The notes under the pieces: model-generated | Databases searched by the model: none | What the model saw: only the letters and a program-made list of their open reading frames with translations | Told to the model about the DNA's origin: nothing | Made by a program: the position numbers and the translations under genes | Assembly: GCA_947650875.1 (NCBI GenBank) | Contig: CANSXE010000005.1 | Span: forward strand, 1 to 58,479 | Direction of reading: 5' to 3' | Length of the DNA: 58,479 nt | From: an uncultured Bacillota bacterium | GTDB taxonomy: Bacteria; Bacillota; Clostridia; Oscillospirales; Oscillospiraceae | Shown here: positions 1 through 58,479 of the stretch, in pieces | Numbering within the stretch: the stretch's first letter is position 1 | How the letters are laid out: every line of letters begins with the position of its first letter

Positions 1-1405
1 GCAGGCCGATGACCGCCACGTCGTGGACCTTGGGGTAGGCGGACAGGAAGTCCTCGATCTGCACCGGGTACAGGTTCTCGCCGCCGGAGATAATTACGTC
101 CTTCTTCCGGTCCACCAGGAAGATGAAGCCGTCTTCGTCTTGGCGGGCCATGTCGCCGGTGTGGAGCCAGCCATTTTCCAGCACCTCGGCGGTGGCTTCG
201 GGGTTGTGGTAGTAGCACACCATCACCCCTGGGCCCTTTACGCACAACTCGCCCACATCTCCCTGCTGGACGGGGATATTCTGCTCGTCCACAATCTTAA
301 TCTTCCAGCCGTAGCCGGGCACGCCGATGGCTCCCACCTTGTGGACGTTGTCCACCCCCAGATGGACACAGCCCGGGCCGGTGGACTCGGACAGGCCGTA
401 GTTGGTGTCGTACTTGTGGTGGGGGAAGTATTGCAGCCAGTGCTTGATGAGGGAGGGGGGCACCGGCTGGGCGCCGATGTGCATCAGCCGCCACTGGGAC
501 AGGTGAAAATCTTCGATTTTCAGGTCGCCCCGGTCCAGGGCGGCTAAGATATCCTGGGCCCAGGGCACCAGCAGCCAGACGATGGTGCACCGCTCCTGGC
601 TGGCCGCCTGGAAGACGGCGGAAGGGGAATTGCCTTTCAACAGCACCGCACGGCTGCCGGTGAACAGGGAGCCGAACCAGTGCATCTTGGCCCCGGTATG
701 GTACAGGGGCGGGATGCACAGGAAGACGTCTTCGTGGGTGGTCTCGTGGTGGATGGCCTCCATCCGGGCGGACTGCATCAGGGCGGTGTGACGGAGCAGG
801 ATGGCCTTGGGGAAGCCGGTGGTGCCAGAGGAGTAGTAGATGGCCGCCTCGTCCTCGTCGTCCACCAGCACCTTGGGGGGGCGGCTGGAGCAGTTGGCGG
901 TGGCCCGCAGGTAGTCCTCGGCAAAGGCGGGGCAGTGCTCCCCCACGAAGAACAGCAGCATCTGCTTTTTGATCTTGGGCACAATGGGCTCCATCCGGGT
1001 GGTGAACTCGGGGCCGAAAAAGAGCACGTCGGCGTCGGCCAGCTTCAGGCAGTAGTCAATCTCGTCGGCGGTGTAGCGGAAGTTCAGAGGGACCGCCACC
1101 GCCCCCGTTTTTAAAATGCCGAAGTAGATGGGCAGCCACTCCAGACAGTTCATCAGCAGAATGGCCACCTTCTGGCCCTTGCGGATGCCCCGGCTGAGCA
1201 GCATGTTGGCCACCCGGTTGGCCTTCTCATCAAAGACCGACCAGGTGATCTCACGGCGGTAGGGGGCGTCGCCGGTGGGCTGGATCAGCTCGTACTCCTG
1301 CCAGGAGACCCGCTGCTCCTCCCGGACCTCGGGGTTGATCTCCACCAGGGCGGCCTCGTCGCCGTACAGCTTGCTGTTGCGCTCCAACAGATCGGTGATA
1401 GGCAT
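1..1405 (-). CDS. AMP-forming acyl-CoA synthetase (3' end outside window)
   Basis: Class I adenylate-forming enzyme that would activate a carboxylic acid to its CoA thioester using ATP. About 468 residues are visible, starting MPITDLLERN, and the C-terminus lies off the left edge. The P-loop-like motif YYSSGTTGFPKA is present, followed by the YGLSEST motif and, near the edge, the GDMARQDEDGF and DRKKD hinge motifs typical of long- and medium-chain fatty acyl-CoA ligases. The ATG at 1405 follows an AAAGGAA ribosome site and a near-ideal promoter at 1469-1497. It is transcribed divergently from yerC and the iorAB genes. Substrate is not resolvable; a medium-chain or aromatic acid is as likely as a long-chain one. 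Confidence 0.9.
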   Translation of the reverse strand, partial: MPITDLLERNSKLYGDEAALVEINPEVREEQRVSWQEYELIQPTGDAPYRREITWSVFDEKANRVANMLLSRGIRKGQKVAILLMNCLEWLPIYFGILKTGAVAVPLNFRYTADEIDYCLKLADADVLFFGPEFTTRMEPIVPKIKKQMLLFFVGEHCPAFAEDYLRATANCSSRPPKVLVDDEDEAAIYYSSGTTGFPKAILLRHTALMQSARMEAIHHETTHEDVFLCIPPLYHTGAKMHWFGSLFTGSRAVLLKGNSPSAVFQAASQERCTIVWLLVPWAQDILAALDRGDLKIEDFHLSQWRLMHIGAQPVPPSLIKHWLQYFPHHKYDTNYGLSESTGPGCVHLGVDNVHKVGAIGVPGYGWKIKIVDEQNIPVQQGDVGELCVKGPGVMVCYYHNPEATAEVLENGWLHTGDMARQDEDGFIFLVDRKKDVIISGGENLYPVQIEDFLSAYPKVHDVAVIGL

Positions 1406-1468
1406 TATGTTCGTTCCTTTCCAGACGGATGGGCTCCGTTAAACTTTATTGATTTTAACCGCTAAAGT

Positions 1469-1497
1469 ATCATAGCGAATTTTTGGGGGAATGTCAA
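1469..1497 (-). promoter_or_regulatory. Sigma-70 type promoter for the acyl-CoA synthetase
   Basis: Read on the minus strand, TTGACA and TATGAT are separated by exactly 17 bp, about 65 bp upstream of the start codon. It lies back to back with the yerC promoter. Confidence 0.75.
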
Positions 1498-1536
1498 GAG
1501 CGGAAAAAGTTTCTGCGGAAAAAATCCGGCGGGCTC

Positions 1537-1565
1537 TTTACTTCCCCACTTTCCTGTGCTACACT
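1537..1565 (+). promoter_or_regulatory. Promoter of yerC
   Basis: TTTACT and TACACT are separated by 17 bp. They lie about 54 bp upstream of the yerC ATG, which has a GAAGGAG ribosome site at 1603-1609. Confidence 0.6.
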
Positions 1566-1618
1566 TTACACAAGTGAATTTTCCCGGATACCAATATGGA
1601 ACGAAGGAGTGTATTGCT

Positions 1619-1930
1619 ATGGCAAAGGCGGAAAAGCGGGAGCGGAGCATGGCCCTGTACGAGACCATCCTGAAGCTGAAGGACCTGGACGAGTGCTGCC
1701 GGTTTTTCGACGATCTGTGCACCCCCACCGAGCTGCGCAGCCTGGAGCAGCGGTTCGATGTGGCGGTGTACCTCCAGCAGGGGCTGGTCTATCTGGATAT
1801 TCTGGATAAAACCGGGGCCTCCAGCGCCACCATTAGCCGGGTGAGACGGTCCATGCTGGACAACGGCGCGGGAGGCGTGATGCGGGAGGTCATCCAGCGC
1901 CACGGATTGCACGAGAAGGAGGAGACGTAG
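1619..1930 (+). CDS. yerC: YerC/YecD family TrpR-related DNA-binding protein
   Basis: Small helical DNA-binding protein of 103 residues, the usual length for the YerC/YecD family related to the Trp repressor. Visible features are the helix containing PTELRSLEQRFDVA and the recognition-type helix TGASSATISRVRRSML, both typical of TrpR-like helix-turn-helix proteins. The ATG at 1619 is preferred over an in-frame upstream ATG because GAAGGAG lies 9 bp before it and the promoter lies further upstream. It sits directly before iorA, so a role in sensing aromatic amino acids is tempting, but this is inference. Its TAG stop is supplied by the end of a palindromic repeat (1927-1999). Confidence 0.88.
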   Translation: MAKAEKRERSMALYETILKLKDLDECCRFFDDLCTPTELRSLEQRFDVAVYLQQGLVYLDILDKTGASSATISRVRRSMLDNGAGGVMREVIQRHGLHEKEET

Positions 1931-1999
1931 GGACGCTTCACGAAGCGTCCGTATCCAACCGTTTGCAATTTCTGCGGACGCATCGTGATGCGTCCCTAC
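1927..1999. repeat. Double-hairpin palindromic repeat, family A copy 1
   Basis: A 73-bp element with ends GTAGGG and CCCTAC. It contains two hairpins, one around CGCTTCACGAAGCG and one around CGCATCGTGATGCG, separated by about 25 bp of unrelated sequence. The first bases form the stop codon of yerC. It is inverted relative to the copy after iorA. Confidence 0.85.
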
Positions 2000-2037
2000 A
2001 GAATCAACGAAAACCAAAACAGAAAGCAGGAAAAAAC

Positions 2038-3762
2038 ATGAAACAATTAATGCTGGGCAACGCCGCTGTTGCCCGGGGACTGTATGAGGCGGGGTGCTGC
2101 GTGATCTCCAGCTACCCCGGCACCCCCAGCACCGAGATCACCGAGGAGGCCGTCAAGTACCCCGAGCTGTACTGCGAGTGGGCCCCCAACGAGAAGGTTG
2201 CCATGGAGGTGGCCTTCGGCGCCTGTCTGGCGGGGAAGCGGGCCTTCTGCGCCATGAAGCACGTGGGTCTCAACGTGGCTGCCGACCCGCTGTACACCAT
2301 GGCTTACACCGGCGTCAACGCCGGCTTAGTGATCGGCGTGGCCGACGACCCGGGGATGCACTCCTCTCAGAACGAGCAGGACTCCCGGCACCACGCCATC
2401 GCCGCCAAGGTGCCCATGCTGGAGCCCTCCAACTCCGCCGAGGCGCTGGAGTTTGCCAAGCTGGCCTATGAGCTGTCCGAGGAGTTCGACACCCCGGTGC
2501 TGCTGAAAATGTGCACCCGTGTGGCACACTCCCAGTCCATTGTGGAGACCTCCGACCGGTCTGAGCCCGGGATGAAGCCCTATGAGAAGAACATCGCCAA
2601 GTACGTCATGATGCCGGGCAACGCCATCCGCCGCCACCCCTTCGTGGAGGAGCGCACCCGGAAGCTTCAGGAGTGGGCGGAGACCGCCCCCATCAACCGG
2701 GTGGAGATGGGGGGCGCCAAAATCGGAATTATCACCTCCTCCACCTCCTATCAGTACGTCAAAGAGGTGTTCGGGGATACCGTCTCCGTCCTCAAGCTGG
2801 GTATGGCCAACCCCCTGCCCGTCAAGCTGATAAAGGACTTTGCCTGTAAAGTGGAAAAGCTTGTTGTGGTGGAGGAGATGGACCCCATCATAGAGAACCA
2901 CTGTAAAGCCCTGGGCCTTGCCGTCTCCGGCAAGGATGTGCTGCCCATGGAGGGGGAATTTTCCCAGAACCTCATCGCGGAAAAGCTGGGCGGAGAGGTA
3001 CATACCGGCCGGACCATCGACGACCCCATCCCCCCCCGGCCCCCTGTTATGTGCGCCGGCTGCCCCCACCGGGGACTGTTCTACACCCTGAGCAAGAACA
3101 AGTGCACCGTCCTGGGGGACATCGGCTGTTACACTCTGGGGGCGGTGGCCCCGCTGGCCGCTATGGACATGACCCTGTGCATGGGGGCCTCCATCTCCGC
3201 CGTCCACGGCTTCAACAAGGCCCGGGGCGCGGAGAGCGAGGGCAAAACGGTGGCCGTCATCGGCGACTCCACCTTTATGCACTCGGGCATGACCGGCCTG
3301 GCCAACATCGCCTATAACCAGTCCAACTCCACGGTGATTATTCTGGACAACTCCATCACCGGCATGACCGGCCACCAGCAGAACCCCACCACCGGCTACA
3401 ACATCAAGGGCGACCCCGCCGGGAAGATTGACCTGGAGGGGCTGTGCAAGGCCATGGGCTTTACACGGGTCCGGGTGGTGGACCCCTACGATTTGAAGGC
3501 CTGCGACACTGTTCTCAAGGAGGAGCTGGCCGCCGCTGAGCCCTCTGTGATCATCAGCCGCCGGCCCTGCGCCCTGCTCAAGTACGTCAAGCACGAGGCC
3601 CCCCTCACCGTGGACCCGGTGAAGTGCGTGGGCTGCCGGAGCTGCATGAAAATCGGCTGCCCCGCCATCTCCATCAAGGAGGGCAAGGCCCGGGTGGACG
3701 CCACCCTGTGCGTGGGCTGCGGCGTGTGTGAGCAGCTGTGCGGCGTGAAGGCGTTTTCGTAG
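2038..3762 (+). CDS. iorA: Indolepyruvate ferredoxin oxidoreductase, alpha subunit
   Basis: Catalytic TPP-dependent subunit that decarboxylates indolepyruvate, phenylpyruvate and related arylpyruvates, forming aryl-acetyl-CoA and reducing ferredoxin. The 574 residues begin MKQLMLGNAAVARG. The N-terminal pyrimidine-binding domain carries SSYPGTPSTEI. The TPP/Mg site is in the GDSTFMHSG and DNSITGMTGHQ region at about 410-450. The C-terminus has a double [4Fe-4S] ferredoxin domain with CVGCRSCMKIGC and CVGCGVCEQLC. ATG 2038 is chosen because an upstream in-frame ATG would translate the palindromic repeat. The stop TAG is formed by the next repeat copy. It pairs with iorB 110 bp downstream. Confidence 0.95.
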   Translation: MKQLMLGNAAVARGLYEAGCCVISSYPGTPSTEITEEAVKYPELYCEWAPNEKVAMEVAFGACLAGKRAFCAMKHVGLNVAADPLYTMAYTGVNAGLVIGVADDPGMHSSQNEQDSRHHAIAAKVPMLEPSNSAEALEFAKLAYELSEEFDTPVLLKMCTRVAHSQSIVETSDRSEPGMKPYEKNIAKYVMMPGNAIRRHPFVEERTRKLQEWAETAPINRVEMGGAKIGIITSSTSYQYVKEVFGDTVSVLKLGMANPLPVKLIKDFACKVEKLVVVEEMDPIIENHCKALGLAVSGKDVLPMEGEFSQNLIAEKLGGEVHTGRTIDDPIPPRPPVMCAGCPHRGLFYTLSKNKCTVLGDIGCYTLGAVAPLAAMDMTLCMGASISAVHGFNKARGAESEGKTVAVIGDSTFMHSGMTGLANIAYNQSNSTVIILDNSITGMTGHQQNPTTGYNIKGDPAGKIDLEGLCKAMGFTRVRVVDPYDLKACDTVLKEELAAAEPSVIISRRPCALLKYVKHEAPLTVDPVKCVGCRSCMKIGCPAISIKEGKARVDATLCVGCGVCEQLCGVKAFS

Positions 3763-3835
3763 GGACGCATCACGATGCGTCCGTCTGAACATATGGCCGT
3801 CCGGCATACGCGGACGCTTCATGAAGCGTCCCTAC
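3759..3835. repeat. Double-hairpin palindromic repeat, family A copy 2
   Basis: Same element as at 1927-1999 but in the opposite orientation. The hairpin around CGCATCACGATGCG comes first and the one around CGCTTCATGAAGCG second, with ends GTAGGG and CCCTAC. It supplies the TAG stop of iorA and lies between iorA and iorB. The middle part differs from copy 1. Confidence 0.85.
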
Positions 3836-3871
3836 ATTCGGCCGGTTCAATATAAGGAGTTGTTTCAACAT

Positions 3872-4444
3872 ATGGAAACCAAAAATATTATGATTGTCGG
3901 CGTGGGGGGACAGGGGTCCCTCCTGGCGTCCAAGCTGCTGGGCCACCTTCTCATGGAGCAGGGTTTTGACGTGAAGGTGTCTGAGGTCCACGGCATGTCC
4001 CAGCGGGGCGGGTCGGTGGTCACCTACGTCCGCTACGGCGACCGGGTGGATTCCCCCGTCATTGACAAGGGGGAGGCGGACTATATCGTCTCCTTCGAAC
4101 TGCTGGAGGCCGCCCGGTGGCTGAGCTACCTCAAGCCCGACGGCCAGATTGTCACCTCCACCCAGCAGATCGACCCCATGCCCGTCATCACCGGCGCGGC
4201 CAGCTACCCGGAGAACCTGGTGGAGAAGATGCGCACCGCCGGGGCCAAGGTGGACGCCCTGGACTGTCTCAAGCTGGCCGAGGAGGCCGGTTCGGCCAAG
4301 GCGGTGAACATCGTCCTCATGGGAAGGCTGTCCCACTACTTCGACCTGCCCGACCAGGCCTGGCAGAAGTCCCTGGAGGCCATGGTGCCCCCCAAGTTTT
4401 TGGAGCTGAACAAAAAGGCCTTTGAGCTGGGGAAGAAGGCGTAA
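3872..4444 (+). CDS. iorB: Indolepyruvate ferredoxin oxidoreductase, beta subunit
   Basis: Gamma-type subunit of the 2-oxoacid:ferredoxin oxidoreductase superfamily and partner of IorA. The 190-residue protein opens with IMIVGVGGQGSLLASKLLG, the glycine-rich signature of the family, followed by the conserved SEVHGMSQRGGSVV. Length is normal for IorB. The ATG at 3872 follows AAGGAG at 3854-3859; an in-frame ATG at 3821 would add residues translated from the repeat element and is rejected. It lies in one direction with iorA and most likely on the same transcript, interrupted by a family A repeat. Confidence 0.95.
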   Translation: METKNIMIVGVGGQGSLLASKLLGHLLMEQGFDVKVSEVHGMSQRGGSVVTYVRYGDRVDSPVIDKGEADYIVSFELLEAARWLSYLKPDGQIVTSTQQIDPMPVITGAASYPENLVEKMRTAGAKVDALDCLKLAEEAGSAKAVNIVLMGRLSHYFDLPDQAWQKSLEAMVPPKFLELNKKAFELGKKA

Positions 4445-4446
4445 CG

Positions 4447-4809
4447 ATGTTTGCCTGTAAAGTGATGATAAAAGCGCCCCTTGAACAGGTGAAAGCCCGG
4501 TTTGAGGGATACGAGGACATGGAGTTTTCCCAAAAGGGGGATTGGGTGCTGGCTGAGGACTTCTCCGGCACACAGCTGTTCGGCTGGGAGGTGTCCGCGT
4601 GGCTGGAGCTGGCTGGAGAGGACGAGCTGATTTACGCCTACTACGACGAGGACATGAACACGGAATTTATCTTCGTCCAGAATGGCCTGTGTATGCGGGC
4701 CTATCAGGAGTATGACGGCGAGGTAGACACCGACCAGGGCGAGGACCCGGACATCCCCATTTCCGGCTGGACGGACGTAGCCGACTATATGGACGATCAT
4801 ATGGTGTAG
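4447..4809 (+). CDS. Uncharacterised acidic protein
   Basis: A 120-residue protein that I do not recognise. It is soluble and strongly acidic, especially in the C-terminal third (EYDGEVDTDQGEDPD), with no signal peptide, membrane helix or metal-binding motif. It starts two bases after the iorB stop and has no convincing ribosome site, so translation is probably coupled to iorB. The position suggests an accessory to the arylpyruvate enzyme, but nothing in the sequence proves it. Confidence 0.7.
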   Translation: MFACKVMIKAPLEQVKARFEGYEDMEFSQKGDWVLAEDFSGTQLFGWEVSAWLELAGEDELIYAYYDEDMNTEFIFVQNGLCMRAYQEYDGEVDTDQGEDPDIPISGWTDVADYMDDHMV

Positions 4810-4839
4810 GATTAAGCTCTCGTCCCGCCCGCAGGCGGC

Positions 4840-5043
4840 AAGGCTCCTTTGGAAAGGAGCTGTCACGGCAAAGCCGTGACTGAGGATTGCGTTTTGCGAA
4901 GCAAAACATACGAAGTAAACAAAGTTTCCGCCCCACGAAAGTCCCTGATCTCTCGTTTGCTTCGCACATTTTGGCTTCGCCAAAATACAATCCTCCGCCC
5001 CAGTGTGCCCACTGGGGCACCTCCTTTCAAAAGGAGGCTTTTT
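4840..5043. repeat. Palindromic intergenic element, family B copy 1
   Basis: The 281-bp gap 4810-5090 holds no gene. It holds a long imperfect palindrome beginning AAGGCTCCTTTGGAAAGGAG and ending CTCCTTTCAAAAGGAGGC, with internal hairpins such as TCACGGCAAAGCCGTGA, GTTTTGCGAAGCAAAAC and ATTTTGGCTTCGCCAAAAT. Related elements occur at 7318-7432 and 12790-12927. The hairpin ending in GGCTTTTT may also stop transcription after the iorB unit. Confidence 0.75.
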
Positions 5044-5070
5044 GGAGCAACCATTTAAGTTTATTATAAT
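5042..5070 (+). promoter_or_regulatory. Promoter candidate before the 5091 gene
   Basis: TTGGAG and a perfect TATAAT (5065-5070) are separated by 17 bp. The predicted start of transcription is about 15 bp before the ATG at 5091. The -35 box sits on the edge of the family B repeat. Confidence 0.55.
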
Positions 5071-5090
5071 TCAGAAAGGAAGCATGAACA

Positions 5091-5465
5091 ATGGGATTCT
5101 TTTCAAACCTCTTTGGCGGTGGCGCCAAGAAAGCGGAGGAGGTCAACGACGCCAATTCTCAGGCACTGAAGCAGTTTTTTAAGGAGAATCTACCCAGCGA
5201 GTTTGTGAACTCCGCAAAGTATGCCATCTCCATTACCCAGGGGGATAAGGGCTACGAGGCCCGGATCAACATGGATATGGGGGCGGACGGCTCTACCTAT
5301 CAGGGCTTTGCCAAGGAGAACTTCGCAGAGCTGGCAGACTGGGAGTCCGAGCGGGTCTTCGACCTGCTGCCCGAGCCGCCGGTCACCGTGACCGTCATCT
5401 TCGACATGGACTTCGGCGGCAAGAACAAGGTCACCATGAACCGGGGCCGTCTCCTGGCAAAATAG
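5091..5465 (+). CDS. Uncharacterised 124-residue protein
   Basis: I do not recognise this protein. The N-terminus MGFFSNLFGGGAKK is a glycine-rich amphipathic segment of the kind seen in small peripheral membrane or granule-associated proteins. The rest is predicted to be mixed alpha/beta, with no transmembrane helix and no cysteine. The ATG follows AGAAAGGAAG with 8-10 bp spacing. It has its own candidate promoter and is followed by two hairpins (5469-5485 and 5502-5530) before paaK, so it may be transcribed alone. Confidence 0.7.
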   Translation: MGFFSNLFGGGAKKAEEVNDANSQALKQFFKENLPSEFVNSAKYAISITQGDKGYEARINMDMGADGSTYQGFAKENFAELADWESERVFDLLPEPPVTVTVIFDMDFGGKNKVTMNRGRLLAK

Positions 5466-5468
5466 GGA

Positions 5469-5530
5469 GAAAAACGAAGTTTTTCGATAAGTTTTCTTTT
5501 GGTTCTTTTCTTTATCCAAAAGAAAAGAAC
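5469..5530 (+). other. Two consecutive perfect hairpins before paaK
   Basis: The first hairpin is GAAAAAC, loop gaa, GTTTTTC (5469-5485). The second has perfect 12-bp arms, GTTCTTTTCTTT and its reverse complement, around a 5-base loop (5502-5530). They could terminate the preceding gene or act in the paaK 5' leader. Confidence 0.5.
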
Positions 5531-5562
5531 ATAAGACATACAATCCGAAAGGAATGATACCC

Positions 5563-6864
5563 ATGGAAAGATACTACCAGCCCGAGATCGAGTGCGCGTC
5601 CCGGGAACAAATCAAGGCCTGGCAGGACGAGCGGCTTGTGAAGCAGGTGCGCCACGTCTGGGACAACGTGCCCTACTACCGGAAGAAGATGGAGGAGAAG
5701 GGCCTCACCCCTGACGACATCCGGTCCAGCGACGATTTGCACAAGCTGCCCTTTGTCACCAAGGCCGACCTGCGGGAGGCCTACCCCTACGGGCTGGTAG
5801 CCAAGCCCCTGAAGGAGTGCGTGCGCATCCAGTCTACCTCGGGCACCACCGGCAAGCGGGTGGTGGCCTTCTACACCCAGCACGACATCGACCTGTGGGA
5901 GGACTGCTGCGCCCGGGCCATCATGGCCGCCGGGGGCACCGATGAGGACGTGTGCCAGGTGTCCTACGGCTACGGCCTGTTCACCGGCGGCCCCGGCCTG
6001 AACGGGGGCTCCCACAAGGTGGGCTGCCTCACCATCCCCACCTCCTCGGGCAACACCGAGCGGCAGATTATGTTCATCAAGGACCTGTCCGCCACCATCC
6101 TGTGCTGCACCCCCTCCTACGCCGCCTACATCGGCGAGACCATGAAGGAGATGGGCCTCACCCCCGACCAGATCCCCCTGAAAGCGGGTATTTTCGGCGC
6201 GGAGGCCTGGTCGGAGGAGATGCGGCAGGATATCCAGAATACCCTGGGCATCAAGGCCTATGATATTTACGGCTTGACTGAGCTGTCCGGCCCCGGTGTG
6301 TCCTTCGAGTGCTCCGCCCAGAGCGGGATGCACGTCAACGAGGACCACTTCATCGCTGAGATTATCGACCCGGACACCGGCGAGGTCCTCCCCGAGGGCA
6401 CCAAAGGGGAGCTGGTGTTCACCTCCATCACCAAGGAGGCCTTCCCCCTGCTGCGCTACCGCACCCGGGATATCTGTATGCTCACCCGGGAGAAGTGCTC
6501 CTGCGGCCGCACCCACGTGAAGATGTGCAAGCCCATGGGCCGGTCGGACGACATGCTCATCATCCGGGGCGTCAACGTGTTCCCGTCTCAGATCGAGACC
6601 GTCCTGCTCAACCACGGCTATCCCGCCAACTACCAGATTATCGTGGACCGGGTGAAGAACACCGACACCCTGGACGTCCAGGTGGAGATGACCCCCGAGA
6701 TGTTCACCGACAACATGGGCGAGATCGCCAAGCGGCAGAAGGAGCTGGTGGACGGCCTGCGGTCCATGCTGGGCCTGGCCGCCAAGGTCACCCTTGTGGC
6801 CCCCAAGACCATCGTCCGCAGCGAGGGCAAGGCCGTGCGGGTTATCGACAAGCGGAAGATTTAA
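5563..6864 (+). CDS. paaK: Phenylacetate-CoA ligase family protein
   Basis: Adenylate-forming enzyme interconverting arylacetate and aryl-acetyl-CoA with ATP/AMP. The 433-residue length matches the PaaK family, which is shorter than general acyl-CoA synthetases. The ATP-binding P-loop STSGTTGKRV lies near residue 95, YGLTELSGPGV near 235, and the C-terminal PaaK domain begins around RGVNVFPSQIE. ATG 5563 is preferred to the in-frame ATG at 5554 because AAAGGA (5548-5553) is 9 bp upstream of it. Clustering with iorAB suggests it consumes the IorAB product, giving arylacetate and energy, or the reverse. It is followed 12 bp later by an ACT-domain gene, as is common for this family in anaerobes. 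Confidence 0.93.
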   Translation: MERYYQPEIECASREQIKAWQDERLVKQVRHVWDNVPYYRKKMEEKGLTPDDIRSSDDLHKLPFVTKADLREAYPYGLVAKPLKECVRIQSTSGTTGKRVVAFYTQHDIDLWEDCCARAIMAAGGTDEDVCQVSYGYGLFTGGPGLNGGSHKVGCLTIPTSSGNTERQIMFIKDLSATILCCTPSYAAYIGETMKEMGLTPDQIPLKAGIFGAEAWSEEMRQDIQNTLGIKAYDIYGLTELSGPGVSFECSAQSGMHVNEDHFIAEIIDPDTGEVLPEGTKGELVFTSITKEAFPLLRYRTRDICMLTREKCSCGRTHVKMCKPMGRSDDMLIIRGVNVFPSQIETVLLNHGYPANYQIIVDRVKNTDTLDVQVEMTPEMFTDNMGEIAKRQKELVDGLRSMLGLAAKVTLVAPKTIVRSEGKAVRVIDKRKI

Positions 6865-6876
6865 GGAGGAAACACT

Positions 6877-7311
6877 ATGAGCATCAAGCAGATTTCCGTC
6901 TTTCTGGAGAACAAGCCCGGCGCGCTCTACGCCATGACCGGGGTGCTGGCCCAGAACAAAATCGACATGCGGGCCTTCTCCCTGGCCGAGACCAGTGACT
7001 TCGGCATCGCCCGGATGATCGTGGACGACGTGTACAAGACCACCACCGTCCTGAAGGACGCGGGCTTTATCAACAACATCACCCCCGTGCTGGGGGTGGC
7101 CATCCCCGACGTACCCGGCGGGCTGAACAAGGTCCTCCAGGCCCTCACCGACGCCAAGGTGAATGTGGAGTATATGTACGCCTTCCTGGGCGGCAGGGAC
7201 GCGGAGCACGCCTACATGATCTTCCGGGTGGAGGACAACGCCGCCGCCGCTTCTGCCCTGGCTCAGCGGGGCATCAAGGTGGTGGACCAGGAGGAGATTG
7301 AAAAGCTGTAG
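6877..7311 (+). CDS. Tandem ACT-domain protein
   Basis: A 144-residue protein made of two ACT domains (about 1-70 and 71-144), small ligand-binding modules that usually sense amino acids. The first begins with ISVFLENKPGALYAMTG and the second with PVLGVAIPDVPGGLNKVLQ, both with the conserved glycine in the ligand loop. AAGGAGG lies just upstream of the ATG and the gene follows paaK at 12 bp, so the two are co-translated. Proteins of this type recur beside paaK and iorAB in anaerobes and are presumed to regulate them in response to aromatic amino acids; that role is inference here. Confidence 0.88.
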   Translation: MSIKQISVFLENKPGALYAMTGVLAQNKIDMRAFSLAETSDFGIARMIVDDVYKTTTVLKDAGFINNITPVLGVAIPDVPGGLNKVLQALTDAKVNVEYMYAFLGGRDAEHAYMIFRVEDNAAAASALAQRGIKVVDQEEIEKL

Positions 7312-7317
7312 GAAACG

Positions 7318-7432
7318 CAAAAAAGCCCCCCTCTAAGAGGGGGGTGGCGCGGCGAAGCCGTGACGGGGGGAGTTTACTCCCTCAGCCACCGCCTGCGGCG
7401 GTGCCAGCTCCCTCAGAGAGGGAGCCTTTTTT
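7318..7432. repeat. Palindromic intergenic element, family B copy 2; also a convergent terminator
   Basis: Arms AAAGCCCCCCTC and GAGGGAGCCTTTTTT lie in inverted orientation, with internal hairpins GCGGCGAAGCCG and CACCGCCTGCGGCGGTG. It fills the space between the ACT gene and the convergent kinase gene and would act as a two-way terminator. Confidence 0.8.
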
Positions 7433-9791
7433 ATTCCTCCGCCAAGGGGAAGGTCACCACGGCGGTAAACAGGTCGGCCTCGGTGGAAATTGTCAGCTCT
7501 CCGCCGCAGGCCCGGGTGAAGGACTCAGCGATGGACAGCCCCAGGCCGGAGCCGCCGTCGGTGCGGCTCTCGTCCCCCCGGACAAACCGGGCGGTGTAGT
7601 CCGCCCCCGGCTTCAGCTCGGCGGCGGAGGTGTTCCGCACGCTGGCGCTGGCCTGTCCCCCCTCCACCGTCAGATTCAGGTAGACCCGGGAGCCGGGCAG
7701 GGAGTACTTCAAAGCGTTGCCAATTAGGTTCTGGAACACCCGGTACAGCCGGTCGCTGTCGGCGGTGATGGGCACCTCCTCCTCGGGGATGGCCGCCCGC
7801 AGGGTGAGACCGCTGTTGTCGATGGCCTGCCCCATGTCGGCCAGGGTCTGGCGCAATAACCGGGCGTAATCAAGCCGCTCCAGATTTACCGGGAGTTGTC
7901 CCGAAGCCGCCTTGCTCACCTCAAACACGTCCTGGACCATGGCCTTCAGCCGCTGGGCCTTTTCCCCCATAATCTGAACGTACTCGCTGGCCGGGGGCTC
8001 CAGCGGCTCCTGGGAGAGCAGCTCGGTGTAGCTGATGATGGAGGTGAGGGGGGTTTTCAGGTCGTGGGACACGTTGGTGACAAGCTCCACCTTCATCCGC
8101 TCGCTGTGGGTGCGCTCCTCCACCGCCTGGTGCAGGCCCTGCCGGATGTGGTTCAGGTCGTCGGCCAGCCCGGACAGATCGCTGTTTTTCTGTAAGGCAA
8201 GTTCCCTTTCCAGCTCGCCCGCCCGAACGGCTGCGGCCTGGTCGGCCACCGCCCCGAAGTCGGTCCACAGCCGATGCAGCCGCCAGATCAGCACCGCGCA
8301 CACCAACATCAGCAGGGCGGCGGGGGTGACGATGACCCAGACGGTCTCCAGGGGCACGCCGCCCCGGTAGCTGGAGGCGTAAACCAGCAGGTTCATGTTC
8401 ACCGCCCCCAGCAGGAGGAGCGTCATTGCGGTGACGCCGCACACCCGGCTCAGCCGCTTCTGGACGGGCCGGTCCAGCCCCCAGGCGGCCAGCATGGCGA
8501 TTACACCCCGTCTCCAGGGCCGCTTATTATACCGCCAGTCATTGAAAATCAGCAGATACAGCCCCCAGAAGGCGGCCAGCAGGCCTGGGATATGGTCAGC
8601 CAGCTCCCGGAGGTATTCCCGGAACAGCCAGCCGCCGTTCTCGCCGAGGATGGCCACCGCCGTGCCGATGCTGGTGGTATACTCCTCCGAGATGATCTGG
8701 GCATAGCCGTGCTCCTGGAGGATGACGTCCCGCTCCTCGCCGGGGAGTTGATCCAGCATCTCCCAGTCCAAGGAGACGTCGCCGGGAATAACGTCGGCCG
8801 AGGCTACCGTGCCATAGGAGGAGGGCGCGTAGGCGTAGGTCAGCTCCTGCCAGATATCCCCCAGGTACTCCGGGCGGGGGAGGCAGAAGAACACCAGCAG
8901 CAGGGCGGCCAGAATTTTCACCTCAAACCAGACCTTACCTGTCCCCCGGGCCAGGGCAATGTCCGCCCGCTGCTTATCTTTCCGCAGCAGGACGTACACC
9001 ACCATCAGGGCCAAGCCCACACCCGTGCGGACGGCGTGGCCGACGATCTCCCCCCGGTAGGCCCCCAGGTTCCGTTTCAAGTAGTACAGCTCGTTGTACT
9101 CGTTGGACCCGGAGCTGCCGTAGCTGCCCTTGATGAAAATTTGCGGGCTGTTGATAACCGCCATGGTCACCTTCACCTTGCTGCCCGCCTCGTCCACGGT
9201 AAAGTTCTTGTAGCCGGGGACATACCACTGATAGGGCTCGTCGATGCTCTCGAAGCGGTAGTAGCCGTCGCCGTAGAGGTCCAACTCGGTCCCGTCCTTC
9301 CAGGCCCGGACCTTCTCCCCGTCGAATTGCAGGAGAAAGCCGTAGCCCTCGGGCAGCTGCTCCGCCGTGGTAGAGGCGGTCAGTGTGTCGCTGTTGCTGT
9401 AGAGGGTTCCCCCCTCCTTTGCCACGGTATAGAGGACATTTTTGTCCTCCTTCATCCGTTCATGGGCTCCTTTGGCCCACCGCTCCGCGCCAGAGGACGG
9501 CGCTGGGCCGTTCCCGTCGCCCCAGTCGTAGTCACCGTAATAGTTGAAACCGCTGTAAGCCCAGCCCCCGGCTCCCATCATGATGAGCCGCTCCAGCCGG
9601 GAGGAGACAAAGCCCCGAAACTCCGTCGTGTCCCGCCAGTCGGAGGCGAAGCTGTCGGAGATCCACCGCCGGCTGCCCGAAGAGGTCAGTTTAGTCCCGA
9701 AGAACAGCGCCCCCTCCAGAAGCAGAGAGACCCCCAGCAGGAAGGCCAGAAAGCCAATGATTGATTTACTTTTTTTCCATTTTGTATCCAA
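7431..9791 (-). CDS. Multi-pass membrane sensor histidine kinase
   Basis: A 786-residue kinase. Membrane helices are visible at about 11-31, 256-270, 291-304, 401-416, 451-472 and 484-503. A roughly 220-residue extracytoplasmic region lies after the first helix and a shorter one around 305-400. The cytoplasmic part has a HAMP-like linker, the HisKA box VSHDLKTPLTS with the phosphorylated histidine at about 576, and a HATPase domain with SGLGLSIAESF near the end. The start is TTG at 9791, inside the end of the regulator gene (26-bp overlap); the next ATG would delete the first membrane helix. It is paired with the response regulator at 9766-10467. The ligand is unknown. Confidence 0.9.
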   Translation of the reverse strand: MDTKWKKSKSIIGFLAFLLGVSLLLEGALFFGTKLTSSGSRRWISDSFASDWRDTTEFRGFVSSRLERLIMMGAGGWAYSGFNYYGDYDWGDGNGPAPSSGAERWAKGAHERMKEDKNVLYTVAKEGGTLYSNSDTLTASTTAEQLPEGYGFLLQFDGEKVRAWKDGTELDLYGDGYYRFESIDEPYQWYVPGYKNFTVDEAGSKVKVTMAVINSPQIFIKGSYGSSGSNEYNELYYLKRNLGAYRGEIVGHAVRTGVGLALMVVYVLLRKDKQRADIALARGTGKVWFEVKILAALLLVFFCLPRPEYLGDIWQELTYAYAPSSYGTVASADVIPGDVSLDWEMLDQLPGEERDVILQEHGYAQIISEEYTTSIGTAVAILGENGGWLFREYLRELADHIPGLLAAFWGLYLLIFNDWRYNKRPWRRGVIAMLAAWGLDRPVQKRLSRVCGVTAMTLLLLGAVNMNLLVYASSYRGGVPLETVWVIVTPAALLMLVCAVLIWRLHRLWTDFGAVADQAAAVRAGELERELALQKNSDLSGLADDLNHIRQGLHQAVEERTHSERMKVELVTNVSHDLKTPLTSIISYTELLSQEPLEPPASEYVQIMGEKAQRLKAMVQDVFEVSKAASGQLPVNLERLDYARLLRQTLADMGQAIDNSGLTLRAAIPEEEVPITADSDRLYRVFQNLIGNALKYSLPGSRVYLNLTVEGGQASASVRNTSAAELKPGADYTARFVRGDESRTDGGSGLGLSIAESFTRACGGELTISTEADLFTAVVTFPLAEE

Positions 9792-10467
9792 TGCCCCACA
9801 CCACCTTCAAATAGTCTGGCTCACGAGGATTGAGCTCAATTTTTTCCCGGATGCGCCGGATATGCACCATCACCGTGCCCTCGGAGGACCAGGCTTCCTC
9901 CCCCCACACCCGGCGGTAGATCTCCTCTGCGGGGAACACCCGGCCCAGGTTGCGCATGAGCAGATCGACGATGCCCGTCTCGATGTTGGTGAGCTTCACC
10001 GGCTCGCCGTCGGCGGACAGCAGGCGCTTGTCCGGGTCGTAGGTCAGCCGGCCGCTTACGATCTGCCCGGCGGGGGCGGTGTTCACGTCCCCCAGCCGGG
10101 TGTACCGCCGCAGCTGGCTGCGCACCCGGGCCATCAGCTCCTGCATGCTGAAGGGCTTGGTGACGTAGTCGTCCGCCCCCATGGACAGCCCCAGCACCTT
10201 GTCGCTCTCCTCGCTCTTGGCTGACAGCACGATCACCGGCAGGTTGCGCCGCTCCCGCACCCGCAGCACGGCGGACAGGCCGTCCAATTTCGGCATCATC
10301 ACGTCCATCAGAATCAGCCGCAGGTCGGGGTCCACCGCCTTGTCCAGCGCCTCCATGCCGTCGTAGGCCCGGAGGACCCGGTAGCCCTCCTTCTCCAGGG
10401 CCGCCGCAATGGCGCCCACAATCTCCCGGTCGTCGTCCACCACCAGAATGGTCTCTTGCTCGTTCAT
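9766..10467 (-). CDS. OmpR/PhoB-family response regulator
   Basis: A 233-residue regulator. The receiver domain begins ILVVDDDREI, with the phospho-acceptor aspartate in ILMDVMMPKLDG and the conserved lysine in YVTKPF. The C-terminal winged helix carries LTNIETGIVDLLMRN and a recognition helix ending GYKMEKK. ATG 10467 is preceded by GGAAGGAG; an in-frame ATG further upstream lacks this. It is translated before its kinase, with a 26-bp overlap. The 11-bp-spaced direct repeats in its own 5' region (10515-10554) suggest autoregulation. VanR-like proteins are the closest resemblance, but no resistance genes accompany it. Confidence 0.92.
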   Translation of the reverse strand: MNEQETILVVDDDREIVGAIAAALEKEGYRVLRAYDGMEALDKAVDPDLRLILMDVMMPKLDGLSAVLRVRERRNLPVIVLSAKSEESDKVLGLSMGADDYVTKPFSMQELMARVRSQLRRYTRLGDVNTAPAGQIVSGRLTYDPDKRLLSADGEPVKLTNIETGIVDLLMRNLGRVFPAEEIYRRVWGEEAWSSEGTVMVHIRRIREKIELNPREPDYLKVVWGIGYKMEKK

Positions 10468-10514
10468 TGGGTTTTGCTCCTTCCTCGTTCGCTGGCACCA
10501 GAATAACAGAAACT

Positions 10515-10554
10515 TCTTACAAAACAAGGGGGATATCTCTTACGGATTTCTTAC
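10515..10554 (-). promoter_or_regulatory. Direct-repeat operator candidate for the response regulator
   Basis: Three copies of TCTTAC on the plus strand (GTAAGA on the minus strand) start at 10515, 10538 and 10549, spaced 23 and 11 bp. Such 11-bp periodicity on one face of the helix is typical of OmpR-family dimer sites. It lies between the promoter and the start codon. Confidence 0.55.
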
Positions 10555-10583
10555 ATTTTACGCCCTGGCCGCAAAAAGTGCAA
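10555..10583 (-). promoter_or_regulatory. Promoter of the two-component operon
   Basis: On the minus strand TTGCAC and TAAAAT are separated by 17 bp, about 90 bp upstream of the regulator start codon. Confidence 0.6.
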
Positions 10584-10640
10584 GTAAAGCGTCCTGCGGC
10601 GCGCGGACTGTATAAAACCAAGATTTTTGTCCGATTTACA

Positions 10641-10669
10641 TTGACTTGTGGAGCTGAATTGAGTATGAT
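10641..10669 (+). promoter_or_regulatory. Promoter of ilvA
   Basis: TTGACT and TATGAT are separated by 17 bp. Predicted transcription starts near 10676, leaving a leader of about 37 bases before the ATG. Confidence 0.75.
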
Positions 10670-10712
10670 ATAGAACAGTTTGATACTATGATAACTGAGG
10701 AGAATGTCAATT

Positions 10713-11933
10713 ATGCTCACCCTGGAATCCTTCAAGGCGGCCCGGAGCGTTTTACAGGCCGTGCTGCGGCCCACGCCGCTGATCCACTCCCCCTACCTGT
10801 CCAAAAACTGCGGAAACAGCGTCTATCTCAAGCCGGAGAACATGCAGGCCACCGGGGCCTACAAGCTCCGGGGGGCCTATTATAAAATCAGCACCCTGAC
10901 CCAAGAGGAGAAGGACCGGGGTCTGGTGACGGCTTCCGCCGGCAACCACGCCCAGGGGGTGGCCTATGCCGCCCAGGCCGCCGGGGTGGCGGCCACCATC
11001 GTCATGCCCACCACCACCCCCCTGGTGAAGGTGAACAACACCAAGGACTACGGGGCCAGGGTGGTGCTCCACGGCGAGGTCTTCGACGATGCCGCCGAGC
11101 TGGCCGCAAAAATGGCCGAAGAGGAGGGACTCACCTACGTCCACCCCTTCAACGACCTCACCCTGGCCACCGGCCAGGGCACCATCGCCTATGAGGTTTT
11201 CCAGGACCTGCCTGATGTGGACGTGATTCTGGTGCCCATCGGGGGCGGCGGGCTGGCCGCCGGGGTGTCCACCCTGGCCAAGCTGCTCAACCCCCATGTG
11301 GAGGTCATCGGCGTGGAGCCCACCGGGGCGGCCTCCATGCAGGCCAGCCTGGAGGCGGGCCATGTGGTCACCCTCCCCGCCGCCACCACCATTGCCGACG
11401 GCGTTGCGGTGAAGACCCCGGGGGACAAGGTCTTCCCCTATGTACAGAAAAATGTAGACCGGATTATCACCATCGACGACAGCGAGCTGGTGGAGGCCTT
11501 CCTGGACGTGATGGAGCGGCACAAGATGGTGGTGGAGAACGCCGGCCTGCTGCCGGTGGCCGCCCTGCGCCATCTTGACTGCAAGGGTAAAAATGTGGTC
11601 TGTGTCCTCTCCGGGGGAAACATGGACGTGATTACCATGTCCTCCCTGGTCCAGCACGGGCTGATTCAGCGGGGGCGCATCTTCACCTTCGCCGTCCAGC
11701 TCCCCGACCGCCCCGGCTCCCTGCTGGCGGTGTCCCAGATCCTGGCCGCCAACAACGGCAACGTCATCAAGCTGGAGCACAACCAGTTTGTCAACATCAA
11801 CCGCCAGTCGGGGGTGGAGCTGCGGGTCACCCTGGAAGCCTTCGGCCACGAGCATAAGGACCAGATTCTGTCCGCGCTTCGGGCTGCGGGCTTCCGGGCC
11901 GTGGAGACGGACACCGGAGATTTCTACAATTAG
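10713..11933 (+). CDS. ilvA: Threonine ammonia-lyase with C-terminal ACT domain
   Basis: PLP enzyme converting threonine to 2-oxobutyrate and ammonia, feeding isoleucine synthesis or propionate-type fermentation. The 406 residues include the PLP lysine in TGAYKLRGAYY (about residue 51), the substrate loop SAGNHAQG and the phosphate-binding GGGGLAAG. A single ACT domain occupies roughly 325-406 (FAVQLPDRPGSLLAVS). This is the medium-length form rather than the long E. coli form with two regulatory domains. ATG 10713 is chosen over 10704 because GAGGAG (10697-10702) is 10 bp from the former and only 1 bp from the latter. It stands alone with a strong promoter. Confidence 0.93.
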   Translation: MLTLESFKAARSVLQAVLRPTPLIHSPYLSKNCGNSVYLKPENMQATGAYKLRGAYYKISTLTQEEKDRGLVTASAGNHAQGVAYAAQAAGVAATIVMPTTTPLVKVNNTKDYGARVVLHGEVFDDAAELAAKMAEEEGLTYVHPFNDLTLATGQGTIAYEVFQDLPDVDVILVPIGGGGLAAGVSTLAKLLNPHVEVIGVEPTGAASMQASLEAGHVVTLPAATTIADGVAVKTPGDKVFPYVQKNVDRIITIDDSELVEAFLDVMERHKMVVENAGLLPVAALRHLDCKGKNVVCVLSGGNMDVITMSSLVQHGLIQRGRIFTFAVQLPDRPGSLLAVSQILAANNGNVIKLEHNQFVNINRQSGVELRVTLEAFGHEHKDQILSALRAAGFRAVETDTGDFYN

Positions 11934-11949
11934 GTTTGCCCTCTGCCGC

Positions 11950-11980
11950 CCGCCGGGGGCGCAAAAAAAGCCCCCGGCGG
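11950..11980 (+). terminator. Hairpin after ilvA, possible terminator
   Basis: An 11-bp perfect GC-rich stem (CCGCCGGGGGC and its complement) surrounds a 9-base A-rich loop, 17 bp after the ilvA stop. It lacks a downstream T tract, so intrinsic termination is uncertain. Confidence 0.4.
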
Positions 11981-12146
11981 ACGGCTATCTGAAAAGCGGC
12001 GGGCCGGCCGGGCGGTTGAGGACGGGTTTGAGCCGTGGGTTCGGCCTGGAGCAGTCGCTCTCCACATCCGGGGCCTCCTGTCCGCTGCAATATCCTATGC
12101 GCCGGGGCTGTCCCCAGCGCCTGTCCATAGAAAGGAGGAGCTTGCT

Positions 12147-12791
12147 ATGATTAAAATTGCACCTTCCATCCTGTCCGCCGACTTCGCCAACCTGGAGCGG
12201 GACATTAAAAAGGTGTCCTCCGCCGACTACCTCCACATAGATGTGATGGACGGGGCCTTTGTGCCCAACATCACCGTCGGCGTGCCGGTGGTAAAGTCCA
12301 TCCGGAAGTGCACCGACATGTTTCTGGATGTCCACCTCATGGTGGAAAAGCCAGTGCGGTATGTGGAGACCTTCGCCAGGGCGGGGGCGGACCTGCTGTC
12401 CGTCCACCTGGAGGCCGATCACCCCACCCGGATTGCCGAAGCCCTGAAGATTATGGGGGACTGCGGCGTAAAAAAGGCCGTTGCCCTCCGGCCCATCACC
12501 AAGGCCGAAGCCGTCCTGCCCTACATCGAGGAGCTGGACATGGTGCTGGTGATGACGGTGGAGCCCGGCTTCGGCGGCCAGGCCTTTATGGAGGACCAGC
12601 TGGACACCATCCGCAAGGTCCGCTCCATCATCGAGAAGTACAACCCCGCCTGCGAGCTGGAGGTGGACGGAGGCGTCGCCCCCGACACCGCCCCCCTGGT
12701 GATAGAGGCCGGGGCCAATGTTCTGGTGGCCGGCTCCGCCGTCTACGGGGCGGCGGATATTCCCGGGGCCATCGCGGCGCTGCGCACCTAA
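12147..12791 (+). CDS. rpe: Ribulose-phosphate 3-epimerase
   Basis: Pentose-phosphate enzyme interconverting ribulose 5-phosphate and xylulose 5-phosphate. The 214 residues form a TIM barrel starting IKIAPSILSADFANL. Metal and catalytic positions are visible in YLHIDVMDG, DVHLMVEKP, MTVEPGFGGQ and the final LEVDGGVAPDTA, with phosphate-binding ANVLVAGSAVYG. AAAGGAGGAGC precedes the ATG. Unlike many Firmicutes, it is not next to rsgA or thiN here. Its TAA stop abuts the family B repeat that separates it from recR. Confidence 0.96.
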   Translation: MIKIAPSILSADFANLERDIKKVSSADYLHIDVMDGAFVPNITVGVPVVKSIRKCTDMFLDVHLMVEKPVRYVETFARAGADLLSVHLEADHPTRIAEALKIMGDCGVKKAVALRPITKAEAVLPYIEELDMVLVMTVEPGFGGQAFMEDQLDTIRKVRSIIEKYNPACELEVDGGVAPDTAPLVIEAGANVLVAGSAVYGAADIPGAIAALRT

Positions 12792-12927
12792 AAGGCCCCC
12801 TTGCGAAAGGGGGCTGTCACCGCCGCAGGCGGTGACTGGGGGATTCCGGTTCATCGAAAACCTTCCTGTAAACGGAATCCCCCCGCCACCTTCGGCGGCC
12901 CTCCCCCCTTTGACAAGGGGGGCTTTT
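12790..12927. repeat. Palindromic intergenic element, family B copy 3
   Basis: Inverted ends AAAAGGCCCCCTT and AAGGGGGGCTTTT. Internal hairpins are CACCGCCGCAGGCGGTG and GCCACCTTCGGCGGC, and a longer pairing between GGGGGATTCCG and CGGAATCCCCC forms the core. It starts at the rpe stop codon and ends about 45 bp before recR. Confidence 0.8.
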
Positions 12928-12972
12928 GGGCGCAATTGTGCACCCCTACAATCCCTATTGGAGGTCCTTCCC

Positions 12973-13575
12973 ATGCAGTACTTTCCCCCCGCCCTTGAAA
13001 ATCTTGTGGAGCACTTTGCCAAGCTGCCCGGGGTGGGCGTCAAGTCCGCCCAGCGGCTGGCCTTCCATGTGCTCTCCCTGCCCGAGGAGGAGGTGGCCGC
13101 CTTCGCCCGGGCCATCATAGACGCCAAGGCCCACATCCACACCTGCCCCGTCTGCCAGAACCTCACCGAGGGGGAGGGCCCCTGTCCCATCTGCGCCAGC
13201 GCCAAGCGGGACGGGACCACCATCTGCGTGGTGGCCGACCCCAAGGACGTGGTGGCCATGGAGCGCAGCCGGGAGTATATGGGGCTGTACCACGTCCTCC
13301 ACGGGGTGCTCTCCCCCATGAACCGCGTAGGGCCGGACGACCTGCACATCCGCTCTCTGGTGGAGCGGGTGTCCGCCGGAGGGATTGAGGAGGTCATCAT
13401 GGCCACCAACCCGGACACCGAGGGGGAGGCCACCGCCATGTACCTGTCCCGGCTGCTCAAGCCCTTCCAGGTGAAGGTGACCCGGCTGGCCTACGGCATC
13501 CCCGTGGGCAGCCACCTGGAGTACGCCGACGACGCCACCCTGGTCCGCGCCCTGGAAGGGCGCAGGGAGATTTAA
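12973..13575 (+). CDS. recR: Recombination mediator protein RecR
   Basis: DNA repair protein that with RecO and RecF loads RecA at gaps. The 200-residue length is standard. Visible are the N-terminal helix-hairpin-helix region with LPGVGVKSAQRLAFHVL, a C4 zinc finger (CPVCQNL and CPICASA, about 57-75), and a Toprim domain with ICVVADPKDV and the conserved EEVIMATNPDTEGEATA segment. ATG 12973 follows GGAGG at 12959-12963. A longer in-frame opening upstream would translate the repeat and has no ribosome site. It is not joined to dnaX or ybaB here. A bidirectional hairpin follows. Confidence 0.96.
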   Translation: MQYFPPALENLVEHFAKLPGVGVKSAQRLAFHVLSLPEEEVAAFARAIIDAKAHIHTCPVCQNLTEGEGPCPICASAKRDGTTICVVADPKDVVAMERSREYMGLYHVLHGVLSPMNRVGPDDLHIRSLVERVSAGGIEEVIMATNPDTEGEATAMYLSRLLKPFQVKVTRLAYGIPVGSHLEYADDATLVRALEGRREI

Positions 13576-13577
13576 AA

Positions 13578-13611
13578 ACACCTGGCAGGCCGCAGCAGGC
13601 CTGCCAGGTGT
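13578..13611. terminator. Bidirectional terminator between recR and the 13618 gene
   Basis: A perfect 14-bp stem (ACACCTGGCAGGCC and complement) with a 6-base loop, located between two convergent genes and preceded by an A run that gives a U run on the minus transcript. Confidence 0.75.
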
Positions 13612-13617
13612 CTCGCT

Positions 13618-14136
13618 CTATTCGGTCTCTCCGCCCTCTGCCGGGGCGGTCTCTTCTGTTTCGGCGGTCTCACCGGAGTTTTTATCCTCGTCCTTGAGGA
13701 CGCTCTCACACTCTTCGTCGTCCACTTTCTCCATGCTGCGCATGGAGATGGCCAGTTTGTAGCCCTCCGGGTCGTGTTCCATCAGATACCGCTCGTCCTC
13801 CGGGGGAACCTTCTTTCCCTTCATCATATTGGCGGCAATCTTCATGCACTTCATTTGGATATCCAGCTGCTCAGACAGGGCGTCCAGCTTGTCCTCCTCG
13901 GTCTCCATATAGCCCAAAATACCGCCGGCGTCCTTGTCCGATTGCTCTCCCCCAGACAGCAGGGCGGCCTGGAACCGGGTGTTCTGCTCCTCCATCTGTT
14001 CCACCCACTGGCGGGACAGCTCCAGCCGGTCGGTGGAGGGACGGGCGGGCTCGGACGACCTGTCCTCCGCCCTTCGGGCAGGACGGGCGGAGACAAAATC
14101 ACTGTTCTTTCCCCGTAATACCTGTCGAATTTCCAC
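13618..14136 (-). CDS. Uncharacterised coiled-coil protein
   Basis: A 172-residue, highly charged protein that I do not recognise. It has a basic N-terminus (KNSDFVSARPARRAEDR), a helical middle with coiled-coil character (about 40-110) including IQMKCMKIAANMMKGKKVP, and an acidic glutamate-rich tail. There is no signal peptide or membrane helix. The start is GTG at 14136, overlapping the TAG stop of the upstream gene by one base, with GAGGAGG just before. The two genes therefore form a translationally coupled pair and the products may bind each other. Confidence 0.7.
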   Translation of the reverse strand: MEIRQVLRGKNSDFVSARPARRAEDRSSEPARPSTDRLELSRQWVEQMEEQNTRFQAALLSGGEQSDKDAGGILGYMETEEDKLDALSEQLDIQMKCMKIAANMMKGKKVPPEDERYLMEHDPEGYKLAISMRSMEKVDDEECESVLKDEDKNSGETAETEETAPAEGGETE

Positions 14137-14444
14137 TATGATTCCTCCTCATCCTCCAGCCCGTCCACCATAATCAGCGCGGCGATGTCCTGGCACTTCT
14201 GCTGGAGCTTCAACCGTTGGGATGCCGCTTCCCGTTCCTCCTCACTGCCGGCGTTGTCCGGAAGGTCTGAAGGGATGGACGTCATACGCGCCCTGGCGGC
14301 CTTCTCATACAGGGCCATTGCCGCTTCAACCTTCAGCTCCTCCTCCCGTTCCTCAAATGTGCGGACCGTTTCAAACCGGTCAACAGAGCTGTGGGTTTCC
14401 TGGCTTGGAGCCGCTCTTCCCTCCGCTGTATCGAGAATCTCCAT
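14136..14444 (-). CDS. Uncharacterised small helical protein
   Basis: A 102-residue acidic protein with a long predicted helix from about residue 27 to 95, including EEREEELKVEAAMALYEKAARAR and a second helical stretch LKLQQKCQDIAALIMVDG. No family is recognised. The ATG follows GAGGAGG. It shares with the downstream gene a charged helical makeup, a cysteine within a CxDIAALIM / CMKIAANMM type helix, and coupled translation, which hints that the two are diverged duplicates or partners. Confidence 0.68.
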   Translation of the reverse strand: MEILDTAEGRAAPSQETHSSVDRFETVRTFEEREEELKVEAAMALYEKAARARMTSIPSDLPDNAGSEEEREAASQRLKLQQKCQDIAALIMVDGLEDEEES

Positions 14445-14511
14445 ACAGACCCTCCTCTCATCTGTTCGTTCCTATAGAAATATCGGCGGATTTGCGCAAA
14501 ACTTTAGCCCT

Positions 14512-15207
14512 TCACAGCATGACCGGGATGGGCCGCCGCACCGTCAGCCGTCCCGGCTCCACCCTGCACTCCAGGGCCAGCACATCCACCCCGGCCCGTT
14601 TGGCGCGGCGGAGGGCTTCACCGAACGCCGGATGTGTGGCGTCGTTGGGCTCCACATGGTCCATCCCCTCCATCTGAACGATGAAGCAAACTCCCGTCTC
14701 ATAGCCCGCCCTGTGGGCGGCGATCAGCTCCTCCAGATGCTTCACCCCCCGGAGGGTGGGCGCGTCCGGAAAGCGGGCGGTGCCGTATTCCTCCAGCGTG
14801 ACCCCCTTCACCTCCCAGAAGCCCCGGCGGACCTCCCCCAGCTCCCAGTAGAAGTCAAACCGGGAATTGCCATAAACCGTCTCCGGCCGCAGAAGGGTGG
14901 GGACAAAGCCCAGCCCCCCCGCCGCCGCCCACTCGTTGAAGACCTTGTTGGGGGCCTGGGCGTCCATGTTGATGAGCAGAGAGCCGCTCTCACGCGCCTT
15001 CTCCACGGCGATGAGGTCGAACCTGGTCTTACGGGCGGGGTTGGCGCTCTCCTCCAGCCAGACTGTTGCCCCGGGGAGGAGCAGCTCCCGGCACCGGCCG
15101 GTATTCTTCACATGGCAGACTTCCGTCCGGCCCCCCACATCCACATGGGCGATAAACCGGTTGGGTCGGGCCAGAAAAATACCCGGCAAAATGTTGTTGT
15201 AGATCAT
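14512..15207 (-). CDS. sfsA: SfsA family DNA/RNA nuclease (sugar fermentation stimulation protein)
   Basis: 231 residues, the family length. The N-terminal OB-like region begins LPGIFLARPNRFIAHVDVGG with the conserved CHVKNTGRCRELLLPGA. The C-terminal nuclease-like core contains RFDFYWEL, WEVKGVTLE with the typical E-x-K, and the metal-binding GVKHLEEL. SfsA was named from an E. coli maltose phenotype and purified homologues act as nucleases; the physiological role is unsettled. The ribosome site is weak (GGAAATGAAAG), so expression may be low. Confidence 0.93.
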   Translation of the reverse strand: MIYNNILPGIFLARPNRFIAHVDVGGRTEVCHVKNTGRCRELLLPGATVWLEESANPARKTRFDLIAVEKARESGSLLINMDAQAPNKVFNEWAAAGGLGFVPTLLRPETVYGNSRFDFYWELGEVRRGFWEVKGVTLEEYGTARFPDAPTLRGVKHLEELIAAHRAGYETGVCFIVQMEGMDHVEPNDATHPAFGEALRRAKRAGVDVLALECRVEPGRLTVRRPIPVML

Positions 15208-15256
15208 CTTTCATTTCCCATCTGATTGTTATTGTGTGGGCGGTATCCGCCCCTGC

Positions 15257-15285
15257 TGGAAATTCTATCACATCTGTGCTATAAT
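15257..15285 (+). promoter_or_regulatory. Promoter candidate for the HD-domain gene
   Basis: A perfect TATAAT at 15280-15285 is preceded at 17 bp by a weak -35 match, TGGAAA. It lies about 30 bp before the ATG. Confidence 0.5.
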
Positions 15286-15316
15286 GAACAGCACTGAATC
15301 GGGAAGGAGACTGCAT

Positions 15317-15901
15317 ATGTCCTGTAAAGAGGAATTTATCGAAATTTTCAAGGCCAACATCACCCGGGAGGGGGCGGACAAGCTGCTGGACTATCTGGAG
15401 CACAAAAGCGACTTTTTCACCGCCCCCGCCTCCGCCCGCTACCACGGGGCCTACGAGGGCGGGCTGTGTGAGCACAGCCTGAACGTGTACCACTGTCTGG
15501 TGGACTACCTCCAGCGGGAGCGGGTACAGGAGCTGTACGGCCTGGACTACAGCGGCGAGTCCATCGCCATCGTGGCCCTGTGCCACGACCTGTGCAAGGT
15601 GGGCTGCTACAAAAAAACCTTCCGCAACGTGAAGGACGACGCCACCGGCCAGTGGAGCAAGGTGCCCTCCTACACCTTCGACGACCCCCTGCCCTACGGC
15701 CACGGGGAGAAGAGCGTGTACATCACCAACGGCTTTATCCGCCTCACCCGGGAGGAGGCCATGGCCATCCGCTGGCACATGGGCTTCTCCGGCCCGGAGG
15801 ACAACCGCACCGTGGGCCAGGCCCTGCGCATGTACCCCCTGGCCTTCGCCCTGGCCACGGCGGACATGGAGGCCTCCTACTTTTTGGAGAACGACGAGTA
15901 A
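15317..15901 (+). CDS. HD-domain hydrolase-like protein
   Basis: A 194-residue protein with an HD metal-dependent phosphohydrolase fold. The first metal histidine is in GGLCEHSLNVYHC, the paired HD is in ALCHDLCKVGCY (about residue 95), and a later histidine is in HGEKSVYI and IRWHMGF. These proteins cleave nucleotides or cyclic nucleotides, but the substrate is not predictable here. ATG 15317 follows AAGGAG by 7 bp; an earlier in-frame start lies upstream of the promoter TATAAT and is rejected. It is encoded alone, divergent from sfsA. Confidence 0.82.
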   Translation: MSCKEEFIEIFKANITREGADKLLDYLEHKSDFFTAPASARYHGAYEGGLCEHSLNVYHCLVDYLQRERVQELYGLDYSGESIAIVALCHDLCKVGCYKKTFRNVKDDATGQWSKVPSYTFDDPLPYGHGEKSVYITNGFIRLTREEAMAIRWHMGFSGPEDNRTVGQALRMYPLAFALATADMEASYFLENDE

Positions 15902-16027
15902 AAAAGCCCTCTTAGCCCCGAACCGGCGTGTGTACCCGGAAGAAACCGGAGCACAGGCGGTCAAAATATACTACGGCGGGATGGGAGACCCCGGTGTGAT
16001 AAACAAATGGACAAGCCCCAATCCCGC

Positions 16028-16056
16028 TTGACAATTCCCGCATCCGGTGATATTAT
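16028..16056 (+). promoter_or_regulatory. Promoter of the thrS T-box transcript
   Basis: TTGACA and TATTAT are separated by 17 bp. Transcription is predicted to start near 16063, just before the T-box Stem I. Confidence 0.75.
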
Positions 16057-16062
16057 GTCACT

Positions 16063-16292
16063 GTCAAAAATGGCTTTGACGGAGAAGCGGCCAAAAGAAG
16101 CACCCAGAGAGGAGCGCCAAGTGCTGAAAGCGCTCTGTGCAGAGGTTGTCCAGTACCACTCCGGAGCTGCCCGGGAGGACCGGGACAGGTGCGCCTGTTA
16201 CAGCGCTCACGAGCGACGGCGCGAGCCGTAAGCAGGGTGGAACCGTGGGATGATATCTCACCCCTGAGTCACATTCAGGGGTGGGATTTTTT
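16063..16292 (+). promoter_or_regulatory. T-box leader RNA controlling thrS
   Basis: The 15902-16323 gap holds no gene but a T-box. Stem I closes with GGAG (16081-16084) against CTCC (16159-16162), and the threonine specifier ACC is at 16155-16157 followed by A. The T-box sequence GGGTGGAACCGTGGG lies at 16235-16249. The terminator stem is 16255-16267 with 16275-16287, followed by a T run. Uncharged tRNA-Thr would pair with ACC and with the TGGA bulge, favour the antiterminator and switch thrS on. Confidence 0.93.
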
Positions 16293-16323
16293 CTTGCCCC
16301 TATCAAAACAGGAGGTTATTCAC

Positions 16324-18084
16324 ATGGCAGAAGAAAACAATCAGTACACCTTTGAAAACGAGGAATACCGCAAGACTTACTGGCACACCTGCTCCCACGT
16401 GCTGGCCCAGGCCATGAAGCGGCTCCACCCCGAGGTGAAGCTGGCCATCGGCCCCAGCATCGACAACGGCTTCTACTACGACTTCGACACCCCGGAGCCC
16501 TTCACCGAGGGCCAGCTGGCCGAGCTGGAAGCCGAGATGCGCAAGATTTGCAAGGAGAAGCTGAAGCTGGAGCGTTTCGAGCTGCCCCGGGCGGAGGCCA
16601 TCCAGTTTATGGAGGAGAAGGGCGAGCCCTTCAAGGTGGAGCTGATCAACGACCTGCCCGAGGACGCCGTCATCAGCTTCTACAAGCAGGGGGAGTTCAC
16701 CGACCTGTGCGCCGGTCCTCACTTGGACTCCACCGGCCGGATCAAGGGCAACGCCATCAAGCTCACCGCCTGCAACGCCGCCTACTGGCGGGGGGACTCC
16801 AGCCGGGAGACCCTCCAGCGCATTTACGGCGTGGCCTTCCCCAAGAAGGACGAGCTGGACGAGTACCTGGCCAAGATCGAGGAGGCCAAGAAGCGGGACC
16901 ACCGCCGGCTGGGCAAGGAGCTGGGCCTGTTCATGCTCCGGGACGAGGGCCCCGGCTTCCCCTTCTTCCTGCCCAAGGGCATGACGCTGAAAAACACCCT
17001 CATCGACTACTGGCGGAAGGTCCACAAGAAGTACGGCTATGTGGAGATCTCCACCCCCATCATGCTCAACCGCCAGCTGTGGGAGCGGTCCGGCCACTGG
17101 GACCACTATAAGAACAACATGTACACCACCGTCATCGACGAGGTGGACTTCGCCGTCAAGCCCATGAACTGCCCCGGCGGCATGCTGGTCTACGCCAGCG
17201 AGCCCCACTCCTACCGGGACCTGCCCCTGCGGGTGGGGGAGATCGGCCTGGTCCACCGCCACGAGCTGTCCGGCGCCCTCCACGGCCTGTTCCGGGTGCG
17301 CTGCTTCACCCAGGACGACGCCCACGTGTTCATGACCCGGGACCAGATGAAGGACGTGATCCAGGAGACGGTGCGGCTGTTCGACGAGGTGTACTCCACC
17401 TTCGGCCTGAGCTACACCATCGAGCTGTCCACCATGCCCGAGGACCACATCGGCACCGTGGAGGAGTGGGAGCGCAACCAGGACATCCTCAAGGCCGCCA
17501 TCACCGCCATGGGCAAGGACTTCGTCATCAACGAGGGGGACGGCGCCTTCTACGGTCCCAAGCTGGACTTCCATCTGGCCGACTCCCTGGGCCGGACTTG
17601 GCAGTGCGGCACCATTCAGCTGGACAGCCAGCTGCCCGAGCGGTTCGAGCTGGAGTACACCGGCGAGGACGGCCAGAAGCACCGCCCCGTGATGATCCAC
17701 CGGGTGGTGCTGGGCTCCATCGAGCGGTTCATCGGCGTGATTACCGAGCACTTCGCCGGGGCCTTCCCCGCCTGGCTGGCCCCCGTCCAGGTGAAGGTCC
17801 TCCCCGTCACCGACCGGGCGGAGGAGTACGCCAAACAGGTGGCCGCCCAGCTGGACGGCCAGGGTTTCCGGGTGGAAGTGGACGGCCGCAACGAGAAGAT
17901 CGGCAAAAAGATCCGGGAGGCCACCCTGGAGAAGATCCCCTATATGCTGGTCGTCGGTGACCGGGACATGGAGAACGGCACCGTCTCCGTCCGGCACCGC
18001 TCCGGCGAGGACCTGGGGGCTATGACCCTGGACCAGTTCGCCGCCCTGCTGGGGGACGAGGTCAAGGAAATGACCATCAAGTGA
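16324..18084 (+). CDS. thrS: Threonyl-tRNA synthetase lacking the TGS domain
   Basis: Class II aminoacyl-tRNA synthetase charging tRNA-Thr. The 586 residues are shorter than the usual 640 or so because the N-terminal TGS domain is absent: the protein starts directly before the editing domain. Editing motifs HTCSHVLAQ (about 16-24) and DLCAGPHLD are present, so hydrolysis of Ser-tRNA-Thr should be retained. Catalytic motif 2 region RVRCFTQDDAHVF and motif 3 GSIERFIGVI are present, with zinc ligands in NCPGGM and HRHE. The C-terminal anticodon domain begins near LAPVQVKVLPV. ATG 16324 follows AGGAGG; no TGS coding sequence is seen upstream because the T-box lies there. Confidence 0.96.
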   Translation: MAEENNQYTFENEEYRKTYWHTCSHVLAQAMKRLHPEVKLAIGPSIDNGFYYDFDTPEPFTEGQLAELEAEMRKICKEKLKLERFELPRAEAIQFMEEKGEPFKVELINDLPEDAVISFYKQGEFTDLCAGPHLDSTGRIKGNAIKLTACNAAYWRGDSSRETLQRIYGVAFPKKDELDEYLAKIEEAKKRDHRRLGKELGLFMLRDEGPGFPFFLPKGMTLKNTLIDYWRKVHKKYGYVEISTPIMLNRQLWERSGHWDHYKNNMYTTVIDEVDFAVKPMNCPGGMLVYASEPHSYRDLPLRVGEIGLVHRHELSGALHGLFRVRCFTQDDAHVFMTRDQMKDVIQETVRLFDEVYSTFGLSYTIELSTMPEDHIGTVEEWERNQDILKAAITAMGKDFVINEGDGAFYGPKLDFHLADSLGRTWQCGTIQLDSQLPERFELEYTGEDGQKHRPVMIHRVVLGSIERFIGVITEHFAGAFPAWLAPVQVKVLPVTDRAEEYAKQVAAQLDGQGFRVEVDGRNEKIGKKIREATLEKIPYMLVVGDRDMENGTVSVRHRSGEDLGAMTLDQFAALLGDEVKEMTIK

Positions 18085-18088
18085 GCAT

Positions 18089-18106
18089 AAAAAAGCCCCC
18101 TTGTCT
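18089..18106 (+). repeat. Isolated half-arm of a family B palindromic element
   Basis: AAAAAAGCCCCCTTGTCTG-like sequence just after thrS matches the left end of the family B repeats, but no right half follows. It is probably a decayed copy. Confidence 0.45.
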
Positions 18107-18150
18107 GAACCCAATGTCGTTAAATTAAGGATTTCCTGCACCTGAAAAAA

Positions 18151-18195
18151 GTGCCCACCACCTTTTACATTTTCAAAAGGTGGTGGGCGCTTTTT
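18151..18195. terminator. Strong terminator between thrS and the SLH gene
   Basis: A 16-bp stem (18151-18166 with 18175-18190, one G-U pair) has an 8-base loop, is followed by TTTTT and is preceded by AAAAAA. It works for both convergent genes. Confidence 0.85.
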
Positions 18196-18236
18196 CATGG
18201 CTCTTATGTTGTTAAAATGTCGAAAGCTACCCGCAT

Positions 18237-19253
18237 TTATTTTTCCATAGCCCGGTGCAGGAAGGCGACAATCTGCCCGCGGGTACAGGTAGCGGCGGGA
18301 GAGAAGTTATCGCTGCCTGTGCCGCTGGTAATCTTCTGCTCCACGGCCCAAGCCACAGCTTGCGCATAGTCCGCGCTGGTTGGAACATCGGTAAAATCAG
18401 CCTTACCAGCGGGCGAGGGGCTTCCCGCCGCTTTCCACATATATTCCATCGTCATGGCACGGGTACAATCGGTGTTCGCTCCGAAGGTGGAACCGGACAC
18501 CAAACCCTTTTCAGCGGCCCACAGAGCTGCTTTATAAAAATAATCGGTAGTCTTAACATCGGTGAAAGGATTTGTTACCGTTGGATCCGGCGAACCGTTA
18601 GCACGCCACAAGAAAGTCAAAATCTGCGCTTTGCTACAAGTTGCGTTGGGGGAGAACGTGGTCGCGCTGGTGCCGCTGGTAATATTTTTCTCCACTGCCC
18701 ACTGTACCGCGTCGGCGTAGTAATCGGTGGACTTTACGTCAGTGAACGTGCTGGAATTATTAGAAGAGGGAACGTCAGGGGTTATCGGAGTTGTAGAAGA
18801 GCCAATTTGCAACGAATCCAACGTGACTACAATGTTAGGAAGTTGAACCGGCTTCCCATTTGTTTGAAGATAGTTACTCCAATAACTCCCATCGGTTCTT
18901 ACGGCACAAAGGGGGCCAATATCGGCATATGCTACATCGTCCATGATTTTCGTCGGTGTCCATACGATTTTATATGGATTGACCATGCCGGTACTCTTTA
19001 AATCTGTTTTTGTTGTTCCCAGCTGGTATTCATAATTATTGCCCCAGACCCAAAGAGAATTGTCTAGTTTCACTGCGGCAACACGTCTACTGCCATCGCT
19101 ACTGACCCGTCTTACTCCATCCATAACTTTTACAGGCGTATCAGACGGCTCTGTTGAACCGATTCCCAATTGGCCCTTTTCGTTTTTCACCCAAGCCCAA
19201 AGTGAATGATCGCTCTTGATTGCAAATACATACGATGAGAAACCAAATGTCAT
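18237..19253 (-). CDS. S-layer-homology surface protein with RCC1-like repeats, probably 5'-truncated
   Basis: 338 residues from the first ATG. Residues 1-125 hold RCC1-type propeller repeats (SLWAWVKNEKGQLG, SLWVWGNNYEYQLG). After a serine/threonine linker come three S-layer homology domains (about 175-338) with FTDVKSTDYYADAVQWAVE-like starts, which would bind secondary wall polymer. There is no signal peptide and no ribosome site at the ATG. The same frame stays open upstream to a stop at 19350-19352 and still reads like an RCC1 unit (TDITPVSF, compare SDTPVKV), yet contains no start codon. It is therefore likely the 3' remnant of a longer secreted protein. GC content is visibly lower than its neighbours. 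Confidence 0.72.
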   Translation of the reverse strand: MTFGFSSYVFAIKSDHSLWAWVKNEKGQLGIGSTEPSDTPVKVMDGVRRVSSDGSRRVAAVKLDNSLWVWGNNYEYQLGTTKTDLKSTGMVNPYKIVWTPTKIMDDVAYADIGPLCAVRTDGSYWSNYLQTNGKPVQLPNIVVTLDSLQIGSSTTPITPDVPSSNNSSTFTDVKSTDYYADAVQWAVEKNITSGTSATTFSPNATCSKAQILTFLWRANGSPDPTVTNPFTDVKTTDYFYKAALWAAEKGLVSGSTFGANTDCTRAMTMEYMWKAAGSPSPAGKADFTDVPTSADYAQAVAWAVEQKITSGTGSDNFSPAATCTRGQIVAFLHRAMEK

Positions 19254-19399
19254 GTCAAGCGAAAGAGAACACCATGGACTGCAGGATTTAAAGCTGACTG
19301 GAGTTATGTCAGTAGGGGTTCGAATCTCCTTAATTACACGTTTTATACTTTAATTTTGAAATGTTTGCTATTGGCCAGTGTCACATGGCATCCGAATCT

Positions 19400-19438
19400 A
19401 AAAAAGCCTATACTCCTTGAAGTACAAGGGGTATAGGC
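19400..19438 (-). terminator. Terminator downstream of tRNA-Ser
   Basis: Stem 19406-19419 with 19425-19438 (one mismatch) has a 5-base loop. On the minus strand it is followed by a T run, 70 bp after the tRNA 3' end. Confidence 0.75.
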
Positions 19439-19446
19439 AAAGAACA

Positions 19447-19497
19447 ACCCTACCTAATCTGAACAACTGACAACAATTTGTTCAGATTGGGCAGGGT
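19447..19497. other. Inverted repeat immediately 3' of tRNA-Ser
   Basis: About 18-bp imperfect arms, around AATCTGAACA and TGTTCAGATT, flank a 13-base centre. The repeat lies 9 bp from the tRNA CCA. It has no T tract, so it may be a processing hairpin or an old recombination site. Confidence 0.45.
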
Positions 19498-19506
19498 CGT
19501 TCATTT

Positions 19507-19595
19507 TGGCGCAGCGGGTGGGATTCGAACCCACGTGCAGTTTCCTGCAAACTGATTTCGAGTCAGCCCCGTTATGACCACTTCGATACCGCTGC
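19507..19595 (-). tRNA. tRNA-Ser (CGA)
   Basis: Complete 89-base serine tRNA reading UCG codons. The acceptor stem GCAGCGG pairs with CCGCTGC, the discriminator base is G and CCA is encoded. The anticodon loop is CTCGAAA with anticodon CGA. A long variable arm (TTTGCAGGAAACTGCA) as expected for serine, and the T loop GGGTTCGAATCCC, are intact. Confidence 0.96.
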
Positions 19596-19747
19596 GTATA
19601 TTTTTCGCAACATCAGCCCTCAAAAAGTGCCCCGGAAAAAGGAGAAAACTGATGGAGAGAACTACAAAAAATTTTCTTCCGAATGATACCCCCAAAGCCT
19701 TGCAAAATCAAGACTTTTCAGAAAACTGGTTCCGAAGTGGTCACTCG

Positions 19748-19776
19748 TTTTCGAGTCTGCCCCGCTACGACCACTC
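19748..19776 (-). pseudogene. Degenerate fragment of tRNA-Ser
   Basis: This 29-base stretch matches the D-arm to anticodon-arm part of the neighbouring tRNA-Ser(CGA) at 24 positions, in the same orientation and 190 bp away. The acceptor and T arms are missing. It looks like a decayed duplicate or a recombination remnant. Confidence 0.6.
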
Positions 19777-19888
19777 AAAGGAGCCTATTCAGAATACCAG
19801 ATATTTGGGAAAAAATCAAGAGCTCTGAAAACTTTTATATCGAGGGTATGCTTGCGGCCTTGCAGCCGGTTTGGAGGGAATTTTATCG

Positions 19889-19930
19889 GTTCCGCAGGTC
19901 TGCACTGTTTTCTCAGACCACTTGCGGAAC
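19889..19930. other. Long hairpin overlapping the HAD gene promoter
   Basis: GTTCCGCA-GGTCTG pairs with CAGACC-act-TGCGGAAC around an 11-base loop. It overlaps the -35 box at 19922. An additional short palindrome, TGCGGA / TCCGCA (19923-19938), lies in the spacer and could be an operator. Confidence 0.5.
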
Positions 19931-19950
19931 GGTCCGCAGTTTGGTATACT
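19922..19950 (+). promoter_or_regulatory. Promoter of the HAD phosphatase gene
   Basis: TTGCGG and TATACT are separated by 17 bp, 36 bp before the ATG. Confidence 0.6.
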
Positions 19951-19985
19951 AGGCCTATCACACTGCCGGGTACGGCGGGATAGAA

Positions 19986-20807
19986 ATGAGGAAAACAGCG
20001 GTGTATTCGATTGATTTTCAGAAGAAAAAGGGCTTTATCTGCGACATGGACGGCGTGATTTATCACGGCAACCGGGTTTTGCCCGGCGTTCAGGAGTTTA
20101 TCCAGTGGCTTCATGAGGAGGGAAAATCCTACCTCTTTTTAACCAACAACAGCGGCTCCACCCCTCGGGAGCTCCAGCAAAAGCTGGCCCGTATGGGGCT
20201 TGACGTATCGGAAGAACACTTCTACACCAGCGCCCTGGCCACCGCCGCCTTTTTAAAGAGCCAGACTCCGGGCTGCTCCGTCTACGCCCTGGGGGAGGCG
20301 GGACTGCTCAATGCGCTGTACGACGCGGGCATTACAATGAACGACGTCAACCCCGACTATGTGGTGGTAGGGGAGAGCAAGTCCTACTCTCTTGACACGT
20401 TGACAAGGGCGATTAATCTGGTCCTTGGCGGCGCAAAGCTGATCGGCACCAACTCAGACGTCTCCGGTCCGGCTGAAAACAGCACCGTTCCGGCCTGCGG
20501 CGCGCTGGTCGCCCCCATTGAGATGGCTACCGGCACAAAGGCCTACTTTTGCGGCAAGCCCAATCCGCTGATGATGCGCACCGGCCTGCGTATGCTGAAA
20601 TGCCATTCCGAGGACGCGGTGATGGTGGGGGACCGGATGGACACAGATGTGATTTCCGGGCTGGAGAGCGGTATGTCCACTGTACTGGTCCTCTCCGGCA
20701 TCTCCACGCCGGAGACGCTGAAAACCTGGTCCTACCGCCCGTCTATGATTCTGAACGGCGTGGGCGACATTGTTCGCGCGGCGCGGGGAGAAGGGACAGA
20801 GGGGTAA
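19986..20807 (+). CDS. HAD-IIA family sugar or nucleotide phosphatase (NagD-like)
   Basis: 273-residue haloacid dehalogenase-type hydrolase. Motif I is ICDMDGVIYHGN (nucleophile and acid aspartates near residue 20). Motif II is FLTNNSGSTP, and motifs III/IV are GKPNPLMM and VGDRMDTDVISG. The C2a cap between them, with NPDYVVVGESKSYS, marks the NagD / 4-nitrophenylphosphatase subgroup acting on small phosphorylated metabolites. The ribosome site is modest (GGGATAG). It is convergent with the PhoR-like kinase gene, separated by a hairpin terminator. Confidence 0.88.
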   Translation: MRKTAVYSIDFQKKKGFICDMDGVIYHGNRVLPGVQEFIQWLHEEGKSYLFLTNNSGSTPRELQQKLARMGLDVSEEHFYTSALATAAFLKSQTPGCSVYALGEAGLLNALYDAGITMNDVNPDYVVVGESKSYSLDTLTRAINLVLGGAKLIGTNSDVSGPAENSTVPACGALVAPIEMATGTKAYFCGKPNPLMMRTGLRMLKCHSEDAVMVGDRMDTDVISGLESGMSTVLVLSGISTPETLKTWSYRPSMILNGVGDIVRAARGEGTEG

Positions 20808-20824
20808 CTGTTTCGATTTGAGGG

Positions 20825-20854
20825 AAGGGACTCGCCTGAACAGGTGAGTCCCTT
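20825..20854. terminator. Bidirectional terminator between HAD and kinase genes
   Basis: A 14-bp stem, AAGGGACTCGCCTG and a near-perfect complement, has a 2-base centre. It lies between convergent genes and is followed by CCTTACC rather than a long T run. Confidence 0.65.
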
Positions 20855-20898
20855 ACCATTTGCAAAAGGGATATCCACGTCAATAGCGCGTTTTCCCA

Positions 20899-22596
20899 TC
20901 AGCCGTGCCCGGCTGTTGCAAGCCGGGGAAAGCGGACCGAAATGGTTGTCCCGGAGCCGGCATCGCTGCGCAGCTTGATCTCCCCATGGTGGTATTGTGC
21001 GATGTGTTTGACAATGGAGAGTCCAAGCCCGGTGCCGCCGGAGGCCTTGGAGCGGCTTTTGTCCACCCGGAAGAACCGTTCAAACACACGGGACTGAAAC
21101 TCTGAGGGGATACCGATGCCGGTGTCCCTGACGGTAAGGACGGCCCCCTGCGGCTGTGCGGAAATGTGAATCTCTACAGAGCCATGTTCCACATTATATT
21201 TTACAGCGTTGTCACAGAGGTTATAGGTCATCTCATACAGAAGTCCCCGCACGCCGTGCACCTGGGCGCTTTCCCCTGTAACGGAGAGCCGGACGTGTTT
21301 TTTCTCCCCGCTGTCCCTCAACGCCGCCGCCACGCTGTTGGCAAGCTCCAGAAGGTCTACCGGCTCCCACTCCATGGCGCCGCCCTCATCCAGCTGGGAG
21401 AGATGGATGATATCCTCCACCAGCGCAACCAGCCGCGCGGCTTCCTTGTAGATCAAACCGGAAAATTGCGGGATATCCTCCTGCCTGACCATCCCGTTTT
21501 TCAGCAGCTCCGCGCTGCCCAGGATGGATTGCAGCGGCGTTTTCAGCTCGTGGGACACGTTGGCGGTAAATTCCCGGCGGCTGCGCTCGGCGGATGCCTG
21601 CTCCGTCACGTCGAAGGCCAGCAGCACAGTTCCAATTACGGCTCCGTCCGATTCAATCCGGCTGACATCAATCTGAACTTCACGGCCGTTTTGTTCCGTT
21701 CGAACCTCGCCGTGTCCGTCCTCCAGGGCGGACAGAATAGCCTGGCTCATTTCATGTTCACGGTCTACCGTCAAAAAGTCCTTTCGGATGCAGGAGCGGT
21801 CCGTTCCGAACAGCTTCTGCGCCGCCGGATTGATGCTCAAAATTGTCCCCTTCTGGTCAAGCACGACCAGTCCCTCGTTCATGTTCCCTGTAATCTGCTC
21901 AAACTCGTCGGCCCTGGTCTGAAGCTCACGCACCTGGGCGCTGATTTGACTGCGCTGCCGTTGAATGCGCCGCAGCAGAGGGGTCAGTTCCTCATAAATA
22001 TCCTGTTCCATCGGATGATCCAGATTCAGGCTGTTGAGGGGCTGGACAATTTTCCTTGACATCCAGCCGGCCAGCGCTGCGGAAAGGGCCACTGCAATCA
22101 TTCCCACCAGCAGAATCGGCTGGAGCATCGCCAAAACCAGCGCCAGTACCGTAATCCGGCTGATGGAGATGCGCAGCACAGTTCCGTTATTCAGCGCTCT
22201 GGCATAGTACAGCGTCCGTTCTGTCAGTGTATCGGAGTAACGGACACTGCTGCTCTCGCCCCTGGCAAACGCTTCCTGAATCTCAATCCGCCCCCCGTGG
22301 TTTCCCATGGCTTCCGCCGGCTCAACGGTGTCAAACAGGACAGTGCCATCCGGCGCCACCCAGGTCAGTCGGTAATCCGGCGTCCAGGTATAGCGGTAAT
22401 CCTGAACAGACAGCGCTTCCAGATATGCCTGTCCATGCTCCTCCACCGCGTAGGCCGCAAGCCGCAGCTCATCCTTGAGCTGGCGCTCCTGGGTCTGCGC
22501 AAAATAATCGTACAGACAGCCCATGATAATGCAGAGACTTGCCAGAAGCACTGCGGCAGAGACCAGCAGGATAGAGCGAAAAATTTTTCTTGTCAT
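20899..22596 (-). CDS. phoR: PhoR-like sensor histidine kinase
   Basis: 565 residues. Membrane helices lie at about 8-29 and 150-175 around an extracytoplasmic sensor of roughly 120 residues. A HAMP-like region follows, then a PAS domain (about 232-335, GLVVLDQKGTILSINPAA). The HisKA box NVSHELKTPLQS has its histidine at about 349, and the HATPase carries DNAVKYN, DTGIGIP and GTGLGLSIVKH. This architecture is that of PhoR/WalK kinases. It overlaps the regulator gene by 4 bp (ATGA) and lies beside a Na/Pi cotransporter, so sensing of phosphate status is the best guess, by context. Confidence 0.9.
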   Translation of the reverse strand: MTRKIFRSILLVSAAVLLASLCIIMGCLYDYFAQTQERQLKDELRLAAYAVEEHGQAYLEALSVQDYRYTWTPDYRLTWVAPDGTVLFDTVEPAEAMGNHGGRIEIQEAFARGESSSVRYSDTLTERTLYYARALNNGTVLRISISRITVLALVLAMLQPILLVGMIAVALSAALAGWMSRKIVQPLNSLNLDHPMEQDIYEELTPLLRRIQRQRSQISAQVRELQTRADEFEQITGNMNEGLVVLDQKGTILSINPAAQKLFGTDRSCIRKDFLTVDREHEMSQAILSALEDGHGEVRTEQNGREVQIDVSRIESDGAVIGTVLLAFDVTEQASAERSRREFTANVSHELKTPLQSILGSAELLKNGMVRQEDIPQFSGLIYKEAARLVALVEDIIHLSQLDEGGAMEWEPVDLLELANSVAAALRDSGEKKHVRLSVTGESAQVHGVRGLLYEMTYNLCDNAVKYNVEHGSVEIHISAQPQGAVLTVRDTGIGIPSEFQSRVFERFFRVDKSRSKASGGTGLGLSIVKHIAQYHHGEIKLRSDAGSGTTISVRFPRLATAGHG

Positions 22597-23267
22597 GGCC
22601 GTTCCTCCAGCCGGTAGCCCACGCCGCGCACCGTTTCGATCATCGCCCCGCAGCCGCCCAGCTTCTGCCGGAGGGTCCGGATGTGCATATCCACCGTTCT
22701 GGTCTCGCCGGAGTATTCCCCGCCCCAGACGCTGTCCAGCAGCCGCTCCCTTGTGAATGCCACACCGGGGGAGGAGAGAAACAGCCGCAGCAGCTCAAAT
22801 TCCTTAAATGTAAGGGGAATTCGTTCTCCATTTGCCGTGACGGTATGCTCCGCCAAATCCACAGCCAGATTGCCCGCGGACAAAATGTTCTGTTCCCGTC
22901 CGGGCCGGCACCGGCGCAGCACCGCCCTGACCCGCGACACCATCTCCATCATGCCGAAGGGTTTGACCAGGTAATCGTCCGCGCCCAGGTCCAGGCTCTG
23001 GATTTTATCGTACTCCGCCCCCTTGGCGGTTGCCATTATCACGGGAATCCTGCAGGTCTCGCCGGCTGCCTTCATCTGCTTGAGCAGCTCCACGCCGCTT
23101 TGCCCGGGCAGCATAACATCCAAAATGACAAGCTCCGGCTTTTCGGTTTGCAGCGCGGTCAGAAAGGAATCGCCGTCCGCAAAGCCCCTGGCTTCAAAGC
23201 CGGCGGAGCGCAGGGTATAGAGCTCCAGGCTCTGAATGCTCTCGTCGTCCTCCACACAAAAAATCAT
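22593..23267 (-). CDS. phoB: PhoB-like response regulator
   Basis: 224 residues. The receiver domain starts MIFCVEDDESIQSLEL, with the phospho-acceptor in LVILDVMLPGQSG and the conserved lysine in YLVKPFG. The C-terminal winged helix has LTFKEFELLRLF and RTVDMHIRTLRQKLG, typical of PhoB/PhoP. ATG 23267 is chosen because a full GGAGGTGAT ribosome site sits just upstream; an in-frame ATG at 23297 would place this site inside the coding region. It should bind the TGTAAA-type repeats upstream of the transporter gene, though this is inferred from position. Confidence 0.9.
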   Translation of the reverse strand: MIFCVEDDESIQSLELYTLRSAGFEARGFADGDSFLTALQTEKPELVILDVMLPGQSGVELLKQMKAAGETCRIPVIMATAKGAEYDKIQSLDLGADDYLVKPFGMMEMVSRVRAVLRRCRPGREQNILSAGNLAVDLAEHTVTANGERIPLTFKEFELLRLFLSSPGVAFTRERLLDSVWGGEYSGETRTVDMHIRTLRQKLGGCGAMIETVRGVGYRLEERP

Positions 23268-23336
23268 GGGCGGATCACCTCCTCTCTTCAGGTCCATAGT
23301 GTTTTTCTGTCATTTTATCATAGAAGCCGCCCACAA

Positions 23337-25109
23337 TCAATGCCGCCCCTCCGCGCTGCCGGAGACCGGCAAGGAATATTTGCGTACATACTGGGCGTAT
23401 TGCTCCTGAAAAGTCTCGCTGCCGCTGCGGATATCACGAAGGGACTGGTGCAGGTTCAGATTGTCATGGGCCACGTCAATGATACATCCGGCGATATTGG
23501 AGCAGTGGTCCGCTGTGCGCTCCAGGTTGGTCAGCAGGTCCAGCCAGGCAAAGCCCGCGTCAATGGTGCAGTCACCTTTTTGCAGGCGGAGGATGTGCCG
23601 CGTCCGCAGCTGTTCCTTCATCAGATCAATGACCTGCTCCAGAGGCTCCACCTTGGCGGCCGCGGTCAAATCATCCTGAAGGAAGGCCTGGAGTGACAGG
23701 TCCAAAATATCGCATACCGCCGCGGAGATGGTGTCAAGCTCTTTTTTGGCCGCGGTGGTAAGGCGCAGCCCCTTGCTCTGCAATTCCTCCGCAGATTCTA
23801 AAACGTTGACCGCATGATCGGCGATTCGCTCAAAATCCCCAATCATTTTCAGCAGCTTCGCGGCCTCCCGGCTGTCCGTTTCGCTGATCCGCCTTGTGCT
23901 CAAATTTACAAGGTAGGTGCCCAGAATATCCTCGTAGTGGTCGGTTCTGTCCTCCTTTTCCCGGACAGAAGCGGCCAGCTCCGGCGAAAAGCTCTGTAAG
24001 GAGGACAGCGATTCCTTTAAGGCGGCCGCGGCGGTCTCTGCCATATCGACGGCCACCGTATGACAGCGGTCCAGGGCGATGGACGGGGTGGCAAACAGGC
24101 GTTCGTCCAGCTCGGAAAATACCTCCGGCTGTTTTGTGTCGGGAACCAGGGCGGTAACAAGCCGCTCCAAAAAGCCGGACAGCGGCAGCATCAGCGCCGT
24201 GCACAGAATATTAAATACGGAGTGCGCTGCGGCAATGCCCGCCAGAGAAACCGGCTCATCCAGAAGAACAGGATGGAAAAGCGCCGTGAGCAGACAGAAC
24301 ACCAACAGCCAGACCCCTGTCCCGATGATATTGAAGGAGAGGTGGACCAGCGCCGCCCGTTTGGCGTTTTTGTTTGCCCCCACAGAGGAGAGCATAGCCG
24401 TTACGCAGGTACCGATATTCTGCCCCATAATGATGGGAATAGCCGCCCCGTAGGAGATCTGCCCGGTAACGGCCAGCGCCTGCAAAATGCCGACGGAGGC
24501 GGAGCTGGACTGGATAATCGCGGTGAGGATCGCTCCGGCCAACACACCCAGGACGGGATTTTTGAACATAATAAACATCTGCTGAAAGCCCGGAACATCC
24601 CGCAGGCCAGACACCGCGCCGGACATGGTCTCCATGCCGAACATCAATGTGGCAAACCCCAGCAGAATCATGCCGGTATCCTTTTTCTTCGCACCCTTGC
24701 AGAACAGATAGAAGATGATGCCGGTCAGCGCCAGTATTGGGGTAAAGGAGGAGGGTTTCAGAAGCTTGAGAAACAGATTTCCACTGTCAATTCCCGCCAG
24801 GCTCAGTACCCACGCGGTAACGGTGGTGCCGATATTGGCCCCCATAATAATGTTGATGGCCTGTTTCAGCGTCATAAGACCGGAGTTGACAAAGCCTACC
24901 ACCATAACGGTGGTTGCGGAGGAGCTCTGAATCACCGCTGTAACTCCAAGTCCCGTCAGCAGTCCGGCAATTTTACTGGCAGTCAGCTTTTCAAAGAGGG
25001 TGCGGAGCTGCCCTCCGGCCCGGCGCTCCAGAGCCTGTCCCATAACGCTCATGCCAAACAGGAAAAGGCTCAGTCCTCCAATCAGCGTCAGTACATCAAA
25101 GATGTCCAT
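23337..25109 (-). CDS. Na/Pi cotransporter family protein with PhoU-like tail
   Basis: 590-residue membrane protein of the sodium-phosphate symporter family. Two inverted halves each carry the hallmark motif: QSSSATTVMVVGFVNSG near residue 60 and QSSSASVGILQAL near 200. About eight hydrophobic helices fill residues 5-320. The C-terminal third (about 350-560) is a cytoplasmic helical PhoU-like domain, with IGDFERIADHAVNVLE and NLERTADHCSNIAG. The order transporter, phoB, phoR on one strand suggests a phosphate-scavenging unit. AAAGGA precedes the ATG and Pho-box-like repeats lie upstream. Confidence 0.93.
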   Translation of the reverse strand: MDIFDVLTLIGGLSLFLFGMSVMGQALERRAGGQLRTLFEKLTASKIAGLLTGLGVTAVIQSSSATTVMVVGFVNSGLMTLKQAINIIMGANIGTTVTAWVLSLAGIDSGNLFLKLLKPSSFTPILALTGIIFYLFCKGAKKKDTGMILLGFATLMFGMETMSGAVSGLRDVPGFQQMFIMFKNPVLGVLAGAILTAIIQSSSASVGILQALAVTGQISYGAAIPIIMGQNIGTCVTAMLSSVGANKNAKRAALVHLSFNIIGTGVWLLVFCLLTALFHPVLLDEPVSLAGIAAAHSVFNILCTALMLPLSGFLERLVTALVPDTKQPEVFSELDERLFATPSIALDRCHTVAVDMAETAAAALKESLSSLQSFSPELAASVREKEDRTDHYEDILGTYLVNLSTRRISETDSREAAKLLKMIGDFERIADHAVNVLESAEELQSKGLRLTTAAKKELDTISAAVCDILDLSLQAFLQDDLTAAAKVEPLEQVIDLMKEQLRTRHILRLQKGDCTIDAGFAWLDLLTNLERTADHCSNIAGCIIDVAHDNLNLHQSLRDIRSGSETFQEQYAQYVRKYSLPVSGSAEGRH

Positions 25110-25147
25110 AGCAACAAATCCTTTCCATATTGTTGTTATACCGTTAT

Positions 25148-25200
25148 TGTAACAACTTTATGTAAAATCTGTCACCATCGTTGTGTAAAATCTATGTAAA
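25148..25200 (-). promoter_or_regulatory. Pho-box-like direct repeats upstream of the Na/Pi cotransporter
   Basis: Four hexamers (TGTAAC, TGTAAA, TGTAAA, TGTAAA on the plus strand) start at 25148, 25161, 25184 and 25195. The last pair has the exact 5-bp gap of the Bacillus PhoP box, reading TTTACA-N5-TTTACA on the minus strand. They lie 40-90 bp upstream of the transporter ATG. Confidence 0.75.
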
Positions 25201-25203
25201 GTT

Positions 25204-25235
25204 AAGCGGCACACGGTAAGCTCCGTGTGCCGCTT
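25204..25235 (-). terminator. Terminator after the CoA-transferase gene
   Basis: A 13-bp perfect stem, AAGCGGCACACGG and complement, has a 6-base loop, 18 bp after the stop codon. It directly abuts the Pho-box repeats. Confidence 0.7.
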
Positions 25236-25252
25236 TTCGCGCTCTATGGGGA

Positions 25253-26590
25253 TTACTTATTGCTCCTTCTCCAGATGCCCATCTTCTGGGCGTCCTGAAT
25301 GAGCTGCTCCCTGAACTGGGGGTCGGCGATGGAGATGATGGCCTCGGCCCGCTCCCAGGTGGACAGGCCCTTCAGGTTAATCATGCCGTGCTCGGTGACG
25401 ATGTACTGCACGCAGGACCGGGGGTCGGTGGCGATGGAGCCGGGGGTGAGGGTGGGGACGATGCGGCTCTTCACCGTGCCGTCCTTGCCGGTGACGGTGG
25501 AGGACAGGCAGATGAAGCTCTTGCCGCCGTTGGACAGGTAGGCGCCCATGACGAAGTCCAGCTGGCCGCCGGTGCCGGAGATGTGCTTCAGACCGGCGGA
25601 CTCGGCGTTGACCTGGCCGAACAGGTCCATGTCGATGGCATTGTTGATGGAGATAAAGTTGTCCAGCTGGGCCAGCACCCGCACGTCGTTGGTGTAGTCC
25701 ACCGGTGCGGCCATGACGGCGGGGTTGCGGTCCACGTAGTCGTAGAGCTTCTGGGTGCCGGCGGCGAAGGCGTAGACCTGCCGGCCCTTGTCCAGAGCCT
25801 TGTTCCGCCCGGTGAGCTTGCCCGCCAGGGCCATGTCCACAAAGCCGTCCACATACATCTCGGTGTGGACGCCCAGGTCCTTCAAATCGGACTGGGCGAT
25901 CATGGAGCCCACGGTGTTGGGCATGCCGCCGATGCCCAGCTGGAGGCAGGCCCCGTTGGGGATCTGCTCCACGATGAGCTTGGCCACCGCCCGGTCCACG
26001 TCGGTGGGCTCGCCGCCCCCGCCCAGCTGGGCCACGGCGGGGTTGTCCCCCTCCACCACGTAGTCCACGTCCGCGATATTGATCTCACAGCCGGTGAGAC
26101 CGTAGACCCAGGGCAGATTCTGGTTAACCTCCACGATGATGGTCTTGGCCTTGTCCAGCATGTCGGCCAGGTGGGAGGCGGCCAGGGCGTAGCTGAAATT
26201 GCCGTGGCTGTCCATGGGGGTCACCTGGATCATGGCCACGTCCACGGTGACGTTCTCCCGGTAGAACCGGGGCAGCTCGGAGTACCGCATGGGGGCGAAG
26301 AAGCCCATGCCCTTACCGATGATCTTCCGGTCGATGCCGGAGCAGTGCCAGGAGTTCCAGGTGAAGTGGTCCCCGGCGTCCTCCGCCTTGGCGATCTCGG
26401 GCATCCACATGGTGACGCCCCCCCGCACCTTCACGTCGGTGAGCTCGTCCTTCCGGGCGGCCAGGGCGCGGTCTAGGGCCACGGGATGGTTGGTGCACCA
26501 GCCGTAGTCCACCCAGTCGCCCGACTTAACCGCCTTGACGGCCTGCTCGGGGGTGGTCAGCTTCTGCTGGTAAAGAGCTTGATAATCCAT
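25253..26590 (-). CDS. Acetyl-CoA hydrolase/transferase family CoA-transferase, likely butyryl-CoA:acetate type
   Basis: 445 residues from ATG 26590 (AGGAGG upstream). Family motifs are [14 protein letters not shown], the oxyanion region [15 protein letters not shown], the catalytic glutamate in [12 protein letters not shown] (about residue 244) and the C-terminal [12 protein letters not shown]. The arrangement matches butyryl-CoA:acetate and 4-hydroxybutyrate CoA-transferases of gut anaerobes, which form a glutamyl-CoA intermediate and let cells make butyrate without ATP-consuming steps. Sequence alone does not separate the two specificities, nor acetate/propionate variants. A 47-residue small gene ends 16 bp upstream. 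Confidence 0.9.
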
Positions 26591-26606
26591 GATTTTATTC
26601 CTCCTG

Positions 26607-26750
26607 CTATTTCTTTGTAATCGCAATTTGATCCAACAATTCCATGATTTCCGCTTTCGTAAAGGTTTCTTTTTCGCTTTCGTTGAAAATCAACCGCAGC
26701 TCATAAAGCATAGCTAAATCCATGCGCTTCATCTCAGATTCACTCGGCAT
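26607..26750 (-). CDS. Small uncharacterised protein (47 residues)
   Basis: Short gene starting [20 protein letters not shown] and ending QIAITKK, with TAG at 26607-26609. It has an excellent AAAGGAGG ribosome site 7-8 bp before the ATG. The gene sits snugly between the helicase gene and the CoA-transferase gene on the same strand. The product would be a small charged helical protein with no membrane segment. The middle, [20 protein letters not shown], looks like a folded helix-turn-helix-sized unit, but no family is recognised. Confidence 0.7.
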
Positions 26751-26771
26751 GGGGAGACCTCCTTTCCTCCG

Positions 26772-28667
26772 TTATCTTCCAATATCCAAATAATAGGGCT
26801 TCATCAGGCTGGCCTGTTCGGTGGAGTCCTTGGGCTGGTTTTTCCGGGGCGGCTCGGGGGGCATGGGGCGGTCCCGGCGGGGGGACTTGCCGGACCCCTT
26901 CTTTTTCTGCTGCTGGGGGGGAGACGCCTTCTTCGGGGGCTCCGGCTTGGCCTGGACAGGTTTCTGGCTCTTTTTGGCCTGCCGGGCCTTCTTGGGCTCC
27001 TCCGCCCTGGCCTGTTTGGGCTTTTGAGACTCGGCCTGTTTTTTCTTCCCCTGCTTCTGGGTCTTCTCCGCCGGCTTGGGGAGGAGACTGGACAGCAGCG
27101 AGCGCCGGGGGGCCAGCAGCCGGGCGGTGGCGTCCATAATGGTGTCGCTGCCTAAGGGATTGGGCCGGTGGAACTCGGTGTTGGGCATGGCGTCGCCGGT
27201 GTCCAGCAGGGCGCCGGGCCGCACGCCCCGCTTGGGGGCGGGGGGAGGTAGATAGTCGAAGGTGTCTTCAGTCTGCTCAATTGCGGGGGTGGAGGAGGGA
27301 AGGGGCTCAGCAGACCGCTTCTTTTTTCGGCGGCGCTTCTTTTTGGAGGAGGTCCTCTCCGCGCCTGACGCCGCCCGGGCCGCTTCCAGCCCGGCCTGCT
27401 CCGCTGCCCGGCGGGACTCCTCGGCGGCCTTTCGGCTCTCCTCCCGCTGGCGGCGCAGCTCCCGGGCGGCCTGGCGGGCTTCGGCGTCCTCCTCGTTGAT
27501 GATCTTGCCGTTTTTGTCCCGCTTGGGGGCTTCGAAGACCTGCATGGGGTAGGGGTGGTCCTCAATCAGGGGCACCTTTTTGCCGATGAGCTTCTCAATG
27601 TCCCGGAGCAGGGGTTTCTCCCCGAAGTCGCAGAAGGCGATGGCTTCGCCGCCCCGGCCCGCCCGGCCGGTGCGGCCGATGCGGTGGACATAGGTCTCGG
27701 GCACCTCGGGCAGGTTGTAGTTGAACACGTGGGACAGCTCCTCGATGTCCAGTCCCCGGGCGGCGATGTCGGTGGCCACCAGGCAGCGGACCCGCCCGGA
27801 CTTGAAGTCGGCCAGCGCCTGCTGCCGGGCGGTCTGGCTCTTGTTGCCGTGGATGGCGGCGGCGGAGATGCCCGCCTTGCCCAGGTCCCGGGCCACCTTG
27901 TTGGCCCCGTGCTTGGTGCGGGTGAAGACCAGGGCGTTTTTCACCCGCTTGCGCTCCATAAGGTGGGCCAGCAGATTGGTTTTGTTCCCCTTGTCCACCA
28001 GGTAGACGGACTGGCGGATCACCTCCACCGGGGAGGAGATGGGGTTCACCGCCACCTTCACCGGGTTTTTCAGCAGGGAGTTCACCAAGTCGGTGATCTC
28101 GGGGGGCATGGTGGCGGAGAAGAACAGGGTCTGCTTCTTCTGGGGGAGCCACTTGAGGATTTTGCGGACATCGTGGATAAAGCCCATGTCCAGCATCCGG
28201 TCGGCCTCGTCCAGCACAAAAATCTCCAGCTCCTCCAGGGAGACAAAGCCCTGGTTGTGGAGGTCCATCAGGCGGCCGGGGGTGGCCACCAGGATGTCTA
28301 CCCCCTTTTTCAGGGCTTCCACCTGGGGATTCTGCCCCACTCCGCCGAAGATGACGGTGTGGCGCAGTTTCAGGTATTTGCCATAGGCGTCGAAGCTCTC
28401 ACCGATCTGGATGGCCAGCTCCCGGGTGGGGGTGAGGATGAGGGCCCGGATGGGCCGCCGGGGGCCGGTTTGCGCTTCCAGCCGCTGTAAAATGGGGGTG
28501 GCGAAGGCACAGGTCTTGCCGGTGCCCGTCTGGGCACAGCCCAGCACGTCCCGCCCGGCCAGGGCGGGGGGGATGGCCTTCTCCTGAATGGGGGATGGTT
28601 TTGCATAGCCCTGCTCCTCCAGGGCTCTCAGAATGGGGGCGTTCAGCCCCAGGTCACGAAATTGCAT
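26772..28667 (-). CDS. DEAD-box RNA helicase with long basic C-terminal tail
   Basis: 631 residues. The N-terminal 375 or so form a RhlE/CshA-type helicase: Q motif ([10 protein letters not shown]), motif I AQTGTGKT, Ia [38 protein letters not shown] and [12 protein letters not shown]. From about residue 390 the tail becomes low complexity: an alanine/arginine/glutamate helix, then lysine-rich tracts ([11 protein letters not shown]) and repeated proline/lysine/glutamine blocks, presumably RNA-binding and disordered. It acts in ribosome assembly or mRNA decay at a guess. AAGGAAG precedes the ATG. Confidence 0.94.
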
Positions 28668-28747
28668 TCAAAACTTCCTTCTTTTCATTCACAGCGGACA
28701 GTTATATCCGGTGTGGCCCGCGCTTTTGTGCCCTGCGGGCTGGGGTG

Positions 28748-29257
28748 TTATTTGCCGGACGCCCGCAGCCGGTCCATGACCAGCCGGGCGGTCTGGAACA
28801 GCTCCTGCCCCGGAGGGCAGTCCACGACCAGGTCGGCATATTTGCGGTAAAGGGGGTCGCGATAGGCCAGCACATCGGCCAGGGTCTGGCCCGGCTCCAT
28901 GGCGATGCCCCGGGTGGACAGGTTTTGGACCCGCCGCGTCAGCTCCTCCAGAGGGACACGGAGGTAGACCACCGGCCCCAGCTCCTTCAGGTGGAGGGCC
29001 GCCCCCTCCCGGCACACGGCGCTGCCCCCCGGGGCGATTACGGTGTGCCGACAGGCCAGGGTGTGCACCGCCGCTTCCTCGGCGTCCAGAAAGGCCGCTG
29101 TCCCCCGCAGGTCCAGAAGCTCCTGGAGCAGCGCCCCCTCCCGCTCCTGAATGAGCAGGTCCACATCCAGAAACTGGTAGCCCAGCAGCTTGGCCAGCAG
29201 TACGCCTACCGTACTCTTGCCGGAACCCGGCATGCCGATGAGGGTGATGTTATCCAA
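28748..29257 (-). CDS. aroK: Shikimate kinase
   Basis: Aromatic pathway kinase phosphorylating shikimate with ATP. About 169 residues with a P-loop NMP-kinase fold: Walker A GMPGSGKST, shikimate-binding DVDLLIQ and the glycine pair in APGGSAV, and a lid-like RRVQNLSTRG. No ATG start fits. TTG at 29257 (MDNITLIGMPG) is 12 bp from AAAGG and is preferred over TTG at 29269, which touches that site. It stands apart from other aro genes. Confidence 0.88.
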   Translation of the reverse strand: MDNITLIGMPGSGKSTVGVLLAKLLGYQFLDVDLLIQEREGALLQELLDLRGTAAFLDAEEAAVHTLACRHTVIAPGGSAVCREGAALHLKELGPVVYLRVPLEELTRRVQNLSTRGIAMEPGQTLADVLAYRDPLYRKYADLVVDCPPGQELFQTARLVMDRLRASGK

Positions 29258-29343
29258 AACCGTTTCCAACCTTTACATACAAATTCATTCTACAGTATAC
29301 CACAACAAACAGGAAAAGAAAAGGGGGAACCGGATGAAAAGGA

Positions 29344-29372
29344 GTGACAAAACAGTTTAGACGTGATACAAT
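29344..29372 (+). promoter_or_regulatory. Promoter of the NhaC-type antiporter gene
   Basis: GTGACA and TACAAT are separated by 17 bp, about 32 bp upstream of the ATG. Confidence 0.55.
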
Positions 29373-29403
29373 CCCCAGTGGATGAAAAAGCGGGGGAGAA
29401 AAT

Positions 29404-30726
29404 ATGGATTTATTGGCGGCATTTGGCGTTTTTTTGATCTGTGTAGCGGGGTGCATGGTGGAGGGGCTCTCCCTGGTCTGGGCCTTGCTGGTAGGATTTC
29501 TCTGTTTTTTTGCGGTGGGGGTTCGCCGGGGCACGGCGGCTCCCGCGCTGATGAGGATGGCTCTGTCCGGAATGGCCACCTCCATGAAGGTACTGCGTAT
29601 TCTGCTGCTGCTGGGCCTGCTCACCGCCCTGTGGCGGGCCGGGGGAACGGTGGCCTTTTTTGTCTGGGCAGGCGTTCGCCTGATTACACCGGGCACCTTC
29701 ATTCTGGTGGCCTTTTTACTGGCTTCGGCGTTCAGCCTGGCCTTTGGCAGCTGCTTCGGCGTGGTGGGAACGGCGGGTGTTATCCTGATGGCCATCGCCC
29801 GCAGCGGCGGAGCCAACCTGATTGTGACGGCGGGGGCGATCATGTCGGGGATCTATGTGGGGGAGCGGCTGTCTCCGGCTTCCTCCTCGGCGGCGCTGGT
29901 TTCGGCGGTGGCAGGGGTGGATCAGCGTGATTTTCAAATGCGGATGTGGAAGACAACCCCTGTCCCTTTTCTGGTCTGTCTAGCCCTCTATGGAGGGCTG
30001 TCCGCCCTGTTTCCCATTCAACAGGTGGATGCTCAGATCATGACCGCTCTTGAGGAGGGATTTTCCCTTGCCTGGCCGGTCATTCTGCCTGCGGCGGCGC
30101 TGCTGCTCCTGCCCTGGATGAAGGTGAGCGCCATGGCGTCCATTGCGGTGAGCTGTGTGCTGTCCGCTGGCTGCGCCCTGTTCGTCCAGCATCTCTCCCC
30201 GGGGGAGGTGGCGCGGGCCTGTGTGCTGGGCTACCGGCCTGCCCTGCCGGAGCTGACGGAGCTGATGTCCGGGGGCGGGCTGGTCTCCATGGTTGGCGTA
30301 TGCCTGATTGTAGTCTTGTCCTGTGCCTACTCCGGAATGTTTGACGGCACCGGTCTGCTGGTTCCGGTAACGGACCGGGTGGGGGCGCTGGCGGGGCGGA
30401 TCGGTGTATTCGGAGCCGATGTGGCGGTATCCTTCGGCTGCTGCGCCCTGTTCTGCAATCAGACAGTGGGTATTGTAATGAGCGGTCAGCTGATGCGGGA
30501 GGAGTACTGCCGCCGGGGCCTGTCCAATCTGGATCTGGCGGAGCATATCGGCAATTCGGCCGTCAATTTGGCGGGGCTTGTGCCCTGGGCCATCGCGGCG
30601 ACGGTCCCGATTACCACCATGGAGGTGAGCGCGGCCATCCTGCCGCTGTCCTTCTATCTCTACCTGCTCCCCCTGTGGAGCTGCGTGTCGGAGGGGCGGA
30701 GGGGCCGCCGGACAGCGGAAGCATAA
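29404..30726 (+). CDS. NhaC-family Na+/H+ antiporter-like membrane protein
   Basis: 440 residues with about ten to eleven hydrophobic helices and no large soluble domain. The conserved family pattern is visible in FLLASAFSLAFGSCFGVVGTAGVILMAIA and IMSGIYVGERLSPASSSAALVSA, and again in the second half (CALFCNQTVGIVMSG, LAEHIGNSAVNLAGLVPWAIA), giving an inverted-repeat design. Members exchange sodium for protons or move organic acids and amines. No partner genes define the substrate. GGGGAG precedes the ATG. Confidence 0.85.
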   Translation: MDLLAAFGVFLICVAGCMVEGLSLVWALLVGFLCFFAVGVRRGTAAPALMRMALSGMATSMKVLRILLLLGLLTALWRAGGTVAFFVWAGVRLITPGTFILVAFLLASAFSLAFGSCFGVVGTAGVILMAIARSGGANLIVTAGAIMSGIYVGERLSPASSSAALVSAVAGVDQRDFQMRMWKTTPVPFLVCLALYGGLSALFPIQQVDAQIMTALEEGFSLAWPVILPAAALLLLPWMKVSAMASIAVSCVLSAGCALFVQHLSPGEVARACVLGYRPALPELTELMSGGGLVSMVGVCLIVVLSCAYSGMFDGTGLLVPVTDRVGALAGRIGVFGADVAVSFGCCALFCNQTVGIVMSGQLMREEYCRRGLSNLDLAEHIGNSAVNLAGLVPWAIAATVPITTMEVSAAILPLSFYLYLLPLWSCVSEGRRGRRTAEA

Positions 30727-30760
30727 GCGGGCCGCTTTGTCCTGCCGGGCGGTTCTGTCC

Positions 30761-30789
30761 TTGCAAAGTCAGCCGCTGCGGCGTATAAT
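30761..30789 (+). promoter_or_regulatory. Promoter of the exonuclease III - metF unit
   Basis: TTGCAA and a perfect TATAAT are separated by 17 bp. A hairpin, CCGGCGGG / CCCGCCGG (30801-30821), lies in the short leader just before the AAGGAGG ribosome site. Confidence 0.75.
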
Positions 30790-30833
30790 AAAAGCAAAGC
30801 CGGCGGGACAGGCCCGCCGGAAGGAGGATTTTG

Positions 30834-31592
30834 ATGGTATTTATTTCCTGGAATGTAAACGGCCTGCGGGCCTGTATGAAAAAGGGATTTGCAGATTTTT
30901 ACCAGGGGCGCAGCCCCGACTTTCTCTGTCTTCAGGAGACCAAGATGGAGCAGGGACAGGCCGACATCCCCCTGGGGGAGGGCGTACACGAGTTCTGGAA
31001 TTCGGCAGAGAAGAAGGGCTACTCCGGCACCGCCATCTTTACCCCTCACACCCCCATGGCGGAGGCCCTGGGCATGGATATCGACCGGCACGACCACGAG
31101 GGACGGCTGATCACCCTGGAGTATGAGAAATTCTATCTGGTGTGCTGCTACACCCCCAACGCCCAGAACGAATTGAAGCGGATCGACTACCGCATGAGCT
31201 GGGAGGACGACCTGCGGGAGTACCTCGTGTCTCTGGACAGGACCAAGCCGGTGATCTACTGCGGCGATTTAAATGTGGCCCATGAGGAGATCGACCTGAA
31301 AAACCCAAAAACCAACCGGGGAAACGCCGGCTTTTCCGACCAGGAGCGGGAGAAGATGACCGTTCTCCTCTCCTCCGGATTTACCGATACCTTTCGATAT
31401 CTCTACCCGAACAAGGAGGGGGCCTACTCCTGGTGGTCCTACCGCTTTCACGCCCGGCAGAATGACGCCGGATGGCGCATCGACTACTTCATCGTCTCAG
31501 ACCGCCTTCGGGACAGGATTGTCCGGGCGGAGATTTTGGCGGACGTTGAGGGCAGTGACCACTGTCCCGTTCTGCTGGAGCTGGATATTTAA
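30834..31592 (+). CDS. xth: Exodeoxyribonuclease III (AP endonuclease)
   Basis: Base-excision repair enzyme cutting at abasic sites and degrading 3' ends. 252 residues of the endonuclease/exonuclease/phosphatase fold: MVFISWNVNGLRA, LCLQETKM (metal glutamate), the conserved CYTPNAQ, YCGDLNVAHEEIDL, GFTDTFRYL, WWSYRFHARQNDAGWRIDYF and the final SDHCPVLLEL catalytic histidine. ATG 30834 follows AAGGAGG by 6 bp. metF starts 23 bp later and probably shares the transcript. Confidence 0.95.
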   Translation: MVFISWNVNGLRACMKKGFADFYQGRSPDFLCLQETKMEQGQADIPLGEGVHEFWNSAEKKGYSGTAIFTPHTPMAEALGMDIDRHDHEGRLITLEYEKFYLVCCYTPNAQNELKRIDYRMSWEDDLREYLVSLDRTKPVIYCGDLNVAHEEIDLKNPKTNRGNAGFSDQEREKMTVLLSSGFTDTFRYLYPNKEGAYSWWSYRFHARQNDAGWRIDYFIVSDRLRDRIVRAEILADVEGSDHCPVLLELDI

Positions 31593-31615
31593 TGAAATAG
31601 AAAGAAGCGATTACA

Positions 31616-32482
31616 ATGAAATTATGCGAACTGTTTGGCGAAGGAAGGACTGTCTTTTCCTGCGAGGTCTTCCCTCCGAAGAAGGATGCCCCGGTGGACA
31701 GCATCTACAAGACCCTGGACGGGTTGAAGGACATCCGCCCCGACTTTATCAGCGTCACCTTTGGGGCGGGGGGCTCCCAGGTTAACCAGACAACCCGGGA
31801 TATCGCCGCCCTCATCGAAAATCGATACCACATTCCGGCTATGGCCCACCTCACCTGCGTGGCTGCCGGGAGGGAGGATGTGGACCGGCTGCTGTCTGAG
31901 CTGAAGGCAGACGGGGTAGAGAATGTGCTGGCGCTGCGGGGGGACGTGAACCCGGACTATCCCCCCAAGGCCGACTTTAAGTATGCCGGCGATCTGGTGC
32001 GCTACATCCGGGAACGGGGGGACTTCGGCGTATCCGCCGCCTGCTACCCGGAGGGACACCTGGAGAGCCCCGACCTGGTGAGCGACATCCGCCACCTGAA
32101 GGAGAAGGTGGACGCCGGAGCCCAGCACCTGGTCAGTCAGCTGTTTTTTGACAATGAGGACTTTTTCCGCTTTTTAGAGCGGGCCCGTATCGCGGGGATT
32201 AACGTGCCCATCGAAGCGGGGATTATGCCGGTGCTCAGCGCCAGGTCCATCCAGCGGATGGTGTCCATGTGCGGCGCCTCTATGCCTGCCAAACTCACCC
32301 GCATTCTGGCCAGGTACGGCGACCACCCGGAGGCCCTGCGGGAGGCGGGGATTGCCTATGCCATTGACCAGATCTCCGACCTCATCGCCGGCGGTGTGGA
32401 CGGCATCCACCTGTACACCATGAATAACCCCGATGTGGCCAGACAGATTGCCGGGAGCATTTCCTCCATCCGAAAGCTGTAA
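31616..32482 (+). CDS. metF: 5,10-methylenetetrahydrofolate reductase
   Basis: FAD-dependent TIM-barrel enzyme reducing methylene-THF to methyl-THF for methionine synthesis or the acetyl-CoA pathway. 288 residues, the compact bacterial size. Motifs are FSCEVFPPK, ISVTFGAGGS, AHLTCVAAGRED, ALRGDVNPDYP, AACYPEGH and the conserved SQLFFDNEDFFRF. No methionine or Wood-Ljungdahl genes accompany it. The ribosome site is weak (AGAAAG), so translation may partly depend on the upstream gene. A clear terminator follows. Confidence 0.95.
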   Translation: MKLCELFGEGRTVFSCEVFPPKKDAPVDSIYKTLDGLKDIRPDFISVTFGAGGSQVNQTTRDIAALIENRYHIPAMAHLTCVAAGREDVDRLLSELKADGVENVLALRGDVNPDYPPKADFKYAGDLVRYIRERGDFGVSAACYPEGHLESPDLVSDIRHLKEKVDAGAQHLVSQLFFDNEDFFRFLERARIAGINVPIEAGIMPVLSARSIQRMVSMCGASMPAKLTRILARYGDHPEALREAGIAYAIDQISDLIAGGVDGIHLYTMNNPDVARQIAGSISSIRKL

Positions 32483-32487
32483 TATTA

Positions 32488-32517
32488 CGCCCCCTGACAC
32501 AGGTCAGGGGGCGTTTT
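32488..32517 (+). terminator. Terminator after metF
   Basis: An 11-bp stem (CGCCCCCTGAC and complement) with loop ACAG is followed by TTTT, between convergent genes. Confidence 0.85.
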
Positions 32518-32522
32518 CATGG

Positions 32523-33446
32523 TCAGATGATAAAGTTGTCCAGATACCGCTTGGACAGGGTAATGGATTTGAGGATATCCTCCCGGCTGTCCTCAAAGGC
32601 CTTGTCCTCCACCTCGATGACGGCGTCGCCGGAGTAGCGGATATCGTTGAGGGCGGAGATAAAGGCGGCCCAGTCCACATCACCCAGCCCGGGGAGCTTG
32701 GGGGACATGTAGTCCAGCGGATAGGCCATCACGCCGCACTCGGCCAGCTTCTCGGGGTAGAGCTTGATATCCTTGAAGTGGACGTGGAAAATGCGGTCCC
32801 TGAAGTCGTAGATGGTCTTCACATAGTCCATTTGCTGCCAGACATAGTGGCTGGGGTCGAAGTTCAGGCCGAAGTTGGGGGAGGGAATGAGGTCAAACAG
32901 CTTGCGGTAGAGGGCGGGGGAGCGCATGAGGTTCTGTCCGCCGGGCCACTGGTCCTCACCAAAAAGCATGGGGCAGTTTTCAATGGCCACCTTCACCCCC
33001 TGCTCCTCCGCCAGCTTGATGATGGGAGGCCAGATCTCCTGAAAGAGCCGGAGGTTCTCCTCCTCCGATTTGGCCTGATCCCGGCCGATGAAGGTGCTCA
33101 CCATGTTGACCCCCAGCTTGGCGGACGCCCGGATCAGGGCCTTCAGGTGGTCGATGGCGGCGGTCCGCTTGGCCGTGTCGGGGTCCATGGTGTTGGGGTA
33201 GTAGGCCAGGGAGGAGATGTGCATCCCCTTGCCGGTGATGTAGTCGGTCACATGTTTGGCGTAGGCGTCGTCCTCCAGCACCCGCTCCGCGTCGATGTGG
33301 GACACGCCGGCATACCGCCGCTCCGCCTTGCCGGCGGGCCAGCAGGCCACCTCCAGGCACTGGAACCCCAGCCCGGCGGCGATATCGACGGCTTCCTCAT
33401 AGGTCCAGCCGTCCAGAATAGCGGTCAGAAGACCGAATTGAAACAT
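32523..33446 (-). CDS. Sugar phosphate isomerase/epimerase family TIM-barrel protein
   Basis: 307-residue xylose-isomerase-like barrel of the IolE/IolI/YcjR group. Likely metal and catalytic residues are visible in VAIENCPML (Glu), NFGLNFDPSHYVWQ (Asp/His), IFHVHFKDIKLY (His, Asp) and AVIEVEDKAF (Glu). Members isomerise, epimerise or dehydrate sugars, keto-sugars and inosose. It is transcribed away from the LacI regulator of the neighbouring transport operon, so it belongs to the same pathway by context. Because three sugar dehydrogenases are encoded alongside, a keto-sugar or inosose substrate is plausible. GGAGCG-type ribosome site. Confidence 0.88.
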   Translation of the reverse strand: MFQFGLLTAILDGWTYEEAVDIAAGLGFQCLEVACWPAGKAERRYAGVSHIDAERVLEDDAYAKHVTDYITGKGMHISSLAYYPNTMDPDTAKRTAAIDHLKALIRASAKLGVNMVSTFIGRDQAKSEEENLRLFQEIWPPIIKLAEEQGVKVAIENCPMLFGEDQWPGGQNLMRSPALYRKLFDLIPSPNFGLNFDPSHYVWQQMDYVKTIYDFRDRIFHVHFKDIKLYPEKLAECGVMAYPLDYMSPKLPGLGDVDWAAFISALNDIRYSGDAVIEVEDKAFEDSREDILKSITLSKRYLDNFII

Positions 33447-33481
33447 AGGAACACGCTCCTTTTCCCGAATTTTGTGCTTTC

Positions 33482-33510
33482 AGCCTAAAGGCAAATCGGG
33501 GTTTTGTCAA
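33482..33510 (-). promoter_or_regulatory. Promoter of the TIM-barrel isomerase gene
   Basis: On the minus strand TTGACA and TAGGCT are separated by 17 bp, about 35 bp before the ATG. Confidence 0.65.
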
Positions 33511-33597
33511 GGGGAATCGGGAGATTCGTCAAAACAGAAAAATTCAGGGCTCAAATTTGCCGAAACACACAAAAATAAAAAAGTCCACAAAAGATAT

Positions 33598-33626
33598 TTG
33601 ACATTTCTGCGGTAAATCGTTATGAT
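33598..33626 (+). promoter_or_regulatory. Promoter of the LacI-regulated sugar operon
   Basis: TTGACA and TATGAT are separated by 17 bp. The predicted start point, near 33633, falls just before the palindromic operator. Confidence 0.8.
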
Positions 33627-33638
33627 AGACATACAGGA

Positions 33639-33660
33639 AAAATGTAATGGATTACATTTT
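33639..33660. promoter_or_regulatory. Palindromic operator for the LacI-family regulator
   Basis: Perfect 10-bp arms, AAAATGTAAT and its exact reverse complement, flank a central GG. It sits a few bases after the predicted transcription start and just before the regulator gene, the classic position for autorepression. Confidence 0.75.
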
Positions 33661-33684
33661 ACCGGCCGGATGGGGGTGGACACA

Positions 33685-34701
33685 GTGGTAACGATTGAAC
33701 GGGTCGCCCAGCGGGCCGGGGTGTCGGTGGCCACGGTGTCCCGCACGCTGAACAACAGCCCCGCCGTGAAGCCGGCCACCGCCCAGCGGGTGCGCCAGGC
33801 CATCGAGGCGCTGGGCTATGTGCCCAACCAGTCGGCCCGGAATCTCCGGCGCAACGAGAGCCAGGTAATCCTGGCCCTGGCCCCCAACTTCTCCAACCCC
33901 TACTACTCCCGCATCCTCACCGGCATCGGTGACCGGGCCTGGGAGCTGGAGTACAGCGTGCTGGTGTGCAACACCCTGGGCCACGCCAACAGCGAGCGGC
34001 GTTTCCTGAAGATGATGGAGAGCCACCAGGCCGACGGGGCCATCCTGCTGGGCTGCCACTGGGACTACAGCTGGCTGGCCCGGTTCGCCCAGCGGTCCCA
34101 CATCGTCCAGTGCTGCGAGTACGTTCCCGATCTGGCCTGTCCCTCGGTGTCCATCGACAACTATGCCGCCACCCGGGAGATGGTGGCCTACCTCCAGGGG
34201 CTGGGCCACCGGCGCATCGCCATGATCGGGGCGGACAACCAGTACATATCCACCCGCCTGCGGCGGCAGGGCTACCTGGACGCCATGGAGGAGGGGGGGC
34301 TGGCCGTCCGGGAGGACTGGTACCGGCTGGCCGACGCCGACTACTCCTTTGCCTCCGGCCAGGCGGCGGCCCAGGCCCTGCTGGCGGTAACCCCCAGGCC
34401 CACCGCCATCTTCTGCGTGTCGGACATTCTGGCCCTCAGCGTCATCGCGGCGGCCCAGGAGCTGGGCCTGTCCGTCCCCGGGGAGCTGACTGTCACCGGC
34501 TTTGACGATTTGGACTACACCACCATGATGCACCCCCACCTGACCACCGTGGCCCAGCCCTGTCACGAGATGGGGCGGCAGAGCGTGGACCTGCTGCTGG
34601 ACGGCCTTCTGGACCGGGAGGAGCCCTCGGAACAGCAGATTTTCCTGCCCTACCGCCTGATGGAACGGGAGTCGGCGGCGGCTCCGGACATTACAGCGTA
34701 A
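33685..34701 (+). CDS. LacI-family transcriptional regulator
   Basis: 338 residues. The N-terminal helix-turn-helix reads TIERVAQRAGVSVATVSRTLNN, with the hinge helix in GYVPNQSARNLRR. The rest is a periplasmic-binding-protein-like effector domain with typical VSIDNYAATREMVAYL and LTVTGFDDLDYTTMMHPHLTTV segments. GTG 33685 is chosen because a purine-rich GGGGGTGG site lies 5 bp upstream; ATG 33670 would add five residues and lacks a site. It heads the operon of sugar transport and dehydrogenase genes and presumably releases DNA on binding the imported sugar or an intermediate. Confidence 0.93.
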   Translation: MVTIERVAQRAGVSVATVSRTLNNSPAVKPATAQRVRQAIEALGYVPNQSARNLRRNESQVILALAPNFSNPYYSRILTGIGDRAWELEYSVLVCNTLGHANSERRFLKMMESHQADGAILLGCHWDYSWLARFAQRSHIVQCCEYVPDLACPSVSIDNYAATREMVAYLQGLGHRRIAMIGADNQYISTRLRRQGYLDAMEEGGLAVREDWYRLADADYSFASGQAAAQALLAVTPRPTAIFCVSDILALSVIAAAQELGLSVPGELTVTGFDDLDYTTMMHPHLTTVAQPCHEMGRQSVDLLLDGLLDREEPSEQQIFLPYRLMERESAAAPDITA

Positions 34702-34745
34702 TTTGCAAGGAATTTGGAATAATTGGAATAAAAGGAGCGGTTTTT

Positions 34746-35783
34746 ATGTTAAATATCGGTATTTTAGGCTGTGGCAAGATATCCCAGGTCCGGCACATCC
34801 CGGAGTACATCGCCAACGAAAACGCCAATCTGGTCGGCCTTTTCGACCTGGACGCCCAGCGGTGTGCGGAGATCGCCGCCAAGTACGGCGTTAAGGCCTA
34901 CGTCTCCGCCCAGGAGCTGCTGGACGACCCGGCCATTGATGCGGTTTCCGTCTGCGTGGCCAACTTCGCCCACGCCGATCTGACCATCCAGGCCCTGAAG
35001 GCGGGCAAGCATGTGCTGTGCGAGAAGCCCATGGCCATTACCCTGGAGGAGTGCGAGAGCATGCTGGCCGAGGCGGAAAAAGCGGGCAAGCGGCTGCTTA
35101 TCGGCCAGAACCAGCGGCTGGCCAAGGCCCACGAGAAGGCCAGGGAACTGGTGGCGGCCGGGGAGATCGGCAAGGTAATCACCTTCCGCACCACCTTCGG
35201 CCACGCCGGCCCGGAGACCTGGTCCATCACCCCGGGGAAAAACACCTGGTTCTTTGACAAGAAGCGGGCCGCCATGGGGGCCATGGCCGACCTGGGCATC
35301 CACAAGACCGACATGCTGCGCTACATCCTGGGCCAGGACATTGTGCGCACCACCGCCCGGCTGCTCACCCTGGACAAGCGGGGGGCGGATGACCAGCTTA
35401 TCGGGGTGGACGACAACGCCATCTGCATCTATGAGACCTCCGGCGGGGCCTTCGGCACCATGACCGCCAGCTGGACCTACTACGGCCGGGAGGACAACTC
35501 CACCGCCCTCTACGGCACCAAGGGTATCATGCGTATCTACGACGACCCCGCCCACTCCATCGTGGTCATCCCCAGGGAGGGGGAGGTCAAGTACTACGAC
35601 CTGGAGAAAATCCAGACCAACGACGACCAGACGGCCTCCGGCGTGATTGACGAGTTTGTGGAGGCCATCGCCCAGGACCGGCCCAGCATGCTGGACGCCA
35701 CCGACGTGATCAAGTCCATGAAGGCGGTCTTCGCCTCCATCCGCTCCTCGGAGGAGCGGCGGCCGGTGGACGTGGCCCTGTAA
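34746..35783 (+). CDS. Gfo/Idh/MocA-family oxidoreductase, first of three
   Basis: 345-residue NAD(P)-dependent dehydrogenase. The Rossmann fold begins IGILGCGKISQVRHIPEY, the conserved VLCEKPMAI carries the catalytic lysine near residue 98, and the second alpha/beta domain contains GAMADLGIHKTDMLRYILG, where the metal-free active-site DxGxH motif lies. AAAGGAG precedes the ATG. Family members oxidise inositols, glucosides, glucuronate derivatives and similar polyols. It is the first gene after the regulator and before the binding protein. Confidence 0.9.
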   Translation: MLNIGILGCGKISQVRHIPEYIANENANLVGLFDLDAQRCAEIAAKYGVKAYVSAQELLDDPAIDAVSVCVANFAHADLTIQALKAGKHVLCEKPMAITLEECESMLAEAEKAGKRLLIGQNQRLAKAHEKARELVAAGEIGKVITFRTTFGHAGPETWSITPGKNTWFFDKKRAAMGAMADLGIHKTDMLRYILGQDIVRTTARLLTLDKRGADDQLIGVDDNAICIYETSGGAFGTMTASWTYYGREDNSTALYGTKGIMRIYDDPAHSIVVIPREGEVKYYDLEKIQTNDDQTASGVIDEFVEAIAQDRPSMLDATDVIKSMKAVFASIRSSEERRPVDVAL

Positions 35784-35842
35784 CCTGCGTTAATAACCGC
35801 CACGCGGTTGTTATAAAAATCTATGTTATTGGAGGAAGAACA

Positions 35843-37024
35843 ATGAAAAAGATTCTGGCACTCGCGCTGGCCCTCTCCATGTCTCTGACACTGGCTGCCT
35901 GCGGCGGCGGCGGCGACAGCGGCAAGAGCAGCGCCAACCCGGGCGGCTCCGGCTCCGGCCAGGGCAATGTATCCACCCCCGTCAACCCCGGCAATCAGGA
36001 CGGCAAGAACACCGTCTATGTGCTGGGCCCCACCCCCGACCACGGCTGGACCGCTCAGGCCGGCACCTATGCCCAGGCCAAGTGTGAGGAGATCACCAAG
36101 GCCGGCCAGTACAAGGCCACTTACATCCCCGCCTCCTCCGGTGAGGAGCAGGTGGACCACTGCAACACCATCATCGCCAACGCCGACGCGGCCCTGGTTA
36201 TCATGATGGCTCTGGACGACTCCGCCCAGGCCGGCCAGGAGGCCCTGTATGCCGAGGGCATCCCCTTCATTTCCTTCGACCGCATCATTGAGGCCACCGA
36301 GAAGTACGCCATCCTCAACGCCTCCGGCGACAACTGGCAGTGCGGCGCCGGCATCGCCTACTGGCTGCAGAAGAACGGCATGAAGCCCGGCGACACCGTG
36401 GTGGTGCTCCAGGGCGACAACGGCACCGTTTGCTCCCGCCGCCAGGAGGGCTTCGAGCAGTTCCTGAAGGGCGAGATCGAGTATCAGGACAATCAGACCG
36501 GCAGCTACAAGACCACCGAGACCTGGACCCAGGACCAGCTGAACGCCGTCTTCAACGGCTACACCGTGGTCTGCAACTGGTCCGCCGACGGCGCCTATGA
36601 GTACATCGCTCAGAAGTTCGACGAGATCGTGGCCGCCGCCAAGGCCAACGGCAACAAGCTGTACATCTACTCCATGGACGACGAGATGACCTTCGGTGTG
36701 CTCAACTACCTGGAGGCCGGCGCCTCCGCCGCCACCCTGGCCGACCTGGAGGCCATGGACGTGTACATCTCCGCCATCGGCGGCATGCAGGAGCTCTACA
36801 ACGTCATGGCCGGTACTGACGACCAGTCCGAGCTGGCCAAGAAGTACTTTGACGACATGATGTCCATGTACTTCAGCCCCAAGATGATGCAGGACGTCAT
36901 CGACACCGGCATGAAGTACCTGGCGGGCGACTGGAGCTACGAGGTCGGCTCCGGCGAGTATCAGCCCACCTGGATCGTGGACGCCGGCAACGTCAGCCAG
37001 TTCGAGGGCTTCCAGGGCCACTAA
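35843..37024 (+). CDS. Sugar ABC transporter substrate-binding lipoprotein
   Basis: 393 residues. The N-terminus MKKILALALALSMSLTLAAC is a lipoprotein signal with lipobox LAAC (Cys20), followed by a glycine/serine linker. The mature part is a type I periplasmic-binding fold, with VYVLGPTPDHGWTAQAG, ADAALVIMMALDDSAQAG, GIPFISFDRI and VVVLQGDNGTVCSRRQEGFEQ matching ribose/galactose/xylose-binding proteins. It is tethered outside the membrane and delivers its ligand to the next two genes' products. TTGGAGG precedes the ATG. A strong hairpin after the stop likely raises its level over the ATPase. Confidence 0.92.
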   Translation: MKKILALALALSMSLTLAACGGGGDSGKSSANPGGSGSGQGNVSTPVNPGNQDGKNTVYVLGPTPDHGWTAQAGTYAQAKCEEITKAGQYKATYIPASSGEEQVDHCNTIIANADAALVIMMALDDSAQAGQEALYAEGIPFISFDRIIEATEKYAILNASGDNWQCGAGIAYWLQKNGMKPGDTVVVLQGDNGTVCSRRQEGFEQFLKGEIEYQDNQTGSYKTTETWTQDQLNAVFNGYTVVCNWSADGAYEYIAQKFDEIVAAAKANGNKLYIYSMDDEMTFGVLNYLEAGASAATLADLEAMDVYISAIGGMQELYNVMAGTDDQSELAKKYFDDMMSMYFSPKMMQDVIDTGMKYLAGDWSYEVGSGEYQPTWIVDAGNVSQFEGFQGH

Positions 37025-37055
37025 ACCGAACATTCGCGAATAGAGCAAGCCAATG

Positions 37056-37087
37056 GAGCGGATGCGGGGTTCGCCCCGCATCCGCTC
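37056..37087 (+). terminator. Intercistronic hairpin after the binding-protein gene
   Basis: A perfect 14-bp stem, GAGCGGATGCGGGG and complement, closed by a TTCG tetraloop, lies 31 bp after the stop and is followed only by TCTTTC. It probably acts as a partial terminator or 3' stabiliser giving excess binding protein. Confidence 0.65.
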
Positions 37088-37097
37088 TCTTTCATCC

Positions 37098-37166
37098 GGG
37101 AACGCATCACGATGCGCCCGAAACGACATCGCTCAAAAAGCGGGCGCTTCGTGAAGCGCCCCTACA
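37098..37166. repeat. Double-hairpin palindromic repeat, family A copy 3
   Basis: Hairpins CGCATCACGATGCG and CGCTTCGTGAAGCG, with end CCCCTACA, are spaced as in copies 1 and 2 and oriented as in copy 2. It is diverged (GCGCCC instead of GCGTCC). It lies inside the transport operon, just before the ATPase gene. Confidence 0.75.
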
Positions 37167-37187
37167 AACTCAACGGGGAGAGTGCAT

Positions 37188-38687
37188 ATGACTATCCTTG
37201 AAATGAATCATGTTTCCAAAGCCTTTGGCGGATCTCAAGCCCTGTCTGACATCCACCTGTCCGTGGAAGCGGGGGAAATCCACGCCCTTCTGGGCGAGAA
37301 CGGGGCCGGCAAATCCACCCTGATGAACATTTTAACCGGCGTAATTCCTGCGGATTCTGGCTCCATCACCTTCGACGGCAAGAGCTACCCCACCCCCACC
37401 ATCCAGCAGATGGAGACGGCGGGTATCGCCTTCGTCCATCAGGAGCTGAATGTAATCAACGACCTGACGGTGGCGGACAACATCTTTTTGTGCCGGGAGC
37501 TGACCAAGTTCGGCCTGCTGCGCCAGCGGGAGCAGGTGGCCCGGGCCCGGCAGCTGTTTGACAACCTGGGGGTGGACATCGACCCCACCGCCATGGTCTC
37601 CGAGCTGAAAACCAGCGAGAAGCAGCTGCTGGAGATCTGCCGCGCCCTCTATGTGGACGCGAAACTCCTGATTCTGGACGAGCCCACCACGGCCCTGTCC
37701 AACAACGAGATCGACCACCTGTTTGAAATCTTACGAAAACTGAAAGCACAGGGGAAATCCTTTATCTTCATTTCGCACAAGATGCCCGAGATTTTCGCCA
37801 TCGCTGACCGGTATACGGTGCTGCGAAATGGGGAGTTCATTTCCTCCGGATATATAAAGGAGACCGACCCCCACTCCATCACCTCCGAGATGGTGGGCAG
37901 CCAGTATGTGGACGAGGACGTCTACCTCCCCCGGCCGCTGGGGGACACCATTCTGGAGCTGAAGGGCTACACCGGCCAGGGCTTCGACGGCATCGACCTG
38001 GAGGTGAAAAAGGGAGAGGTGGTGGCCTTCACCGGCCTGGCCGGCTGCGGAGCCAGCGAGCTGATGCAGACCATGTTCGGCGCCCTCCCCGCTCAGAGCG
38101 GGACCATGCGGGTCAACGGCCGGAGCCTGGAGGGCAGCATCGTCCGCTTTATGAAAAACGGTGTGGCCATGCTGGCCGCCAACCGGAAGGAAAATTCCGT
38201 GGTGCCTGACATGAGCATTATGGAAAACTTCTACCTGGCCGAGCACGAGCTGTCCGGGAAAAAGCCCTTTATCAGCAAAAAAACGGAGGACAGCCGCTAT
38301 GCCGCCCAGAAGGAGAGCCTGCACATCAAGGCGGGGGACAGCTCCGACAGCATCCTGTCCCTGTCCGGCGGCAACCAGCAGAAGGTCTTTCTGGCCCGGT
38401 GGCTGAACATCGGGGCCGACGTGCTCCTGTTCGACAACCCCACCCAGGGGGTGGACGTGGGCGCCAAGGAGGAAATCTACCGGCTGATCCTGGGCTTTGC
38501 CGAGGCGGGCAAGACCGTTATCATCAACACCCTGGAGATTCCCGAGATTCAGAAGGTGGCCGACCGGTGCGTGGTGTTCTATGAAGGGCACATTGTGAAA
38601 ATCTTCCCCCACGACCAGGTCAATGAGCGGGATGTTATGCTCTACTCCACCAACGCCGTGGAAACCAGTGAGGAGGCAAAATCATGA
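37188..38687 (+). CDS. Sugar ABC transporter ATP-binding protein (RbsA/MglA type)
   Basis: 499 residues with two fused nucleotide-binding domains. The first has Walker A LLGENGAGKSTLM, a degenerate signature (LKTSEKQLLEICRAL) and Walker B LLILDEPTTALS. The second has a degenerate Walker A, GLAGCGASELM, but an intact LSGGNQQKVFLARWL signature. This asymmetry is normal for RbsA/MglA/XylG proteins. ATG 37188 follows GGGGAG. It overlaps the permease gene by 4 bp (ATGA). Confidence 0.94.
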   Translation: MTILEMNHVSKAFGGSQALSDIHLSVEAGEIHALLGENGAGKSTLMNILTGVIPADSGSITFDGKSYPTPTIQQMETAGIAFVHQELNVINDLTVADNIFLCRELTKFGLLRQREQVARARQLFDNLGVDIDPTAMVSELKTSEKQLLEICRALYVDAKLLILDEPTTALSNNEIDHLFEILRKLKAQGKSFIFISHKMPEIFAIADRYTVLRNGEFISSGYIKETDPHSITSEMVGSQYVDEDVYLPRPLGDTILELKGYTGQGFDGIDLEVKKGEVVAFTGLAGCGASELMQTMFGALPAQSGTMRVNGRSLEGSIVRFMKNGVAMLAANRKENSVVPDMSIMENFYLAEHELSGKKPFISKKTEDSRYAAQKESLHIKAGDSSDSILSLSGGNQQKVFLARWLNIGADVLLFDNPTQGVDVGAKEEIYRLILGFAEAGKTVIINTLEIPEIQKVADRCVVFYEGHIVKIFPHDQVNERDVMLYSTNAVETSEEAKS

Positions 38688-39772
38688 AAAACGAGAAAAA
38701 AGGACTTGGCGGAACCCTGGGAAAGGTGTGGTCCCAGTACAGCTTTATCTTTGTGCTGTTCATCATCATGATCGGCTACGCCTTCACCATCACCTCCAAC
38801 GGCAACACCTTTAAGTGGAGCCACATTGCCGCCATTCTCTCCAGCCAGAACACCGTGATTGTGGGCACCATCGCCCTGGGCATGGCCTTCGTCATCATCA
38901 CCGGCCAGATCGACCTGTCGGTGGGCTCCCAGCTGGTGCTGTGCACCGGCGTGACCATTATCGTCTTCAACACCACCAACTCCATTTTCCTCATGGCCCT
39001 GGCCGCCATCCTCACCGGCGCGGCCTGCGGGGCGGTGAATGGCCTGCTGGTGGGCTTTGGCAAGATGCCCCCCTTTGTGGTAACACTGGGCACCATGCTC
39101 ATCTACCGCTCCCTCACCCTGTCGGTGGTGCGGAAGATCGACCCGGCCATCAGCGGCTCCTCCTCCAGCCAGTTCGCCATGCTCAGCGACAACAGCAAGT
39201 ATGAGTTCCTGCGCATGAAGTTCGGCACCGGCAAGCTGGCCATGGGCAGCTTCTCCATCCCCTACATCACCTTTGTCTTCCTGATTATGGCCATCCTGTT
39301 TATCGTCATCTCCAAGAAGACCAAATACGGCAAGACCATCTACGCCGTGGGCTCCAACGAGAAAAGCGCCCGGCTGGCGGGCATCAACGTCACCTGGGTG
39401 AAGATTTCCGTCTTTATCCTCACCGGCATCTGCGTGGGTGTGGCCAGCATGCTCCAGGCCTGCAAAATCGGCAACGTCACCCCCGCCTCCTCGGGCGTCA
39501 GCTATGAGATGTACGCCATCGCCTCGGTGGTGCTGGCTGGCGTGAGCATGGCGGGCGGCAAGGGCAACATGGTGGGCGTCATCTTCGGCGCTCTGTCCTA
39601 CACCACCATCAACTTCATCATCGTCTCCATTCCCGGTCTCAGCGTGGACATTCAGGACACCTTCCAGGGCCTGGTGCTCATCGTGGTCATCCTCATCCAG
39701 ACGGTGGGCCCGGTGATTAAGGAGAACCTCCAGCGGGCTCAGAAGCGCCGCCAGGCGGCCGGAAAGGCGTAA
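38684..39772 (+). CDS. Sugar ABC transporter permease (RbsC type)
   Basis: 362-residue membrane protein with about nine to ten helices. The conserved family segments AFVIITGQIDLSVGSQL, TGAACGAVNGLLVGFGKMPPFVVTLGTM, YAVGSNEKSARLAGINV and ASVVLAGVSMAGGKG are all present. One permease gene is found, so it should act as a homodimer with the fused ATPase. GAGGAGG precedes the ATG. Confidence 0.94.
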   Translation: MKNEKKGLGGTLGKVWSQYSFIFVLFIIMIGYAFTITSNGNTFKWSHIAAILSSQNTVIVGTIALGMAFVIITGQIDLSVGSQLVLCTGVTIIVFNTTNSIFLMALAAILTGAACGAVNGLLVGFGKMPPFVVTLGTMLIYRSLTLSVVRKIDPAISGSSSSQFAMLSDNSKYEFLRMKFGTGKLAMGSFSIPYITFVFLIMAILFIVISKKTKYGKTIYAVGSNEKSARLAGINVTWVKISVFILTGICVGVASMLQACKIGNVTPASSGVSYEMYAIASVVLAGVSMAGGKGNMVGVIFGALSYTTINFIIVSIPGLSVDIQDTFQGLVLIVVILIQTVGPVIKENLQRAQKRRQAAGKA

Positions 39773-39784
39773 GGAGGGGCGGCT

Positions 39785-40813
39785 ATGCTCACCATCGCCT
39801 ATATCGGCTTCGGCGTCAGCGTGCGGGAGTACCATATCCCCTATGTGGAGGGGCGGGAGGACATCCGGGTGAAGTATGTCTTCCGCCGGGCGGAGGACGT
39901 CCCCCAGTTTGCAGAGTACGAGCCCTTCTACCCGGAGCTGACATTTACCAGCAATCTGGACCAGGTGCTGGGCGACCCGGAAATTGACCTGGTGGTGGTC
40001 AATACCCCCGACCGGTTCCATGTGCCCTACGCCACACAGATTTTAAACGCCGGCAAGCACGCCCTGGTGGAAAAGCCCTTTGCCCCCACGGCGGCCCAGG
40101 CCCGGGAGGTCTTTACCCTGGCCCGGGAGAAGGGGCTGGTGTGCATGCCCAACCAGAACCGCCGGTTTGACGCCGACTTTTTGGCCGTGAAAGAGGTGGT
40201 CCAGAGCGGCAAGCTGGGCCGGCTGGTGCGGCTGGAGAGCCACTACGACTACTTTAAGACCAACGGCTGGTACGACCACCTGGGCACCCTCTACAACCTG
40301 GCCGTCCACCAGATTGACCAGATCATCAGCCTGCTGGGGATGCCGGAGCGGACCCATTTTGATGTGCGCTCCATCCACCACCCCGGCGTGGGGGACGACT
40401 ACTACGACCTGGAGTTTTTCTACGGCAGCTGCAAGGCTTCAGTGAATACCAGCATGTGCGTTCAGATTGACTACCCCCGCTTCACCCTCCACGGCACCAA
40501 CGGCTCCTTTACCCTGCCCCCGGTGATTCACAACTCGGGGAAGGCCAAGGTGGTGGGGCGGCACAGCATCAGCACCGACATGGCCCCGGAGGACCGGTGG
40601 GGCACCCTGGTCTACCGGGACGGAGAGGGCAGACAGGTGACCGAGCGGGTCCCTGTGGGATGCGCCCACTACGAGCGCATCTATGACACTCTCGTCGATG
40701 CCATCCGGCACGGCGGCGAGAAGTGCGTCCGGGACGAGGAGGTCGTCCGGGTGCTGGAAATTCTGGAGGAGGCCACCGCGGTGGCCCGCTCCCACGGAGG
40801 GGAAGGGGCATGA
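39785..40813 (+). CDS. Gfo/Idh/MocA-family oxidoreductase, second of three
   Basis: 342 residues. Rossmann start IAYIGFGVSVREYHIPYV, nucleotide-binding VVNTPDRFHVPYA, catalytic ALVEKPFAPTAAQA and MPNQNRRFDADF, then the second domain with YNLAVHQIDQIISLLG. It resembles E. coli YhhX/YdgJ-type and scyllo-inositol dehydrogenase-like proteins (the NRRFDxDF motif) more than the first enzyme of the cluster, so the two probably act on different compounds. It ends in a 4-bp ATGA overlap with the third dehydrogenase. Confidence 0.9.
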   Translation: MLTIAYIGFGVSVREYHIPYVEGREDIRVKYVFRRAEDVPQFAEYEPFYPELTFTSNLDQVLGDPEIDLVVVNTPDRFHVPYATQILNAGKHALVEKPFAPTAAQAREVFTLAREKGLVCMPNQNRRFDADFLAVKEVVQSGKLGRLVRLESHYDYFKTNGWYDHLGTLYNLAVHQIDQIISLLGMPERTHFDVRSIHHPGVGDDYYDLEFFYGSCKASVNTSMCVQIDYPRFTLHGTNGSFTLPPVIHNSGKAKVVGRHSISTDMAPEDRWGTLVYRDGEGRQVTERVPVGCAHYERIYDTLVDAIRHGGEKCVRDEEVVRVLEILEEATAVARSHGGEGA

Positions 40814-41802
40814 AGGAAATTCATCTGGGCACCATCGGCTCCGGGGTGATCGTCCGCTCCATTCTGGACTGCGTGCAGCAGACCGAGGGGGTCCATCTGG
40901 AGGCGGTCTACTCCCGGACGGAGGAGAAGGGCCGGGCGCTGGCCCGGGACTACGGCGCGGAGAAGGTCTATACCGATATGGGGAGCTTCCTGTCAGACGG
41001 GGAAGTGGATGTGGTCTACATCGCCACCCCCAACCTGCTGCACTATGAACAGGTCAAGGGGGCCCTGCTGGCGGGCAAGCATGTGATCTGCGAAAAGCCC
41101 TTCTGCACCAGGGCGGACCAGGCCCGGGAGCTGCTGGAGCTGGCCATGGAGCGGCGGCTGTTCCTCATCGAAGCCGTCCCCACCCCCTTCCTGCCCAATT
41201 TCCCGGTGCTGAAGGAGCACCTGCCCAAGGTGGGCCCGGTGAAGCTGGTGCTGGGCAACTACACCCAGTACAGCGCCCGCTACGACAGGCTGCTGGCGGG
41301 GGAGACCCCCAACATCTTCAACCCACAGCTGGCCGGCGGCTGCCTGATGGACATCAACTACTACAACGTCTACCTGACCGCTGCCCTCTTCGGCCCCCCG
41401 GACCGGGCGGAGTACTACCCCAACCGGTTTGCCGGCGGGGCGGACACCTCAGGGGTGATGGTGCTGGCCTACCCCGGCTTCACCGCGTCCCTGGCGGGGG
41501 CAAAGGACGCCCGGGGTGTCAGCTTCTACCACATCCAGGGGGAGCGGGGCTGCCTGCGGGTGAAGGACGGCAGCAACGGCCTGACCGAAATCCAGGTGGT
41601 CACGGAGACGGGGGAGGAGACCTTTAATCTCCAGCCCGACCCCAACCGCTGGCTCTACGAGGTCCGGGCCGTCACCAGCCTGATCCGCTCCGGCGACTGC
41701 GACACCGCCTACAGCCTGCTGCGGGACATCACCCTGCCCACGGTGGAGACGGTGGAGACGGCCAGAAAAAAGGCCGGCCTGCGTTTTCCCGGCGATCAAT
41801 AA
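40810..41802 (+). CDS. Gfo/Idh/MocA-family oxidoreductase, third of three
   Basis: 330 residues starting MKEIHLGTIGSGVIVRSILD. The NAD-binding fold, VYIATPNLLHYEQV and catalytic HVICEKPFCTRADQA are visible. The second domain begins around FLIEAVPTPFLPNF and carries GGCLMDINYYNVY where most relatives have the catalytic histidine (DxGxH). Here the motif reads DINYYN, so catalysis may be altered or the partner residue differs. ATG 40810 is preferred to an upstream GTG because of the typical ATGA coupling. It is the last gene before a strong terminator. Confidence 0.88.
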   Translation: MKEIHLGTIGSGVIVRSILDCVQQTEGVHLEAVYSRTEEKGRALARDYGAEKVYTDMGSFLSDGEVDVVYIATPNLLHYEQVKGALLAGKHVICEKPFCTRADQARELLELAMERRLFLIEAVPTPFLPNFPVLKEHLPKVGPVKLVLGNYTQYSARYDRLLAGETPNIFNPQLAGGCLMDINYYNVYLTAALFGPPDRAEYYPNRFAGGADTSGVMVLAYPGFTASLAGAKDARGVSFYHIQGERGCLRVKDGSNGLTEIQVVTETGEETFNLQPDPNRWLYEVRAVTSLIRSGDCDTAYSLLRDITLPTVETVETARKKAGLRFPGDQ

Positions 41803-41816
41803 AGACAAACCGTCTC

Positions 41817-41847
41817 GGGCGGCCGAATTTTTCGGCCGCCCGTTTTT
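41817..41847 (+). terminator. Terminator of the sugar operon
   Basis: A 10-bp stem GGGCGGCCGA and complement with a short AT loop is followed by GTTTTTG. Confidence 0.88.
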
Positions 41848-41862
41848 GATGTGCTTCGACGA

Positions 41863-41891
41863 TTGAAATACCGGGGACGCTGTGGTACAAT
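41863..41891 (+). promoter_or_regulatory. Promoter of the SWIM/MoxR/VWA operon
   Basis: TTGAAA and TACAAT are separated by 17 bp, 42 bp before the first ATG, which has GAGGAGG in front. Confidence 0.75.
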
Positions 41892-41933
41892 CAGGGAAAC
41901 AGAGATGCGATTGCGTTTGAGGAGGTTTTTGTT

Positions 41934-43376
41934 ATGGTATTGACGGAGCAATTCATCCTGCTCCAGGCACCCAACCCCGCAGCGGCGGAGAACGGGCGGA
42001 AACTGTGGAAAAAAGGGAGCTTCTCCGCCCTGCACCGGACCCGGGACGATACCCTGTATTGGGCGGAGTGCGCCGGCAGCGGCAAGAATCCCTACCATGT
42101 GTCCATTGACTGGGCCAACCCGGATGCTCCGGTGTGCCGGTGCTCCTGTCCCAGCCGGCAGTTCCCCTGTAAACACGCCCTGGGGCTGATGTTCCAGCAG
42201 CTGGCAGGCGGCGGGTTCGAGGAGGGGGAGATTCCCCAGGAGCTTGCGGACAAGCGGGCCAAACAGGCGGCCCGGGCCGCCAAAAAAGAGACTGCGGCGG
42301 ACGCGCCCCCCAAGCCCAAACGGACCAACACCGCCGCACAGAAAAAGAAATTGGCCAAACAGCTGGAGGGGCTGGACATGGCGGAGCGGATGGTGGACGA
42401 CCTGCTCTCCTCCGGCCTGGGGGCGCTGGCCGGAGCTTCGGCCCAGACCTATGACAAGCTGGCCAAGGACCTGGGCAGCTGCTACCTCACCGGCCCACAG
42501 ACCGCGTTCACCCGCATCGCCCTGGCGGTGCGCACCGTTCAGCAGGACCCGGAACAGGCGGAAAGGGCCTACAACCAGGCGCTGCGCATCCTGGTGGCTC
42601 TGCGGTCCACCATCAAAAAGTCCCGGACCTTCCTCCAGAACAAGCTGGAGGCGGGCAGCTTCTCCCCGGAGGACTCCGCCCTGTTCGAAGCCCTGGGCGG
42701 GGTGTGGAAGCTGGAGGACCTGCGGGCCATCAGCTCCTTCCGGGAGAATGTGCGGCTGGTTCAGCTGGCCTTTGGCGTGAGCTTTGACCAGGCCAAAAAG
42801 GAGTATGTGGAGCGGGGCTGGTGGATCGACCTGGATGCCGGAAACATCTTCCAGACGCTGAACCTGCGCCCCATGAAGGCGCTGAAATATGTGAAGGGGG
42901 AGGACAGCTGCTTCGGTGCGCTGGAGGTCCCCGTTCTGTACATCTACCCCGGGGAGGGGGACCGGCGGGTGCGCTGGGAGAGCGCCGCCCCCCGGCCCCT
43001 CACGGCCCAGGAGCAGGCAGCCCTGCCCGCCCTGGCCCAGCCCAGCCTGGCGGCTGCGGTGAAGGCGACCAAGGGGGCCATCAAAAACACCCTGGCCCCC
43101 AAATTCCTGGCGGTGCTGGTTCCCGTCGGAAGGCTGGGGAAGGCGGGGGAGACCTTTGTGCTGGAGGACCCCGCCGGGGAGCGGATCGTCCTGCGGGACC
43201 GGCCCGAGGACGGCCCCGGCCACGCCTGCACCGCCCGGCTGGCCATGCTGCCGGAGGAGGTTCCGGCGGGCAGCGCCCTCTTTGGCCTGATGTTTTACCA
43301 CGAGGGGGACCACTCCCTCTGCCTGCACCCCTACAGCGTAGTCACACCGGAGAAGGTTATCCGGTTACTGTATTGA
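41934..43376 (+). CDS. SWIM zinc-finger protein
   Basis: 480 residues, first gene of a five-gene operon. The SWIM motif CxC-x6-CxH is complete (C70, C72, C79, H81), a zinc site thought to bind DNA or protein. The N-terminal part around WAECAGSGKNPYHVSIDW is the conserved lead-in to the finger. Residues 95-125 are lysine/alanine-rich and likely a flexible linker. The remaining 350 residues are mixed helical and unassigned. By composition of the operon it corresponds to E. coli YehQ. Confidence 0.87.
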   Translation: MVLTEQFILLQAPNPAAAENGRKLWKKGSFSALHRTRDDTLYWAECAGSGKNPYHVSIDWANPDAPVCRCSCPSRQFPCKHALGLMFQQLAGGGFEEGEIPQELADKRAKQAARAAKKETAADAPPKPKRTNTAAQKKKLAKQLEGLDMAERMVDDLLSSGLGALAGASAQTYDKLAKDLGSCYLTGPQTAFTRIALAVRTVQQDPEQAERAYNQALRILVALRSTIKKSRTFLQNKLEAGSFSPEDSALFEALGGVWKLEDLRAISSFRENVRLVQLAFGVSFDQAKKEYVERGWWIDLDAGNIFQTLNLRPMKALKYVKGEDSCFGALEVPVLYIYPGEGDRRVRWESAAPRPLTAQEQAALPALAQPSLAAAVKATKGAIKNTLAPKFLAVLVPVGRLGKAGETFVLEDPAGERIVLRDRPEDGPGHACTARLAMLPEEVPAGSALFGLMFYHEGDHSLCLHPYSVVTPEKVIRLLY

Positions 43377-43389
43377 GGAGGTGGCATCT

Positions 43390-45309
43390 ATGAATTTACA
43401 GCCTCTTTATGACGTGAAGGAGCGGCTGGAGCAAGCCGCTATAGCCGGCGCCGGCCTGCTGGGGGAGGACTTCCGTCTCCAGCGGGCGGCGGAGCAGCTG
43501 AAGCCCCTGGCCGGGGCCAGCCCGGTGTTTGGAAAGATCGACGTGGGCCTGACACAGCTGCTGTCTGCCCCGGCGGGAGAGCGGTCCGGCCGGCTGCTGG
43601 ACCTGCTGGCCCTGGTGGACGCGGTGGTCTACACCCAGGGGAAAACCGGCGCGCCCGGGGAGCTGGTCCCCCTGCCCACCGGGGGTGGACAGTATCAGGA
43701 GCTGTCCTACGGCCAGCTGTCCCCCCTCCTCACCGCCCTCACCACCACCGGCGGCGGGCGGATGGAAATAATCAAGTCCGCCTGGGAGGACCGCCCGGAG
43801 CTTTTCAGCGACTTCCGGGTGCTGCCCGCGGTGGTGGCCGGATTGGGGGACAGCTACGGCGAAATCAGTGAGCTGAACGCTGAAATTCTCAAGGCGCTCG
43901 GTCCTGCTTCCCTCCCCCTGTTGAAGGAGGGCTTCGATCCCGCCGGCAACAAGGCCATGGCCCGGCGGGTGGAGGTGGTCTCCGCCCTGGAGGGTGCGGC
44001 AGCTTCCCCCTGGCTGCGGGAGATTCTGCCCCAGGCCAAGAAAGACGTGCGCACCGCTGTTCTGGCCGCCCTGGGGACGAACCGGGAAAATACCTCCCTC
44101 CTGCTGGAGCTGGTCCAGACCGAGAGGGGCGCCAACCGGGATGCCGTCCTCCAGGCCCTGGCCGGACAGGACGGCGAGGGCGTCCGGGCCTTCTGGGAGA
44201 AGGAGCTGGAGAAAAACAGCGACGCGGTGAAGTTTCTGGAGCCGTCCAATGCGGACTGGGCCATCGAGCTGGTGACAAGCGGCCTGCGGCAGAGACTGGA
44301 GCAGTTCCTGGACGGCGGGAAACGCCCCACCTATGAGGAGGGCACCAACCTTACAACCTGGTGCTGGAGCCTGGGGCGCAAGGACTCCCCAATGATGCTG
44401 GACTTTTGGCGCTGGGTGGACAGCCGTGTGGAGAAGATCGACCGGATCAAAGACGAGAAGGACCGCCCGTTTTTCTTCGGGGTGAAGCTCACCGAGCGGC
44501 TGCTGGACATTCTCCGCCACACCGGTCCCGGCCCCCTGCGGGACTACTGCCTGAATCTGTTTGACAGCCACCCCGCCATGACCCGGTATCTGTCCGTCAG
44601 CTTCCCGGCCGCCCTGCTGTCCTGCCCGGCGGCGGAGGTCTTTGAGAAGTACGGCCCCTATATCCTGACGGAGGAGCCCACCCAGGACGCGGAACAGAAA
44701 AAGACCCTGAACACCGTCCTGCTCCGGGCGCTGGGCGATGTGTGGTGGTATCCTCAGGGGGAGCGCTATAACCTCTATGGGGGCCTGTCTACCGCCGAAC
44801 CTCTGGATATCCGGTGGATTGAGCGGCTCACCCGGGCGGTCTGCACCGACGTGCCCAGAAGGGGCGGCGCTTCCCCCTTCGCCTACTACTGGGAGGACGT
44901 GCCCGAGTTTGACCGGACCCTCATGCGGCTGGTCAACCCGGGGGACGAGCGGTGCCGGGAGCTGATGGTCCTCTATCTGCGAAAACGTCTGGACGAAACC
45001 GGCCTGCCCTACCACTACAGCCGCTGGCTGATTCAGCTGGGGGACAGTCCCCGGGGGCTGTTCGGCAAGGCGATGGCCAAAAACCCTTCGGCCAACCACC
45101 TGTATGTGGTGTGGAACCTGATGCACGAAGCCAGCCAGATGCTTCCCGCTGAGGAAGTCATCGCCCTGCTGGAGGAGTTTCAAGCTGCCGGCGCCGCCCG
45201 GAAACAGGCTATGGCCCATTTCCAAAAGGCCATCCCCTGGACGGTGGAACAGCTCCGGGCGGGCAAACCCTTCCCGGATTGGGACGACTGGGAGAAAGCC
45301 GGCAAATAA
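43390..45309 (+). CDS. HEAT-repeat-like scaffold protein (DUF5691 type)
   Basis: 639 residues, predominantly helical, with repeated two-helix units, for example LPLLKEGFDPAGNKAMARRVEVVSAL, WLREILPQAKKDVRTAVLAAL and NRDAVLQALAGQDGEGVRAFW at about 165-280, as in HEAT or Armadillo scaffolds. I assign the family DUF5691 from memory of conserved neighbourhoods with SWIM, MoxR, DUF5682 and VWA genes, not from a search. ATG 43390 lies just after GAGGAGG; GTG 43381 falls inside that site. It starts 13 bp after the SWIM gene. Confidence 0.75.
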   Translation: MNLQPLYDVKERLEQAAIAGAGLLGEDFRLQRAAEQLKPLAGASPVFGKIDVGLTQLLSAPAGERSGRLLDLLALVDAVVYTQGKTGAPGELVPLPTGGGQYQELSYGQLSPLLTALTTTGGGRMEIIKSAWEDRPELFSDFRVLPAVVAGLGDSYGEISELNAEILKALGPASLPLLKEGFDPAGNKAMARRVEVVSALEGAAASPWLREILPQAKKDVRTAVLAALGTNRENTSLLLELVQTERGANRDAVLQALAGQDGEGVRAFWEKELEKNSDAVKFLEPSNADWAIELVTSGLRQRLEQFLDGGKRPTYEEGTNLTTWCWSLGRKDSPMMLDFWRWVDSRVEKIDRIKDEKDRPFFFGVKLTERLLDILRHTGPGPLRDYCLNLFDSHPAMTRYLSVSFPAALLSCPAAEVFEKYGPYILTEEPTQDAEQKKTLNTVLLRALGDVWWYPQGERYNLYGGLSTAEPLDIRWIERLTRAVCTDVPRRGGASPFAYYWEDVPEFDRTLMRLVNPGDERCRELMVLYLRKRLDETGLPYHYSRWLIQLGDSPRGLFGKAMAKNPSANHLYVVWNLMHEASQMLPAEEVIALLEEFQAAGAARKQAMAHFQKAIPWTVEQLRAGKPFPDWDDWEKAGK

Positions 45310-45324
45310 TTGGAGGAATGAACC

Positions 45325-46413
45325 ATGAAAAATGTACAGCGGCTCCCGGCAGAGGAGCTTTTCCAGCGGGAGCTGGACGCTTTAATCTCGGCGGAGACCG
45401 ACCCCATTCCCACCGGATGGCGGATGTCCCCCCGGTCGGTGTTGACCTACATCCAGGGCAACACCACTGTCAAGGGCGTTGAGATTACCCCCAAGTACAT
45501 CGGCAACAGGCGGCTGGTGGAGATCGCCATCGCCACCCTCCTCACCGACCGGGCCCTTCTCCTCATCGGTGAGCCGGGCACCGCCAAGAGCTGGCTCAGC
45601 GAGCACCTGGCCGCCGCCATCACCGGCGACTCCACCAAGGTGGTCCAGGGCACCGCCGGCACCACCGAGGAGCAGATCAAATACTCCTGGAACTACGCCA
45701 TGCTCATCGCCAAGGGCCCCTGCCCCGAAGCCATGGTGAAAAGCCCCGTCTACCGGGCCATGGAGTCGGGCTCCATCGCCCGCATTGAGGAAATTTCCCG
45801 CTGCGCCAGCGAGGTCCAGGACGCCCTCATCTCCATCCTGTCGGAAAAGCGGCTGTCCGTCCCTGAGCTGGGGCTGGAGCTCCCGGCACAGAAGGGATTT
45901 TCGGTGATTGCCACCGCCAACACCCGGGACAAGGGGGTCAACGACATGTCGGCCGCCCTGAAACGGCGGTTTAACATCATAGTCCTGCCCACCCCGGCGG
46001 ACATTCAGGACGAGATGGATATCGTCCAGACCCGGGTGGAGCAGCTGTCCGCCGGGCTGGACCTGAACGCCCGCCAGCCCGACGTGGACACGGTGGAGAA
46101 GGTGGTCACCATTTTCCGGGAGCTGCGCTCCGGGGCCACCCTGGACGGCAAGCAGAAGCTGAAGCCCACCTCCGGGGTGCTGTCCACCGCCGAGGCCATC
46201 TCCCTGCTGTGCAACTCCATGGCCCTGGCCGGCTCCTTCGGAGATGGCGGGATCATGCCTGAGGACCTGGCCGCCGCCCTCCAGGGCGCGGTGGTGAAGG
46301 ACGAGGACAAGGACAAGGTGAGCTGGAAAGAATATCTGGAGAATGTTATGAAGAAGCGGGGGAGCCAGTGGCTGCCCCTCTACCGGGCCTGCCGGGAGCT
46401 GAACGGAAAATGA
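45325..46413 (+). CDS. MoxR-family AAA+ ATPase
   Basis: 362 residues. Walker A is LLIGEPGTAKSWL (about residue 82). The Walker B region reads IARIEEISRC where most relatives have a hydrophobic stretch ending in DE, so the first acidic residue is glutamate. Sensor 1 is VIATANTRDKG and the arginine finger region ALKRRFN. MoxR ATPases act as chaperones that insert metals or remodel partners, usually with a VWA protein; here the VWA gene is two genes downstream. It overlaps the next gene by 4 bp. It corresponds to E. coli YehL. Confidence 0.9.
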   Translation: MKNVQRLPAEELFQRELDALISAETDPIPTGWRMSPRSVLTYIQGNTTVKGVEITPKYIGNRRLVEIAIATLLTDRALLLIGEPGTAKSWLSEHLAAAITGDSTKVVQGTAGTTEEQIKYSWNYAMLIAKGPCPEAMVKSPVYRAMESGSIARIEEISRCASEVQDALISILSEKRLSVPELGLELPAQKGFSVIATANTRDKGVNDMSAALKRRFNIIVLPTPADIQDEMDIVQTRVEQLSAGLDLNARQPDVDTVEKVVTIFRELRSGATLDGKQKLKPTSGVLSTAEAISLLCNSMALAGSFGDGGIMPEDLAAALQGAVVKDEDKDKVSWKEYLENVMKKRGSQWLPLYRACRELNGK

Positions 46414-48746
46414 GCGGGCCGGTATTTTTCGGGGTGCGCCACCTGTCCCCGGCGGCGGCGTACCACCTGCGCCGGGCGCTGGACGCGGCAAAGCCCAGCT
46501 TAATTCTGGTGGAGGGCCCCAGCGATTTGAGCGGGCAGATGGAGTGGCTGTGCCACCCAGAGACAAAATTCCCCGCCGCCATCCTGGCCTACACCAAGAC
46601 GCCGCCGGTGCGCACCGTGCTGTGGCCCTTCGCCATCTACTCCCCGGAGGTCCAGGCGATCCTCTGGGCCCATGAGCACGGGGTGGAGTGCCGGTTTATG
46701 GACCTGCCCTCCTCTGTATTTCTGGCATTCCGGGAGGACCCTCTCCGTCACGGCTCCGCCGTGCCGCCACCCCAAGAGGGGGAGGTAAGGGACACGGAAA
46801 CGAGCGCCCCCTCCGGGGGAGTTGTCGAGGGGAGCGAGACTGAGAGGGCATCCACCGAATCGGTCTACAAGCGCCTGGAGACCCTCACCGGCGAGGACCA
46901 CGACACCTTCTGGGAGCGAAATTTCGAGCAGATTAATAACTTTGAGGAATACCAGGCGGTCTGCAATACATTTGGCAATCAGCTCCGGGCGGCTTCGGAG
47001 GACAGCCAGTGGGACAGGGCCGAGACGGTGGTGCGGGAGGCCTACATGAAACGGGTAATCTGCCAGGCCGTCGGCAGCGGCGTGCCGACAGAGGAGATTT
47101 TCTGCGTCTGCGGGTCCTTCCATGTGGCGGGTCTGGAGGAAAATTCCCCCATGACCGACGAAGAGGAGGACGCCCTGCCCCGGACGGAGGCCTGCGCCAC
47201 CCTGATGCCCTACTCCTACTACCGGCTCACCACCCGCTCCGGCTACGGGGCGGGGAATAAGGCCCCGGCCTACTTTGAGCTGCTGTGGGACGCCCTCAAC
47301 GGCAAAGGTCCGGGGGAGGTCCCCTACCTCTACCTGACCCGGCTGGCTGCCGCCCACAGGAACGCAGGCAATCTGACCTCCTCCGCCGAGGTCATCGAGT
47401 CTGTCCGGCTGGCCCAGGCCCTCTGCGCCATGCGGGGGAGCAAGTACCCCACACTGTCAGACCTGCGGGACGCCTCCGTCACTACTATGGGCCATGGGCA
47501 GTTCTCCGAGCTGGCTCTGGCGGCGGCGGACACGGAAATCGGCAAAACCATCGGCTTTCTCCCCCAGGGGGTGGCCCGCACCAGCGTGCAGGAGGACTTT
47601 TACCGGCAGCTCAAAGAGCTGCGGCTGGAGAAATTCCGCACTGTCCAGATCCAGCAGCTGGACCTGGATTTGCGGGAGAAGCTGAATGTGAAGTCGGAGA
47701 CGGCCGCCCTGGCCGACCTGCGCCGGTCCTTCTTCCTCCACCGCCTGCGGGTGCTGGGGGTCCACTTCGCCGCCCTCCTCCCCTCCCGGCAGGAGGGGGC
47801 CAGCTGGGGGGAGTACTGGGAGCTGCGCTGGACCCCGGAGGTGGAAATTGAAGTTGTGGAGTCCGCCCTCATGGGGGACACCATTGAAGGGGCAGCGGCT
47901 TTCGCCCTGAAGGAGCGGGCGGACAACAGCACCGCCCTTGACCAGGCTGCGTCCATCTTCCAGGACGCTTTCCTGTGCGGGATGCCCGCCGCCGCCCAGC
48001 ATGCCCTGTCCATCTTGCAGGGGCTGGGGGTGGACGCCGCCGCCCTTGCCGACGTGGCTGAGACGGCTTCCCGGCTCAGCCTGGTGGTGCGGTACGGCGA
48101 CCTGCGGCGGTTTGACGCAGAGCCGGTGATCCCCCTTGTAAAGCAGTTATACCTGCGGGCCTGTCTCACCCTGGCGGATGCCTGTATCTGCGACGCTCAG
48201 GCCGCATCCGCTGTGACCCAGGCAATGGACAGGTTAAACACTTTACAGCTCAGCCACGACTTTCTGGAGGAGGAGCGGTGGATTTCCCTGCTGGAGGAAA
48301 TCTCCGACCGGGACGACCTGAATACCCGCTGCTCCGGCTTTGCCATGGCCATCCTTCTGGAGCGGGGCAGGGCGGACGAGGACCTCCTCGCCCGGGAGGT
48401 GGCCCGGCGGCTGTCACCCGGCGTGCCCGCTGATTTGGGGGCGGGGTGGTTCGAGGGACTGGCGGGGAAAAACCGCTATGCCCTCATTGCCCGGCTGTCC
48501 CTGTGGCGGCAGCTGGACGACTACCTCAATACCCTGGACGACGAGACCTTCCGCCGGGCGCTGGTGTTTTTGCGCCGGGCCTTCGCGGATTTCTCCCCCA
48601 AGGAGAAGAACGACATCGCGGAAAACCTGGGGGAAATCTGGGGCGTGAACCCCCAGCAGGCGGCGGAGCTGCTGATGAACGAGACAACAGAAGCCGAACA
48701 GGCGGTTTTAGAGAGCCTGTCCGACTTCGACTTTGACGATATCTGA
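46410..48746 (+). CDS. DUF5682 family protein with an in-frame repeat insertion
   Basis: 778 residues, a large helical protein starting MSGPVFFGVRHLSPAAAYHL and containing SLILVEGPSDL near residue 35. I assign DUF5682 (E. coli YehM) by the start motif and operon position. Residues about 110-147 (HGSAVPPPQEGEVRDTETSA and the following SGGVVEGSETE) are encoded by a stretch that matches the genome's family B palindromic repeats and look like a disordered insert. The frame is kept and no stop is introduced. ATG 46410 overlaps the ATPase stop by ATGA; a longer in-frame start is unlikely. Function unknown; probably a subunit worked on by the ATPase. Confidence 0.82.
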   Translation: MSGPVFFGVRHLSPAAAYHLRRALDAAKPSLILVEGPSDLSGQMEWLCHPETKFPAAILAYTKTPPVRTVLWPFAIYSPEVQAILWAHEHGVECRFMDLPSSVFLAFREDPLRHGSAVPPPQEGEVRDTETSAPSGGVVEGSETERASTESVYKRLETLTGEDHDTFWERNFEQINNFEEYQAVCNTFGNQLRAASEDSQWDRAETVVREAYMKRVICQAVGSGVPTEEIFCVCGSFHVAGLEENSPMTDEEEDALPRTEACATLMPYSYYRLTTRSGYGAGNKAPAYFELLWDALNGKGPGEVPYLYLTRLAAAHRNAGNLTSSAEVIESVRLAQALCAMRGSKYPTLSDLRDASVTTMGHGQFSELALAAADTEIGKTIGFLPQGVARTSVQEDFYRQLKELRLEKFRTVQIQQLDLDLREKLNVKSETAALADLRRSFFLHRLRVLGVHFAALLPSRQEGASWGEYWELRWTPEVEIEVVESALMGDTIEGAAAFALKERADNSTALDQAASIFQDAFLCGMPAAAQHALSILQGLGVDAAALADVAETASRLSLVVRYGDLRRFDAEPVIPLVKQLYLRACLTLADACICDAQAASAVTQAMDRLNTLQLSHDFLEEERWISLLEEISDRDDLNTRCSGFAMAILLERGRADEDLLAREVARRLSPGVPADLGAGWFEGLAGKNRYALIARLSLWRQLDDYLNTLDDETFRRALVFLRRAFADFSPKEKNDIAENLGEIWGVNPQQAAELLMNETTEAEQAVLESLSDFDFDDI
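46738..46848 (+). repeat. Family B palindromic element inside a coding region
   Basis: CCGTCACGGCT-CGCCG-GCC and the following CCCCAAGAGGGGG match the right half of the 7318-7432 element read on the other strand. They are followed by CCCCCTCCGGGGGAGTTGTC and ACTGAGAGGG, which match a left half. About 111 bp (37 codons) are therefore repeat-derived. Confidence 0.75.
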
Positions 48747-48755
48747 TGGGTAATA

Positions 48756-48784
48756 TGCAGGGGCATACATTGTGCGCCCCTGCA
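48756..48784. repeat. Short GC palindrome (family C) before the VWA gene
   Basis: TGCAGGGGC and GCCCCTGCA arms flank an 11-base centre containing CATTGTG. Related GTAGGGGC / GCCCCTGC arms occur at 53868-53938. Confidence 0.6.
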
Positions 48785-48806
48785 GGCAGCGTGATGAGGT
48801 GATTTT

Positions 48807-49973
48807 ATGTCACAAACTGAACAGCTCTCCCGCTGGCGGCTGATTTTGGGCGCGGAGACGGAGCAGTCCTTTGGCGGTATGGGGGGGATGCCCCTGTCCC
48901 GGGAGGAGCTGCTGATGGATTCCGCCCTGGGGGCCATCTACGGCGGACCGGGGGAGAGCTTTGGGGAATCCGGCCGGGGAGCGGGGAAGGGGCCGTCCTC
49001 CCCTGTGATCTCCAAGTGGCTGGGGGACCTGCGGTCCCTCTTCGACCCGGAGACGGTGGCGGTGGTGCAGAACGACGCCATCGAGCGCAAGGGCTTAAAG
49101 CAGCTCCTGCTGGAGCCCGAGCTGCTGGACACTCTGGAGCCCGACCTGAATCTGGCATCCACCCTGCTTATGCTCAAGGACCAGATTCCCAAGAAGTCCA
49201 AGGAGTCCGCCCGGAGCTTTATCCGCAAGATCGTGGAGGAGATCAACAAGCTGCTGGAGAACGACATGCGCCGGGCGGTGACGGCGGCTCTGAACCGCCG
49301 GGCCCACTCCCCTCTGCCCTCCGCTTCCGCTCTGGATTTTCCCTATACGATTCGGAGAAATCTAAAGAATTATAACAAGGAGTTGGGAGTTGTCATCCCG
49401 GAACGGGTCTGGTTCTTCGACCGTTCCAGCCGGGTGAACCGGTGGCACGTCATTCTGGACATCGACCAGAGCGGGTCCATGGGCCAGTCCATCCTCTACT
49501 CGTCGGTGATGGCCTGCGTACTGGCGTCCATGTCCGCAGTGAAAACCAGTGTGGTGGCCTTCGATACCCAGATCATGGACCTCACCCCCCTGTGTGCCGA
49601 CCCAGTGGACCTGCTCTTTGGCTTTCAGATGGGGGGCGGCACCGACATCGCCAAATCCATCGCCTACTGCCAGAATCTGGTGGAGAGTCCGGCCAAGACC
49701 CTGTTCTTCCTCATCTCCGATCTGGACGAGGGGGGCAACCGGGCGGGTCTTCTCCGGCGGCTGGAGGAGCTGAAAAGCTCCGGGGTGACGGTGGTGGTCC
49801 TGCTGGCCATTGCCGACGGGGGCAAGCCCTATTACGACGCCCAGACCGCCCAGCGGGTGGCGGCCATGGACATCCCCTGCTTCGCCTGCGCCCCGGAGAA
49901 GCTGCCCGAGCTGCTGGAGCGGGCGCTGACCGGAGGGCTGGGGGCCGGCTGGGAGGTAACCCTCCAAAGGTGA
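48807..49973 (+). CDS. VWA-domain protein of the MoxR operon
   Basis: 388 residues. The C-terminal half is a von Willebrand factor A domain. The MIDAS metal motif DIDQSGSMGQS is at about 218-228, the threonine in MGGGTDIAKSI near 275, and the aspartate in FFLISDLDEGGNR near 305, so metal binding should be intact. The N-terminal half is helical, with an SxSARSFIRKIVEEINKLLE coiled stretch, as in CoxE-like partners of MoxR. It is the last gene of the operon, corresponding to E. coli YehP, and is likely the adaptor or substrate-recruiting subunit for the ATPase. The GTGATGAGGTG region provides the ribosome site. Confidence 0.9.
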   Translation: MSQTEQLSRWRLILGAETEQSFGGMGGMPLSREELLMDSALGAIYGGPGESFGESGRGAGKGPSSPVISKWLGDLRSLFDPETVAVVQNDAIERKGLKQLLLEPELLDTLEPDLNLASTLLMLKDQIPKKSKESARSFIRKIVEEINKLLENDMRRAVTAALNRRAHSPLPSASALDFPYTIRRNLKNYNKELGVVIPERVWFFDRSSRVNRWHVILDIDQSGSMGQSILYSSVMACVLASMSAVKTSVVAFDTQIMDLTPLCADPVDLLFGFQMGGGTDIAKSIAYCQNLVESPAKTLFFLISDLDEGGNRAGLLRRLEELKSSGVTVVVLLAIADGGKPYYDAQTAQRVAAMDIPCFACAPEKLPELLERALTGGLGAGWEVTLQR

Positions 49974-49998
49974 GGGGCGGCCGCGCCGCCGCGTTGTG

Positions 49999-50931
49999 TC
50001 AATTCTCAAAAAGCGGTGTGGAGAGATAGCGGTCTCCGGTGTCAGGCAGCAGAACGACAATGGTTTTCCCCTTGTTTTCAGGCCGCTTGGCCAACTGTAT
50101 GGCCGCATAGGCCGCCGCACCGGAGGAGATGCCCACCAGAATGCCCTCCTTCCGGCCAATGAGCCTGCCGGTGGAAAAGGCGTCCTCGCTGGACACGGGG
50201 AAGACCTCGTTGTAGACCCTGGTGTCCAGCACCTCAGGGACAAAGCCCGCGCCGATGCCCTGGAGCATATGGGAACCGCCGCGGCCCTCGCTGAGGACGG
50301 GGGAGTCCTTGGGCTCCACCGCCACCACCTGAATTTCCCGGTTCTGTTCCTTCAAATACCGGCCTACTCCGGTGAGGGTGCCGCCGGTACCCACTCCGGC
50401 CACGAAGATATCCACCTGTCCGTCGGTATCCGCCCAGATTTCAGGGCCGGTGGTGGCCCTGTGTGCCGCCGGATTGGCGGGGTTGACAAACTGGCCGGGG
50501 ATAAAGCTGTTGGGAATCTCCCTGGCCAGCTCCTCGGCCCTGGTGATAGCGCCCGGCATGCCCTTGGCCCCCTCGCTGAGCACCAGCTCGGCTCCATAGG
50601 CGGTCATGAGCTGCCGGCGTTCCATGCTCATGGTGTCCGGCATGACAATGATAATCCGATAGCCCCGTGCCGCCGCAACAGAGGCCAGGCCGATCCCTGT
50701 GTTTCCGGAGGTGGGCTCGATGATGACAGAGCCGGGTTTCAGTTTGCCGCTGGCTTCGGCGTCGTCAATCATGGCCTTGGCGATGCGGTCCTTCGCAGAG
50801 CCGGCAGGGTTAAACGCTTCCACCTTGGCCAGTACCCGGGCTGACAGATGCTCCTCCCGTTCAATGCGGGTCAACTCCAGCAGGGGGGTGTTTCCAATCA
50901 GTTCATCTGCGGATGTATAGATTTTTCCCAT
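49999..50931 (-). CDS. cysK: Cysteine synthase A (O-acetylserine sulfhydrylase)
   Basis: PLP enzyme making cysteine from O-acetylserine and sulfide. 310 residues starting [20 protein letters not shown]. The PLP lysine is Lys47 in [11 protein letters not shown], the substrate loop is [11 protein letters not shown] and the phosphate-binding loop is [12 protein letters not shown] 50931 has GGAGGTG 8 bp upstream; a GTG at 50940 lies inside that site. It is separated from the trk genes by a terminator and is convergent with the VWA gene. Confidence 0.96.
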
Positions 50932-50986
50932 GATAAGCACCTCCGGTTAATATATAATATTGTATCATTTTGTGTATCACTTCAGA

Positions 50987-51015
50987 AAAGCAGACACGCG
51001 GCGCGTGTCTGCTTT
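50987..51015 (-). terminator. Terminator of the trkA-trkH operon
   Basis: A 13-bp perfect stem AAAGCAGACACGC and complement with a 3-base loop lies three bases past the trkH stop and is followed on the minus strand by CTTTTCT. Confidence 0.85.
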
Positions 51016-51017
51016 GC

Positions 51018-52454
51018 CTATACCCTCCTCCAGGTGGAGGGGCTGAACAGGACCAGGATGGGGAAAATCTCCAGCCGGCCCACGATCATGCACAGGGACA
51101 TGACCCCCTTGGACAGCCCGGAGAAGGCGGCGAAGTTGCCGCTGGGGCCGATGGCTTCCAGGCCGGGGCCCACGTTGCTGACGCAGGTGAGGGCGGCGCT
51201 GAAAGAGACGGCGAAGGACTGGCCGTCCAGGGAGATCACCAGGGCGGCGGCGAAGATGGTAATCACATAGGCCCCCAGGAAGACCAGCAGGGTGTGGAGG
51301 GTGGCCTCGCTCACCAGCTTGCCGTCCAGCTTGACCACCTCCACGCTGCGGGGGTGGGTGATCCGGTGAATTTCCCGGCGGATGGCCCGGAGGAGGATGA
51401 GCACCCGGGAGCACTTCATGCCGCCGCCGGTGGACCCGGCGCTGGCCCCGCAGAACATGAGCAGAACAATAATCATCTGGGAGAACTGAGGCCACAGCAC
51501 AAAGTCGGCGGTGCCGAAGCCGGTGGTGGAGATGATGGAGGCCACCTGAAATACGGTGTACCGCAGGCTCTCCCACAGGCCGGCGTAGACCCCCAGGTTG
51601 GAGATGGTGAGGATCGCCGTGGCCCCTGCCACCACCCCCAGGAAGAATTTCAGCTCGTCGCTGGCCAGGGCGTCCCGCCATTTTTTGGTCAAAATCAGAA
51701 AGTAGACGGCGAAGTTGATGGAGAACAGCAGCATGAATATCGTAATGATGATATCAATGGGTACGCTGTTGTAGGCCCCCACGCTGGCGTTCCGGTTGGA
51801 GAAGCCCCCGGTGCCCGCGGTGGAAAAGGCGTGGATGAAGGAGTCGTACAGGGGCATGCCGGCGATTTTCAGGCAGAGGACCTCCAGAGTGGTGAGGACG
51901 AAGTACATGGTGTACAGAATTTTGGAGGTTTGGGACTGCTTGGGCACCAGCTTGGAAAACACCGGGCCCGGGGTCTCCGCCTGGGTGAGGTAGTGGGAGC
52001 GGATGCCCAGCTTGGGCACGATAGCGGTGGCCAGCACCAGCACCCCCATGCCCCCCAGCCAGTGGGTGAAGGCCCGCCAGAACAGGATACCCTTGGGCAG
52101 GGCCTCAATATCGGTGAGGATGGTGGAGCCAGTGGTGGTAAAGCCGGAGCAGGATTCAAAGATGGCGTCCATGGGGGTGGCGAACCAGCCGGAGAACAGG
52201 AAGGGCAGGGCGCCCACCAGGCCGGTGAAAATCCAGATCAGCCCTACCGCCACAAAGCCCTCCCGGGTGAAAAACTGCTGCCGGGCGGGCAGGGCGGACA
52301 GGGCCAGGCCCACGGCGGCCACAATGGCGATGGAGAGCAGAAAGGGCAGGAGGTCCTCCCGGTAGAGCAGGGCCACCGCCAGGGGCAGGACCAGGGCGGC
52401 CGCCTCCAGCAGCAGCACCCGCCCCACCAGCTTTAAAACCAGCTTTATATTCAT
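51018..52454 (-). CDS. trkH: Trk-type potassium uptake channel subunit TrkH
   Basis: 478-residue membrane channel of the TrkH/KtrB family. Four pore-loop repeats can be picked out around [35 protein letters not shown] and [12 protein letters not shown], each contributing the glycine of the selectivity filter, with about ten to twelve surrounding helices. It is gated by the NAD-binding TrkA encoded just upstream, which it overlaps by 4 bp. Confidence 0.95.
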
Positions 52455-53839
52455 GCCCCGGCCCCTCCCAGGTTCGGCTCAGCGCCGTAGATGTCGTTCA
52501 GGTCCAGCACGCCGCCCCCCCGGGCGATGATAATGACCCGGTCCCCCTCCTGGAGGGAGGAGGAACCCTGGGGGATGATGATATCGTTGCCCCGGACGAT
52601 AACGGCCAGCAGCACCCCGGGGCGCAGCTTCAGGTCCTTGAGGGGGACGCCCAGGTGCCGGGTGCCCGGCCCCACAGTGAACTCCATGGCCTCCGCCCCG
52701 CCGTCAGCGATGCGGTGAAGGGAGTTCATCACGCTGCCCTGGGAGTTTTGCAGGCCCCGCACCACATGGACAATGTTGGAGGCGGTGACAAATTTGGGTG
52801 AGATCACGCTGTCCAGGCCCAGGGAGCGGACAATGCCGGCGTAGTTCTGCCGGTTGCATTTAGTGATGACCTTCTTAATCCCCTGCTGCATGGCGTAGAG
52901 GGAGATAATGAGGTTGTCCTCATCCCGGTCGGTGAGGGCCACGAAAGCGTCGCTGGCGGTGAGGTTCTCCGACTCCAGCAGCTCGGAGTCGGTGCCGTCG
53001 CCGCAGATGACGGTGACCCGGGGGAACCGCTCGCTGATGACCCGGCAGCGCTCCTCGTTGTGTTCAATAATTTTCAGGCGGAGACCCAGGTGGTCCAGAA
53101 TGGCGGCCAGATACATGGACACCTTGCCGCCCCCCACCAGGAAGACCTGCTTCACCTTGGGGGCGTAGCGGCCCAGCTGGCGGAAAAACTGGTCCAGGCT
53201 GTCCGGCCGGCCCACCATATACAGCTTGTCCCCCGCCTTGGGGACAAAGGAGCCGTTGGGGATGGACACCTCGCCCCCCCGCTCCACGGCGCAGAACAGC
53301 AGAGACAGCTTCTTTACCTTGTCAGGCAGGGCGTGGAGGGGGGCGTCCACCAGGAAGTCGCCCTCCTGAAGGCGGAAGCCCATCAGCTCCACCTTGCCCC
53401 GGCAGAAGGTCTCGATGTTGGCGGCGGAGGGGAAGCGGAGCAGCCGGGATATCTCCACGGCGGTGGTGTTCTCCGGGTTGATGGCCATGTCGATTTTCAG
53501 GTTGCGGCGCAGCTCGCCCACGCTGCTGGTATACTCCGGGTTGCGGATACGGGCGATGGTGTATCTGGCTCCCAGGTCCTTGGCGGTGAGACAGCACACC
53601 ATATTCACCTCGTCGGCGTTGGTGGCGGCCACCAGCAGGTCGGCCCGGTCCACCCCCGCCTCCCGCAGGGCGGCGGCGGAGACGCCGTTGCCCCGGACGG
53701 TCATGATGTCCAGCTGATCGCCGGCCCGGCGCAGGGCCTCCTCGTCGCTGTCCACCACGGTGACGTTGTGTTCCTCCTTGACCAGCTGCTCGGCCAGGGA
53801 GAAGCCCACCTTGCCGCTGCCTACAATGACAATATCCAT
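52451..53839 (-). CDS. trkA: Trk system potassium uptake regulator TrkA
   Basis: 462-residue cytoplasmic ring protein binding NAD(H) or ATP. Two RCK halves: the first with IVIVGSGKVGFSLAEQL (residues 3-20), the second with VFLVGGGKVSMYLAAIL (about 232). Each is followed by a TrkA_C domain (MGFRLQEGDFLVDAPL and HLGVPLKDLKLRPGVL). It is the full-length E. coli style form rather than the short KtrA. AAAGGA lies before the ATG. A GC-rich palindrome (family C) sits about 30 bp upstream of the start codon. Confidence 0.95.
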   Translation of the reverse strand: MDIVIVGSGKVGFSLAEQLVKEEHNVTVVDSDEEALRRAGDQLDIMTVRGNGVSAAALREAGVDRADLLVAATNADEVNMVCCLTAKDLGARYTIARIRNPEYTSSVGELRRNLKIDMAINPENTTAVEISRLLRFPSAANIETFCRGKVELMGFRLQEGDFLVDAPLHALPDKVKKLSLLFCAVERGGEVSIPNGSFVPKAGDKLYMVGRPDSLDQFFRQLGRYAPKVKQVFLVGGGKVSMYLAAILDHLGLRLKIIEHNEERCRVISERFPRVTVICGDGTDSELLESENLTASDAFVALTDRDEDNLIISLYAMQQGIKKVITKCNRQNYAGIVRSLGLDSVISPKFVTASNIVHVVRGLQNSQGSVMNSLHRIADGGAEAMEFTVGPGTRHLGVPLKDLKLRPGVLLAVIVRGNDIIIPQGSSSLQEGDRVIIIARGGGVLDLNDIYGAEPNLGGAGA

Positions 53840-53867
53840 TTAAATTTATCCTTTCTTGAAACAGACA

Positions 53868-53938
53868 GTAGGGGCCGCCCCCCTGGGCGGCCCGTCGATG
53901 ATTGGAGGTGGGCCGCCCAGGGCGGCGGCCCCTGCAGG
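53868..53938. repeat. GC-rich palindromic element, family C
   Basis: Arms starting GTAGGGGCCGCC and ending GGCGGCGGCCCCTGC, with inner GGGCGGCCC and GGGCCGCCC, form a long nearly perfect hairpin in the 114-bp gap before trkA. Any trkA promoter would have to lie within or above it. Confidence 0.75.
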
Positions 53939-53953
53939 CGGATATGGAACCGG

Positions 53954-54667
53954 TTAAATGGTCCACTCCCCGTGGACTACGCCCACAAGATACCGGTGCT
54001 CCCCCTCGGGCAGAAAGACCAGCTTGAGGGAGGACCAGTCCAGACCGTCGTTTACCGGGTCGGCACTGGGGAAGCTGAAATCCACAAAGCGGCAGTCGGG
54101 GTAGGTCTCAACCAGGTTCTCCAGGGCGTTGCCCCCGGTCATAATCCGGTCCACGCCGATTTGCGGAACCTGAGTGTAGTCCCTGTCATAGACGTACCGA
54201 TCAAAGTACTGGAGTATGGTCATCTGAATGGGGTCGCCCCGGCCGTCCTCGAAGCCCCAGGTGTATATAGTTTGGTCCTGGGCCAGGTTTTTGATTTGCT
54301 CAGATGTAAAGGTCAGGTCGTTGTCCGGGTCTACCGTGGAGTAGGGGGTAAAGGTAACGCCCCGCTCCGGGTGGACGTAAGCGGCAAGGGTGGTCCAGTC
54401 CTGCCGCTGAAGACAGCGGTTGACGGCACAGGCGGCGCCCAGCAGGGAAAAATTGTCCTCCGGGTCCGGCGTGTCTGGAGAGGACGAGACTGCGGCAGAG
54501 CTGCTGCCCTCCGGCTGGGATACGCCGGGGGGAGACGGAAAATTGTTGGGAGAGTTGTTGAGGGCAGGCGGGGAAGTTTCTTCCATCAGATTAATGGGCA
54601 GCAGAATTCCCACCAGCAATCCAATCGCTAAAGACAGGATGCAGGGAAAAATCAAAAATCGTTTCAA
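53954..54667 (-). CDS. Secreted or membrane-anchored uncharacterised protein
   Basis: 237 residues. An N-terminal hydrophobic helix (about 4-27, IFPCILSLAIGLLVGILLP) acts as signal anchor, then a serine/proline linker (30-70). The globular domain from about 72 on contains CAVNRCLQRQDWTTLAAYVHPERGVTFTPYS, a pattern seen in several unassigned extracellular Firmicute proteins. A cysteine pair (CAVNRC) may form a disulfide. No enzyme motif. It is divergent from the uridine phosphorylase gene, with its own strong promoter. Confidence 0.75.
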   Translation of the reverse strand: MKRFLIFPCILSLAIGLLVGILLPINLMEETSPPALNNSPNNFPSPPGVSQPEGSSSAAVSSSPDTPDPEDNFSLLGAACAVNRCLQRQDWTTLAAYVHPERGVTFTPYSTVDPDNDLTFTSEQIKNLAQDQTIYTWGFEDGRGDPIQMTILQYFDRYVYDRDYTQVPQIGVDRIMTGGNALENLVETYPDCRFVDFSFPSADPVNDGLDWSSLKLVFLPEGEHRYLVGVVHGEWTI

Positions 54668-54723
54668 GGGTAAGTCCTCCTTACAGGGGGTCGGCAGGGA
54701 TAAGACAATTTTGGTACGTCTAC

Positions 54724-54752
54724 ATTATAGGACGAAAACAGGAAAAGGTCAA
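54724..54752 (-). promoter_or_regulatory. Promoter of the secreted-protein gene
   Basis: On the minus strand TTGACC and TATAAT are separated by 17 bp, about 57 bp before the ATG. Confidence 0.75.
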
Positions 54753-54773
54753 GACACAATACAAAAAGGGACC

Positions 54774-54802
54774 TTGAAAATCGGAGTATTTTATGGTAAA
54801 AT
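54774..54802 (+). promoter_or_regulatory. Promoter of the uridine phosphorylase gene
   Basis: TTGAAA and TAAAAT are separated by 17 bp, about 34 bp upstream of the ATG. Confidence 0.65.
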
Positions 54803-54835
54803 AGCACATAAAATAAAATGGGGGAGGGCGTCTGT

Positions 54836-55612
54836 ATGAATGAACAGACAAGACAGAGACAATTTCATATCCAGTGCACCCAGGGAGAAGTGGGAGGATA
54901 CTGCATCCTGCCCGGCGATCCGGGCCGGTGCGAGGCCATCGCCCGGCACTTCGACAGCCCGGCCCATGTGTGTACCAACCGGGAGTATGTCATCTTCACC
55001 GGCACGCTGCTGGGGGAGAAGGTGAGCGTGGTGTCCACCGGGATTGGGGGTCCCTCCGCCGCCATCGCCATGGAGGAGCTGGCCAACATCGGCGTCCACA
55101 CCTTCGTCCGGGTGGGCACCTGCGGAGGGATCGACCTGTCCGTTCAGAGCGGCGACGTGGTGGTGGCCACCGGGGCGGTCCGTATGGAGGGCACCAGCCG
55201 GGAGTACGCCCCCATCGAGTGGCCCGCCGTCCCCGACTTCGCCGTTACCGCCGCCCTGGTGGAAGCCTGTAAAAGGCTGGGCTGCTCCTGGCACGCCGGA
55301 GTGGTGCAGTGCAAAGACTCCTTCTACGGCCAGCACTCCCCGGCCCGGATGCCGGTGAGCTATGAGCTGGAGCAGAAGTGGGAGGCCTGGAAGCGGCTGG
55401 GAGTGCTGGCCTCTGAGATGGAGTCCGCCGCCCTCTTTGCCGTGGCGGCCAGCCGGAGGGTGCGGTGCGGCTCGGTGTTTCACGTCATCTGGAACCAGGA
55501 GCGGGAGAAGGCCGGCCTGGACCAGAAGGAGAGCCACAACACAGAGATTGCAATTACCGCCGGAGTGGAGACGCTCAAGCTGCTGATTGAACAGGACCGG
55601 GCACAGCGCTAG
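54836..55612 (+). CDS. udp: Uridine phosphorylase / nucleoside phosphorylase
   Basis: 258-residue member of the NP-I nucleoside phosphorylase family, cleaving uridine or a related nucleoside with phosphate. Motifs are [41 protein letters not shown] (phosphate and ribose site), [11 protein letters not shown] and the [11 protein letters not shown] purine/pyrimidine-site signature. ATG 54836 follows GGGGGAGGG. No other nucleoside catabolic genes are adjacent. Uridine is favoured over purine nucleosides from the QCKDSFY segment, but not proven. Confidence 0.9.
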
Positions 55613-55743
55613 GCCCGCAGCTTGCCGCAGTCCCCTGGCAATAGCAGCGTTACGAATGATATGAAGCACTCCACACCTCCTGCATGGATGGCTGAGCATC
55701 CGCCTTAATCGTCCCATTGCCCTGACCGGAGCGGCCAAAAGGG

Positions 55744-55772
55744 TTGACATACCCCCAAATTTCTGCTACATT
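55744..55772 (+). promoter_or_regulatory. Promoter of the MATE exporter transcript
   Basis: TTGACA and TACATT are separated by 17 bp. Transcription would start near 55779 and give a leader of about 125 bases before the ATG. Confidence 0.7.
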
Positions 55773-55803
55773 ATAAATAGAGTTTACAATTGTATATTTA
55801 GAG

Positions 55804-55873
55804 AGGCGTTCATTAAGTTACCCCTGTGGTACGGCATCTGCTGTATGGTAGCTTTTGGGTGCCTTTTATTTTT
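55804..55873 (+). promoter_or_regulatory. Probable guanidine-IV (mepA motif) riboswitch
   Basis: The leader contains a conserved-looking segment ending CATTAAG, then hairpin P1 (GTTACC / GGTAC, 55817-55832) with loop CCTGT. Directly after it, hairpin P2 (GGCATC / GGTGCC, 55833-55863) is followed by TTTTATTTTT. P2 is a terminator, and a CC in the P1 loop can kiss GG in the P2 loop. This layout, upstream of a MATE exporter gene in a Clostridial genome, fits the guanidine-IV class, where ligand binding prevents termination. The identification is from memory of the class, without a covariance search. Confidence 0.6.
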
Positions 55874-55902
55874 AATCTTTGGATAAAATGGGAGGAGACG
55901 AT

Positions 55903-57228
55903 ATGAACAACAATATGACCCAGGGAAACATTGCCAGGGCACTGACGGCTTTTACCGTGCCGCTGATTCTCAGCGGGGTGTTCCAGCAGCTGTTTAACTG
56001 GGTGGACGCCTTTATCGTGGGCAACGCAGAGGGGGAGCTGGCTCTGGCGGGAATTGGCGCGGTCACCTCCACCTACAGTATGTTCGTGATGATAATAGTA
56101 GGATTTACCTCCGGGCTGTCGGTGCTGGCCGCCCAGCGGTTCGGAATGGGACGGATAGAGGACTTAAAGTATATCCTGGCCTTTTTCAGCATGGCGCTGG
56201 GGGCGCTGTTTCTGGTGGTTTGTGCAATGGGAGCGGTGTTTGTGGAGGACATTCTGGTCATGATGGACACACCGGAAAATATCTTCCTCCATGCCAAGCA
56301 CTATCTGCAAATCATGTTTGCCGGAATTCCCTTTCTGGTAGTTTACAATACCTTCTGCGCCGTCCTGCGGGGACTGGGGGACAGCCGGGCGCCTTTTGTA
56401 TCTGTGCTGGTCTGTTCCGTCATCAATGTGGTGCTGGACCTGATTTTTGTGGCCGGGCTGCGGTGGGGCACAGGGGGAGCGGCAATTGCAACAGTGCTGT
56501 CTCAGATTGCCATGACTGTATACCTGGTGTGCTACGCGGTCTGGCGGTATCCCGTCCTGCGGCCGGGCTCTGTTCGGGATCTGTTTAACCGGGGAACCGC
56601 CGGGGAAGGAACTCGCTTCGGACTGCCGCCGGCCATCCAGTCCGGGACCACGTCCTTTGGAAATATCATTCTTCAGCGGTTTATGAACGGCTTTGGGGAC
56701 CAGATAGTGGCCGCTGTCACCACAGCCTACCGGGTGGACACGGTGCTGCTGCTGCCTATCATCAACTTTGGCTCAGGTATCGCCACCGTCGCAGCCCAGA
56801 ATATCGGGGCGGGCCGTCCAGACCGGGCCAGGCAGGCGCTGAAGACCGGGGCGGCGATGATCGCAGGGGTGTCGGTTTTCATGACCCTCTTGATTGTTCT
56901 GACTGGGAAATACCTGATTGCCATGTTTGGCCTTACCCCGGAATCGGTGGAGATTGGCAGACAGTTTTTTGTTCAGATTGCCAGCTTCTATGTGGTGTAC
57001 GGTCTGGCCATGGCGGTGCGTGGTTATCTGGAGGGGCTGGGGGACATGACCTTCTCCGGTATGGCGGGAATTGCTGCCCTGCTGGTGCGCATCTCGGTCT
57101 CCTACGCCTGTGTGGGGGTGTTTGGCAGAATGGTGATTGCCTACGCGGAGGCCTTTTCCTGGGTGGTGCTGTTGGTACTGTATCTGCTGCGGTATGCCTG
57201 GAAGAGCCGCGGACGGACAGACCGGTAA
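55903..57228 (+). CDS. MATE family efflux transporter
   Basis: 441-residue exporter with twelve predicted membrane helices in two homologous halves, starting around ALTAFTVPLILSGVFQQLFNWVDAFIVG, the usual MATE opening, and mirrored at FGLPPAIQSGTTSFGNIILQRFMNGFG. It resembles MepA-type drug and metabolite exporters driven by Na+ or H+. ATG 55903 follows GGAGGAG by 6 bp; an upstream TTG and ATG in or near that site are rejected. If the leader is a guanidine-IV riboswitch, guanidine or guanidinium-like compounds would be likely substrates. Confidence 0.93.
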   Translation: MNNNMTQGNIARALTAFTVPLILSGVFQQLFNWVDAFIVGNAEGELALAGIGAVTSTYSMFVMIIVGFTSGLSVLAAQRFGMGRIEDLKYILAFFSMALGALFLVVCAMGAVFVEDILVMMDTPENIFLHAKHYLQIMFAGIPFLVVYNTFCAVLRGLGDSRAPFVSVLVCSVINVVLDLIFVAGLRWGTGGAAIATVLSQIAMTVYLVCYAVWRYPVLRPGSVRDLFNRGTAGEGTRFGLPPAIQSGTTSFGNIILQRFMNGFGDQIVAAVTTAYRVDTVLLLPIINFGSGIATVAAQNIGAGRPDRARQALKTGAAMIAGVSVFMTLLIVLTGKYLIAMFGLTPESVEIGRQFFVQIASFYVVYGLAMAVRGYLEGLGDMTFSGMAGIAALLVRISVSYACVGVFGRMVIAYAEAFSWVVLLVLYLLRYAWKSRGRTDR

Positions 57229-57239
57229 ATTGAGTGTGG

Positions 57240-57267
57240 CGGAGACAGCGCAGCAGCGCTGTCTCCG
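57240..57267. other. Hairpin after the MATE gene
   Basis: GGAGACAGCG and CGCTGTCTCC arms surround a short CAGCAG-type loop, 12 bp after the stop. It has no T tract, so it may be a weak terminator. Confidence 0.5.
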
Positions 57268-57302
57268 GCCGGGAAAACCGTCAAGATTTTTGTCAAAAAA
57301 GA

Positions 57303-57331
57303 TTGACATTTTAGGCATAACCCGCTATAGT
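57303..57331 (+). promoter_or_regulatory. Promoter of the potA operon
   Basis: TTGACA and TATAGT are separated by 17 bp, followed by a leader of about 115 bases before the ATG at 57453. Confidence 0.75.
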
Positions 57332-57452
57332 GTATCTCGCTATCCGTGAAAGCCGGTCAACGCGCCCGACGTCCCCCCTGGACAGAGGGCCCGCCCGGTG
57401 AATAAATCGAGGGAGCTGACAAAGTAATTTAAAAAGAAATGGGGGAGGATAC

Positions 57453-58479
57453 ATGTCCAAGGAGTTGATCCGCCTGACCGACTGCGTCATGGCGTTCGAC
57501 GACGAGGTTGTACTCGACAAAATCAATTTAAGCATCAAGGATAAGGAATTCCTCACACTGCTCGGACCCAGCGGGTGCGGCAAGACCACCACGCTCAGAA
57601 TTATCGGTGGTTTTCAAACGCCTACCTCTGGAGATGTTTTGTTCGACGGGGTGAGGATTAATGCTGTCCCGCCCCACAAACGGACCATCAACACGGTGTT
57701 CCAGAAATACGCCCTGTTCCCGCACCTGAACGTGTATGAGAACATCGCCTTCGGCCTGCGCATCCCCAAGGCGGATGCCGGCGGCCGGAGGGTGAAGCTG
57801 CCCGAGGAGGAGATCGACCTGCGGGTGACGGAGATGCTGGAGGTGGTCAACCTGCGGGGCTTTGAGAAGCGCCGGACCACCCAGCTGTCCGGCGGACAGC
57901 AGCAGCGGGTGGCCATCGCCCGGGCGCTGGTGAACCGGCCCAAGGTGCTGCTGCTGGACGAGCCCCTGGGGGCGCTGGACTTAAAGCTGCGCAAGGACAT
58001 GCAGAACGAGCTCAAACGCATCCAGAAGGCCATGGAGATCACCTTTGTCTACGTCACCCACGACCAGGAGGAGGCCCTGGCCATGTCCGACACCGTGGTG
58101 GTCATGGACGCCGGACGCATCCAGCAGATCGGCTCCCCCGAGGACATCTACAACGAACCGCGCAACGCCTTTGTGGCCGACTTCATCGGGGAGTCCAACA
58201 TCATCGACGGCATCATGCGCTCCGACGGGGTGGTGGAGATCTTCAACCGGCGTTTCCAGTGTCTGGACAGCGGATTTGAGAAGGACGAAGCGGTGGACGT
58301 GGTCATCCGGCCTGAGGACGTGGACATTGTCCCCGAGGACCAGGGCCAGCTGAAGGGCATCGTCACCTCCGTCACCTTCAAGGGGATGCAGTACGATATT
58401 ATTGTGGACTTCTATGGCTTCAAATGGCTGATTCAGACCACCGACCTGTCCCCGGTGGGCAGCCGCATCGGCATCAAGA
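57453..58479 (+). CDS. potA: Spermidine/putrescine ABC transporter ATP-binding protein (3' end outside window)
   Basis: 342 codons are visible. Walker A is [19 protein letters not shown], the Q-loop [20 protein letters not shown], the signature [18 protein letters not shown], Walker [13 protein letters not shown] and the H-loop [14 protein letters not shown]. The C-terminal TOBE domain begins around [13 protein letters not shown], as in PotA and other MalK-like polyamine importers. GGGGGAGG precedes the ATG. The permease genes potB and potC and the binding protein potD would be expected beyond the right edge. An insertion at [19 protein letters not shown] extends the helical subdomain slightly. 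Confidence 0.92.

Follow-up and report, generated by a model that had tools for sequence, protein, structure and literature searches.

Five genes, coding in order for a SWIM zinc-finger protein, a helical-repeat protein, a MoxR-class AAA+ ATPase, a DUF5682 protein and a VWA protein, form one operon (41934-49973, + strand) in the window, the 58,479-nucleotide stretch of DNA from a gut Bacillota bacterium analyzed here. Three features of its products are new here: an N-terminal domain of the TraB/TIKI type in the DUF5682 protein, a predicted OB-like C-terminal end in the SWIM protein, and a C-terminal part of the helical protein that is hypervariable and exchangeable. The reading we prefer, which taken whole falls just short of an even call, is that the MoxR and VWA proteins would drive a DUF5682 hydrolase whose target is selected by the exchangeable subunit, perhaps in biological conflict.

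The operon and its occurrence

All five genes lie on the + strand: the SWIM gene (41934-43376; 480 amino acids), the gene for the helical-repeat, HEAT-like protein of an unnamed family (43390-45309; 639 amino acids), the MoxR-class ATPase gene (45325-46413; 362 amino acids), the DUF5682 gene (46410-48746; 778 amino acids) and the VWA_CoxE gene (48807-49973; 388 amino acids). The DUF5682 assignment combines Pfam, alignment and structure comparison; the SWIM, ATPase (AAA_5) and VWA assignments come from Pfam. Successive genes are spaced by 13, 15, -4 (an overlap) and 60 nt, exactly the packing described in the initial annotation. The helical gene starts at ATG 43390; an alternative GTG at 43381 is less likely because the AGGAGG sequence overlaps it and sits 8 nt 5′ of the ATG. 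Directly 3′ of the preceding gene is a strong intrinsic terminator-like hairpin (41816-41842, + strand; 12 pairs, 10 of them G-C, and a T tail), and a sigma-70-like promoter, TTGAAA-17-TACAAT, with 10 of 12 consensus matches, lies ahead of the operon (41863-41891, + strand). The single promoter claimed at the outset is only plausible, since 8.3 kb contain two such sites where 1.0 is expected by chance.

A palindrome (48756-48784; 14-nt arms, 86% complementary) occupies the gap between the DUF5682 and VWA genes and occurs at two places in its own genome. As a needed part of the system it was rejected: in 25 of the 41 relatives having both genes this gap measures 30 nt or less, leaving most of them no room for it. 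Two loci carry a 159-amino-acid open reading frame between the same two genes (L016, 12272-12748; L029, 12437-12913), similar by eye. The source genome, a 2.09-Mb draft, 77% complete, contains a single DUF5682 copy.

A search of a genome collection with the DUF5682 protein alone yielded 45 related loci. All five genes are present, some in part, in 35 of these, in the same order and on the same strand in 35/35, which bears out the idea that they travel together. Gene by gene, SWIM is found in 38 loci, the helical protein in 39, the ATPase in 42 and VWA in 41. Nine of the ten incomplete loci are cut by a contig end; the tenth (L030, 8907-12277) is not, and has ATPase and DUF5682 genes with no SWIM, helical or VWA match, being either a remnant or a minimal form of the operon. 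The ATPase and DUF5682 genes overlap in 42/42 cases, making them the tightest pair. Counting the source genome each time, presence is patchy: within the genus 12 of 37 genomes have the operon, as do 13 of 60 relatives and, in the phylum, 7 of 299 (5 over the cut-off).

Surroundings vary. By tblastx, 42 of 73 flanks, the window's two among them, have under 1.5 kb in common with any other locus. Within the genus, four relatives (L109, L110, L111, L114) carry the upstream block and another (L112) the cysK side without the operon (4.8-9.6 kb beyond the flank examined); a relative in which the flanks meet was not found, and no insertion site is shown (L113 is too short). A scan of 111 flanking open reading frames, at most two per side beyond a complete end and leaving out eight loci (seven that share flanks with another locus, and L045), gave PADLOC matches for at most 6. 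The flanks are ordinary, and a defence-island setting is not supported. Nor did PADLOC identify a known defence system in the five proteins, which gave weak, partial matches, the best between SWIM protein residues 14-86 and PDC-S62 (E 2e-4). An unverified 14-kb "Bacteriophage sp." record (MT835988.1; L066), which may be bacterial DNA, encodes an ATPase, a DUF5682 and a VWA protein at 51-78% identity, and a single IMG/VR scan, in which the ATPase was the query, confirmed no relative.

The DUF5682 protein, the motor pair and the SWIM protein

The DUF5682 assignment made initially proved sound (PF18934, residues 20-752; 508 bits against a cut-off of 26). The protein has two parts, a TraB/TIKI-type N-terminal domain (residues ~1-270) and a C-terminal helical solenoid (~285-770). 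That the former is related to TraB/TIKI we regard as highly probable. Profile comparison with a pair of TraB proteins gave a probability of 95.7% (E 8.8e-9), against 4.9% for the GumN group; a mixed TraB and GumN profile scored 93.7%, but on 40 columns out of register. The ChaN Pfam model matches 1 of 18 DUF5682 members at E 0.01. In the predicted structure the domain has the TIKI alpha/beta fold, with a TraB-family protein as its best structural match. This match comes from the VIA second look and the profiles, not from whole-model Foldseek, where the 50 matches listed were mostly solenoids at weak E.

Four sites are invariant in 18/18 aligned sequences: the predicted active-site residues His11 (GVRHxSP; 46440-46442), Glu35 (LxEGP; 46512-46514) and His238 (CGxFH; 47121-47123), and Arg209-Glu210 (REAYM; 47034-47039), holding the predicted TIKI basic residue (all + strand). 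With the TraB/TIKI superfamily (TraB, RRSP, ChaN, erythromycin esterases) the domain has in common its fold, the GxxH-like start and end motifs, a Glu that follows the second strand and an Arg that precedes the last His. It differs in being joined to a large C-terminal solenoid and tied to a MoxR-VWA motor. The Glu that stands two residues ahead of the first His in RRSP and Ere is absent (V or I in the DUF5682 alignment, T in the TraB pair), so that DUF5682, like the TraB pair, is missing the initial Glu of RRSP's 2His/2Glu set. The N-terminal domain is probably a hydrolase, and the solenoid a probable platform. Both helical proteins had been proposed as scaffold or target; its TraB/TIKI-type N-terminal domain makes DUF5682 more than either.

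The ATPase matches AAA_5 with 136 bits, bpMoxR with 28.0 bits (barely above the cut-off of 27) and NorQ at E 2.2e-4. Its Walker A motif, G-x-PGTAK-[ST] with S or T at position 89, is kept in 16/16 aligned sequences, as is E155-E156. The VWA protein (VWA_CoxE, 150 bits) has the MIDAS sequence DQSGS (49464-49478, + strand), conforming to D-x-S-[GA]-S in 15/15. Together with the SWIM motif (below), these counts uphold the initial statement that the domain motifs are intact, and a MoxR-class ATPase with an intact Walker A stands in one operon with an intact-MIDAS VWA protein, as in NorQ/NorD and other MoxR-VWA pairs; compared with NorQ/NorD the window's operon has three extra subunits. In NorQD, a finger of the VWA protein enters the MoxR pore and ATP drives remodelling of the target, according to PMC13036017. 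By analogy, the motor might act on DUF5682 itself or on a substrate handed to it.

The same analogy also lends itself to a maturation chaperone, which we judge to have about one chance in four of being the right account. The MoxR and VWA proteins would then bring DUF5682, or else an enzyme of metabolism, to maturity, by inserting metal or in some other way, with the SWIM and helical proteins as adaptors in a housekeeping role. NorQD, a system of this kind, serves nitric oxide reductase (PMC13036017); the tightness of the ATPase-DUF5682 pair (42/42), the ordinary flanks and the near-core status of the E. coli relatives yehM and yehI (see below) all agree with such a role. It leaves unexplained, on the other hand, the operon's patchy presence (12/37 in the genus, 7/299 in the phylum), as well as the replaced C-terminal part of the helical protein and the three mutually undetectable classes of solenoid described in the next section.

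The SWIM protein (PF04434, 27.1 bits against a cut-off of 19.6) consists of a SWIM domain (residues ~1-98), a helical bundle (130-245) and two modelled OB-like folds (262-474). Its CxCx6CxH motif (C70-H81; 42141-42176, + strand) is invariant, with C70, C72, C79 and H81 conserved in 29/29 aligned SWIM sequences. When the predicted structure was compared with tandem OB-folds of the RPA/HIN-200 kind, the match of the two C-terminal OB-like folds was moderate. With its zinc domain and these modelled folds, the protein is likely to be a nucleic-acid-binding or sensing subunit.

The helical protein and the slot it fills

The helical protein matches no Pfam family over the cut-off (HEAT_2 at E 0.24). 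The initial annotation had called it DUF5691-like, a label it was prepared to give up if profile searches returned no significant match. Profile comparison with DUF5691 gave a probability of 1.4% (hhalign), and PF18944 has no match anywhere in the source genome at E 0.001; DUF5691 identity is not supported by profile comparison or Pfam, and the label was dropped. Comparison with two DUF4132 proteins gave 0.8% (hhalign). No mutual relation among the three solenoid classes (helical, DUF5691 and DUF4132) was detected by profiles, and on this sequence evidence the helical protein belongs to a third, unnamed class in a slot that DUF5691 or DUF4132 fills elsewhere.

Beyond Bacillota and Fusobacterium, the set is found again with a different subunit in the helical slot, and the ATPase (16 sequences), DUF5682 (18) and VWA (15) remain alignable across all members compared. 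Operons of Deinococcus, Rhizobium, Hymenobacter and Methylosinus have the window's gene order, SWIM-DUF5691-AAA-DUF5682(-VWA), the VWA gene not being annotated in Methylosinus and SWIM being fused to DUF5691 in Hymenobacter. Their ATPase, DUF5682 and, where present, VWA proteins are homologous to the window's, as are their SWIM proteins (hhalign probability 99.8%, over the ~195 first residues). DUF5691 is equivalent to the helical protein by position, because it occupies the same slot in the operons of these other phyla, and not by detectable sequence. It further differs in not being hypervariable among four Rhizobium plasmids. A small extra gene lies between the ATPase and DUF5682 genes in Deinococcus (L062, 9756-9992) and Hymenobacter (L064, 9362-9973).

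In E. coli, the counterparts are yehI (DUF4132), yehK, yehL, yehM, yehP and yehQ. As initially proposed, the ATPase, DUF5682 and VWA proteins of yehL-yehM-yehP are homologous to the window's and in the same order, and here too their neighbours include a SWIM protein and an additional large one. There are also differences: the SWIM gene is last rather than first, YehQ has no detected relation to the window's SWIM protein beyond the motif (hhalign 1.9%), and yehI replaces the helical protein. Unlike the window's patchy set, yehM and yehI are near-core, occurring in 5284 and 5283, respectively, of 5426 E. coli genomes (97%). yehI is the more varied: identity is 90-95% in 2054 of its 5285 records, against 119 of 5286 for yehM. 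In K-12, yehH is a pseudogene adjoining yehI (L060, 7411-10270). We take it to be of the same kind as yehI, in which case it would echo the tandem helical genes described below. Agrobacterium vitis has the order AAA-DUF5682-DUF4132-VWA-SWIM; directly 5′ of the ATPase gene lie two genes without known product and an "adenylosuccinate synthetase" gene (L076, 5440-8565), and a type VI secretion vgrG gene is a few kb upstream. The literature searched offered no function for the yehL/yehM/yehP/yehQ set (best 25 of 693 matches in the widest search, mostly unrelated words) and no paper on DUF5682, DUF5691 or COG4715; two papers mention at least two of the four yeh genes, each gene a single time.

The DUF4132 connection could indicate a part in nucleic-acid stress or repair, in which the SWIM/OB-like subunit and E. 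coli yehI would bind nucleic acid and the motor would remodel complexes after damage. We think this improbable. It can draw on the OB-like folds of the SWIM model, on yehI adjoining yehKLMPQ and on DUF4132 lying inside the A. vitis operon. Near yehI in E. coli is yehF (PF05406), presumably a WGR protein. Depletion of DdrO in Deinococcus radiodurans is reported to upregulate one DUF4132 protein and one WGR protein (PMC8533742), yet those genes were not tied there to a DUF5682 set. Moreover, the window's operon has no Pfam match to DUF4132 or WGR, and a repair role leaves the hypervariability of the helical protein unexplained.

This hypervariability emerges from 33 of the 45 loci with five complete genes, Fusobacterium locus L061 and the window. 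Median all-pairs identity (34 complete loci plus the window) is 89% for the ATPase, 83% for VWA, 76% for DUF5682, 72% for SWIM and 39% for the helical protein. Along the last, in 40-residue blocks, the N-terminal part (residues 1-160; 43390-43869, + strand), which we predict to be the docking part, is conserved at 62-78% (78% in residues 1-40, 65% in 121-160), and block medians fall to 21-28% from residue 281 onward. The C-terminal part (residues 280-639; 44227-45306, + strand) is the predicted recognition part. At 45% identity the C-parts of 44 helical proteins fall into 15 groups, many of which, but not all, are connected by profiles as remote homologues. The window's C-part is 26-30% identical to those of three c2-type proteins, a level that shuffling also gives (mean 26.6, sd 2.5; 30 shuffles), so their homology is drawn from the profiles alone. 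Identity of the C-part correlates loosely with that of the other genes (Spearman 0.31-0.34 over 595 pairs; 0.71-0.93 among the other genes themselves). Eleven pairs of loci have DUF5682 proteins at least 90% identical, and in 5 of these the C-parts are below 40%; all five include L032 or L042, so the pairs are not independent.

In at least these two genomes the C-part was replaced by a distant allele. Comparison of L004 with L032 gives DNA identities of 91-96% for the four other genes and for both flanks, falling to 80% in the N-part of the helical gene and to 54% in its C-part; dS is 1.39 in the C-part and 0.16-0.38 in the rest of the operon. L039 and L042 have the downstream flank in common, not the upstream one; their four other genes are 90-96% identical and the C-part 52%, with dS of 1.26 in the C-part and 0.16-0.49 elsewhere. 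Because C-part dS (1.26-1.39) so exceeds that of the remaining operon (0.16-0.49), these are replacements and not the result of speed alone. Four loci (L011, L018, L029, L037) contain extra tandem helical copies, 68-86% identical in the N-part and 19-45% in the C-part. Three records without a metagenome-bin label (L003, L011, L024) have last helical copies in three different C-part groups, so the diversity is not only a draft-genome artefact. At two loci a long gap contains no intact helical gene (L021, 4024-5939; L044, between the helical and ATPase genes) and may hold a decayed extra copy.

Solenoid repeats tolerate change, and the C-part might be no more than a loosely constrained, fast-evolving solenoid whose replacements are ordinary recombination. 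DUF5691 is likewise the fastest subunit between Methylosinus and Rhizobium (35-36% identity; 56-80% for the others), the replacement pairs stem from just two genomes, and omega between C-part types is high (0.63-0.92, 3 pairs), though at high dS. We nevertheless give neutral drift a low probability, comparable to that of a repair role. Within one C-part type omega is 0.13-0.23 (5 pairs), somewhat above the other operon genes (0.02-0.18) and indicative of constraint; the dS of the replaced pairs is not produced by amino-acid speed alone; and the 15 groups do not track the relatedness of the other genes.

A possible target-directed machine

The preferred model of a target-selecting subunit would work as follows. 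A MoxR-VWA remodelling motor would be built around the two-part DUF5682 protein, to which the helical protein would dock through its conserved N-terminal part; the exchangeable C-part would choose the target, and the SWIM protein would serve as the nucleic-acid-binding or sensing subunit. Once a target is bound, the MoxR ring and the VWA protein would hydrolyse ATP and remodel DUF5682 or its substrate, whereupon the hydrolase would act.

The use we consider most likely for such a machine is conflict, against components of phages, plasmids or competitors. The conflict-type machine of the initial annotation gains from the exchangeable subunit, the tandem copies, the patchy presence and the occurrence of MoxR-VWA modules in conflict settings elsewhere. 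Speaking against it are the few PADLOC matches in the flanks, the near-core status of yehM and yehI (97% of E. coli genomes), and the lack of hypervariability in the four Rhizobium plasmids. Among such settings are the vWA-MoxR-beta-propeller conflict systems (PMC7159879), which share the MoxR and VWA core, reflected in the bpMoxR score of the window's ATPase. Where they have a propeller the window has solenoids and a TraB/TIKI-type domain; none of the five proteins matches a beta-propeller family of Pfam at E 1 or better. vWA-MoxR-VMAP systems are described near CRISPR loci (PMC10910872). In Pseudomonas aeruginosa, PA4317-23, which encodes a VWF-domain protein along with a MoxR-like ATPase, is one of the arc1-3 clusters (we infer arc2), which according to PMC8926400 defend against bacterial competitors; unlike the window's operon, it is linked there to phospholipid-related genes.

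A bolder version, which we rate as rather unlikely, would make this an immune-like machine: a TraB/TIKI-type protease held by the MoxR-VWA motor would be aimed by a solenoid, the recognition end of which strains swap and multiply as tandem copies, and the nucleic-acid-sensing SWIM/OB subunit would arm it. E. coli yehLMPQ would then be a relative.

Mutagenesis of DUF5682 now has candidate residues in its TraB/TIKI-type site, and the exchangeable subunit poses a concrete question, namely the binding partner of each C-part. Both leads make testable an orphan system of which yehM and yehI are present in some 97% of complete E. coli genomes. If the helical subunit is a receptor, it would add to bacterial recognition a new layer that has a MoxR motor as its base.
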